DNA from: Flavobacteriales bacterium
GTDB lineage: Bacteria > Bacteroidota > Bacteroidia > Flavobacteriales_G > JALEGO01
Length of the DNA stretch: 40,913 bases
Reading direction: 5' to 3'
NCBI GenBank assembly: GCA_020629755.1
Contig: JAHDCS010000015.1
Location: forward strand, 1-40,913
The notes below the pieces were generated by a model that was given only the letters and a program-made list of their open reading frames with translations, was not told the DNA's origin and did no database searches. The translations under genes were made by a program, and so were the position numbers. Position 1 is the stretch's first letter. The number at the start of each line of letters is the position of its first letter. This document shows positions 1 to 40,913 of the stretch, piece after piece.

Positions 1-738
1 CAAATCCTTTGCGCGCAAAGGATTTTTCTCAGTATAACTTATCCGAATGGTTTTAGCATTTGCATTTAAAATATCAATACTTAAATTTCTCTGGACAGTA
101 TTAGCTAATTCATTTAAATCATTAAAAACTATATAATGATTAGATGGAAATTTACCCGATGAAAATGCATGATCTTTTAATCTTAAATAAAAAGAAAAAT
201 TTGGCAATACAATTAAGTCATTGACCTTAAAACTGTTTTTATAACTTTTTTGATTGTGGGTGTAAGAGACCTCTACTTGTTGTTCAGAAGTAAAACTAAT
301 AAAGATTTTAGATTTAAAAATTGACGAGTCAAGTTTTATGGGCTCAATTGAAAAAAATGAAGACGTATACAAATCAAAATCTAAAAGATATCCCGAATTG
401 TAATATGAAATTTGAATGGGCATTTTTTCAAGCACCCGTTTTATAAATGTCTTAGACCTTAAGTATTCTACATCTGCAAATAAATCATCTTCAATAACAG
501 CAAAGCCTTTTTCAGACAATACTTTATCGGCCTGATTGTTATTTCTTATTTGGATTATTGACTCTGATTGGTATGTTCTTTGCGTGTATTTATTGATTAA
601 AAAAGCCAAAAACATAAACACAAGAAACAATAAGACTATCCAAGGCAATGTCTTTTTCAAAACATATAAGATCAACCCCGTACTAATACGAACCGGACTT
701 GATTGTTCTTGTATATTATTTATTGGTACCTGAGACAA
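1..738 (-). CDS. Wzc-like polysaccharide chain-length/tyrosine autokinase, N-terminal part (partial)
   Basis: The first 246 codons of a protein that runs off the left edge. It opens MSQVPINNIQEQ and has a transmembrane segment at about residues 22-46 (ILYVLKKTLPWIVLLFLVFM), followed by an extracytoplasmic region. That region begins YQSESIIQI and later reads IRISYTEKNPLRAKDL, the pattern of the Wzz chain-length domain of Wzc-type proteins. The kinase domain, if present, lies outside the window. The start is TTG at 738-736, 6 bp after the end of the Wza-like gene. An in-frame TAG sits two codons upstream and no ATG precedes the membrane segment. Wza followed by Wzc is the usual order in export operons, so this protein probably controls polymer length and works with Wza. 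It could instead be a Wzz-only protein without a kinase. Confidence 0.8.
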   Translation of the reverse strand, partial: MSQVPINNIQEQSSPVRISTGLILYVLKKTLPWIVLLFLVFMFLAFLINKYTQRTYQSESIIQIRNNNQADKVLSEKGFAVIEDDLFADVEYLRSKTFIKRVLEKMPIQISYYNSGYLLDFDLYTSSFFSIEPIKLDSSIFKSKIFISFTSEQQVEVSYTHNQKSYKNSFKVNDLIVLPNFSFYLRLKDHAFSSGKFPSNHYIVFNDLNELANTVQRNLSIDILNANAKTIRISYTEKNPLRAKDL

Positions 739-744
739 TGGCTA

Positions 745-1512
745 TTATTGATTACGTAAAATTTGCCAAGAAATCAAAAGCCCGAGCGTTGAGGCGACTA
801 AAGAGAGTAATGGAGAAATCTCTTCTAATGACTCTCTAATAAAATTAAAGGATGGTCTTACGTAAATAACATCATTCGCTTGCATAATCATACCCGCATG
901 CTGCACACCATCCATACGCGATAGATCAATGTTATACACCTGGGTTTCGCCATTAATATCGCGTAAAACATAAATCTCTCTGGAGCGGGCATACTTAGAA
1001 ATCCCCCCAGCTAAACCCAAAGCTTCAATTAAAGTGGTATTTTCATTTTTTAAAGGCACCACCCTACCATTATGTCCTTCGCCCGTAAAAACAACCACTC
1101 TTTTGTTGGCAATAGAGAGTTGTACAAACGGATTAATATAATACTCACTATACTTAGATTCTAAATGCATTTCTGCCTCTTTTAAAGAGTATCCATTCAA
1201 GTTAACCCGACCTATCACAGGTAATTTAACTTGGCCATCTTGCTCAACAACATAGGTTGATTGTTCATCCAAATATTGGTTATTTTCAAAGTTCTCAAAT
1301 GTGGTTACATCTACAAGCTTATAGCCGTCTTTAGAATAAATTTTAAAGTTCAATATATCATTAGGTGCTATTGTATATTGAAGATTAGTAGAATCAGTGA
1401 GTGCATCAAACACAAAGCCTTTTTTTGCTTTAAACATGATTGAAGGCTGAAAGAGCCTACAAGAAGAAAGTAGAACCAAGAAAAAAAAATATAAAACCCA
1501 GTGTTTTCTCAT
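745..1512 (-). CDS. Wza-like polysaccharide export outer-membrane lipoprotein
   Basis: A 255-residue protein with a lipoprotein signal peptide: a hydrophobic run at 5-15, then L15-S16-S17-C18, so Cys18 should be lipidated. Residues about 45-130 fit the polysaccharide export domain (YTIAPNDILNFKIY, then the VIGRVNLNGYSLKEAE stretch). Residues about 137-220 fit an SLBB domain (VPLKNENTTLIEALGLAGGI and DVIYVRPSF). A hydrophobic helix at about 235-252 ends the protein, as in other Bacteroidota family members. Known members form the outer-membrane channel for capsular or exopolysaccharide. The downstream gene is the Wzc-like partner, 6 bp away. A clear promoter lies just upstream of this gene, so the wza-wzc pair can be transcribed separately from the glycosyltransferase and asnB genes. 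Confidence 0.9.
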   Translation of the reverse strand: MRKHWVLYFFFLVLLSSCRLFQPSIMFKAKKGFVFDALTDSTNLQYTIAPNDILNFKIYSKDGYKLVDVTTFENFENNQYLDEQSTYVVEQDGQVKLPVIGRVNLNGYSLKEAEMHLESKYSEYYINPFVQLSIANKRVVVFTGEGHNGRVVPLKNENTTLIEALGLAGGISKYARSREIYVLRDINGETQVYNIDLSRMDGVQHAGMIMQANDVIYVRPSFNFIRESLEEISPLLSLVASTLGLLISWQILRNQ

Positions 1513-1528
1513 GATAAAAAATCGAACC

Positions 1529-1559
1529 CAAATCTAAAGATTTAAAGAGACCTTGACAA
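1529..1559 (-). promoter_or_regulatory. Promoter of the wza-wzc pair
   Basis: On the minus strand, TTG (1559-1557), 20 bp, then TAGATTTG (1536-1529) matches the Bacteroidota -33/-7 promoter form. Taking the transcription start as about 5 nt after the last G puts it near 1524, which gives a leader of about 12 nt before the ATG at 1512. Confidence 0.6.
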
Positions 1560-1565
1560 ATTAAA

Positions 1566-1622
1566 AGAGTTCTTTTCAAAAAGCGTAATAAGATTTTAAA
1601 TTTTAGTTTTGGCAAGAACTCT
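1566..1622 (-). terminator. Long-loop inverted repeat after the glycosyltransferase gene
   Basis: AGAGTTCTT and AAGAACTCT form a perfect 9-bp inverted repeat around a 39-nt AT-rich loop. Read on the minus strand, the second arm is followed by TTTAATTT. It begins 7 bp after the glycosyltransferase stop codon, so it may end the asnB/glycosyltransferase transcript. The loop is long for an intrinsic terminator, so this call is tentative. Confidence 0.35.
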
Positions 1623-1628
1623 AAAAGC

Positions 1629-2798
1629 TTAGCAATTCATAAGCCTGGTATATAATTGGTGCATATTTTCACACAACACCTGATATGAAAATTTTTGTAA
1701 CACAAATGCTTTTGCTCTTAAAGCATTGGCTTGCGCATTTTGATTCTTATTGATTAACATTGAAAGGTTTTTAGTATATCCTTCCAAATCATTTGGGGCA
1801 GACAATAATACAGATCCGCTTTGCTCAACAACATCTTCAATGCCACCAACACGGGTTGATACAATCGGTTTTTGTGCTGCTTGCGCTTCTATTAAACTTA
1901 CTGGAGTACCTTCATTTAAAGAACAAAGCGCTACAACATCTAATCCATGATAGGCCCAAGGAATATCTTTAATCCAAGAGGTAAATATAAAAAACTGTTC
2001 TAAATTAAAGTCTGACACCATTTGAATCAGCTCCTTTTTAAGCTGCCCGTCTCCTACAATAAAGACTTTTATATTTGTTTGCCCTCTGTCTACCAATTTT
2101 TTAATTGCTTTAATTAAAAATTGATGATTCTTTACAGGCACCAATCGCCCCACAATACCAATAGCTATGATTTGTTTATCAAGATTGTATTTCAATCTAA
2201 AATCTTTTCTATTCTGCTTTGTATTTTCAGAAAATCTTTTCAAATCAAAGCCTAATGGAACAATCTCAAATTTTTCATTTGATGCAATCTTATGCTGATC
2301 TACCAATTCTTTTTTTTGGATATGACTTATCGCAATAAGCGCCGTTGATTTTTGTGCTAAAAACCGTTCAATTTTTTTATAAATTAGGGTCTTTATTTTA
2401 GAAAAATAAGAATGAAATACATGCCCATGAAACGTATGCACCACACACTCAACGCCCTCTAAATAAGCCGCATAACGACCAATCGCACCTGCCTTAGAGG
2501 CATGAGTATGTACAATATCAGGTTCAAACTCACGAATGATTTCTCTTATTTTTTTAAAGGCTTTAAAATCTTTGCGCAAATTTATCTCTCTGGACATTTC
2601 AGGGATCTCCGTGTAGGTGATATTAAGCCGATCTAAAATAAATGCTGAGCTTCCTTCAGACGCTAACTTTGCCCCCCCTATGAGTAGTGTTTGATAATGT
2701 TCAGGCAGATACTTAGACAGGTAGGCCACATTGTAGGTTGGCCCCCCTAAATTGAATCGATTAATGATTCTTAATATTTTTATCTTTCTGTCTTTCAT
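1629..2798 (-). CDS. GT4-family glycosyltransferase for exopolysaccharide
   Basis: A 389-residue GT-B fold glycosyltransferase with no signal peptide. The N-terminal acceptor domain begins KILRIINRFNLGGP and contains PDIVHTHASKAGAIGRYA and HTFHGHVFHSYF. The C-terminal donor domain begins near 210 (IIAIGIVGRLVPVKNH) and carries the family EX7E motif at E296 and E304 (EGTPVSLIE), then STRVGGIEDVV. Enzymes of this type add a sugar from an activated donor to a lipid-linked oligosaccharide on the cytoplasmic face of the inner membrane. The sugar specificity cannot be read from the sequence. It lies 5 bp after asnB and is followed, after an inverted repeat, by the Wza/Wzc export genes, which supports a polysaccharide role. 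Confidence 0.87.
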   Translation of the reverse strand: MKDRKIKILRIINRFNLGGPTYNVAYLSKYLPEHYQTLLIGGAKLASEGSSAFILDRLNITYTEIPEMSREINLRKDFKAFKKIREIIREFEPDIVHTHASKAGAIGRYAAYLEGVECVVHTFHGHVFHSYFSKIKTLIYKKIERFLAQKSTALIAISHIQKKELVDQHKIASNEKFEIVPLGFDLKRFSENTKQNRKDFRLKYNLDKQIIAIGIVGRLVPVKNHQFLIKAIKKLVDRGQTNIKVFIVGDGQLKKELIQMVSDFNLEQFFIFTSWIKDIPWAYHGLDVVALCSLNEGTPVSLIEAQAAQKPIVSTRVGGIEDVVEQSGSVLLSAPNDLEGYTKNLSMLINKNQNAQANALRAKAFVLQKFSYQVLCENMHQLYTRLMNC

Positions 2799-2803
2799 GC
2801 TGT

Positions 2804-4672
2804 TTAGCTCATGTATTTTTCATGCCATTTTTGAAAAACAAAATATGCCCAAATCGTTCGTCCAGAATCTTCAGGATTTGCACTTAAAAACTTAGTATAT
2901 ACACGCTGTAAAACCTCAGCATTAAATAATTTTTGTGCATGAATATAGTGAGGCGAAAAATAATAGTCTAACTTTTCTTTCAGACTATTTTTGAGCCAAA
3001 AATCAATAGGTATTTCAAAGCCTTTTTTGGGGCGCTCAAAAATTTGTCTAGGCAAATATGCCTTATACGTCTCTCTCAATATTTTTTTAGCATATCGGCT
3101 GTTTATTTTATACTCTGAGGGCAATGTATTGACAAACTCTATTATTCTATAATCTAAATAGGGTGAGCGAACCTCTAAACTATTTGCCATACTCATGCGA
3201 TCTACTTTAACAAGCATATCTGAAGGCAAAACCAAAGATTGATCAGTCAAAAGCACTGCTTGTAGCTCATCTACAGAATTGTTAAAATAATCTACATAAG
3301 CCTCTTTTGAGACAGCCTGTTCGGTTGCTAAAAGCTCGCTGAGTCCATTAACGTGAGAAAAGCCTGCCCACATCCAATATCTCTCTTTAGGCGAAAGCAC
3401 CACTCCTTTTTTAAACCGTTTGAGTTGTCTGTATGTGTTTGATAAAAAATTATCTCTTGAAGAACGAACAGGCAGACCTGTAGGCAGACATCGCCATACC
3501 GCTTTTTCTAAAGCTGATAAGGTTTGCATTTTATAAACGGCTCTATGCTTATTATAGCCAGAAAAAACCTCATCTGCCCCATCTCCAGAAAGTGCTACCG
3601 ATATACGCGCTTTTGCTTTTTTAGCTAAAAAATAAAGCGCTAAGGCTGATGAATCGGCAAAAGGCTCACATAGATAGCTTAATGCCTGATCCATTTGATC
3701 GAATACATCATTTGAGTGCATCTTAAAGGTATGGTGTCGAGACTTTATTTTTTCAGCCACTAATTCGGCATACTGCGTTTCATCAAAAAAATCATGATCG
3801 CTAAAGCCCAAAGAAAAAGTCTGCAAATGATCTACCTTCTTCGCTGCAATACTTGCGATTATCGAAGAATCAATCCCTCCACTTAAAAAACAACCTGTTG
3901 CAACATCACTAACCAGTCTTTTTTCTACTGCGTCATCTAAAAGTGTTTTTAACTTATCTTGAGCGTTTCCATAGCTTAGTTGTGTTTGTTGCGCTTTTAA
4001 ATGATAGTATGTCTTAGATTGTAAGGTCTTTTTTTGATAATTAATCTCTATGTATTCACCAGGCTTCACCTTGTTTACACCTTTAAAAATAGAGAGGTCT
4101 TCTGGAATATATTGTAAATGAAAATAAAGAGAAAGGGCCTTTGTATTGATTTGTTTTTCAGGGAGGATGTTAACTAGTGCTTTTAACTCAGAAGCAAATA
4201 CTGTATACGCCTTTTGTTTTGAATAATACAAGGGTTTTATACCATAACGATCTCTGATTAAATAACACATATCACGCTTTTGATCATACAGGGCTATTGA
4301 AAAGAAACCATTAAGTTTAGAAATAAAGTCAATGCCATAAACCTCATATAAATGGAGCAATACCTCTGTGTCAGAATGTGTTGAAAACACCCTTCCCTTT
4401 TTAATAAGCGCTTCACGTAAAGAGCTAAAATTAAAAATCTCACCATTAAACACAATTACCAAACCTTCTTTTTTCAAAGACATCGGCTGATTGGCTTTCG
4501 AAGACAAATCTATAATTGAAAGTCGTCGATGGGCCAAGAGAACAGATTCTGAGCTAAACATGCCTTTGGCATCAGGACCTCTATACTTTAAGGTTTCAGA
4601 AGCCTTTTGTATAGCTTCAGAAAATTGCAATGCGCTAGCATCAAAAGATACTAGACCTAAAATGCCGCACAT
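2804..4672 (-). CDS. asnB: Glutamine-hydrolysing asparagine synthetase
   Basis: A class B asparagine synthetase of 622 residues. The glutaminase domain starts MCGILGLV, with catalytic Cys2, Arg50, the N76-G77-E78 stretch and Asp101. The synthetase domain has the ATP pyrophosphatase motif SGGIDSS at 264-270 and later SGDGADEVFSGYNKH. The start is fixed because Cys2 must be exposed. It transfers amide nitrogen from glutamine to aspartate, or to a related carboxylate. It lies directly before a polysaccharide glycosyltransferase (5-bp gap). AsnB-like proteins are common in surface polysaccharide clusters, where they may amidate sugar acids, so its role here may not be bulk asparagine supply. Its stop-to-start relation with lpdA (8 bp) suggests co-transcription. 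Confidence 0.9.
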   Translation of the reverse strand: MCGILGLVSFDASALQFSEAIQKASETLKYRGPDAKGMFSSESVLLAHRRLSIIDLSSKANQPMSLKKEGLVIVFNGEIFNFSSLREALIKKGRVFSTHSDTEVLLHLYEVYGIDFISKLNGFFSIALYDQKRDMCYLIRDRYGIKPLYYSKQKAYTVFASELKALVNILPEKQINTKALSLYFHLQYIPEDLSIFKGVNKVKPGEYIEINYQKKTLQSKTYYHLKAQQTQLSYGNAQDKLKTLLDDAVEKRLVSDVATGCFLSGGIDSSIIASIAAKKVDHLQTFSLGFSDHDFFDETQYAELVAEKIKSRHHTFKMHSNDVFDQMDQALSYLCEPFADSSALALYFLAKKAKARISVALSGDGADEVFSGYNKHRAVYKMQTLSALEKAVWRCLPTGLPVRSSRDNFLSNTYRQLKRFKKGVVLSPKERYWMWAGFSHVNGLSELLATEQAVSKEAYVDYFNNSVDELQAVLLTDQSLVLPSDMLVKVDRMSMANSLEVRSPYLDYRIIEFVNTLPSEYKINSRYAKKILRETYKAYLPRQIFERPKKGFEIPIDFWLKNSLKEKLDYYFSPHYIHAQKLFNAEVLQRVYTKFLSANPEDSGRTIWAYFVFQKWHEKYMS

Positions 4673-4680
4673 CTGAGCTT

Positions 4681-6069
4681 TTAAAGATGAATAACCTCAT
4701 CATAGGCTGCCGCAGCAGCTTCCATTACAGCTTCACTCATGGTTGGGTGTGGATGTACTGCTTTAATCATCTCATGACCTGTTGTTTCAAGTTTACGTGC
4801 CACTACTATTTCGGCAATCATCTCGGTTACATTGTATCCGATCATATGCCCGCCTAAAAGCTCTCCGTATTTGGCGTCAAAAATAAGCTTTACAAATCCT
4901 TCCTTATGCCCTGCCGCTGAGGCTTTACCCGAAGCAGAAAACGGAAACTTTCCTACTTTTATTTCATAGCCTGCTTCTTTGGCTGCTTTTTCTGTATAGC
5001 CAACCGAAGCAATTTCGGGCGAACAATAGGTGCATCCTGGTATATTATTATAATCAAGAGCCTCTGGCTGATGACCCGCAATAGATTCTACACAAATAAT
5101 TCCTTCTGCACTAGCTACATGGGCTAAGGCTTGCCCTGCCACACAATCTCCAATGGCATAAACACCAGGAATATTGGTTTTGTAATGTTTGTCTACTACA
5201 ATTTTGCCTTTGTCTGTAACCACGCCAACATCTTCTAGACCTACCCCTTCTATATTAGAAACCACTCCAACAGCAGAAAGTACAATATCTGCCTCAATTT
5301 TTTCTTCACCTGATTTAGTGTTTATGGTTGAAATACATTTTTTACCCTTAACCTCTACGCCAGTAACGGATGAAGAGGTCATCACTTTAATGCCCATTTT
5401 TTTAAACGAACGCTCTAATTGCTTACTCACATCTGCGTCTTCAACAGGCACAATAGACGGTTGGTATTCCACTAGGGTTACCTGAGTGCCCATAGACTGA
5501 TAAAAATAGGCAAACTCAGAGCCTATGGCACCTGATCCAACCACAAGCATTGATTTAGGAAGTGACGGCAAAGTCATCGCTTCTCTATACCCAATAATCT
5601 GTTTACCGTCCTGAGGCAGGCTATCAAGTACTCTTGATCGAGCCCCTAAAGCCAATATAATGTGAGAGGCCTGATAGATTTGTTTTTTAGATTTATCATC
5701 GGTCACTTCAACTTCTTTATTCGAAATAAGCTTTCCGAAGCCTTTAATCACATCAATTTTATTTTTTTTCATTAAAAACTCAACCCCTCCACTCATGCCA
5801 TTTGCCACCTCTCTGCTGCGCTTAACTACGGCTTTAAAATCCGCAGTACTTTTACTCACTTTAATCCCAAAATCATCTGCGTGCTTTAAATAATTAAACA
5901 CCTGCGCGCTTTTCAATAATGCTTTTGTGGGAATGCATCCCCAATTTAAACATATCCCTCCTAAAGATTCTTTTTCTACAATGGCCGTTTTTAGCCCAAG
6001 TTGTGAAGCACGAATGGCGGCCACATATCCTCCCGGACCACTTCCTACTACTATAAGATCATATTTCAT
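4681..6069 (-). CDS. lpdA: Dihydrolipoyl dehydrogenase (E3)
   Basis: A 462-residue flavoprotein disulfide reductase. It has an N-terminal FAD-binding motif (VVGSGPGGYVAAIRA), the redox-active pair C40-LNWG-C45 in GGICLNWGCIPTKAL, an NAD-binding motif (VVGSGAIGSEFAYF), a second FAD motif (VYAIGDC) and the C-terminal catalytic dyad His441/Glu446 in HPHPTMSEA. E3 reoxidises dihydrolipoamide with NAD+ in the pyruvate, 2-oxoglutarate and branched-chain dehydrogenase complexes and the glycine cleavage system. No E1 or E2 genes are in this window, so it probably serves several complexes. It is separated from phoH by 83 bp and followed closely by asnB. Confidence 0.95.
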   Translation of the reverse strand: MKYDLIVVGSGPGGYVAAIRASQLGLKTAIVEKESLGGICLNWGCIPTKALLKSAQVFNYLKHADDFGIKVSKSTADFKAVVKRSREVANGMSGGVEFLMKKNKIDVIKGFGKLISNKEVEVTDDKSKKQIYQASHIILALGARSRVLDSLPQDGKQIIGYREAMTLPSLPKSMLVVGSGAIGSEFAYFYQSMGTQVTLVEYQPSIVPVEDADVSKQLERSFKKMGIKVMTSSSVTGVEVKGKKCISTINTKSGEEKIEADIVLSAVGVVSNIEGVGLEDVGVVTDKGKIVVDKHYKTNIPGVYAIGDCVAGQALAHVASAEGIICVESIAGHQPEALDYNNIPGCTYCSPEIASVGYTEKAAKEAGYEIKVGKFPFSASGKASAAGHKEGFVKLIFDAKYGELLGGHMIGYNVTEMIAEIVVARKLETTGHEMIKAVHPHPTMSEAVMEAAAAAYDEVIHL

Positions 6070-6152
6070 GACAAAATAATTTTTGTTTTACTAAGGTAAA
6101 CAATCCATTGATTTAAAAAATCATCCCGCCAAAGAAATTAAAAAAGTCTTGG

Positions 6153-7100
6153 TTATAGTTGCTCTTTTTTGTTGAATGCCTCAATGATTTTTGGCACTAA
6201 AGAATGCCTAAGCACATCGCTCTTGGTTAAAGCAACCCAACTAATTTGAGAAATAGACTGCAATGCTTCTTGAGCAAAAAACAAACCCGAGGCTGTATGT
6301 TTGGGCAAATCAATTTGAGAAGGATCGCCCGTCACAATAAATTTAGCCCGTTTACCCATACGGGTTAAAAACATCTTAAGTTGCTTATGGGTCGCATTTT
6401 GCGCTTCATCTAAAATAACAAATGCATTATCTAAGGTTCGACCACGCATAAACCCTAAAGGGGCAATTTGTATTTGTTTGTTTTTAAAATAAAAAGACAG
6501 GCGTTCTGGACTGATCATTTCTTGTAGTGCATCATACAAAGGCTGTAGGTACGGATCTAATTTCTCTTTAATATCTCCAGGCAAAAAACCAAGCTGTTCT
6601 CCTGCATCCACTGCCGGACGTGTAAGTATGATTTTTTCGATAGACTTTTCTTTTAGAGCCTTTACAGCAAGGGCTACCGCTGTATATGTTTTACCACTGC
6701 CTGCAGGGCCAATCGCAAACATTAAATCATGGGTTTGCATGGCTTTAAGCATTTGTATCTGCCCATTCGTTTTAGCCGAAATTACTTTTCCGTGGTGTCC
6801 ATATAAAATAATTTTAGAATCTCCATTTTTGTTATGGTTTTGGGGGGATGAAAACAGCGACTTAAAAGTATCGGCACTAATGCTTTTATGAAGGGTCAAA
6901 TGTTTTACAACCGCCTTAATTCCGTTTTCTAAGGTCTTAAGACTCGTGGCATCTGCTTTGATCTTTAGCGTTTGCTTGCGCAAAACAAGATGGATGTGAG
7001 GATACATCTGTTTCAAAAGGGAGACATGATGGTTAGAAGGCCCTGAAAAATCTAAAAGAAGATCAGAGGGTATCTCAATGTCTAATGTCTTTAGATCCAT
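6153..7100 (-). CDS. PhoH-family ATPase
   Basis: A 315-residue PhoH-like protein. A short N-terminal region of about 110 residues precedes a P-loop ATPase domain. Walker A is GPAGSGKT at 131-138; ILTRPAVDAGEQLGFLPGD and the Walker B stretch ILDEAQN (229-235) follow, then FIVTGDPSQIDLP. Family members are cytoplasmic and linked to RNA processing and ribosome maturation; some are phosphate-starvation inducible. The 10-bp overlap with alaS, whose stop lies inside this gene's first codons, indicates translation coupled to alaS from the same transcript. No PIN or KH domain is fused here. The biochemical role remains general. Confidence 0.88.
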   Translation of the reverse strand: MDLKTLDIEIPSDLLLDFSGPSNHHVSLLKQMYPHIHLVLRKQTLKIKADATSLKTLENGIKAVVKHLTLHKSISADTFKSLFSSPQNHNKNGDSKIILYGHHGKVISAKTNGQIQMLKAMQTHDLMFAIGPAGSGKTYTAVALAVKALKEKSIEKIILTRPAVDAGEQLGFLPGDIKEKLDPYLQPLYDALQEMISPERLSFYFKNKQIQIAPLGFMRGRTLDNAFVILDEAQNATHKQLKMFLTRMGKRAKFIVTGDPSQIDLPKHTASGLFFAQEALQSISQISWVALTKSDVLRHSLVPKIIEAFNKKEQL

Positions 7101-9703
7101 GTACCACTTTGAAATACTTTAATGACCTCGGCTAAGCCATTCAAATTAGCCCCCCCTGCCGAGGCAAACCCTGGCGCTCCGCCACCCGAACCTTTAATGA
7201 ACTCGGAAAGATTTTTCACCAGTTCAGAGGCATTGTGTTGTTTTTCTTGAATAAGATCATCAGAAAACCCAATAAAAAAAGAAGGTTTTTGTTTGTCTTC
7301 TAAAGCTAACAAAACCGCTGTATTTGATGCTTTTTTAAGATCAAACACCAATTGTTTCGCTTGTTTTTTAGGAATCTCTACTTTTTGACAAATAAGATCG
7401 ATGCCTTGAACTTGAGTCTTAGAATCTGTTAGCTGTGATTGAATTTGAGTAAGCTGTTGCTTGTAAAAACCTTCGAGCTTTTGCTCTAAGGCTTTTTTCT
7501 CAGCCAATAAGGTTTCTATCGCACTTGAAACTTTTTTGGTTTTTAAGACTTTCTTTACATGATCAAACTCTTGACTTATTTTAGAATACCTATCTAAAAT
7601 ACCAAAAGAAGTAGCCGCTTCTATACGCCGTATTCCGGCAGCAACTGCCGATTCGCTTACAATTTTAAATCCGCCAATCTCAGCAGTGTTCTCAACATGT
7701 GTGCCGCCACAAAGCTCAATAGACTCTCCAAATTGAACCACCCTTACCTTATCGCCGTATTTTTCACCAAAAAGAGCCATGGCGCCCATTTTTTTTGCTT
7801 CATCAATACTCATATTTTGATGAACGCAAAGGGCTGTACCCCGAAGTATAAGCTGGTTGACCCTTTGTTCAATTTGTGAGATTTCTTGCGTAGAGAGTTT
7901 AGAGAAATGAGAAAAATCAAAACGCAGGTATTCGTGACTAACCAAAGAACCCTTTTGTGTAACATGTGTACCCAGTATTTCTCTAAGAGCTAAATGCAAA
8001 AGATGTGTGGCAGAGTGATTTTTCTTTAGTAAATGTCTTGACGCATTATCAACCTTTAATGTATGTGCTTGAGTACTAAGGTGGCTTGGGTCTTGATTTG
8101 AAATATGTAAAATAAGGCCATTTTCTTTTATGGTATCTACAATAGATAGCGTATTTTCCTTATCTGAAATAATTCCTTTATCTCCAATTTGCCCTCCTGA
8201 AGTTGCATAAAAAGGCGTTTTATCATACACCAAATGATATTGCTTTTGCTCTTTCGCTTCTACTTCTCTATATCTTAAAAGGCGTGCATTGAGCTCTAAG
8301 TTTTGATAGCCCACGAATGCGCTTTGGGTTTGTGCATCTAAAATCACCCATTCCCCTTCAACTACTTTTGAGGCTGCTTTAGACCTTTGCTTTTGTTTTT
8401 CAAGTGCTTTTGCAAATCCATCAAGATCAACCTTAAACCCATTTTCTTTGGCCATTAGTTGAGTCAAATCGATCGGAAACCCATAGGTGTCGTACAATAA
8501 AAAAGCTTCTTCTCCAGGAATAATACTTGTTTGCTTGTGTCTTGAAATGGATTGATCAAAATGCATAACCCCCTTTTCAAGGGTCACTAAAAACTGTGTT
8601 TCTTCTTGCTCTATGACGCGCTGTATTAACTCTTTTTGATCTTGTAATTCTGTGAATACGTCTTTAAACTGATTACACAATATGTTTACCAAAGAAAAAA
8701 TAAAAGGCCTTTTAATGTTTAGATAACTATACGCATACCTGATGGCTCTACGTAAAATTCTACGAATCACATAACCCGCAGATGTATTTGAGGGCAATTG
8801 CCCATCTGCTATACTAAAACTAACCGCGCGTACATGATCTGCTATAACCCTAAAGGCAATGTCTTTTTGTGGATCACTGCCATAAGAACAACTTGCTATG
8901 CCTTCAATAGCTCTTATGATCGGCATAAAAATATCAGTATCATAATTGGATGATTTGTTTTGCAAAACGCGAACCAACCGCTCAAAGCCCATGCCTGTAT
9001 CGATGTGTTTATTAGGTAATTCGGCCAATTTACCCGACTTTAACCGCTCGAATTCGATAAACACTAAATTCCAGATTTCAATAACCTGCTCATGATCTTT
9101 ATTGACTAGCGTAGCGCCATCTATCTGATTTCTTTGCGCATTACTTCTCAAGTCTATATGGATTTCAGAACAGGGGCCACAAGGGCCTGACTCACCCATC
9201 TCCCAAAAATTATCTTTTTTATCAAAAGCTAAAATTCGATTAGCTTGCACATGATTTTTCCAAAGTTCTACCGCCTGTGTATCTAAACCTGTACCATCAT
9301 TTTGATCTCCTTTAAAAACAGTGACATACAACCGATCAGAATCAATATTATACACCTTTGTTAGAAGCTCCCAAGCCCAGTCAATTGACTCTTTTTTGAA
9401 GTAATCACCAAAAGACCAATTGCCTAGCATTTCAAAAAGTGTATGATGATAGCCATCTACCCCAACCTCTTCAATATCGTTGTGTTTTCCGGAAACACGC
9501 AGACATTTCTGTGTGTTTGTGACACGCGGATATTTAGGTTTTTGAGTATTTAAAAAAATATCTTTAAACGGATTCATCCCCGCATTAACAAACATCAAAC
9601 TAGGATCGTCTTTAAGAACAATTGGGGCTGACTTGACCACTTTATGTGCTTTTGACTCAAAAAAATTCAAAAAAGCCTCTCGAATCTCTTCAGATGTTTT
9701 CAT
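7091..9703 (-). CDS. alaS: Alanyl-tRNA synthetase
   Basis: A full-length enzyme of 870 residues that charges tRNA-Ala with alanine. The class II catalytic core is at the N terminus (FFESKAHKVVKSAPIV, then PSLMFVNAGMNPFKD). The editing domain has the zinc-ligand motifs HSATH near 561 and CGGTH near 664. A coiled-coil segment follows at about 700-770, and the C-terminal C-Ala domain ends with the glycine-rich GSGGGAPGFASAGG near 850. The ATG at 9703 is supported by the match to the family N terminus (MKTSEEIREAFLNFF). A TAnnTTTG element ends 4 nt before this ATG, so the mRNA is probably leaderless. It is followed by phoH with a 10-bp overlap. Confidence 0.96.
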   Translation of the reverse strand: MKTSEEIREAFLNFFESKAHKVVKSAPIVLKDDPSLMFVNAGMNPFKDIFLNTQKPKYPRVTNTQKCLRVSGKHNDIEEVGVDGYHHTLFEMLGNWSFGDYFKKESIDWAWELLTKVYNIDSDRLYVTVFKGDQNDGTGLDTQAVELWKNHVQANRILAFDKKDNFWEMGESGPCGPCSEIHIDLRSNAQRNQIDGATLVNKDHEQVIEIWNLVFIEFERLKSGKLAELPNKHIDTGMGFERLVRVLQNKSSNYDTDIFMPIIRAIEGIASCSYGSDPQKDIAFRVIADHVRAVSFSIADGQLPSNTSAGYVIRRILRRAIRYAYSYLNIKRPFIFSLVNILCNQFKDVFTELQDQKELIQRVIEQEETQFLVTLEKGVMHFDQSISRHKQTSIIPGEEAFLLYDTYGFPIDLTQLMAKENGFKVDLDGFAKALEKQKQRSKAASKVVEGEWVILDAQTQSAFVGYQNLELNARLLRYREVEAKEQKQYHLVYDKTPFYATSGGQIGDKGIISDKENTLSIVDTIKENGLILHISNQDPSHLSTQAHTLKVDNASRHLLKKNHSATHLLHLALREILGTHVTQKGSLVSHEYLRFDFSHFSKLSTQEISQIEQRVNQLILRGTALCVHQNMSIDEAKKMGAMALFGEKYGDKVRVVQFGESIELCGGTHVENTAEIGGFKIVSESAVAAGIRRIEAATSFGILDRYSKISQEFDHVKKVLKTKKVSSAIETLLAEKKALEQKLEGFYKQQLTQIQSQLTDSKTQVQGIDLICQKVEIPKKQAKQLVFDLKKASNTAVLLALEDKQKPSFFIGFSDDLIQEKQHNASELVKNLSEFIKGSGGGAPGFASAGGANLNGLAEVIKVFQSGTWI

Positions 9704-9707
9704 TCTG

Positions 9708-9740
9708 CAAAGCTAGAAGAAAATAGAATAGCAGACACAA
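9708..9740 (-). promoter_or_regulatory. alaS promoter, next to the start codon
   Basis: Minus strand: TTG (9740-9738), 22 bp, then TAGCTTTG (9715-9708). Only 4 nt separate the last G from the alaS ATG, so transcription is predicted to begin at or beside the A of ATG. Confidence 0.6.
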
Positions 9741-9766
9741 CTTTATTCGGCGAATCAAACGGCTCA

Positions 9767-9797
9767 TTGATCTGTTTTAGAATATTCACTATCTTTG
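9767..9797 (+). promoter_or_regulatory. Promoter of the M23 peptidase gene, next to the start codon
   Basis: Plus strand: TTG (9767-9769), 20 bp, then TATCTTTG (9790-9797). Four nucleotides separate the last G from the GTG start at 9802. This is the same geometry as the divergent alaS promoter 27 bp away. Confidence 0.55.
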
Positions 9798-9801
9798 TAA
9801 G

Positions 9802-10776
9802 GTGGCTAAAAAGTCTAAATACAGATATAACATCCATACCCTATCTTATGAAAAAGTAAGTCTTTCAGTAAAAGACAAGGTCTTAAAATGGTTATCTCAA
9901 ATATCTTTAGGACTTGTTTTCGCAGCCCTATTTATTTTCATAGCCTACAATACTTTTGATTCTCCTAAAGAAAAAATCCTTAAAAGAGAAAACAAGTCTT
10001 TAGTCTTGCAATACGAACTATTAGATAAAAAACTCAATCTTCTATACTCATCTTTGGAAAATTTAGAAGAAAAAGACGACAATATATACCGCACTATTTT
10101 TGAAGCTGAACCCATTTCTAAAGAAGAAAGAAATGCTGGCTTTGGCGGTGTTAACCGATACAAACACCTTGAAAATTTCACCGAAGCTGCTCTAGTTAAA
10201 AAAGTAAGTCAAAAAATAGACATCCTCACCAAAAAACTTTACGTGCAATCAAAATCATTTGAAGAAATATTTGATTTAGCTAAACAAAAAGAAAAAATGC
10301 TCTCTTGCATACCCGCTATTCAGCCTATTTCAAATAAAGAGCTTAAACACATGGCTTCTGGCTATGGTCATCGTATTCACCCGATCTATAAAACTAAAAA
10401 AATGCACTGGGGTATGGATTTCTCATCTCCAACAGGCTCTGAAGTCTATGCTACCGGAAACGGAAAAATAGAAAAGATTGAACGCTCTTCAAGAGGGTAT
10501 GGAAACCATGTTATCATTAACCATGGGTTTGGGTACAAAACTCTCTATGCTCATCTTAGTGCTATAAATGTGCGCGAAGGACAGAAAATTCAACGTGGAG
10601 AAGCCATCGGAAAAGTGGGTAATACAGGTACCTCTACTGCTCCACATTTACATTATGAAGTCATTAAAGGAGGCGAAAAAATCAACCCCATTAACTTTTA
10701 CTTTAACGACCTAAGTGCTGATGAATTTGACAAAATGCTTGAAATTTCAAGTTCGTCTAATCAATCATTTGATTAA
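9802..10776 (+). CDS. M23-family murein endopeptidase, membrane anchored
   Basis: A 324-residue protein starting with GTG (MAKKSKYRYNIHTLSYEKV). It has one transmembrane segment at about 34-50 (ISLGLVFAALFIFIAYN), a coiled coil at about 55-160, and a C-terminal M23 zinc peptidase domain at about 185-295. The zinc-site motifs are visible: GYGHRIHP with HWGMD, and HLHYE near 280, plus the core YGNHVIINHG and LYAHL. Family members cut peptide cross-links in peptidoglycan in the periplasm. It is divergent from alaS and is followed 20 bp later by a MerR-like gene, an arrangement I recall from other Bacteroidota. The GTG start is chosen because the promoter element ends 4 nt upstream and no nearby ATG precedes the conserved N terminus. 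Confidence 0.9.
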   Translation: MAKKSKYRYNIHTLSYEKVSLSVKDKVLKWLSQISLGLVFAALFIFIAYNTFDSPKEKILKRENKSLVLQYELLDKKLNLLYSSLENLEEKDDNIYRTIFEAEPISKEERNAGFGGVNRYKHLENFTEAALVKKVSQKIDILTKKLYVQSKSFEEIFDLAKQKEKMLSCIPAIQPISNKELKHMASGYGHRIHPIYKTKKMHWGMDFSSPTGSEVYATGNGKIEKIERSSRGYGNHVIINHGFGYKTLYAHLSAINVREGQKIQRGEAIGKVGNTGTSTAPHLHYEVIKGGEKINPINFYFNDLSADEFDKMLEISSSSNQSFD

Positions 10777-10796
10777 TCTTACGTATATTGTATCAG

Positions 10797-11150
10797 ATGG
10801 CGCCTTACAAAGAAAAAGAAGTCGAAAAACTATTCTACTCCATTGGTGAAGTGGCTAAAAAATATAAGGTAAAGCCTTCTATGATTCGGTTTTGGGATAA
10901 AGAATTTGATATTTTAAAACCTCAAAAAAACAAAAAAGGAAACCGCCAGTTTACGCCTAAAGATCTTGAAAATCTTTCTTTGATTTACAAACTATTAAAA
11001 GAAGACGGCTACACCATTGATGGGGCTAAAAAAGCACTGAAAAAAAGAAGAACTCCTAATCCTCCCAATACAAACACAAGCATTATTAAAGAACTTAAGG
11101 ATATCAAACAACAACTTCAAAAAGTCTATTCTGAATTAAATCCATCTTAA
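10797..11150 (+). CDS. MerR-family transcriptional regulator
   Basis: A 117-residue protein with an N-terminal MerR winged-helix DNA-binding domain: FYSIGEVAKKYKVKPSMIRFWDKEF, then NRQFTPKDLENLSLIYKLLKEDGYTIDGAKKALKK. A short helical tail (IIKELKDIKQQLQKVYSEL) probably mediates dimerisation. There is no effector or metal-binding domain, so the signal is unknown. The start is the ATG at 10797; a TTG three codons earlier is also in frame but less likely. It lies 20 bp after the M23 peptidase gene and is probably co-transcribed. Its 3' end overlaps the convergent response regulator gene by 4 bp. Confidence 0.85.
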   Translation: MAPYKEKEVEKLFYSIGEVAKKYKVKPSMIRFWDKEFDILKPQKNKKGNRQFTPKDLENLSLIYKLLKEDGYTIDGAKKALKKRRTPNPPNTNTSIIKELKDIKQQLQKVYSELNPS

Positions 11151-11851
11151 TCAACAGTGAGTTTAAAGCCTTTGCCATGTACGTTAATAAGCTCAATAGA
11201 AGGATCCGCTTTTAAATACTTCCTAAGTTTTGTGACATAGACATCCATGCTTCGAGAATTGTAATAGGTATCATCCCCCCAAATCATCTTAAGCGCCTGG
11301 GCCCGATCAATGACCTGATTTTGTTGCTTGGCTAAAATGTGTAGCAACTCAGATTCTTTGCTTGTTAGTTTAACCACTTCAAGCTTGTCATTTGTTAGAT
11401 TTTGCTTAGTGGGATGAAAAGAAAATGAGCCTATTTGAATGGGGTTATTCTGGGCCTTTTCAATATGCGCTTGCTTAAGTGTTGTTCTTTTTAAAATCAC
11501 CCTGACTCTCAAAAGCAGCTCTTCCATACTAAATGGCTTGGTCAAATAGTCATCTGCGCCAATCTTTAACCCTTTGATGCGGTCTTCTTTCATTGACTTT
11601 GCTGTGAGAAATAACAGCGGGATTTGCTCGTTGATATTTCTAATTTCTTGAGCTAAAGAAAAGCCATCTAGCTTTGGCATCATCACATCAAGGATACAAA
11701 AATCAAAAGCTTGTTTTTTAAACATCTCAAGGGCTTGACTTCCGTCTCGAGCTAACGAAACCTCATAGTCTCGGCTTTGTAAATATTCTGATAAAATAAG
11801 ACCCAAATTTTGGTCGTCTTCGGCGAGTAAAATTTTAATTTTCTGACGCAT
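11147..11851 (-). CDS. rprY: OmpR-family response regulator, RprY-like
   Basis: A 234-residue two-component regulator. The receiver domain covers about 5-120, with the acidic pair in LAEDDQN, phosphoacceptor Asp55 (CILDVMMPK), the switch Thr in LFLTAKS and Lys in DDYLTKPFS. A linker leads to a winged-helix DNA-binding domain at about 140-232 (LTSKESELLHILAKQQNQVI, SRSMDVYVTKLRKYLK, INVHGKGFKL). Its start overlaps the end of the kinase gene by 17 bp, so the pair is translationally coupled. RprXY in Bacteroides is the named relative; the assignment by name is by similarity of type. A candidate binding site lies upstream of the kinase gene. Confidence 0.9.
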   Translation of the reverse strand: MRQKIKILLAEDDQNLGLILSEYLQSRDYEVSLARDGSQALEMFKKQAFDFCILDVMMPKLDGFSLAQEIRNINEQIPLLFLTAKSMKEDRIKGLKIGADDYLTKPFSMEELLLRVRVILKRTTLKQAHIEKAQNNPIQIGSFSFHPTKQNLTNDKLEVVKLTSKESELLHILAKQQNQVIDRAQALKMIWGDDTYYNSRSMDVYVTKLRKYLKADPSIELINVHGKGFKLTVD

Positions 11852-13379
11852 CGTTTTGTTTTAAAATTGGAAATGTAATGGTAAATACTGATCCTTCGTT
11901 AAGTTTACTTTTTAAAGCTATTGTGGCTTTATGTAGTTCTAATATTTTTTTAACATAATTAAGTCCTAAACCAAAGCCTTTAACATCATGAATATCACCG
12001 GTGTGAACACGAAATAATTTTTCAAATACCCTGCTTTGATCTTCTTTAGAAATACCGATGCCTTTATCTTCTATTTCTAATACAACAGAAGTCGAATTAG
12101 AATATGTTCGAATCTCTATTTCTGGTGCTTCTTTGGTATACTTTATAGCATTATCCAATAAATTCGAGATGACATTTTGCAAATGAATGCGATCGGCTTT
12201 AATCCTTGAGACAGAAGCCTTTACATTCAGTGTGATCTGAGCGTTTGATTGCTCGGCGATCAGCTTCATTTCTGAGGTAACTAAACGGATTAATTCATGT
12301 ACGTCTATTGGTTCAAATCGCATGTGCAAATCTCCCTTTTCGAGCATAGAATCTGAAAGTACCTTTTGAACCATTTGATCTAATCGAATATTTTCTTTAC
12401 CAATAATATCAATGTATTTTTTCTTTAATTCTTGTGCAACCGAGGCATCTTCTAAAGCTTGTTGAGCAAGAGAAATAGTGGCAATTGGCGTTTTAAGCTC
12501 ATGGGTCATATTATTGATAAAATCAGATTTAATTTGCGCTATTTTTTTCTGCTTGAGCATGGCCCAAAATGTACTAAGAAACAAGTAGATTAAGCCCAGA
12601 ACTACAAAAAATGAAATACACAGAAGATACCAAATAGAAGAAAACACAGAAAAGCGCGCAGGGCGTACCGAAAAATACACAAAAGCATGATGCTCTAATA
12701 TATCTGACTTTAGGAGCTTTAGTTTAAAAGGAAAGGCATTGTGCGTTGGCGGATCAATCGGAGTTAATGCACGGCTTAAAAATTTGTCTTGTTTGGCATC
12801 ATATAAAATATAATCGTAATCCACCTCTAGCTGATTAGACACTAATTGAACACCTATTAATGAATCTAATACTTTGGGTTGTATTTTCTGTTTAATCCCC
12901 ATAGAGTAATCCACTTCTAACAATCTTTTTACCACATCCGAAACAAATGTACGCTCTGTTTTATATCCTTCAGTGAGGCCTACTTTTTGTAAAGAAGGTT
13001 TGAACTTAGACTCTTGCATGATCTGATCTAAATCGAGATTAGAAAATCCGGCTGTTGAATCCAACATATTGTACATCACATTTTTGCTCTCTGTAATTTC
13101 TAAATCTGAAAAATCTTCAACCCAAGAAGGGCGCTTTGTATTATTAGAATCTGATAGTGTATAAAGATGTTTGGTCGCTTGATATACTCTTAATTGATTA
13201 GACTCATAATATTGATCATAAGCCTCTACGGCTTTTTCAAAAACACCTAAGGCGTCTTGCTCTACTGATTTTTCAGTAAGCGTATAGGACCAATTTACCC
13301 AAAACATTTGGATCGCGATCAGCAAGAGAATCAGCACAATAAATATCCCCCCAACTTTGTAAATGTATCTCTCTCGCAT
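11835..13379 (-). CDS. rprX: Membrane sensor histidine kinase, RprX-like
   Basis: A 514-residue kinase when started at the ATG at 13379 (MRERYIYKVGG). It has a transmembrane helix at about 8-27, a periplasmic sensor region of about 210 residues with no domain I recognise, a second transmembrane helix at about 243-267, and a cytoplasmic kinase core. The HisKA motif is FINNMTHELKTPIATIS, with the phospho-His near 288. The HATPase domain has the N box (NVISNLLDNAIKYT), G1 (IEDKGIGIS) and G2 (GFGLGLNYV). The frame stays open 30 codons further upstream, but that stretch lacks family features and overlaps a TAnnTTTG element and a likely regulator site, so I prefer 13379. It is the partner of the downstream response regulator. 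Confidence 0.9.
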   Translation of the reverse strand: MRERYIYKVGGIFIVLILLLIAIQMFWVNWSYTLTEKSVEQDALGVFEKAVEAYDQYYESNQLRVYQATKHLYTLSDSNNTKRPSWVEDFSDLEITESKNVMYNMLDSTAGFSNLDLDQIMQESKFKPSLQKVGLTEGYKTERTFVSDVVKRLLEVDYSMGIKQKIQPKVLDSLIGVQLVSNQLEVDYDYILYDAKQDKFLSRALTPIDPPTHNAFPFKLKLLKSDILEHHAFVYFSVRPARFSVFSSIWYLLCISFFVVLGLIYLFLSTFWAMLKQKKIAQIKSDFINNMTHELKTPIATISLAQQALEDASVAQELKKKYIDIIGKENIRLDQMVQKVLSDSMLEKGDLHMRFEPIDVHELIRLVTSEMKLIAEQSNAQITLNVKASVSRIKADRIHLQNVISNLLDNAIKYTKEAPEIEIRTYSNSTSVVLEIEDKGIGISKEDQSRVFEKLFRVHTGDIHDVKGFGLGLNYVKKILELHKATIALKSKLNEGSVFTITFPILKQNDASEN

Positions 13380-13386
13380 ACATCGA

Positions 13387-13394
13387 CAAATGTA
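13387..13394 (-). promoter_or_regulatory. -7 element of the kinase/regulator operon
   Basis: TACATTTG on the minus strand, ending 7 nt before the ATG at 13379. No TTG sits at the -33 distance, which suggests a promoter that needs an activator. The direct-repeat site at 13421-13439 lies about where such a protein would bind. Confidence 0.45.
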
Positions 13395-13420
13395 TAGAAG
13401 GTTTTGGTAGGACATACACC

Positions 13421-13439
13421 CATTAACAAATGTTAACAG
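13421..13439 (-). promoter_or_regulatory. Direct-repeat operator, candidate response-regulator box
   Basis: The minus strand reads TGTTAACATTTGTTAAT: two TGTTAA half-sites whose starts are exactly 10 bp apart. Response regulators of the OmpR/PhoB family bind tandem repeats with 10-11 bp spacing. The site is centred about 48 bp before the predicted start of the kinase operon, at the position of the missing -33 element. Part of it (TTAACAAATGTTAA) can also be read as an inverted repeat. Confidence 0.4.
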
Positions 13440-13502
13440 ACTGTTGGCATTGATTTTTAACCTGCTCATAAAAATGATGCCTAAAGTCTATAGAAAGATT
13501 AG

Positions 13503-13510
13503 TATATTTG
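13503..13510 (+). promoter_or_regulatory. -7 element of the ECF sigma factor gene
   Basis: TATATTTG on the plus strand matches TAnnTTTG and ends 13 nt before the ATG at 13524. No TTG stands at the usual -33 distance, so the promoter may need an activator or another sigma factor. Confidence 0.45.
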
Positions 13511-13523
13511 GTTGGTTAAAATC

Positions 13524-14009
13524 ATGTCTGAAAAAGAATATAAACTTTTAGTAAAGCAAAATGCTGAGGCCATTTATCATTTTACCTATAAAGTGACCTC
13601 AAATAAGATTCTTAGCCAAGATATTACCAAAGAAACATTTGAAGAACTTTGGAGTGAGAGGAAAAATAAAACCTTCTTAAAACTAGATGTCTTTACTAAG
13701 TGTTATCAAATTTTGTTTAATGACATTAGAAGATCAAATATTTCACACACTTATACTTCTCCATTAAATTTTAAAAATAAATCTAACTCTACATTTTCTG
13801 GGATTACTGAACTGGTATCAAAGACCTTTAATGGTTTTCCGTTCAAAGAAAAGTGTATTTTATCTCTACGTGATATTTTTGGGTTTGATTACAATGAAAT
13901 TGCTAAAATTACAGATTTAACGGCGCATGAAGTCAAACACAACTTATTTAATTCTAGGCTTAAAATAAGCAAATTACATCTTCAAAATCAGCACCAACAA
14001 AATGATTAA
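13524..14009 (+). CDS. ECF-type RNA polymerase sigma factor
   Basis: A 161-residue protein of the sigma-70 ECF type. Region 2 covers about 8-75 (AIYHFTYKVTSNKILSQDIT, then EELWSERK). Region 4 covers about 105-155, with the helix-turn-helix GFDYNEIAKITDLTAHEVKHN. It would redirect RNA polymerase to a regulon sensed by its membrane partner. The match to typical ECF proteins is diverged in region 2. The start is the ATG at 13524 (MSEKEYKLL); an in-frame TTG 12 bp upstream is less likely because it falls at the predicted transcription start. The 8-bp overlap with the next gene is the normal sigma/anti-sigma arrangement. Confidence 0.8.
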   Translation: MSEKEYKLLVKQNAEAIYHFTYKVTSNKILSQDITKETFEELWSERKNKTFLKLDVFTKCYQILFNDIRRSNISHTYTSPLNFKNKSNSTFSGITELVSKTFNGFPFKEKCILSLRDIFGFDYNEIAKITDLTAHEVKHNLFNSRLKISKLHLQNQHQQND

Positions 14010-14781
14010 TGAAAAAAATATTTATCATTGGTTGTTTGATTACACTGAACAAAATCTAGAGGCTGACCAGCAAGAAAAGCTCCACTTGTTTTTAAGCCAA
14101 AATCCGTCTTTTAATCCCAAGCTAAAAGCTATAGAATCAGCCAAACTTGACGCTTTTAATCCTTCAGATTCGTTCACACTTGAAGAGGAGTTGTTGAGTA
14201 TCCCTAAGCGCAGAACGCATATCCTCATACCTCTTATTGCCATAATAGGTCTTCTTGTTTTAGGTGGATTAGGCTATTTGTTTTTCAATCAATCTAAACA
14301 ATGGACAAGTCAGTTAAATGCAGAAAACACGCTCTCTCAAACTTACAAGGAGCGCAAAGATTTCTTTGTTTCAAATAAAATAACTGACGACTTTTTTGAG
14401 TTTCCATATCTGACACAGCAAAAAAACAAGAACACCACTGCCCTTGACACTCTTGAATCAACCACCATTCAAACCACTACAGTGGATTCGAGTCAAAGAA
14501 TGATTGTGAACTCAATACCCAAAACAATGGATTCTAATCAACAAATGGCGCGCATTAAAACCCTCGACTCTATACTGCACAGTAAGCCTAATGCTCACTC
14601 AAACTCTTCTGATACGACTGCTGCTAACTCAAACAAGCCTGAAACAGAAGCAGTGTCAAACCCGCCACAATCAGATAGCGTCTCTATTACTACAGAGCAA
14701 CCAACACAAGAAATAGCGCCTGAAGTAGTCGAACCTCAAATAGAGCAACCCACTCCAACTCAGGTTGAAGATAGCTTATAA
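14002..14781 (+). CDS. Single-pass membrane protein, probable anti-sigma factor
   Basis: A 259-residue protein. Residues 1-72 are cytoplasmic and resemble the acidic N-terminal region of anti-sigma proteins (YHWLFDYTEQNLEADQQEKLHLFL). A transmembrane helix lies at about 74-95 (ILIPLIAIIGLLVLGGLGYL). The rest, about 96-259, is outside the membrane and rich in Thr, Ser, Gln, Asn and Pro, with little sign of folded structure and ending in acidic and proline repeats. The zinc-binding HxxxCxxC motif of ZAS anti-sigma factors is absent. The role is inferred mainly from the overlap with the ECF sigma gene. The disordered tail may span the periplasm as a stress sensor or protease target. Confidence 0.65.
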   Translation: MINEKNIYHWLFDYTEQNLEADQQEKLHLFLSQNPSFNPKLKAIESAKLDAFNPSDSFTLEEELLSIPKRRTHILIPLIAIIGLLVLGGLGYLFFNQSKQWTSQLNAENTLSQTYKERKDFFVSNKITDDFFEFPYLTQQKNKNTTALDTLESTTIQTTTVDSSQRMIVNSIPKTMDSNQQMARIKTLDSILHSKPNAHSNSSDTTAANSNKPETEAVSNPPQSDSVSITTEQPTQEIAPEVVEPQIEQPTPTQVEDSL

Positions 14782-14791
14782 TTTTATAAAA

Positions 14792-15111
14792 AAGGCCAAT
14801 AAGCCAGATTCTGTTTATCCTACCATTTATCTATTTCGATGTACCCTTTTTGGTGATCTAAAAAGATCTTGAGCGAGCTACTCTTAAACCAAAATTTATT
14901 TCATCTTTCAACACACAAGGTTTACCCGAATTATCTATTGCTAGACAAAACTGTGAGCTCTTACCTCACATTTTCACCCTTACCCCCAAAAGGGCGGTTA
15001 TTTTCTGCGGCACTTGCTGTCATCACCAGGTGATGCCCTTATTTGCATAAGGTGTGTTGCTCTTTGTTGTCTGGACTTTCCTCTCTAAAAAGAGCGATAG
15101 GTTTGGCCTTT
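14792..15111 (-). ncRNA. rnpB: RNase P RNA, bacterial class A
   Basis: The catalytic RNA that removes 5' leaders from pre-tRNAs. Read on the minus strand it has the conserved 5' GAGGAAAGTCC block (about 15090-15075), a GGGTAAGGGTGAAAATGTG stretch, and the 3' ACAGAATCTGGCTTA block that completes helix P4. The P1 helix AAGGCCAA/TTGGCCTT joins 15110-15103 to 14799-14792. The 3' arm runs straight into a T-rich tract, which acts as terminator. At about 320 nt it is on the short side for this class. It is convergent with the anti-sigma gene, whose stop is 11 bp away, and has a strong promoter at its 5' end. Confidence 0.92.
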
Positions 15112-15115
15112 GGCA

Positions 15116-15146
15116 CAAAGTTAAAAATCTTTAAAAGATCTACCAA
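15116..15146 (-). promoter_or_regulatory. rnpB promoter
   Basis: Minus strand: TTG (15146-15144), 20 bp, then TAACTTTG (15123-15116). The P1 helix of the RNA begins 5-6 nt after the last G, so this promoter calibrates the distance from TAnnTTTG to the transcription start for the rest of the window. Confidence 0.75.
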
Positions 15147-15184
15147 TTTTGGTTAGTCTGCAGAAAGTATATAATTTTAAACCC

Positions 15185-16456
15185 ATGAATCTATTAGAAA
15201 AAATCGCGCGTGTATTGGTCGGAGGGCTTTTTGTGGTTTCTGGACTAATTAAAGCCAATGATCCCTTAGGATTTTCGTACAAATTAGGCGAATATTTTGC
15301 TGAAGATGTCTTAAACTGGAATGTCTTTGAACCCTACACCCTTCAGTTGGCTATTTTTATTTGTGTTATAGAGATTGTGCTGGGGTTCGCTACAATTTTC
15401 GGTGCTAAATCGCGCTTAGTCTCTTGGTCATTGCTGGGCATGATTGTCTTTTTCACGTTTTTAACCTTCTATTCGGCCTATTATGACAAAGTCACTGATT
15501 GTGGTTGTTTTGGAGACGCCCTTAAACTCACGCCATGGGAGTCCTTTTATAAAGATGTCGTATTGTTGGTCTTGGTGCTGATCATATTTATACGGCAAGC
15601 TAAAATTAAAATGCAGGGGCTTACCCAAGATTTTATTTTGGGGGGATTAGGATTAGGCTTTGTTGTGTGGTTTTCGCTTTCAATGATCCACTGGACCTTT
15701 CCAATATGGTTTTACATGATCTCTTTTTTAGTGTTGGTGGGATTAAAACTCATTTTACAGAATCCATCCTCAAAAGAGTGGCTAATGGGATTAGCTGCCT
15801 TTGTGATTAGTCTAGTCTTTACCCTGTATTGTTTTTGGCATCTCCCAATAAAAGACTTTAGACCTTACGCTATAGGTAAAAGCATCCCTGAAGGGATGAC
15901 CCTGCCTGAAGGAGCAAAAGAGGATGTATTTGAAACCATCATGCGGTATAAAAACTTAAAGAGTGGAGAGATAAAAGAATTTACCATGCAAAACTATCCC
16001 TGGCAAGACACCTTAAATTGGAAATTTCATGACAGAACCACTGAACTTATCGAAGAAGGCGATCATCCCCCCATACATGACTTTAACTTATTTATGGAAG
16101 ATGGTTCAGAAATTACTGAAGATGTGCTTGCAGAGCCTTATATGTTATTGGTTATTAATTATGATATTGAAAAAGCGAGTAAAACAAACACCTCTTCTTT
16201 AGTGGCACTAGTTAACGCTTTTTTCAACAAAGGGTATTATGCTTATGGACTAACGGCATCAAACCGAGAAAAAATTGAAACCTATAAACACGAGCTTCAA
16301 TTGCCAATCGATTACCTGACCGCTGATGAGACTGTATTAAAAACAATTGTGCGTTCAAATCCAGGTATTGTGATTCTAAAAGAAGGAACTGTTATTCAAA
16401 AATGGCATATCAATGATATTCCTTCTGATCTTTCTAAGTTAGATCAAATACTCTAA
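15185..16456 (+). CDS. DoxX/MauE-type membrane protein with thioredoxin-like C-terminal part (BT_3928 type)
   Basis: A 423-residue integral membrane protein. The N-terminal DoxX/MauE-like domain (about 1-140) has four transmembrane helices and the cysteine pair in VTDCGCFGDALKLTPW. More helices follow up to about 225 (GLGLGFVVWFSLSM, FYMISFLVLVGL, LMGLAAFVISLVF). The C-terminal part (about 230-423) is soluble and ends like a thioredoxin-fold protein that lacks a CxxC (NPGIVILKEGTVIQKWHINDIP). This arrangement is typical of a Bacteroidota family. Its role is not established; DoxX and MauE relatives act in redox and disulfide chemistry at the membrane. The start is the ATG at 15185 (MNLLEKIARVLVGG); a TTG 36 bp upstream is in frame but unlikely. 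dapA follows after 2 bp. Confidence 0.82.
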   Translation: MNLLEKIARVLVGGLFVVSGLIKANDPLGFSYKLGEYFAEDVLNWNVFEPYTLQLAIFICVIEIVLGFATIFGAKSRLVSWSLLGMIVFFTFLTFYSAYYDKVTDCGCFGDALKLTPWESFYKDVVLLVLVLIIFIRQAKIKMQGLTQDFILGGLGLGFVVWFSLSMIHWTFPIWFYMISFLVLVGLKLILQNPSSKEWLMGLAAFVISLVFTLYCFWHLPIKDFRPYAIGKSIPEGMTLPEGAKEDVFETIMRYKNLKSGEIKEFTMQNYPWQDTLNWKFHDRTTELIEEGDHPPIHDFNLFMEDGSEITEDVLAEPYMLLVINYDIEKASKTNTSSLVALVNAFFNKGYYAYGLTASNREKIETYKHELQLPIDYLTADETVLKTIVRSNPGIVILKEGTVIQKWHINDIPSDLSKLDQIL

Positions 16457-16458
16457 AC

Positions 16459-17331
16459 ATGGATACACTCAAAGGATTGGGCACTGCACTTGTAACCCCA
16501 TTTAACAAAAAATTACAGGTCGACTATAAGGCCTTAGAAAAACTCGTTCTGTTTAATCTTAATAAAGGCGTCAACTACCTTGTGATTCAAGGTACAACAG
16601 GTGAATCTGCTACCCTTTCAAAGCAAGAAAAAATTGATGTCTTTAATTTTATTTGCAGTATAACCCCTAAAAAAACACCTCTCGTACTTGGAATTGGCGG
16701 AAATAATACTCACCAAATACTCAAAGCATACGACTGGTTTGATTTTAGTAGAGTAACGGCTATTCTGACCGCTTCACCAGCGTACAACAAACCCACCCAA
16801 GACGGTATTATTAGGCACTATAAATTATTAGCCAAACAGGCGCCTAAACCATTATTACTTTATAATGTGCCTTCTCGTACTGCATCTAACATTCAGGCTT
16901 CTACTACACTTAAACTCTCTAGGTATAAAAACATCATCGGAATAAAAGAAGCTTCAGGAGATCTGTTACAAGTGATGGAAATCATAAAACATAAGCCTAA
17001 AAACTTTGTAGTTCTTTCTGGAGACGACGCTTTAACCTTGCCCATGATGTCTTTTGGCGTAGATGGTGTAATATCCGTAGTTTCAAATGCTTTCCCGGCT
17101 GAGTTTTCAAAAATGATTGACCTAATAGGTAAACAAGACTATAAAAAAGCGGCTCAGATACACCTTAAACTTCTTGAAATTATTAACTTGCTCTTTAAGG
17201 AGAACAACCCCGCAGGAATCAAAATGGCACTTACGATTCAAAAATTGACAAAGTCTTTTGTTCGTCTTCCTTTATTACCTGCAAGTGTTGCGCTCCAGAA
17301 AGAATTAAAAAAAGCAATGAAATGTTTCTAA
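16459..17331 (+). CDS. dapA: 4-hydroxy-tetrahydrodipicolinate synthase
   Basis: A 290-residue TIM-barrel aldolase that condenses pyruvate with aspartate semialdehyde, the first committed step of the diaminopimelate/lysine pathway. Visible landmarks are GTTGES at 45-50 (pyruvate binding), Tyr135 in YNVPSRT and the Schiff-base Lys163 in GIKEASGD. The length matches the family. It starts 2 bp after the DoxX-type gene and overlaps the next gene by 10 bp, so these genes form one transcript. Diaminopimelate also supplies peptidoglycan cross-links. Confidence 0.95.
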   Translation: MDTLKGLGTALVTPFNKKLQVDYKALEKLVLFNLNKGVNYLVIQGTTGESATLSKQEKIDVFNFICSITPKKTPLVLGIGGNNTHQILKAYDWFDFSRVTAILTASPAYNKPTQDGIIRHYKLLAKQAPKPLLLYNVPSRTASNIQASTTLKLSRYKNIIGIKEASGDLLQVMEIIKHKPKNFVVLSGDDALTLPMMSFGVDGVISVVSNAFPAEFSKMIDLIGKQDYKKAAQIHLKLLEIINLLFKENNPAGIKMALTIQKLTKSFVRLPLLPASVALQKELKKAMKCF

Positions 17332-17750
17332 GAGCTCTTTTATTGACCATTACTTGTCTAAGTTTTCAACTTGATGCACAAGAACTTCAAACCAAATCCA
17401 TTAAAGGTATTATCACCTCAAATAAAAAACCCTTGTATGATGTTTCGGTAGTGTTAAATGGCACGAAGTATTTTGCAATTACTGATAAACACGGAAAGTT
17501 TGAAATTGATGTACCCAAGTATCTTTGGGACGAAGAAATCTTCATCATTTTTAGATGCAAAGGGTACGAAGATAATTTGGTTCAATTCTTGGCTGAAGAT
17601 CATTTTCACAAAAAGCTTAAGGTTGAAATGAAAGATAAATTTGAAAGTGCTATTGAAAATTACATCAACCCTGACACGGCTGTTATTGAATTCAATAATA
17701 TTATACGTTCAAAAGACGTAAGTAAAGAAGAAAATCCATCCAATGAATAA
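17322..17750 (+). CDS. Small secreted protein with carboxypeptidase-regulatory-like (beta-sandwich) domain
   Basis: A 142-residue protein with a Sec signal peptide (MFLRALLLTITCLSFQLDAQ, cleavage near 20). It has a single Ig-like domain of the CarboxypepD_reg type at about 27-100: IKGIITSNKKPLYDVSVVLNG, then ITDKHGKFEIDVP. This is the domain found at the N terminus of many TonB-dependent receptors of Bacteroidota, but here it stands alone, with a short acidic tail. It is probably periplasmic or outer-membrane associated. It overlaps dapA by 10 bp and fabI by 8 bp, so its expression is tied to theirs. Its function is unknown. Confidence 0.78.
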   Translation: MFLRALLLTITCLSFQLDAQELQTKSIKGIITSNKKPLYDVSVVLNGTKYFAITDKHGKFEIDVPKYLWDEEIFIIFRCKGYEDNLVQFLAEDHFHKKLKVEMKDKFESAIENYINPDTAVIEFNNIIRSKDVSKEENPSNE

Positions 17751-18540
17751 TCTATTACACCAAAAAAAAGGCATTATTTTTGGCGCTTTAGACCAAAGCT
17801 CAATTGCCTGGAAGGTTGCGCTTAAAGCTAAAGAGGCTGGTGCAGAGTTTATTTTATCAAATGCTCCAGTAGCGCTTAGAATGGGTACCATTCAAAAACT
17901 AGCTCAAATTACTGACTCTAAGGTTATTGGTGCAGATGCCACAAGTCAAGATGACATTGAAAATCTATTTGAAGAATCTAGACAAATTCTTGGCGGAAAA
18001 TTCGATTTTATTTTACACTCTATTGGCATGTCTCCTAATGTTAGAAAAAAGAAACACTATACCGAGTTAAACTATGATTGGTATCATAAAACCTTGGATA
18101 TTTCAGCCATGTCTTTTCATAAAATTTTACAATGCCTGTATCAAAAAGAGCACATGAATAAAAAAGGGAGTATTCTTGCGCTCACCTACATAGCAGCTCA
18201 ACGCGTTTTTCCAGATTACGGGGATATGGCTGACGCTAAAGCCCTTTTAGAATCTATTACTAGAAGTTTTGGCTATCATTTTGGCAAAAAAAATGGTGTT
18301 CGCGTTAATACTATTTCTCAGTCTCCTACTCCTACGACAGCCGGAAGTGGCGTGAAAGGCTTTGAAGATTTTTTATCCTTTGCTCAAAAAATGTCGCCTC
18401 TGGGTAATGCGAGTGCTGAAGACTGCGCCCAATATTGTCTGTCTTTGTTTTCTGATTACACTCAAATGGTAACCATGCAAAACCTATACCATGACGGAGG
18501 CTTTAGCGCGATGGGTGTAACTCCTGATGTCTTAGCATGA
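17743..18540 (+). CDS. fabI: Enoyl-[acyl-carrier-protein] reductase
   Basis: A 265-residue short-chain dehydrogenase-type enoyl-ACP reductase that performs the last step of each fatty-acid elongation cycle with NAD(P)H. The N terminus KKGIIFGALDQSSIAWKVA is the atypical nucleotide-binding motif of FabI. ILHSIGMSPNVRKKKHY, ALTYIAAQRVFPDYGDMADAK (active-site Tyr and Lys) and NTISQSPTPTTAGSGVKGF are characteristic of Bacteroidota FabI. The length is typical. It overlaps the small secreted protein gene by 8 bp. Confidence 0.95.
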   Translation: MNNLLHQKKGIIFGALDQSSIAWKVALKAKEAGAEFILSNAPVALRMGTIQKLAQITDSKVIGADATSQDDIENLFEESRQILGGKFDFILHSIGMSPNVRKKKHYTELNYDWYHKTLDISAMSFHKILQCLYQKEHMNKKGSILALTYIAAQRVFPDYGDMADAKALLESITRSFGYHFGKKNGVRVNTISQSPTPTTAGSGVKGFEDFLSFAQKMSPLGNASAEDCAQYCLSLFSDYTQMVTMQNLYHDGGFSAMGVTPDVLA

Positions 18541-18586
18541 TTTTTTTGGCATGTTTTTTGTTTGTTTTAGTTAAAAAACAAAAACA

Positions 18587-19087
18587 ATGCTTATTACTTC
18601 AGCCATCTTTCTGCTTTTTAGCGGTATTATTATCAATGTAGGTTCTTCAGAAAAATTTGATCCAAAAGACTGGAAACGGGTAGATGTTCAACACTATAGA
18701 TTCATGGTACCCAAAGAGATGAACTATGCTTATACCACTCAAGATCATGAGAGCAGAAGTTATTTGTTCACCAATAAAGACCAGGCAGTAGAATTATCTA
18801 TCTCTAAACCAGGCTTTGATGTTCAAAGAGATAGACTTTATAAAAAACAGCTCTATAAAAACGAGAGAACTAAATTGCGAAACAAAAATATTAAAGTGCT
18901 TAGGGCTGAAAAGACACAAATGAGCTATCGGGTATATTGCCAAACAAGTGATGATGCATTTTTTATTACCGAAGTAAAAGCAACCCCACGACATTGGGTG
19001 CGGCATACTTTTCATTTTAAAGGAGACTATCAGAAAAACAAAATAAAAGGCCAGGCCATTTTGAATAACTTAATGTGTGTATATTAA
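18587..19087 (+). CDS. Exported protein of unknown function
   Basis: A 166-residue protein I do not recognise. It has an N-terminal hydrophobic segment (residues 2-19, ITSAIFLLFSGIIINVG) that is a signal peptide or anchor. The mature part, with a basic middle section rich in Lys and Arg (about 80-105), reads like a single alpha/beta domain: HYRFMVPKEMNYAY, LFTNKDQAVELSISK, YRVYCQTSDDAFFITEVKA, HWVRHTFHFKGD. The pattern of a beta-strand ending in a 'VP' turn recalls small PsbP/DUF1795-like domains, but this is only a resemblance. It lies 46 bp after fabI and is convergent with the GT-C/TPR gene, 28 bp away. Confidence 0.6.
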   Translation: MLITSAIFLLFSGIIINVGSSEKFDPKDWKRVDVQHYRFMVPKEMNYAYTTQDHESRSYLFTNKDQAVELSISKPGFDVQRDRLYKKQLYKNERTKLRNKNIKVLRAEKTQMSYRVYCQTSDDAFFITEVKATPRHWVRHTFHFKGDYQKNKIKGQAILNNLMCVY

Positions 19088-19115
19088 GAAGCGCTTTTTA
19101 AACCCACAAAAGAAT

Positions 19116-20987
19116 CTATCTAGGTGTTGTTTGCTCCAGACAATATCTTTGATAGTAGTCTTTAGCTTTGTTGAAATTATTTTGTAAAGCCATACGCCAA
19201 TACTGACAGGCCTGAAAAAAATCAGATTCAGTGGCATACACATTTGCCAAATTAAAACAAGCCTCTGCCTTAGCCCCTGTATCATTTAAGCATTTTAGAT
19301 ATGCTGTTTTTGCTGCGTTTAAATCTCCTATGGAAAAATATAAATTGGCTTTACACAAAAGCGCTTTTGTATATTGGCTATTAATCGCTAATGCAGAATC
19401 TGCATATTGCATAGAGGCTTTATATTCTTTTAGATCAAAAGTGACCTGTGAGAGTTTGGTATATACTTTTTCATTTCTATTGCCCAAGTGAAGACTTTTG
19501 TGAATATCTTGTTTTGCACCTTGTAGGTTACCCCTATTATGGTATAGAACTCCTCTATTAAAATAAGCCTCTTTGTATGTCTTATTTTGATTAATGGCAT
19601 CATTTAAGTCTTGTAAGGCCAAATCAATTTGCCTTTTTTTCAAATAGGCACTTGAGCGGTTTAAAAGCGCATTCGGAAAATAAGACTCTAGCTCAATCGC
19701 TCTAGAATACTCCTTTATCGCATTATCTATCTGACCAGACTCTAGAAAATAAGAGCCTAATCCATAATAGCCATAGCCTTTCTCTGGATAAACCTTGATT
19801 ATACTTGAATAAAGCGTTTTTGCGTTCTGCCACACCGAGACGCGCATAAAAGTTAATCCCCCCAATACCGAAAAACATAAAACACCCGCTATCAGCAAAG
19901 GCTTAAAGCTGAGGTACTTTGAAAACAAAGAACCCGTACTGATTCCAAGGCCAATATAAGCCAAATAGGTATAGCGGTCTGCTGTAATGACTTGACCGAC
20001 CGAAAATATTTGAGACACTAAAAATAGCTGAATAAAAAAGAATAATAATCCAAACACAATCTGCTTGTGCTCTTTAAGTTTGAAATAAATCCATACACAT
20101 CCCCCCAAAAAAATAAACCCAGACATATAATACCATAGCGGCAAATAGCCCTCTATTTTATCGGCTGAAAAATAAAGTGCAGACAAGCCTATTGGCGCCA
20201 CAAACTTAAGCACATAAAACACCATGCAATAGCCAAATAAAAAAGGCTTATCAAAAAGTGTAAAAGCGGATGCATTTACTTCAAGAGTGCCAAATTGTTT
20301 TGAAAAATAAATAGCGAGCACTCCGGCACAAAAAGAAAGTAAAAAAGAAAACAAATGTTTTTTAATCGATGTAAACATCTTAAAGTTATCAGATCTATAC
20401 CAATCAATTACCACAAGTACTAAAGGCAAGCTAAGCGCCTGAGATTTACACAATAACGCTAGTGTAAACATGAATAGCATCCAGTAGTATGGCTTTTGTC
20501 TAACATAGAAATTTAAGGCCCCTAGGTAAAAAAACGAAAATAAAAGCGTACTTCTAGCAGAAATCCAGGCTACGGACTCAACTTGTAAAGGGTGCAACAA
20601 AAAAATGCCTAGAGTGCATATGCTAATCGTTTTATTTAGGTTTAGACCGCGCAATATCCCCATCAACCAAAATGCATTCAGCACATGTAATAAAAAGCTT
20701 ACGGCTTTGTATGACGCAGGATTATTCCCAAATAAAGCAAACTGAACATAATATGTTAGAGTAGTGATGGGCAGGTAATGCCCCATCTGATGTGAAGAAA
20801 ATATTGTTTTTAAAAACTCAAGATTAAAAGGCTGTTTTAAAAGCGGATTTTGGGTAATGAGTTCATCATCATCAAGGCTAACAAATGAATGAGAAAACAT
20901 CTGTGCGTAAACAACTAGGCTGATGATACACAAAACGGCTAGAGTTCTATACAGTGTTTGTTTATTTTTCAGTTTTTCTTCTAACAT
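19116..20987 (-). CDS. Multi-pass membrane GT-C glycosyltransferase-like protein with TPR repeats (TMTC-like layout)
   Basis: A 623-residue protein. Residues 1-400 hold about ten transmembrane helices with GT-C landmarks: FVSLDDDELITQNPLL in the first extracytoplasmic loop with its acidic cluster, HYLPITTLTYYVQFALFG, HPLQVESVAWISARSTLL and CKSQALSLPLVLVVIDW. Residues about 405-615 form six or so TPR repeats (GYYGLGSYFLESGQIDNAIKEY, NALLNRSSAYLKKRQIDLAL, and so on). This order matches eukaryotic TMTC O-mannosyltransferases and their bacterial relatives, which use lipid-linked sugars. A role in protein O-glycosylation in the periplasm is inferred, not shown. It stands alone, convergent with its left neighbour and divergent from the repeat-protein gene. 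Confidence 0.75.
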   Translation of the reverse strand: MLEEKLKNKQTLYRTLAVLCIISLVVYAQMFSHSFVSLDDDELITQNPLLKQPFNLEFLKTIFSSHQMGHYLPITTLTYYVQFALFGNNPASYKAVSFLLHVLNAFWLMGILRGLNLNKTISICTLGIFLLHPLQVESVAWISARSTLLFSFFYLGALNFYVRQKPYYWMLFMFTLALLCKSQALSLPLVLVVIDWYRSDNFKMFTSIKKHLFSFLLSFCAGVLAIYFSKQFGTLEVNASAFTLFDKPFLFGYCMVFYVLKFVAPIGLSALYFSADKIEGYLPLWYYMSGFIFLGGCVWIYFKLKEHKQIVFGLLFFFIQLFLVSQIFSVGQVITADRYTYLAYIGLGISTGSLFSKYLSFKPLLIAGVLCFSVLGGLTFMRVSVWQNAKTLYSSIIKVYPEKGYGYYGLGSYFLESGQIDNAIKEYSRAIELESYFPNALLNRSSAYLKKRQIDLALQDLNDAINQNKTYKEAYFNRGVLYHNRGNLQGAKQDIHKSLHLGNRNEKVYTKLSQVTFDLKEYKASMQYADSALAINSQYTKALLCKANLYFSIGDLNAAKTAYLKCLNDTGAKAEACFNLANVYATESDFFQACQYWRMALQNNFNKAKDYYQRYCLEQTTPR

Positions 20988-21025
20988 CTACAGGGTGTAA
21001 ATCTACCCAAAAACAAAGGAATATG

Positions 21026-21055
21026 TTTGCAGTTTATGGACTTTCTATATATTTG
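21026..21055 (+). promoter_or_regulatory. Promoter of the amphipathic repeat protein gene
   Basis: TTTG (21026-21029), 18 bp, then TATATTTG (21048-21055). Both elements match the Bacteroidota consensus fully. The predicted start near 21060 gives a leader of about 24 nt before the ATG at 21084. Confidence 0.65.
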
Positions 21056-21083
21056 CCATATAAACACTTAAATAGTATTCAAA

Positions 21084-21716
21084 ATGATTGGTTGGTTAAA
21101 AAGTTTATTTGGAAAAGCTACTGATGTAGCGGGCAATGTAGCAGAAGGTGTTGGTGATGTAGCAGGTGGCGTTGCGGGTGCTGCTGGAAATGTAGTTTCT
21201 GGTGCTGCAGATGTTGCAGGTAATGTAGTCGATAAGGCTGGCGATGTGGTTTCTGGTGCAGCGGACATGGCTGTAGGAGCAGCTGGAAAAGTTGCTGATG
21301 TAGCAGGAGATGTCGCTTCAGGTGCAGTTGATACCGTTAAAGATGTAGCCTCTGGTGCTGCAGATGTTGCAGGTAATGTAGTCGATAAGGCTGGCGATGT
21401 GGTTTCTGGTGCAGCGGACATGGCTGTAGGAGCAGCTGGAAAAGTTGCTGATGTAGCAGGAGATGTCGCTTCAGGTGCAGTTGATACCGTTAAAGATGTA
21501 GCCTCTGGTGCTGCAGATGTTGCAGGTAATGTAGTCGATAAGGCTGGCGATGTGGTTTCAGGTGCAGCGGATATGGCAGCAGGAGCTGCTGGTAAAGTTG
21601 TAGACGTAGCTGGTGATTTAGCCTCTGGCGCAGTGGATGCAGCAAAAAATGCTGGGGAATCTATTGCAGATAAAGCTTCTGATATTACAGATGCTGCGAA
21701 AGACAAGCTCTCTTAG
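21084..21716 (+). CDS. Amphipathic helical repeat protein, LEA/YtxH-like
   Basis: A 210-residue protein made almost entirely of Ala, Gly, Val, Asp and Ser with few Lys. After a short start (MIGWLKSLFGKATDVAG) it runs as 11-residue units such as DVAGNVVDKAG, DVVSGAADMAV and GAAGKVADVAG. These combine as four 11-mers plus a 7-mer into a 51-residue unit, repeated about three times. Such periodicity (11/3 and 7/2) makes one long amphipathic helix, as in group 3 LEA proteins and similar stress or membrane-surface proteins. There is no signal peptide or true membrane helix, so it is probably cytoplasmic and may bind membranes through its Trp/Leu/Phe start. It has its own strong promoter and terminator. 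The function is inferred from composition only. Confidence 0.75.
   Translation: MIGWLKSLFGKATDVAGNVAEGVGDVAGGVAGAAGNVVSGAADVAGNVVDKAGDVVSGAADMAVGAAGKVADVAGDVASGAVDTVKDVASGAADVAGNVVDKAGDVVSGAADMAVGAAGKVADVAGDVASGAVDTVKDVASGAADVAGNVVDKAGDVVSGAADMAAGAAGKVVDVAGDLASGAVDAAKNAGESIADKASDITDAAKDKLS
21198..21559 (+). repeat. 153-bp exact tandem repeat inside the amphipathic protein gene
   Basis: Copy 1 (21198-21350) and copy 2 (21351-21503) are identical base for base as far as I can compare. Copy 3 matches for its first 56 bases (to 21559) and then diverges while keeping the same protein pattern. The unit is 51 codons, so changes in copy number keep the frame. Confidence 0.95.
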
Positions 21717-21748
21717 TATCTAATCTCAGATACTTTTAACAAAAGTTC

Positions 21749-21787
21749 AAAACGCCTATTTTTAATTTGTAAAGTAGGCGTTTTTTT
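21749..21787 (+). terminator. Intrinsic terminator of the repeat protein gene
   Basis: AACGCCTA (21751-21758) pairs with TAGGCGTT (21775-21782), and a run of T follows to 21787. It lies about 35 bp after the stop codon. Confidence 0.85.
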
Positions 21788-21800
21788 ATGCACAGTTCTT

Positions 21801-21808
21801 TAGTTTTG
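21801..21808 (+). promoter_or_regulatory. -7 element before ccsA
   Basis: TAGTTTTG fits TAnnTTTG and ends 15 nt before the TTG codon at 21824. No TTG stands at the -33 distance. Its position supports starting ccsA at 21824 and not at the ATG at 21788, which directly follows a terminator. Confidence 0.4.
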
Positions 21809-21823
21809 CATTGGACAATAGAA

Positions 21824-24316
21824 TTGGAGCAAATAAAATACATAGGTGAACATATTATTGAAGGGAAAATTGGTTTTTTTCTTTTACAACTGGTCTTTGT
21901 TTTTGCACTGTTATCTTTTGTATTTTCTCTACTCAGCTTTTTAGCTACTTCAAAAAAAGAAATCTACAAAACACTAACACAGTCTAGCTTTACCATACAC
22001 AGTATTGCTCTTTTTAGTAGTATTGGCCTGTTATTTTATTTTATTTTCAATGGCTTTTACGAATACCATTATGTGTGGCAGCACAGCAGCAAAGCATTGC
22101 CTTTACGCTACATTTTTTCTTGTTTTTGGGAAGGACAAGAAGGTAGTTTTTTGTTATGGCTGTTTTGGAATGCCTTAATTGGATTGTTTATTTTTTATAG
22201 ATATAAAAATCAGAACGCCTCTGTTTTACTGATCGGTTTTTTGGGTACACAGACCCTTTTAAGCTCAATGTTATTAGGGATAGAGCTAGGGGGGATTCAG
22301 ATTGGAAGTAATCCATTTAACTTACTTTTAAGAGAGCATCTTGATTTTATGCATATGCCCTTATTTACTGACGCCAATTATCTTGAAAAACTTGACGGAA
22401 GAGGGCTTAATCCGCTACTACAAAACTATTGGATGACCATACACCCTCCTACTCTATTTTTAGGCTTTGCACTTTGTGGCATTCCATTTTCAATGGCTAT
22501 AGGGGCTATGCTAAGCCAAGACTACTCGACCTACTTTAACAAGGCTTTACCTTGGACATTTCTAAGTATTGGTGTTTTAGGCATTGGTATATTAATGGGA
22601 GGTGCTTGGGCGTATGAAGCATTGAGTTTTGGAGGATTTTGGGCTTGGGACCCGGTTGAAAATGCTTCACTAGTGCCTTGGATTTTAATGGTTTGCGCAG
22701 GACATATGCTCTTAATTTACAAAGCAAAAAGAGCGCACATTAAAACAACTCTATTCTTTTTGTATCTCAGTTTTGTCACTTTAGTCTACTCTACCTTTTT
22801 AACACGAAGTGGTATTTTAGGAGACACCTCTGTGCATGCCTTTGTTGATTTAGGCTTAAACGGACAATTGTTATTTTTCTTGTTGAGTATCATTGTATTG
22901 CCAATCGTGATTTTTATTCTGAATTATCCTTCAAAGGCTGCTAAAGAAGAGCTTTTTTGGTCAAAAGAATTTTGGATGTATATGGCCAATACCTTTTTGT
23001 TGCTCTCAGCCTTGCAAATTACCTTATCGACCTCTTTGCCTGTTATGAATAAAATAATGGATTTCATAGGTATTACAGGCACAAAATTAGCCCCCAGCTC
23101 TAATATTATTTCGCATTATCACAAATTTCAAATTCCTATTTTGATTGTCTTTTTAGTCTTTTTTTCAGGGGCTCAATGGCTTTATTATACCAAAGATCAT
23201 ATACGCAGACTTCAATCTAAGATCATATACGGCACTGTGCTTAGCCTTCTTTCAGGAATTTTAATATACCTACTATTGCCTTCTAATTTTGGTGTAGGGA
23301 TTGAGTTTTCAGGATCTTCTTTTTTAAAATCTTCGCAGCACTTAATCAATAAATCTCTTTTTATAGTGCTATTGATCGCGCTTATTTTTGCTCTTTACGC
23401 GAACCTTTCTGCTGTAAAAAAAATAAGCCAATCGTTTGGGTCGTTAATTGCCCATGTTGGATTTATTTTCATTCTACTAGGCGCACTGCTTTCAATGGGT
23501 ACGCAAAAAGTAATTTCAAAAAATAGCTCAGGAATAGACATCCAGAGCCTCTCTACAGAATTAGAGAATTCTGACAATATCTTACTCTATAAAAACGACA
23601 CACTTAACATGCCTCCCTATTATTTAGTGTATAGAGGCATGCAGCAAGACGGGATTTATACGCGTTACAGAGTAGATTTTTTAAACCGTAATTCAAACGG
23701 AAATTACAGTGAGGCGTTCACTTTATATCCGAGTGTGCAAAAAAATCAAAACATGGGTAATGTGTCTGAACCTGACACCAAACACTACCTTGATAAAGAT
23801 ATTTATGCACATGTCACTTATGCGCTTCTCGAACCTCTTGAACAGAAAGATCGCGATCAATATACTGAAAAGCCAAAAACACATTTAGTCCAACAAGGCG
23901 ACACTTTTTTTACCTCTAACGCGATGGTTATTCTAAAATCAATCAATAAAGCCATGAATACTGAAGATTTAGGACTCGATAAAAAAGACATTGCCGTAGG
24001 GGCTTTTTTAGAGGTTAAAGATATGACCAAAAACACCTATCAAGCTAAACCAATTTTTGTAGTTGATCAAAAAGGAATCGTAAAGACACTTTATTCAGAC
24101 ATTGACGAATTAGGCTTGCGGTTTGTATTTTCTAAAATTGACCCAGATAACTTTAGCTTTCAGATTGACAGCTATGAAAAAAACAAAAACTATAAAGAAT
24201 TTATTGTCTTAAAAACACTTGAATTTAAATACATCAATCTCTTGTGGATGGGCTGTATTTTATTGTTGGGGGGATGTTTGATCGCTGTTTTTAAACGCAT
24301 TGGTTTTACACAATGA
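21824..24316 (+). CDS. ccsA: Cytochrome c biogenesis protein, CcmF/CcsA type
   Basis: A protein of about 830 residues with many transmembrane helices, the haem-handling component of cytochrome c maturation. The tryptophan-rich haem motif is clear (YEALSFGGFWAWDPVENASL), as are the conserved WMTIHPPTLFLGF and FLTRSGILGDTSVHAF. The C-terminal soluble part (about 575-790) precedes a last helix (NLLWMGCILLLGGCLIAVF). In Bacteroidota this family starts with M-x-x-I-x-YIGEH, which fits a TTG start at 21824 (MEQIKYIGEHIIEGKIG). The in-frame ATG at 21788 comes directly after a terminator T tract and is the alternative start. The stop overlaps the DUF2520 gene by 4 bp. Confidence 0.88.
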   Translation: MEQIKYIGEHIIEGKIGFFLLQLVFVFALLSFVFSLLSFLATSKKEIYKTLTQSSFTIHSIALFSSIGLLFYFIFNGFYEYHYVWQHSSKALPLRYIFSCFWEGQEGSFLLWLFWNALIGLFIFYRYKNQNASVLLIGFLGTQTLLSSMLLGIELGGIQIGSNPFNLLLREHLDFMHMPLFTDANYLEKLDGRGLNPLLQNYWMTIHPPTLFLGFALCGIPFSMAIGAMLSQDYSTYFNKALPWTFLSIGVLGIGILMGGAWAYEALSFGGFWAWDPVENASLVPWILMVCAGHMLLIYKAKRAHIKTTLFFLYLSFVTLVYSTFLTRSGILGDTSVHAFVDLGLNGQLLFFLLSIIVLPIVIFILNYPSKAAKEELFWSKEFWMYMANTFLLLSALQITLSTSLPVMNKIMDFIGITGTKLAPSSNIISHYHKFQIPILIVFLVFFSGAQWLYYTKDHIRRLQSKIIYGTVLSLLSGILIYLLLPSNFGVGIEFSGSSFLKSSQHLINKSLFIVLLIALIFALYANLSAVKKISQSFGSLIAHVGFIFILLGALLSMGTQKVISKNSSGIDIQSLSTELENSDNILLYKNDTLNMPPYYLVYRGMQQDGIYTRYRVDFLNRNSNGNYSEAFTLYPSVQKNQNMGNVSEPDTKHYLDKDIYAHVTYALLEPLEQKDRDQYTEKPKTHLVQQGDTFFTSNAMVILKSINKAMNTEDLGLDKKDIAVGAFLEVKDMTKNTYQAKPIFVVDQKGIVKTLYSDIDELGLRFVFSKIDPDNFSFQIDSYEKNKNYKEFIVLKTLEFKYINLLWMGCILLLGGCLIAVFKRIGFTQ

Positions 24317-25083
24317 AAATTTGTATTGTAGGCAGCGGCAATGTAGCTCATGGACTAGGTTTAGCTCTAAATAAGAAGGGTAAGCTTGTTGATATGGTGA
24401 TCTCTAAAACTTTAGATCATGCGCAAGCTCTTGCCAAAAAACTCTCGTGTAATGCTTCAAATCATTTAGCAGATATCCCAAAAGACACAGAGCTTTGTCT
24501 TTTAGCCGTTCCGGATAACCAAATCAGTGCCATTGCCAATACCTTGAGTACTTTAAATGCTTTAGTGGCTCATACCTCTGGATCAACCGATATAAAAGCC
24601 TTACAAAGTTGTAAGAATCATGGTGTTTTTTATCCGTTGCAAACCTTTGACAAACACCATCCACCTGATTATTTTCCTTTACTATTAGAAGCCAACACAA
24701 AAAAAAACATGGCCAAGCTTAAAGCTCTAGCTATGCTATTGAGTGATCGTGTGTACTCAATTGACTCAGAAAAACGTCGCGACATCCATTTAGGAGCTGT
24801 TATCTTGAATAATTTCACCAATCATCTGTTTGCTCAAATAGAAAAATATAAAGCCAAAAAAAACATCCCCCCGAATATCTATTCTGCATTACAAGCACTT
24901 ACTTTTGAGAAAATAAAAAACAACAAAGCCTCTTTTTCTCAAACTGGACCAGCACTAAGAGGAGATCAAAATACTATAAAAACACATCTTACTCTGTTAG
25001 ACCAACAAAAAGAATTAAAGGCTCTTTATGCCTTTTTTAGTGAAAGTATTGCTTTATTTGCTAAAACAACTACAGATGCTTGA
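24313..25083 (+). CDS. Rossmann-fold and DUF2520 domain protein
   Basis: A 256-residue protein with an N-terminal nucleotide-binding Rossmann domain (MKICIVGSGNVAHGLGLAL, then LCLLAVPDNQI and HTSGSTDI). A C-terminal helical DUF2520 domain follows at about 130-250 (HLGAVILNNFTNHLFAQIEKY, SQTGPALRGDQNTI). The layout resembles NADP-dependent ketopantoate or pyrroline-carboxylate reductases, but the family has no settled reaction. It overlaps ccsA by 4 bp and the phosphatase gene by 8 bp. The order DUF2520, KdsC-like, UbiA, Maf is one I recall from Bacteroidota genomes. Confidence 0.85.
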   Translation: MKICIVGSGNVAHGLGLALNKKGKLVDMVISKTLDHAQALAKKLSCNASNHLADIPKDTELCLLAVPDNQISAIANTLSTLNALVAHTSGSTDIKALQSCKNHGVFYPLQTFDKHHPPDYFPLLLEANTKKNMAKLKALAMLLSDRVYSIDSEKRRDIHLGAVILNNFTNHLFAQIEKYKAKKNIPPNIYSALQALTFEKIKNNKASFSQTGPALRGDQNTIKTHLTLLDQQKELKALYAFFSESIALFAKTTTDA

Positions 25084-25600
25084 ACAGTTTAGTAAAATAA
25101 AGGCCATCGTTCTTGATATTGATGGCGTGCTCACCAACTCGCAGGTATTTTTACTGCCTGACGGCACCCAAATGCGCAATATGCATATTAAAGATGGCTA
25201 CGCCATACAATTAGCTGTTAAAAAGGGGTATCACATCGGGATTATCAGTGGCGGATCAAGCGAGGAGTCAAAACAAAGACTCCAAGGACTTGGCGTTGAA
25301 CACATTTATTTAAAAACCCATGACAAACTCGATAAACTCAAAGAACTCATGCATATTTTTCAAGTTCAAGCAGAAGAACTGCTGTACATGGGCGATGACA
25401 TTCCTGATTATGAATGTGTAGATTTTGCGGGAGTAGGTGCCACACCTGAGAATGGCGCTGAGGAAATTAAAAAGATTGCCAATTATATTTCGGCTATTCC
25501 TGGGGGGATGGGTTGCGTGAGGGATGTCATAGAAAAGGTCATGAAAATTCAGGGCAAATGGTTCGATCGTCAAAAGCTTGAAAACGATTTTAAATGGTAG
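25076..25600 (+). CDS. KdsC-like HAD phosphatase
   Basis: A 174-residue HAD-superfamily phosphatase of the C0 (capless) type related to 3-deoxy-D-manno-octulosonate 8-phosphate phosphatase. Motif I is IVLDIDGVLT (Asp14, Asp16); motif II lies in IGIISGGSSEES; motif IV is YMGDDIPDYECV. The tail AIPGGMGCVRDVIEKVM is typical of KdsC. It probably removes phosphate from Kdo-8-phosphate in lipopolysaccharide core synthesis. The start is the ATG at 25076; an open stretch of 16 codons upstream overlaps the previous gene and lacks family similarity. The UbiA gene begins inside its last codons. Confidence 0.87.
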   Translation: MLEQFSKIKAIVLDIDGVLTNSQVFLLPDGTQMRNMHIKDGYAIQLAVKKGYHIGIISGGSSEESKQRLQGLGVEHIYLKTHDKLDKLKELMHIFQVQAEELLYMGDDIPDYECVDFAGVGATPENGAEEIKKIANYISAIPGGMGCVRDVIEKVMKIQGKWFDRQKLENDFKW

Positions 25601-26541
25601 CGTTTTTAAGGCTTGTGCGTTGGCCAAATCTTTTTTTAATGGCTCTAACAATGCTGTTGATGCGCTATTTTATCGTAAAACCAGCACTTGAGTTTCCGGA
25701 TGTAGGGCTTTTGCTTCCATTAAGTCATTTACAATTTTTTGGTTTTGTCTTATCTACTCTATTTTTAGCTGCCTCAGGCTATATTATCAACGATTATTTT
25801 GATTTAAAAATTGATAGAATCAATAAGCCACAAAAAATGATTTTAGGCAGATCTATTTCTAGAAAAAGGGCTATTATATGGCATTGGATATTGACTATTT
25901 TAGGGCTAGCAATTGCTTTTCATTTATGTTATGATCTTAATTTATGGTCACTTTTTTATGTATTTGTATTTGTTTCGGGCGCCTTGTGGTTTTACTCTAC
26001 AAGTATTAAACACATTCCTCTTTTAGGTAATCTATTGATTTCTATTTTAGTTGGCCTGGTGCCTTTAATGATTAGTTTTACCGAACTCTCTTTAGTAAAT
26101 ATTCAACAATCTACACTATTAATTGATTCAGGCTACAGACTAAATGACACGGCTTACCTACTCTTAGGTTTTTCTTTTTTTTCTTTTTGGGTAAATCTTA
26201 TCAGAGAAATCACTAAAGATGTGATTGATATTAAAGGGGATAGTGCCTCAAAGATTAGCACCTTGCCCAATATCACCTCTTTAAAAAACACCAAACTGAT
26301 TTTAATTGCACTACACATTGTCGCTTCTTTTATGCTTACCTATGTGATTCTATATATTCTAAACGATACGATCAGTCGATATTACATCATTTTATGTATT
26401 ATTTTGCCTTTACTTGTTAGTGTTTATTTGACCGCCATTGGAAAAGCTAAAAAAGATTTTGAAATTATATCTTTACTTTTAAAAAGTATTCTTTTTTCAG
26501 GGTTGATGTATGCCTTTGTTTTTTATGTAAACATCACTTAA
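25594..26541 (+). CDS. UbiA-family prenyltransferase
   Basis: A 315-residue membrane prenyltransferase with eight or nine transmembrane helices. The two aspartate-rich motifs that bind Mg-diphosphate are present: N66-D67-YF-D70-LKI-D74 and a second at about 205-216 (REITKDVIDIKGD). The substrate is not certain. The position next to DUF2520, KdsC-like and Maf genes is that of proteins annotated as geranylgeranylglycerol-phosphate geranylgeranyltransferases in Bacteroidota, whereas quinone or haem O synthesis enzymes carry similar motifs. The start (MVAFLRLVRWPNL) fits the family and overlaps the phosphatase stop. Confidence 0.85.
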   Translation: MVAFLRLVRWPNLFLMALTMLLMRYFIVKPALEFPDVGLLLPLSHLQFFGFVLSTLFLAASGYIINDYFDLKIDRINKPQKMILGRSISRKRAIIWHWILTILGLAIAFHLCYDLNLWSLFYVFVFVSGALWFYSTSIKHIPLLGNLLISILVGLVPLMISFTELSLVNIQQSTLLIDSGYRLNDTAYLLLGFSFFSFWVNLIREITKDVIDIKGDSASKISTLPNITSLKNTKLILIALHIVASFMLTYVILYILNDTISRYYIILCIILPLLVSVYLTAIGKAKKDFEIISLLLKSILFSGLMYAFVFYVNIT

Positions 26542-26545
26542 TTAC

Positions 26546-26632
26546 TAGAGCTAAATTGTGATAACATGCCACAAATCTTTATACATAAAAACCAAATTTC
26601 TATTAAACAGCTTATTGTAACATTTTAGCTCT
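26546..26632. repeat. Inverted-repeat element, copy 1
   Basis: This spans almost the whole gap between the UbiA gene and maf. TAGAGCTAAATTGTGATAA (26546-26564) is repeated exactly at 28328-28346. The right end, GTAACATTTTAGCTCT (26617-26632), is an imperfect inverted copy of the left end: 9 bp perfect (AGAGCTAAA/TTTAGCTCT) and 13 of 16 overall. It ends at the base before the maf ATG. Confidence 0.7.
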
Positions 26633-27244
26633 ATGCGTATTTTACAACCACCATTTCTTCAACAGTTCTCTCACACTGATATTGTTTTAGCCTCAGGATC
26701 ACCAAGGCGCAAACAACTTTTAGAAATGGCTGGGTTTAAAATCACAGTATACAAAACTGATGTAGATGAAAGCCATCCACCGCATATTTCAAGTGAAAAT
26801 ATTCCTGAATATTTAGCACAAAAAAAAGCACAAGCTGCCTACAAGCACCATCCTGATGCGTTGATTATTGCGGCAGATACTATTGTATGGCATAACCAAA
26901 CCATATTAGAAAAGCCAGCCGATGCTAAAAGTGCTAAGAAAATGCTTAGTGCTCTAAGCGGACAATCACACAGGGTAATAACAGGCGTTGCCATTGCATT
27001 TAATGATATCCAACATCACTTTTCGACACATACGCAAGTGCTATTTAAAGAATTAGATCCAAGAGAAATAGAGTACTATATTGAAGAGTACCAACCGTTT
27101 GATAAAGCAGGTAGTTATGGTATTCAAGAGTGGATTGGGCTTATTGGCATTGCCTCTATTTCTGGTTGCTATTACAATGTTATGGGGCTTCCGGTAAGCG
27201 CTTTAATCAATGCATTAAAAACGCAGTCATTCTTTTCTAAATGA
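26633..27244 (+). CDS. maf: Maf-family nucleotide pyrophosphatase
   Basis: A 203-residue Maf/Ham1-fold protein. The signature IVLASGSPRRKQLLEMAGF is at about 17-35; IIAADTIVWHNQTILEKP and the tail DKAGSYGIQEW...YYNVMGLPV also match the family. Members hydrolyse dTTP, UTP and modified nucleoside triphosphates to monophosphates and prevent their incorporation. The N-terminal extension (MRILQPPFLQQFSHTD) is slightly long but common in this phylum. It overlaps the next gene by 4 bp (ATGA). Confidence 0.92.
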   Translation: MRILQPPFLQQFSHTDIVLASGSPRRKQLLEMAGFKITVYKTDVDESHPPHISSENIPEYLAQKKAQAAYKHHPDALIIAADTIVWHNQTILEKPADAKSAKKMLSALSGQSHRVITGVAIAFNDIQHHFSTHTQVLFKELDPREIEYYIEEYQPFDKAGSYGIQEWIGLIGIASISGCYYNVMGLPVSALINALKTQSFFSK

Positions 27245-28269
27245 AAAAAGTTGTAATCAAAAAGCCTGGTGGGTTTAATACACTAAAACTCATCTCCTGC
27301 AATTCAGAAATATTAAAAAAACATCAGTGTAGAATTAAAGTCAAATATGCGGGCGTAAATTTTGCAGATACTGCTGTAAGGCAAGGGCTTTATGCTTCAG
27401 CTAAAGCCCTTGGCTTTCCGATCACCCCTGGATTTGAAGTAAGTGGTTCAATCATTGAAATTGGTACTGAAATAAAAAAATTTAAAGTTGGTGACAAAGT
27501 ATGGGGCATTACAAAATTCGGAGGCTATACTTCAGAGATATGCTTAGATGAACAATTCATTTTTAAAACCCCTGATCATTTATCTTGTGCTGAAATAGCC
27601 AGCATCCCGACCATTTTTTTAACGGCTTACCACGCTCTTTTTCAAAATGTAATTGTTAGACCTAACATGACTGTTTTAGTCCACTCCGCTTCAGGTGGCG
27701 TTGGCACCGCTCTTTTACAATTGCTTAACATTATTGGCTGTACAAGTATTGGCATTGTTGGCGGCGATCATAAAGTTGCTATGGCCAAAGAAAACGGAGC
27801 CAAGTACGTAATCAATCGAAAAACGGAAGACCTTTGGAAAAGAACCAAGGAGATCTGCCCTGAAGGGTTTGATATCATTTTAGATGCCGTTGGTCCAGAC
27901 ACACTAAAAAAAGGATACGCACAACTTAAACCCACTGGCAAAATGATTTCTTACGGATTTGCCTCTATGATGGATCCAAATACCTCATTTACCAACTGGT
28001 TTAAACTTATTATAGGATTTCTAAAAATCCCAAGATTTAATCCTCTAAATATGGTAAGTGAAAATAAAAGTATCGTGTGTTTTAACTTAAGTTTTCTTTT
28101 TGATAGACAAGATTTAATTCAACAAGGTGCTAATGCTATTCAAAAATGGCTTACTGAAAGAAAAATATCTGCTCCAAAAATCAGCATTTATAAAGCTGAA
28201 GATGTGTCTGAAGCACATCGAGATATAGAATCTGGAAAAACTACCGGAAAACTATTGCTTGAGTTTTAG
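27241..28269 (+). CDS. Zinc-free medium-chain dehydrogenase, quinone-oxidoreductase/VAT1-like
   Basis: A 342-residue MDR-superfamily protein. It has an N-terminal GroES-like domain (KYAGVNFADTAVRQGLY, then TPGFEVSGSIIEIG) and an NADPH-binding Rossmann domain (VLVHSASGGVGTALLQLLNI). No structural or catalytic zinc ligands are visible, as expected for quinone oxidoreductases and VAT1-type proteins. It probably reduces a carbonyl or quinone with NADPH in the cytoplasm; the substrate is unknown. The start overlaps the maf stop codon. Confidence 0.85.
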   Translation: MKKVVIKKPGGFNTLKLISCNSEILKKHQCRIKVKYAGVNFADTAVRQGLYASAKALGFPITPGFEVSGSIIEIGTEIKKFKVGDKVWGITKFGGYTSEICLDEQFIFKTPDHLSCAEIASIPTIFLTAYHALFQNVIVRPNMTVLVHSASGGVGTALLQLLNIIGCTSIGIVGGDHKVAMAKENGAKYVINRKTEDLWKRTKEICPEGFDIILDAVGPDTLKKGYAQLKPTGKMISYGFASMMDPNTSFTNWFKLIIGFLKIPRFNPLNMVSENKSIVCFNLSFLFDRQDLIQQGANAIQKWLTERKISAPKISIYKAEDVSEAHRDIESGKTTGKLLLEF

Positions 28270-28301
28270 AGCCAAACACTCTTTGTTTTGGCTATCTAAA
28301 A
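28264..28301 (+). terminator. Hairpin at the end of the oxidoreductase gene
   Basis: TTTTAGAGCCAAA pairs with TTTGGC(TA)TCTAAAA through 13 base pairs with a two-base bulge and a 10-nt loop. The stop codon of the gene lies in the left arm. No T run follows, so termination is inferred from position between converging genes. Confidence 0.45.
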
Positions 28302-28311
28302 GGATACCCTA

Positions 28312-28365
28312 TAGAGCTTTTTTGTGATAGAGCTAAATTGTGATAAAACGTCACATAGCTCTAGT
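28312..28365. repeat. Inverted-repeat element, copy 2, with tandem units
   Basis: Two 16-bp units stand head to tail: TAGAGCTTTTTTGTGA (28312-28327) and TAGAGCTAAATTGTGA (28328-28343). An inverted arm, TCACATAGCTCT, follows. The stretch 28328-28346 is identical to 26546-26564. AGAGCTA/TAGCTCT and TGTGA/TCACA can form a hairpin with a 7-nt loop and a 3-nt bulge. It lies between the converging oxidoreductase and dnaN genes, where it may also help end transcription. Confidence 0.7.
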
Positions 28366-28372
28366 CTCTCTT

Positions 28373-29500
28373 TTAATTATTACTAAGCATCACTGGCATA
28401 ACCAACATCAATAGATCATCATCTTTATCTATTTTTTCTGCTGGTAAAATGATACCCGCTCTATTAGGTGCTGACATTTCAATATTGACCTGCTCTGTTG
28501 TAATATTTTGAAGCATCTCTAATAAGAAACGAGAGTTAAAGCCTATTTCCATGTCATCGCCATTGTAATTACAAGTGAGCCTTTCATTGGCTTCGTTTTG
28601 AAAATCTACATCTTCAGCAGAAATGCTTAATTCACTGCCATTTACTTTAAAACGAACCTGATGGGTAGTTTTATTTGAAAAAATAGAAACTCTTTTAATA
28701 GAATTTAAAAGGCTTGTTCTGTCAATGGTTAGTTTGTAGGGGTTTTCTTTAGGAATAACGGCATCATAATTTGGGTATTTTCCGTCAATTAATCGACACT
28801 TTAAAGAATAGTTTTCAAAGCTAAAGTGTGCATTAGCAGCGTTAAATTCTAAGGTGACAGATGTATCTAAATTAGATAAAATATTCTTTAAAAGCTGCAG
28901 TGGTTTTTTAGGCAAAACAAGTTGAGCGGCTTTTGTTGATTTAATGTCGCTGCGCGTATGTTTAACAAGTTTATGGGCATCCGTTGCCACAAACGTTACC
29001 TCAGATTTATTCAACTCAAACAATACTCCAGACATGATACGCCTTAATTCGTCATTGCCTGCAGCAAAGATGGTTTTATTAATGGCATTAGAAAGTGTGA
29101 TGGCATCCATCTCAACTTTAGACACATCCTCTAAAACTGGAGGTTTGGTAAAATCTTCTCCTTTTTGACCCGCTAATTTATATTTTCCGCTGTCTGAAAT
29201 AATCTCTATCGCTAATGTTTTGTCATCAATTTCAAAGGTTAATGGTTGTTCAGCAAAGGTCTTTAACGTATCAATCAAAAGTTTAGCCGGAATAGCTACT
29301 TTACTATCTCCCTCAATAAGCTCTAAAGCTAAATCACAAGACACAGTGGTTTCAAGATCTGAGGCGGTCACTGTTAAAGTTTTTTCTTTAAACTCGAATA
29401 AAAAACATTCCAGGATGGGCAATGTAGGATTTGAGATGATAACACCGCTTAAAGACTGTAGGCTTTTAAGTAAACTAGAACTTGATACAATAAATTTCAT
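28373..29500 (-). CDS. dnaN: DNA polymerase III beta subunit (sliding clamp)
   Basis: A 375-residue protein with three clamp domains, each about 120 residues. It starts MKFIVSSSSLLKSLQSLSGV and contains LPILECFLFEF, FVATDAHKLVKH and IDGKYPNYDAVIPKENP. The end LLMLVMPVMLSNN is typical for Bacteroidota. It forms the ring that holds DNA polymerase on the template. It lies downstream of gldFG, as in other flavobacteria, but has its own -7 element in the 155-bp gap. No replication origin or DnaA boxes are visible near it. Confidence 0.95.
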   Translation of the reverse strand: MKFIVSSSSLLKSLQSLSGVIISNPTLPILECFLFEFKEKTLTVTASDLETTVSCDLALELIEGDSKVAIPAKLLIDTLKTFAEQPLTFEIDDKTLAIEIISDSGKYKLAGQKGEDFTKPPVLEDVSKVEMDAITLSNAINKTIFAAGNDELRRIMSGVLFELNKSEVTFVATDAHKLVKHTRSDIKSTKAAQLVLPKKPLQLLKNILSNLDTSVTLEFNAANAHFSFENYSLKCRLIDGKYPNYDAVIPKENPYKLTIDRTSLLNSIKRVSIFSNKTTHQVRFKVNGSELSISAEDVDFQNEANERLTCNYNGDDMEIGFNSRFLLEMLQNITTEQVNIEMSAPNRAGIILPAEKIDKDDDLLMLVMPVMLSNN

Positions 29501-29520
29501 AACACATGAGATTAACCTCT

Positions 29521-29528
29521 CAAATTTA
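29521..29528 (-). promoter_or_regulatory. -7 element of dnaN
   Basis: TAAATTTG on the minus strand, ending 20 nt before the dnaN ATG, which gives a leader of about 16 nt. No -33 TTG is present. The rest of the gap to 29655 holds only a weak hairpin (CCGTTT TC AAACGG, 29609-29622). Confidence 0.45.
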
Positions 29529-29655
29529 ATGATTTGAAGACGTGTTTTTATGTGTTTTAAAAGAATACAAAACGGAACTTATCAACAAAATGTTAGAAAC
29601 TTACCATCCCGTTTTCAAACGGCTTTTTGACTTGCGCTTTACTTAAGCCTGTTTT

Positions 29656-30660
29656 TCAAAAAGAACGCTTTAGAAAATAAGACACTGGAACCGTCAACGG
29701 ATCAAATACATAATACTGAACAATCACCAAATAAGAGTCATTAACAACACCATACATCCTGTCTGTGTTGTACTCTTCAAGCTCACCATTAAACGATTCT
29801 GTAGGTTCTTTATGTTTCATTTTATGTGTGCTAATGGTGGTTGTTTTACCGCTCATATCTTCAACAGCATAAGTGTATTCTTTAGGTGAAAATTTCACTG
29901 AATCAATTAAATGCTTGGCTGTATCAGAAATAAAGTATTCAAAATACACCTTTTTATACCGCGCTGCATATAAAAGGGTTTTGGCCGTATCAAAATAAAG
30001 GGTGTTGTTTTGAAAGTCTTTTACATCATATGTGCCATCCGCTAAAGATATACGAAAGCTTTCTTCAGGATTATGATGACTCTGGAGTGTAATAGAACGA
30101 ATATCGTTTTTATCATACACAAAAAGCGCTGTGCTTCTCCATTTTTTTTCATCGGTAAAATACCGTGGGGTCAAATACCCTCTAAATCCTTCTATATGTA
30201 CTAAAAAAGGAACATCTGACTCTTCCATAAGCATATAAGACCCGGTATGATCTTGATTGCCATGTCCTACATAGTAGACTTTGTCAGGAGTGGTTTTTGA
30301 ATTGGTATAAATCTCAACCTTCACAGATTTTCCGGCCAACTGCCTAATGATGGTTTCATACTTTTCTTTTGACACAGGAGTCTTAACAGATATAGAAGCA
30401 ATGGTTTCTAAAAGCGTTTGAAGAGGCTGAAAATTAGCTTTATATTTCTTATTGACAGTCCATTGCTCTGGAGTACGCTCTAATAGAACAGACTGCCCTT
30501 GTTTATCCGCCATAAAAATTTTTGAAATCTTTGAGGTGTCTTTTAAGGCAAAATCATCTAATTGCTTTGAAGAGTGCCTCATGGAAGGACTAAACATAAA
30601 GTATACCGCCATTAAAAGTATCAATAGAACAATAAAACCATAGACTATCTTTTTACTCAT
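29656..30660 (-). CDS. DUF4340-domain membrane-anchored protein
   Basis: A 334-residue protein with an N-terminal transmembrane anchor at about 5-25 (YGFIVLLILLMAVYFMF) and a periplasmic DUF4340 domain at about 65-250 (QWTVNKKYKANFQPLQTLLETI, FTDEKKWRSTALFVYDKNDIRSITL). Proteins of this family are encoded beside ABC-2 permease and GldG-like genes in several phyla, and they probably work with them in the envelope. Here the start overlaps the gldG stop by 4 bp (ATGA), which indicates translational coupling. The molecular role is unknown. Confidence 0.8.
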   Translation of the reverse strand: MSKKIVYGFIVLLILLMAVYFMFSPSMRHSSKQLDDFALKDTSKISKIFMADKQGQSVLLERTPEQWTVNKKYKANFQPLQTLLETIASISVKTPVSKEKYETIIRQLAGKSVKVEIYTNSKTTPDKVYYVGHGNQDHTGSYMLMEESDVPFLVHIEGFRGYLTPRYFTDEKKWRSTALFVYDKNDIRSITLQSHHNPEESFRISLADGTYDVKDFQNNTLYFDTAKTLLYAARYKKVYFEYFISDTAKHLIDSVKFSPKEYTYAVEDMSGKTTTISTHKMKHKEPTESFNGELEEYNTDRMYGVVNDSYLVIVQYYVFDPLTVPVSYFLKRSF

Positions 30661-32345
30661 TTTGCATATCTTTTATCTCTTAACCAAATCAATATCATCC
30701 CCCCAAACAATACCATTAAAAGCGGGCATAACACCCCTATAAATTGTATCATCTGTTTGTTGTTCGTCACTAATGATCGATCTAAAAGTCTTATTTTATA
30801 TGTTTTAGCACGAGCGTGGATTAAATTATCATCTCCACATAAATAATTGATCACATTTAACATAAAGTCTTTGTTGCCATAAACATGACGTGTATATTTA
30901 TCGTAGCCCAATTTGGCATAGCGTTGTTGAGCAAGATCGACCTGGTTTTTTATAATATCTGCATCGGCAATTACGACCTGTTTGGTTTGAAGGCTTGTAT
31001 CTCGCACTTTATAGCTTTTTCCATAATCATTTTTAGGCACCACTCTATTTTTGAATACCGAGGTGAAATTTCCTTCTAAAAGAACAGCCATAGGCACATT
31101 AGACAAGTTAAACTGCTCTGGTCTTGGGGGGATGCGTAACATATTATAGCTTATCCGCGCCGGGGTGGTTTGTATTTTTGCGTACTTAGACGAGTTGAGA
31201 ATAAAAGATTTTTTGACGCCTTTTACACCAATCGTATCAATATTACACACAAAATTGGTTTTGACAGCTTCTATATTTTGGGTTAAAAAGTGGGGATTTT
31301 CATTTTGGGTAACTAATGGCGCATAGTACCAAGGTAAAAACTCTTGCTTGGGTTTGCCTGCTAATTGACCAACTACCATTGGAATAGGTAAAGATTGCAT
31401 GTCAAGGATTAAATTCGCGTTAACACGAACCCCGTAAGTAAACAACATATCCTCAATATTAAATTGTCGAGAAACCCCCATGGTTGATGAATTCTTTTTT
31501 AAGGTATCTTCTTTGACATCTACGTAATCTAAAAGCCATAATGCGCGCCCTCCTCTCATGATAAACTGATCAATGATAAACTTATCTGCTTTTGAAAAAG
31601 TAGAATCAGGTCCAGCGATTACAATAGTTTTATAAAGATCTAGTGCTTTGAGATCACCTTGAATTTCAACACGATTAACCTTGTAATGTCTTTTTAAACT
31701 GTTTTGAATGTCTCCTAATTCTAAATCAGAAAACTCTCCATGTCCTTTTAAAAAGGCAATATAGTCTTGGTTTTTTTTTGAAAGCGCATAAAACGCACTC
31801 GCAAAACTATATTCTAACTGCTGAACCGAATTGTTGATTAGTGCTTCAGGAGCTTCTCCTAATTTATTTTTAAAAAGATTGATCGCAACTTCTTTTTCTT
31901 TGTATGAGGCAATGGCGCCTGACCAGATAATTTTACTGGATGTTTCGCCCATTTTTTGGGTGTTTAAATCGGTATACTCAAGCCCTTTTTCAAGTAACAA
32001 ATCATAGGCCTCTCTCTTTTTTTTCTCTTCAAGTTCCTCTAGGTTGATAAAATCATAAACCAAATTTCCATGGGCGTAAGAAGCCATTTCATCTAATATT
32101 TCTTGGACTTCTTGCTTTAATTTTTCAAACTCTTGAGGAAGCTCTCCGTCTAGATATACTTTCACATACATTAAATCGTCTAATGCTTGCAGGTTTTCTT
32201 TAGTTGCATTACTTAATGAGTATCGTTTTTCTTCTGTAAAATCTATGCGTTTAAAGAAAAAGAAAGAAAGCACATTAATGAGCATTACAATACCTATAAC
32301 CATTGCTATGTAAAATAGTGTAGTGCTATTTTTTAATCTTATCAT
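30657..32345 (-). CDS. gldG: Gliding-motility ABC transporter auxiliary protein GldG
   Basis: A 562-residue protein. It has an N-terminal transmembrane helix (about 9-31, LFYIAMVIGIVMLINVLSFFF), a large periplasmic ABC-transporter auxiliary region at about 35-520 (RIDFTEEKRYSLSNATKENLQ, then YIAFLKGHGEFSDLELGDIQNSL and GGRALWLLDYVDV), and a C-terminal transmembrane helix (about 537-556). In Flavobacterium johnsoniae GldG works with GldF and the ATPase GldA and is needed for gliding. gldF lies 3 bp upstream. The ATPase gene gldA is not in the window; in F. johnsoniae it is at a separate locus. Confidence 0.92.
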   Translation of the reverse strand: MIRLKNSTTLFYIAMVIGIVMLINVLSFFFFKRIDFTEEKRYSLSNATKENLQALDDLMYVKVYLDGELPQEFEKLKQEVQEILDEMASYAHGNLVYDFINLEELEEKKKREAYDLLLEKGLEYTDLNTQKMGETSSKIIWSGAIASYKEKEVAINLFKNKLGEAPEALINNSVQQLEYSFASAFYALSKKNQDYIAFLKGHGEFSDLELGDIQNSLKRHYKVNRVEIQGDLKALDLYKTIVIAGPDSTFSKADKFIIDQFIMRGGRALWLLDYVDVKEDTLKKNSSTMGVSRQFNIEDMLFTYGVRVNANLILDMQSLPIPMVVGQLAGKPKQEFLPWYYAPLVTQNENPHFLTQNIEAVKTNFVCNIDTIGVKGVKKSFILNSSKYAKIQTTPARISYNMLRIPPRPEQFNLSNVPMAVLLEGNFTSVFKNRVVPKNDYGKSYKVRDTSLQTKQVVIADADIIKNQVDLAQQRYAKLGYDKYTRHVYGNKDFMLNVINYLCGDDNLIHARAKTYKIRLLDRSLVTNNKQMIQFIGVLCPLLMVLFGGMILIWLRDKRYAK

Positions 32346-32348
32346 CTA

Positions 32349-33083
32349 TCAAGAACGCTTTATTAAAATAATCTGGCGTGTAAAAAAAAGAAAAAGAAAA
32401 CAAATGCTTATAAAATAAATTAAATCTCTGGTGTCTATAACTCCTCGACTTATAGATCTATAGTGCGCATACATCCCTAATTTTTTGACATAAAAAGCCT
32501 GTGAAGAAAAAAAAGAAATATCAGAAAGAGATTCAAACCCTAAATAGGCAATAAAACATAAGAACAATGCCCATAAAAAACTCGTGATTTGATTTTGAGT
32601 AAGTGAAGAACAAAATACGCCAATAGCCGTAAAAGCACCCACTAAAAAAAACAATCCCAAATAAGAACCAAAGGTAGCAGGGACATCAATGTTTCCCCGA
32701 ATTTCTCCTAAAACATATAACATATAGAAGTATATAAGAGAAGGTAAAATAGCCAAGCAAGCAAAGCTAAAAGCGGCTAAGAATTTTCCAAGGATGATTT
32801 GCCAATCGCTTAAAGGGCGCGTATATAAAATTTCGAGTGTCCCTAATTTAATTTCTTCTGAAAACAAATGCATGGTTAGCGCTGGGATAAGAAATAAGAG
32901 TAACCAAGGTGCTAAGTAAAAAAAAGGCTGCATAGACGCATAGCCTAAGTCTAAGATATTAAACCCAAATGAAGGGAATACCCATAAAAACAATCCATTT
33001 AAAAGCAAAAAAAGAGCCAAAATCAAATAGCCTGAAAATGAGCCTAGAAAACGAGCTACCTCTTTTTTGAAAACCCAATACAT
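32349..33083 (-). CDS. gldF: Gliding-motility ABC transporter permease GldF
   Basis: A 244-residue ABC-2 type permease with six transmembrane helices: about 14-36, 52-74, 100-125, 136-160, 167-185 and 220-240. The loop LFSEEIKLGTLEILYTRPLSDWQIILGKF, the coupling region seen in this family, lies between the second and third. It starts MYWVFKKEVARFLGS. Together with GldG it forms the membrane part of the gliding ABC system. It begins 20 bp after the CBS-like gene, so it may share the transcript of the upstream genes. Some gliding flavobacteria have lost these genes without loss of motility, so motility is not certain. Confidence 0.92.
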   Translation of the reverse strand: MYWVFKKEVARFLGSFSGYLILALFLLLNGLFLWVFPSFGFNILDLGYASMQPFFYLAPWLLLFLIPALTMHLFSEEIKLGTLEILYTRPLSDWQIILGKFLAAFSFACLAILPSLIYFYMLYVLGEIRGNIDVPATFGSYLGLFFLVGAFTAIGVFCSSLTQNQITSFLWALFLCFIAYLGFESLSDISFFSSQAFYVKKLGMYAHYRSISRGVIDTRDLIYFISICFLFLFFTRQIILIKRS

Positions 33084-33103
33084 CCAACATTAATTTACGA
33101 TAG

Positions 33104-34081
33104 TTAAAGAAATTTATGCTTTTTCATCCACTGGTCATTAAACATCTTGCCTACATACCTTGATCCGTGATCGTGAAACAAAACGACAACCACATCGCTA
33201 GGACTTAACGCCTCTTTCATTTGAAGCAAACCAGCCATAGCAGCTCCGGCAGAATTACCGACAAAAATACCTTCCTTCTTAGCTAAATGCCTTGTATAAA
33301 GTGCCGCGTCTTTGTCTGTTACTTTTTCAAAATGATCAATCAAAGAAAAGTCTACATTCTCAGGCAAAATATCTTCGCCTATGCCTTCTGTGATGTAAGA
33401 ATAGATTTCGTTTTGATCAAATTCGCCCGTTTCGTGGTATTTCTTAAAGACCGAACCATAGGTATCTATCCCCCATATTTTTATGGATGGATTTTTTTCT
33501 TTTAAAAATTTTGCGACCCCTGAAATAGTCCCTCCAGTACCAACACCTACAACAAAATGGGTGATTTTACCTGCAGTTTGTTCCCAGATTTCTGGCCCGG
33601 TAGACTCATAATGCGCTAGAGCATTACTTGGATTATCGTATTGATTGACGTAAAAAGAATTGGGTATTTCTTTGGCTAATCTTTTGGCCACAGAATAATA
33701 CGATCTTGGATCATCGGGCGCAACATTGGTTGGGCAAACCTCTACACGAGCACCAACAGCTCTTAAAATATCAATTTTTTCTTGAGATTGTTTGTCGCTC
33801 ACCGTACAAATGAGTTTGTATCCCTTTACAATACAGGCTAAAGCAAGCCCCATTCCCGTATTGCCTGAGGTTCCTTCGATGATGGTAGCCCCTTTTGATA
33901 TTTTGCCTTGTTGTTCTGCGTCTTCAATCATTTTTAGTGCCATACGGTCTTTAACCGAATTTCCTGGGTTAAAGGTCTCTAACTTTGCTAAAGTCAAACA
34001 TGGCAATTGCTCTGCAATAGCATTTAACTTAACAAGAGGTGTATTTCCTATGGTATCTAGTATATTTTGAGCGTAATTCAT
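33104..34081 (-). CDS. PLP-dependent cysteine synthase / cystathionine beta-synthase-like enzyme
   Basis: A 325-residue type II PLP enzyme. The PLP lysine is in NPGNSVKDRMALKMI, with the phosphate loop GVGTGGTISG and the substrate loop EGTSGNTGMGLAL. The stretch YITEGIGEDILPENVDF resembles cystathionine beta-synthases more than classic CysK, but there is no C-terminal CBS-domain pair. It would join a serine or O-acetylserine with sulfide or homocysteine in the cytoplasm. It overlaps the upstream permease gene by 4 bp (ATGA), an odd functional pairing that suggests co-transcription without shared function. Confidence 0.85.
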   Translation of the reverse strand: MNYAQNILDTIGNTPLVKLNAIAEQLPCLTLAKLETFNPGNSVKDRMALKMIEDAEQQGKISKGATIIEGTSGNTGMGLALACIVKGYKLICTVSDKQSQEKIDILRAVGARVEVCPTNVAPDDPRSYYSVAKRLAKEIPNSFYVNQYDNPSNALAHYESTGPEIWEQTAGKITHFVVGVGTGGTISGVAKFLKEKNPSIKIWGIDTYGSVFKKYHETGEFDQNEIYSYITEGIGEDILPENVDFSLIDHFEKVTDKDAALYTRHLAKKEGIFVGNSAGAAMAGLLQMKEALSPSDVVVVLFHDHGSRYVGKMFNDQWMKKHKFL

Positions 34082-35301
34082 GAAAATCTTACCGCTTTAG
34101 AGGGCGATGTTTTGGCAATCAGTAGCGAAGGTAAAAGAATACAAAGCAAAGAGCAACATATGCTCAGGATATTTACTGCAATTACCCATGTAAATGAAAA
34201 ATATATAGGCACATAGTCAATATAATAAGTGTCAGGGTTTAATTTAACAAAGCAAAACTTATACTGTAAAAATGCAAGAATAAAGGCAATGATATTTCCA
34301 TAAAACAAGCCTTTAAAAATAATTTTTATACCAGAAAAAGAAAACACTTTTGTCAACAATCCATTAGAGGCCCCTAAAACTTTCAAGACCGAAATCACGC
34401 CTGTTTTTTCAATAGTTAAGATAATCAAAGTCGTCACAATATTGATTAATGCCACTAATAGGGCAAAAAATAAAATCACATATACATTCATGTCTAAAAG
34501 AGCTAACCAACCAAATATTTCTGGATATTTATCGTTTACTTTTTCAATATTAAGGGCATACTTTGTCTTAGATAAAATTTTCTGACTTGCACTTTCGAGT
34601 TGTTCTATAGAATGCAAAAGCACTTCATATTTACTTGCGCTTTGTGAACCCCATGCATTGAGTTTTTGAAGGGGAGATATCGCACAAAAAATAATGCGAC
34701 TATCCAGCTCTTCTAAGGCACTTTTATAAATGCCCGACACTTTAAATACCCTCACCCTGATAGGGTCTTGAATAAAATAAACACGTAATTTATCGCCAAG
34801 CTTTAATTGTAATTTATGCGCAATTTCTTCGCTAATGATGACCTGAGATTTTGTTAAGCTGTCTACTGTTCCAGCGATTAGGTTTTCTTTAAAAAAAGAG
34901 GGGCTAAATTTTGGTGTAATTCCTTTTAATAAAACACCATAAACACTATTTTGGGTTTTGATAATACCGCCTTTTTCTATAATCGGATACACATGCTTAA
35001 CCTCCTTAATCTGTTCTATGGATTTAACTTTTTTATCGTCTAAATAAATAGGCTGTGCATCGCTTTTAAACGAAGATGACTGAATTTCACTCACCGAGAT
35101 GTGCGCGTCAAACAAAGAGACTTTTTCTTTGATTTTATTTTGAAATCCCTTGACAATAAATACGCTCAATAGCATTACAATCACGCTGATGCAAGTGCTT
35201 AATTGCGATATTTTTATAATGCGCTGAATACGTGTTTTTCCCTCTTTAGAAGAGCTGTAAAAACTAGACGATAAAAAGCGAATTAGTCCATTCATTTTCA
35301 A
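34078..35301 (-). CDS. FtsX-type ABC transporter permease (LolC/E-like)
   Basis: A 407-residue permease. It has an N-terminal transmembrane helix at about 33-51 (TCISVIVMLLSVFIVKGF), a periplasmic MacB-type core at about 55-260, and an FtsX domain with three helices at about 275-400 (YVILFFALLVALINIVTTLIIL, GVISVLKVLGAS, then two more). The layout 1+3 is that of LolC/LolE, which release lipoproteins from the inner membrane. No ATPase partner gene is in the window. Its 3' end overlaps the CBS-like gene, and meaB is 9 bp upstream. Confidence 0.87.
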   Translation of the reverse strand: MKMNGLIRFLSSSFYSSSKEGKTRIQRIIKISQLSTCISVIVMLLSVFIVKGFQNKIKEKVSLFDAHISVSEIQSSSFKSDAQPIYLDDKKVKSIEQIKEVKHVYPIIEKGGIIKTQNSVYGVLLKGITPKFSPSFFKENLIAGTVDSLTKSQVIISEEIAHKLQLKLGDKLRVYFIQDPIRVRVFKVSGIYKSALEELDSRIIFCAISPLQKLNAWGSQSASKYEVLLHSIEQLESASQKILSKTKYALNIEKVNDKYPEIFGWLALLDMNVYVILFFALLVALINIVTTLIILTIEKTGVISVLKVLGASNGLLTKVFSFSGIKIIFKGLFYGNIIAFILAFLQYKFCFVKLNPDTYYIDYVPIYFSFTWVIAVNILSICCSLLCILLPSLLIAKTSPSKAVRFS

Positions 35302-35310
35302 ATACTTCTT

Positions 35311-36252
35311 CTATTTTAAAGCATTAATCACTTTTTGCGCACGCACAAAAGGGTCGTTGTGAAGGTGTGCCTTTATCAAAGCCTTAAGGTCTGGATGGTT
35401 TTGGAGTTGGTCTAACCATAATTTTTTGAGTTGATCTTGAAAAATAGATGCTTCATTTTGCTTTCTTTTTTTAAGTATTAGCGCACGATCACTAAAAAAA
35501 TCAGTGCATAGTTTAATTATTTTTTGGGGGGATTTAGATGACGTAGAACTAAAGTCCGTAATAAATTTCTTGGGATGTGTATTATAGGTCTGTTCTTCGA
35601 GAATTTCTTTGAGAAGTGCTGTTTTCTTATGGATTTCTGTGGGGTCAAATAAATCTGTTTTGTGGACAACAATTCCGTGTACCTGTTCTAATATCCCTTT
35701 TTTTAAAGATTGTAGTTCGTCTCCTGTTCTTGGTAGGGTTAATAATAAGAACAAGTCTACATATTTATACACCTCTATCTCAGATTGCCCAACCCCAACA
35801 GTTTCAACAAAAATGGTCTTAAATCCTGCTGCCTCACATAATAAAATCACCCGATAGGTGTAGGCGGCAATCCCTCCTAAAAACCCTTTAGAAGGCGAAG
35901 GGCGAATAAATACATTGGGATGGCCAATTAAATCTGGCATACGTGTTTTATCCCCCAAAATACTCCCTCCAGAAATTACGCTTGACGGATCAATGGTTAA
36001 AACCGCAATACGTTCATCTTTAGATAACCCTTTAACCACAGAATTGATAAACGTGCTTTTACCTACCCCAGGTATGCCTGTTATAGCAATGCGCTTAGAT
36101 TGGATTTTTTCAGAAGATTCTAAAAGTAGATTAAGCAGTTCAGAAGCCTTTGTTTGATCGTCTGTTTTATTGCTTTCAATTAGGGTAATCGCTTTAGATA
36201 AAGCATAGCGATCTTTTTGTTTTAATGCCTGATAAAGTTCATGAATATCCAC
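35311..36252 (-). CDS. meaB: MeaB/ArgK-family GTPase (methylmalonyl-CoA mutase chaperone)
   Basis: A 313-residue G3E GTPase. The P-loop is GIPGVGKS at 59-66. AVLTIDPSSVISGGSILGDKTRM and FIRPSPSKGFLGG are family hallmarks; ETVGVGQSE is the switch region and VHKTD the base-recognition motif. In other organisms MeaB guards methylmalonyl-CoA mutase, gating cobalamin loading and protecting it from inactivation. No mutase gene lies in this window. It is 7 bp from the end of the PKD protein gene and 9 bp before the permease gene. Confidence 0.92.
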   Translation of the reverse strand: MDIHELYQALKQKDRYALSKAITLIESNKTDDQTKASELLNLLLESSEKIQSKRIAITGIPGVGKSTFINSVVKGLSKDERIAVLTIDPSSVISGGSILGDKTRMPDLIGHPNVFIRPSPSKGFLGGIAAYTYRVILLCEAAGFKTIFVETVGVGQSEIEVYKYVDLFLLLTLPRTGDELQSLKKGILEQVHGIVVHKTDLFDPTEIHKKTALLKEILEEQTYNTHPKKFITDFSSTSSKSPQKIIKLCTDFFSDRALILKKRKQNEASIFQDQLKKLWLDQLQNHPDLKALIKAHLHNDPFVRAQKVINALK

Positions 36253-36259
36253 CCGTATC

Positions 36260-39200
36260 TTATTCTGAAAATACAGTAATATATCCTGTTTTTTGAATCA
36301 TCTCACCCATTTGAGGGGTAAGCTCTAAAACATAATAATAGGTGCCAGTGGGCACTTTAGTACCTGCAAAATCATAGCCGTACCATTCTATGATTTCTGA
36401 GGTGAACTCGTTGCTAAAAATTAAAGACCCCCAACGATTATAAATTTCAAAATTAACGGCTTTCATGTCTTCATTAACAAGCGTTAATACATCGTTAATC
36501 CCATCCCCGTTAGGAGAAAACACATTACTAACACGACCATTAGAAGACGCTACGTAGATTTGCAATGAATCTAGTGCTTGACACCCTTGAGCATCTGAAG
36601 CTGTAAGTGTTACCCAGTAATTACCTTCTGACTGATAGGCATGCTGTACCATAGAACCTGTAGAGTCTAAAAGTGATCCATCCCCAAAATCCCACAGCCA
36701 AGAAGTAGTAGGCTGAGCACCTGAATTAGATGAAAAGTCAATGGGGTTTAATGTTTGATAAAGCGTGTCGGTTGTGTTAATGGTAACCGAAAAGTTAGAC
36801 GGTGTAATTTGAATAGGTGTCAAAACCAAAAGTTCAGAACACCCATTCACTAAATCTTCAACCAAAACACTTGGTGTATAAGAACCTGAATCTAAAAAGA
36901 GATACGAAACTTCAGCGCCTGGCAGAGAATCATACGCCCCTGAATTATTGGTAAACCATGTAAATGTATAGGAAGGATCGTTGGCCGTAGCAGAAAAACT
37001 ATAGCCTTGAGCACACGTATTAGGCGTGAGTGTAGCTGTTGCATTTAAGCCTAGACCTTCAACAAGAATAGTGTCTTCTAAGACATTCACATAACTACAC
37101 CCTACAGTATCAGTCACCGTAAGTGTGACATCAAAATTACCCGCAGACAGATAAGTATGCTCATACGTAAAAGGCGTTAGACTTACATTCTGAAAATCGT
37201 TGCTTCCATCACCCGGGGTTATAGAAATCAGATCTGCATTAGCCGAGATCATATTAACTGTAAAACTACTTTGTAAGGGAGGGCAATCTGAAAAATTATT
37301 CAATACACTGATCTGAGCAAAGGGGCTAGAGATAAAGATTTCTCTTTTAACAGAATCTACACACCCATTAGAGTCAGTGGCTATTAAGGTAATCTGATAG
37401 GTAGTGTCCGATAAAAAATTAGCATTAAATTCGGGTGATGTTTGTGTGGCTATTGAGTCGTTATTAAAATCCCATTGATACGATAGATCTGCCCCTGCAG
37501 AGGTGTTTTCTATGGTATAAGACGATCTAGCACACAACATAGAATCTAAAGTAAAATCAGGCAAGGGAAATGTGACGGCTATAGCTGGATTTATGATGTG
37601 AGTATCAGAGCAGCCATTATCATCAATAACCGTTAAGGATGCCTGATAAGTGCCTACAGAGGTATACTGATAATTAGAAAATTGAACGGTATCTAAGACT
37701 GAACCATCTCCGTAATTATAAATCCAAGTATTTAGGCCTAACACCCCAGAAGATGCATCTGTAAAACCTACTGTTAAAGGTAAACACCCCCCCAAAACAT
37801 CGGTAGAAAATTCAGCCACTGGTCGCTCCAAAATAGTGATGTAATCACTTTTTGACAATGTCCGCGTACAGCCAAGATTATCTGTTACACTAATAGACAC
37901 GTCAAAAACACCTAAAGAATCATTAAAGTTATAGCTTGCCGTAAGACCACTGTCTATGGCTAAGGCATCAAAAGTCCAATAGACTTGCTCTACCCCAAAT
38001 ATTGTGTTAGACGTATCGGTAAACATACCAAAATCAGATTGACAAAATTCTGTGGTGTCTACTCTAAAACCAGGTTGCAAATCCGATACTTTGATGTCTA
38101 CAGAGGTAGAGTCCATACAACCCGTAGTGAAATTTTCTACAATCAACCAAGCCTTAAACAAGCCTTCTGATAAATACGTATGCGACGTATTTGCCGGTGC
38201 ACTGTTAAACACTTGCTGATTGCCATCGCCAAATTTATAGGTCCATTTTTCGGCCCCTTGTGAAGAATCGGTAAACATGACCTGATAGGGCGCCTCACAA
38301 TTTATAATAGAATCCACAAAGAAAATAGGCTTCGCAGGTTTTACATATACTAAATCTGATTTTATGACTTGATTAGAAGAGCAACCATGAAAAATACTTG
38401 TTAGCGTTACCTCAAAAAAACCCGTATCTGTATACGTATGTGTTGGGGTTTGAGTGGAGGATGTATTGCCATCGCCAAAATCCCATAGCCAGCCGTTTGC
38501 CTTAGTGTCTGAAAGATCAGAAAAATTAACCGTTAATGGATGACAGCCCGTAGTTTGGTCTACTGAGAAATCAGCTACGATAGGTTCACCTACCTTAATA
38601 AAATCATTAGCAAATACGGTGTCTGTACATCCCAAAGCAGTTTGAATGCTATAGGTAACATCGTAAAGACCGGTATCGGCATACGTAGAGTTATCTGTAT
38701 TATTATTAGAGGTTAATCCATTGCCAAAATCCCAACTCACAGTAGAAATAGCATCTGCACTCAACAAAGGCGTATTATCGGAAAAATTAACAGCAAGCGG
38801 TTTACATCCGGATGAAAGATCAAAAGCAAAAGTAGCCTGTAATTCTAAAATCTGAACGGCTGAATCTTGGGTGAATGTATCAAGACACCCAAAATCGTTT
38901 AAGGCTATTAAGGTCACTGGAAAAACGCCTTCGTTTTCAAATGTATAAGATGGCGATGCTACACCCGAACTAAGTGTATCATCTAAAAGCCATATAAGGC
39001 TATCTGTATTTTGTGATGTATTTGAGTAGGTTACTTGATGTGGCAAATCACATCCCAAAGGCGCAGATACAGAAAAATCAGCTTCAGGCTTTGGATGCAC
39101 CACAATATACTGTGTCTTTGTCTGAGTACTGACTCCGTTGTTTATGGTTAAGCTTACCGTGAAGGTATCTGACGAGCTGTAGATATGTATTGGGTTTTGA

Positions 39201-39382
39201 AGTACAGAAGAATCGCCATCTCCAAATGACCAAGACCAATCGCTTACTAATCCGGTAGAGAGATCAGTAAACGCAACAGATGTTCCAGCACATATTTCTG
39301 TTGTATTCGCTTCAAAATCAGCTTGCTGTGCTGATATAAATGTGCTAAACAGCAGTGAAATGATTAATAAATACGCTTTCAT
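36260..39382 (-). CDS. Secreted multi-PKD protein with gliding/type IX (type B) C-terminal sorting domain
   Basis: A 1040-residue protein with a signal peptide (MKAYLLIISLLFSTFISAQQ). About eleven PKD-like repeats of 85-95 residues follow, many with the PKD core W-x-FGDG and a Y-x3-G-x-[FY]-x-V strand. Most repeats carry one Cys near the start and one near the end (for example GCHPLTVNFSD and a closing GC). The last ~90 residues form the gliding-motility-associated C-terminal domain: VSNVFSPNGDGINDVLTL, IYNRWGSLIF, GTYYYVLEL and TGYITVFSE. Such domains direct proteins through the type IX secretion system and anchor them at the surface. It probably acts as an adhesin or stalk; no catalytic domain is visible. 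A 16-bp stem terminator separates it from the upstream TPR gene. Confidence 0.9.
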   Translation of the reverse strand: MKAYLLIISLLFSTFISAQQADFEANTTEICAGTSVAFTDLSTGLVSDWSWSFGDGDSSVLQNPIHIYSSSDTFTVSLTINNGVSTQTKTQYIVVHPKPEADFSVSAPLGCDLPHQVTYSNTSQNTDSLIWLLDDTLSSGVASPSYTFENEGVFPVTLIALNDFGCLDTFTQDSAVQILELQATFAFDLSSGCKPLAVNFSDNTPLLSADAISTVSWDFGNGLTSNNNTDNSTYADTGLYDVTYSIQTALGCTDTVFANDFIKVGEPIVADFSVDQTTGCHPLTVNFSDLSDTKANGWLWDFGDGNTSSTQTPTHTYTDTGFFEVTLTSIFHGCSSNQVIKSDLVYVKPAKPIFFVDSIINCEAPYQVMFTDSSQGAEKWTYKFGDGNQQVFNSAPANTSHTYLSEGLFKAWLIVENFTTGCMDSTSVDIKVSDLQPGFRVDTTEFCQSDFGMFTDTSNTIFGVEQVYWTFDALAIDSGLTASYNFNDSLGVFDVSISVTDNLGCTRTLSKSDYITILERPVAEFSTDVLGGCLPLTVGFTDASSGVLGLNTWIYNYGDGSVLDTVQFSNYQYTSVGTYQASLTVIDDNGCSDTHIINPAIAVTFPLPDFTLDSMLCARSSYTIENTSAGADLSYQWDFNNDSIATQTSPEFNANFLSDTTYQITLIATDSNGCVDSVKREIFISSPFAQISVLNNFSDCPPLQSSFTVNMISANADLISITPGDGSNDFQNVSLTPFTYEHTYLSAGNFDVTLTVTDTVGCSYVNVLEDTILVEGLGLNATATLTPNTCAQGYSFSATANDPSYTFTWFTNNSGAYDSLPGAEVSYLFLDSGSYTPSVLVEDLVNGCSELLVLTPIQITPSNFSVTINTTDTLYQTLNPIDFSSNSGAQPTTSWLWDFGDGSLLDSTGSMVQHAYQSEGNYWVTLTASDAQGCQALDSLQIYVASSNGRVSNVFSPNGDGINDVLTLVNEDMKAVNFEIYNRWGSLIFSNEFTSEIIEWYGYDFAGTKVPTGTYYYVLELTPQMGEMIQKTGYITVFSE

Positions 39383-39570
39383 TGAATAGACTTTAACGCT
39401 CTAAATTTAAGCAAAAAGCACAGCTAAACACGATATAAGCTCAATATAAATCAACAAAGCACTGTGAATTATTTTTACATCTAGAATAATTCATTAAAAA
39501 CAGAAACCTTTTAAGCAAGTCTTGCGTTATAAGTAGTGCATAGTAAACAACCCAAGAGGAATTTTCCTCT
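39383..39570. other. Upstream region of the PKD protein gene
   Basis: Noncoding stretch of 188 bp. I find no good TAnnTTTG element on the minus strand; the nearest is TAGCTGTG (one mismatch). AAGAGGAA/TTCCTCTT (39553-39570) forms a small hairpin with a 2-nt loop beside the terminator at 39571. Confidence 0.5.
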
Positions 39571-39606
39571 TAACCAAAAAGCCGGCTGAAGCCGGCTTTT
39601 TGGTTA
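39571..39606. terminator. Strong bidirectional terminator
   Basis: A perfect 16-bp stem (TAACCAAAAAGCCGGC with its complement) around a TGAA loop. It has A-rich and T-rich arms, so it can act in both directions. It begins 38 bp after the stop codon of the minus-strand TPR gene. Confidence 0.9.
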
Positions 39607-39643
39607 TTTATTTTTTTTGCTTTATCTAAAAGAAAAGCAAAAA

Positions 39644-40792
39644 TTAGTTCGATAACTTATCGTTGATCTCCTTTACTTTATCATTCATATTCAAACGCAC
39701 ATAAAGCTCTTTAAGCGATTTTAAAGTGGGTTTATCAGACGGATTAATATGATGTGCTTTCTCTAAAAACGGCAATGCTTTTTTAAAATCTTCCATCGCC
39801 TGATTTTCAAGAGTTTTTGCTTTTTTTGCCTCATTTAAAGGCAATTCGTTTCTCTCTTTAATTTTATTAGCCCCGTTGTTGAAATACAATGCCCCTGCAT
39901 TGTAATACGCATCAAAATAATTAGGATCTAACTCAATCGCTTTTTGATAACTCTCAAGCACTTCATTAGCCGGCGCTTTCTTCTGATCTAATAAAAACCC
40001 TTTATTGTAATGAAACACGGCATTGTTTGGTTCATTTTCTAGAGATGAATTTACACTCGCCAATGCCCCATCAAAATCGTTATCGTTTAAATAAATACTA
40101 AACACATAATTTAAAATATTTTGATTGTTAGGATACTTTTTTAACCCTTCATTTTTAAGGAATTCAACGGCCGCATCTTTTTTGCCATCTTTCACCATAA
40201 GATCAGCCATTGTAGTGAACATCTTATCACCACCGTAGCCTAAATCAAGACATTTTTTATAACTGATTTCTGCTTTCGCGTTTTCACCTGCATTCGCATA
40301 AGAAAGCCCAGTATTATAGATAGACAAGGTATCTGTTAAACCTAATTTTTGGTTAATCATGGTGGTTTTCTCGAACAATGAACCCGCCACTTTGTAATCT
40401 TTGGCTTTAAAGGCTTCAATTCCTTTGTTAAATACAGGATTTATCAGTTGAGCAAAATTATTGTTCAAATCGGTTTTGCTGACTTTTTTATCGTTTAACT
40501 CAAATGCTTTTAAAAAAGCATTGTAGGCAACTTCTGCAGCATTTGGCGCTAGTGCTTTAAACTTCTCCTCTTTAGTATTTAATAAAGCCAAATAGACTTT
40601 ACCTTTATAAAACCATGTTTTACCAAGAGTTTTGGTGTCTGCATGTTCTGAAGCTAAATCAATGGCTTCTTTGGCTTTGTCTAATTCATCATATTTTAAA
40701 TAATTAGACGCACTTTGTACTTTTGCTTTTTGGGCAGTCAATGAAACCATTGTTCCTGACAGGATAGAGAGTAAAAAAAGTTTTTTCATCAT
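39644..40792 (-). CDS. Secreted TPR-repeat protein
   Basis: A 382-residue protein with a signal peptide (MMKKLFLLSILSGTMVSLTAQ). TPR repeats span about 30-370: DELDKAKEAIDLASEHADT, KTWFYKGKVYLALL, GLSYANAGENAKAEISYKKCLDLG, AVFHYNKGFLLDQKK, YFDAYYNAGALYFNNG, and a final QAMEDFKKALPFLEKAHHINP. It is probably a periplasmic scaffold. Genes of this type lie directly downstream of gyrA in many flavobacteria, which would fit the gene fragment on its upstream side. The start is one of two adjacent ATG codons. It has a TAnnTTTG element 18 nt upstream and a strong terminator downstream. Confidence 0.85.
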   Translation of the reverse strand: MMKKLFLLSILSGTMVSLTAQKAKVQSASNYLKYDELDKAKEAIDLASEHADTKTLGKTWFYKGKVYLALLNTKEEKFKALAPNAAEVAYNAFLKAFELNDKKVSKTDLNNNFAQLINPVFNKGIEAFKAKDYKVAGSLFEKTTMINQKLGLTDTLSIYNTGLSYANAGENAKAEISYKKCLDLGYGGDKMFTTMADLMVKDGKKDAAVEFLKNEGLKKYPNNQNILNYVFSIYLNDNDFDGALASVNSSLENEPNNAVFHYNKGFLLDQKKAPANEVLESYQKAIELDPNYFDAYYNAGALYFNNGANKIKERNELPLNEAKKAKTLENQAMEDFKKALPFLEKAHHINPSDKPTLKSLKELYVRLNMNDKVKEINDKLSN

Positions 40793-40810
40793 TTAGAAAT
40801 TTAAACACTA

Positions 40811-40818
40811 CAAAAATA
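40811..40818 (-). promoter_or_regulatory. -7 element of the TPR gene
   Basis: TATTTTTG on the minus strand fits TAnnTTTG and ends 18 nt before the first ATG of the TPR gene. No -33 TTG is found at the proper distance. Confidence 0.4.
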
Positions 40819-40850
40819 CAGGAAAAAACAATAGATGTAAAGCGGCCTAT

Positions 40851-40913
40851 CTAATTGGAGTTACCCCGTTTTTCATTAGAAAACCTTTCATAAACCTCAT
40901 TATCATTGAATTT
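40851..40913 (-). CDS. C-terminal end of an upstream gene (partial), possibly gyrA
   Basis: From the window edge, one minus-strand frame stays open for 20 codons (ending YERFSNEKRGNSN) before a TAG at 40853-40851. The polar, charged ending is typical of the disordered tail of a cytoplasmic protein. The identity cannot be read from 20 residues. gyrA is suggested only because a TPR gene of this type often follows gyrA in flavobacteria. Confidence 0.35.
   Translation of the reverse strand, partial: KFNDNEVYERFSNEKRGNSN

Follow-up and report, generated by a model that had tools for sequence, protein, structure and literature searches.

Introduction

The closest described systems to the element reported here are the ERIC, Correia/NEMIS, and RUP families of bacterial repeats, each of which is shorter than 200 bp, palindromic, non-autonomous, and bounded by TA termini (PMC2229807). 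ERIC, IRU, and RU-1 are described as non-coding, mostly intergenic elements with TA termini whose transcript forms one long stem-loop (PMC2229807), and a length of 127 bp is given for ERIC (PMC2759123). Correia/NEMIS elements of Neisseria come in two main sizes, 107 and 155 bp, that differ by an internal 50-bp stretch, carry terminal inverted repeats (TIRs) of 24 bp with TA termini, and have been studied by comparing filled with empty sites. The 107-bp RUP of Streptococcus pneumoniae uses a TA target, and IS630-Spn1 is believed to mobilize it in trans (PMC2229807). QMITE1 and QMITE2 of Coxiella burnetii are species-level MITEs whose overlap with the 3′ ends of functional genes can be as short as 1-2 bp (PMC5896051).

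The stretch of DNA analyzed here, 40,913 nt long and called the window throughout, is contig C32 of a 2.36-Mb genome assembled in 92 contigs. An earlier note on this DNA had reported an exact 19-bp repeat in the two gaps that flank a maf/oxidoreductase gene pair, and had offered as its origin a small mobile element (MITE or REP-like), a structured regulatory site, or an old insertion of the gene pair itself. We conclude, with a probability of roughly 0.93, that both window copies are deleted derivatives of one TA-targeting, non-autonomous, and apparently species-confined MITE family.

Results

The 19-mer, TAGAGCTAAATTGTGATAA, occurs exactly at 26546-26564 and 28328-28346, just as the earlier note had placed it, and when up to three mismatches are allowed the window holds 3 matches against 0.03 expected by chance. 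The third is a near-match on the minus strand and corresponds to the inverted arm of copy 1 (Table 1). Copy 1 occupies 87 nt of the 91-nt gap between the UbiA-type gene and maf, with its final A doubling as the A of the maf ATG, and it aligns to positions 1-50 and about 117-163 of a 163-bp full-length element (see below), with further small deletions. The inverted arm that had been described as closing this unit at the maf start codon is indeed there, but the unit measures 88 bp with both TAs, not 87. Copy 2 consists of the left 28 bp of the element fused to its right 8 bp, and its assignment to the family is based on 92% identity across only 36 bp (BLAST). It had been described as preceded by a tandem unit and followed by a compact arm; both are present, although the preceding unit is partial and the copy ends at 28363, not at 28365. 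This partial unit may be what is left of a copy into which copy 2 inserted. A T-rich stretch follows copy 2, and the end of dnaN is 9 nt away. The TGTG...CACA pairing seen in both copies is real as well: TGTGA...TCACA belongs to the left end of the full element (TTGTGATAAAACGTCACAA), and the differing loop bases are ordinary variation between family copies. Elsewhere in the window, three tandem 153-bp repeats lie at 21128-21651, inside an ORF at 21084-21716; over these repeats the opposite strand likewise has an ORF of about this length (21068-21706), and either strand may code.

Table 1. Coordinates of the window features and of the other two-ended copies with a given size (window positions unless a contig is named)
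Feature	Position	Strand	Description
UbiA-type prenyltransferase	25594..26541	+	Upstream of copy 1; family matches below curated cut-offs
MITE copy 1	26546..26633	+	88 bp; internally deleted, slightly decayed; TA at both ends
Copy 1, left TIR	26546..26564	+	The 19-mer of the earlier note
Copy 1, right TIR	26615..26633	-	3 mismatches; terminal TA gives the A of the maf start codon
maf, Maf family nucleotide pyrophosphatase	26633..27244	+	TIGR00172 above cut-off
Quinone-oxidoreductase-like (PIG3-type) gene	27241..28269	+	Below curated cut-off
Partial end of a further copy	28312..28329	+	TAGAGCTTTTTTGTGATA; 3 mismatches to 17-mer; abuts copy 2, TA common to both
MITE copy 2	28328..28363	+	36-bp minimal derivative; predicted hairpin
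dnaN	28373..29500	-	TIGR00663 above cut-off; convergent to oxidoreductase gene
Full-length copy	C42:111583		163 bp
Full-length copy	C44:91		163 bp
Full-length copy	C91:8439		163 bp
Full-length copy	C84:54567		163 bp
Full-length copy	C49:2264		163 bp
Full-length copy	C87:4472		163 bp
Shortened two-ended copy	C83		79 bp
Shortened two-ended copy	C44:2516		71 bp
Shortened two-ended copy	C49:20610		39 bp

The genome-wide search that the earlier note had proposed for the 19-mer was strongly positive. Its 17-mer core has 45 matches in the genome at up to three mismatches, against 9 for a reversed-pattern control, and the full element gives 41 BLAST matches at E ≤ 1, both strands counted. Intact elements are non-coding imperfect palindromes of 163 bp, and the six copies of exactly this length differ pairwise at 0-17 of the 163 positions, with a mean column identity of 97%; the C84 and C91 copies are identical despite their different loci. 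In the C42 copy, whose whole length is palindromic, the first 21 bases match the last 21 perfectly and thus form a perfect 21-bp TIR. No transposase gene lies inside the 163-bp element, the longest open stretch of which is about 50 codons. Of two other long copies, C73:129 is without its right end and C45:6248 stops at an apparent contig end. One-ended fragments are also present alongside the shortened two-ended forms, and C46 holds a doubtful 23-bp remnant.

All 11 of the two-ended copies, as delimited by eye, have TA at both ends. The C91 element sits inside a second repeat, of which C43 carries a copy without the element. Removing the element from C91 and keeping one TA between its flanks gives a sequence that aligns to C43 across the junction with a score of 210, compared with a best score of 72 in 200 random controls; the homology covers about 40 nt to the left of the junction, with small gaps, and about 95 nt to the right. 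On C18, a fragment of the element begins at a TA that lies within a further copy of this second repeat. The filled site in C91 and its empty counterpart in C43, taken with the TA ends and the C18 fragment, therefore show that the element inserts at a single TA and duplicates it. The MITE option of the earlier note was correct, in that a dispersed family with terminal inverted repeats and TA insertion is what the genome contains.

The second repeat is itself a family, with units of about 306 bp and ends TGGAGTTACCCC...GGGGTAACTCCA. One end of it lies at window 40856-40913, running off the contig end, and its last 128 bases give 31 BLAST matches in the genome, short ones included and several of them at contig ends. 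A shorter variant is found in C43, and the 163-bp element has jumped into the members on C91 and C18. On C73 (L018:106-129), a short perfect palindrome, AGGGTCTTGACTAGTCAAGACCCT, stands beside the copy that is deleted at its right end and is followed by the second repeat. The string AGAAACTGTTTA, possibly the end of another repeat, recurs near copies of the element or of the second repeat in L013 (C40), L024/L040 (C18), and L145 (C11).

Given a TA target and a G as the first base of the element, an insertion into TAA or TAG leaves a TAG stop, and one into TATG leaves an ATG in place. Because this rule remakes the codons, copies can directly abut genes and leave them intact, as where copy 1 supplies the A of the maf ATG. 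An end falls in a stop codon in 4/11 two-ended copies (C49:2264, C83, C84, and C49:20610); the one-ended C75 copy, left out of this count, does so too. Stop codons would be expected to take 16.5% of permissible TA sites, and with P = 0.09 for 4/11, or 0.12 for 4/12 when the C46 remnant is counted, we do not claim a preference for them. In our reading, the placement at stop and start codons follows from the target rule, given that the genome is compact and AT-rich.

G001, the only genome of the same genus among the relatives compared, gives no match to the element at E ≤ 0.01. We compared 11 loci of our genome with it; both neighbors are adjacent there in 5/11, the remaining 6 gave no test, and UbiA/maf was compared separately. 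The queE/lon pair was left out of the clean empty sites, since our genome has only the doubtful 23-bp remnant there, as was a response-regulator/lipoprotein pair, whose 348-nt gap here is larger than the element, and four clean empty sites, UbiA/maf included, stand after these exclusions. The UbiA and maf genes overlap in G001 (TGATG), whereas nearly all of the 91 nt between them here is the 88-bp element. The relA and fur genes overlap there, and here a 74-nt gap contains a 71-bp element. A glycosyltransferase and a TonB-like gene overlap by 50 nt in G001 and are separated here by a 163-bp element, within which a TGA now serves as the glycosyltransferase stop. For a hydrolase/DUF1343-like pair, the gap is 25 nt in G001 versus 173 nt here with a 163-bp element. 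Apart from maf, the gene names in these pairs are our reading of sequence resemblance. In the gene that we presume by resemblance to be lon (L025, around 1651), an apparent premature TAA occurs near the 3′ end, about 42 codons before the G001 stop.

These comparisons also bear on the suggestion that the maf/oxidoreductase pair entered this locus as one unit, with the direct repeats left to mark its two edges. Two identical 19-mers do flank the pair, and the oxidoreductase gene is not beside maf in G001. However, maf directly follows UbiA in G001 too, overlapping it and without a repeat, which refutes an old insertion of the pair as far as maf is concerned. Each window copy also has its own inverted arm, and no repeat is found at the maf-oxidoreductase junction, where the two genes overlap by 4 nt. 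The 19-mer forms the end of an element family dispersed in the genome, and its two occurrences in the window are two members of that family, not the borders of one insertion; a block insertion is very improbable. Of the two gaps that the earlier note had singled out for comparison in relatives, UbiA-maf is thus empty in G001, while the oxidoreductase-dnaN gap is not comparable, as maf and dnaN have other neighbors there and lie on different contigs.

Where both neighbors of a two-ended copy are known, 7/10 copies lie between convergent genes, 3/10 between same-strand genes, and 0/10 between divergent genes. C44:91, whose left neighbor was not determined, all one-ended fragments, and the doubtful 23-bp remnant on C46 were set aside for this count; the remnant lies between convergent genes and would bring the count to 8/11. 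As a background we took 274 kb of the same genome, with genes called by a simple ORF rule; convergent pairs make up 15.6% of its 224 gene pairs, and convergent gaps hold 12.2% of its permissible TA sites. The excess at 7/10 has P of about 2e-4 against the gene-pair share and 3e-5 against the TA share, for a comparison chosen after seeing the data. The one-ended fragments C75, C40, C42:105258, and C73:5534 are all between same-strand genes (0/4 convergent), and when they are added the count is 7/14 (P = 0.003 and 0.0006, respectively), which is weaker and still an excess. The absence from divergent gaps is not significant (0/10, P 0.05 to 0.19). The median convergent gap in the genome is 10 nt. 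Insertions probably survive where they are least harmful, and the simplest reading is that those near promoters or inside operons tend toward loss or decay.

A full-length copy folds with z = -9.8 relative to shuffles, copy 1 with z = -2.9, and the copy 2 region with z = -2.3. The folding of the window copies, the location of copy 2 between convergent genes ahead of a T-rich stretch, and the 7/10 classifiable two-ended copies in convergent gaps would all suit structured RNA or DNA regulatory sites (terminators, attenuators, or protein-binding sites) that are common to both gaps and kept by selection. On the other hand, the covariance check that the earlier note had called for gave compensatory change in 0/56 predicted pairs across six full copies, whose similarity lends this comparison low power, and 9 of the pairs are broken in one copy each. 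Rfam returned nothing above the gathering score, only chance-level matches below it, and a simple terminator scan, which allows only uninterrupted stems with short loops, listed no terminator at either window copy. The UbiA-maf junction of G001 is gapless, and the three other element sites are overlapping or spaced by 25 nt there; the size range of 36 to 163 bp likewise speaks against one conserved site. The regulatory option has gained no positive support, and we consider it quite unlikely, with no evidence for a regulatory role or for selection on RNA structure. A related idea is that the family has been co-opted to insulate convergent genes from each other's transcription, its copies serving as portable, bidirectional insulators with a two-way terminator role. 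If this were true, the palindrome would shrink to a hairpin of 36-40 bp, kept at gene ends, that blocks read-through and antisense transcription both ways in a genome nearly without intergenic space. We regard this co-option as unlikely; its odds are lowered because the one-ended fragments are all between same-strand genes.

The search for a mobilizing enzyme covered several transposase types. In our genome, the IS630 profile PF13358 (DDE_3) has no match, and NF033545 (IS630) has three weak matches, the best at 20 bits against a cut-off of 100; this best match, on C65, falls in an ORF that we read as an AAA ATPase with a terminal helix-turn-helix, not a transposase. The Y1_Tnp domain of RAYT (PF01797) is likewise absent from the genome at E ≤ 0.01, with a control search positive in E. 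coli. REP elements are short hairpins with a tetranucleotide guide, and REP/BIME-like palindromes moved by a RAYT (Y1) transposase would also be small, palindromic, and intergenic, as the window copies are, and could abut as the two units at copy 2 do. However, no Y1 transposase domain was found in the genome, and TA duplication, long terminal inverted repeats, and a 163-bp unit make up the pattern of a MITE, so that the REP-like option of the earlier note is unsupported and, in our judgment, hardly credible.

Returning to a MITE, no pair of facing element ends 0.5-3 kb apart is present among the listed 17-mer genome matches. One DDE_Tnp_1 (IS4-type) fragment lies at the start of contig C24; as a partner it was rejected, as the nearest match to the family end (4 mismatches of 19) is inside the transposase reading frame and is not an element end. 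IS630-type loci of other genomes showed no close family end either, the nearest matches having 6 mismatches of 19 in G017 and G003 and 5 of 19 in G005. No autonomous partner with matching ends was found in the 92-contig assembly, which breaks at repeats; the transposase gene may be gone, or it may be hidden in a repeat that collapsed where a contig ends. Judging from the TA target only, an IS630/Tc1-mariner-type enzyme is most likely, as our best guess; a 2-bp TA duplication has also been reported for some non-IS630 families.

We next consider where else the element occurs. A complete copy is present in 0/59 relatives; in 3/59 there is a single weak partial match of 26-44 nt (E 7e-4 to 9e-3), which we attribute to chance. 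An exact 21-mer was found once in genome_contigs, in Clostridium muellerianum, and was judged to be chance too; an exact 18-mer has no match in viral_contigs, and plasmids and phages give no match to the element. We found no description of this MITE family in the literature by title or abstract.

Discussion

We propose that a transposase supplied in trans would recognize the ~21-bp terminal inverted repeat, insert the element at a TA, and duplicate that TA. Deletions inside the palindrome would then shrink the inserted copies, giving the observed sizes of 88, 79, 71, 39, and 36 bp, presumably through replication slippage. Two-ended copies would survive mainly between convergent genes, as their distribution indicates, if a selective sieve favors the places where a transcribed hairpin is least disruptive. 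Our results describe a MITE family that has been active recently and appears restricted to one species, in a compact Bacteroidota genome; a single assembly shows sites with and without the element as well as a graded set of deletion forms. The family is a clean example of how TA-targeting elements whose first base is G can land on stop and start codons and leave them undamaged; it is otherwise ordinary genome biology.

This is a new family of known architecture, of the ERIC/Correia/RUP kind. It resembles Correia/NEMIS in its TA termini, in discrete sizes that differ by internal stretches, and in the comparison of filled with empty sites, and we take the sequences of the two to be unrelated. 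ERIC differs in having a TIR given as 7 bp (PMC2229807), against a perfect repeat of ~21 bp here. Its sequence is unrelated, as judged by name and size only, and it belongs to enterobacteria, whereas the present family is in a different phylum (Bacteroidota, as inferred from GldG). RUP has a presumed IS630 partner, whereas none was found for the present family in the assembly. QMITE1 and QMITE2 differ in that their direct repeats are variable in sequence (2-3 nt for QMITE1 and 7-11 nt for QMITE2; PMC5896051), in contrast to the TA used here; like the family described here, they are species-level MITEs that overlap with the ends of genes.
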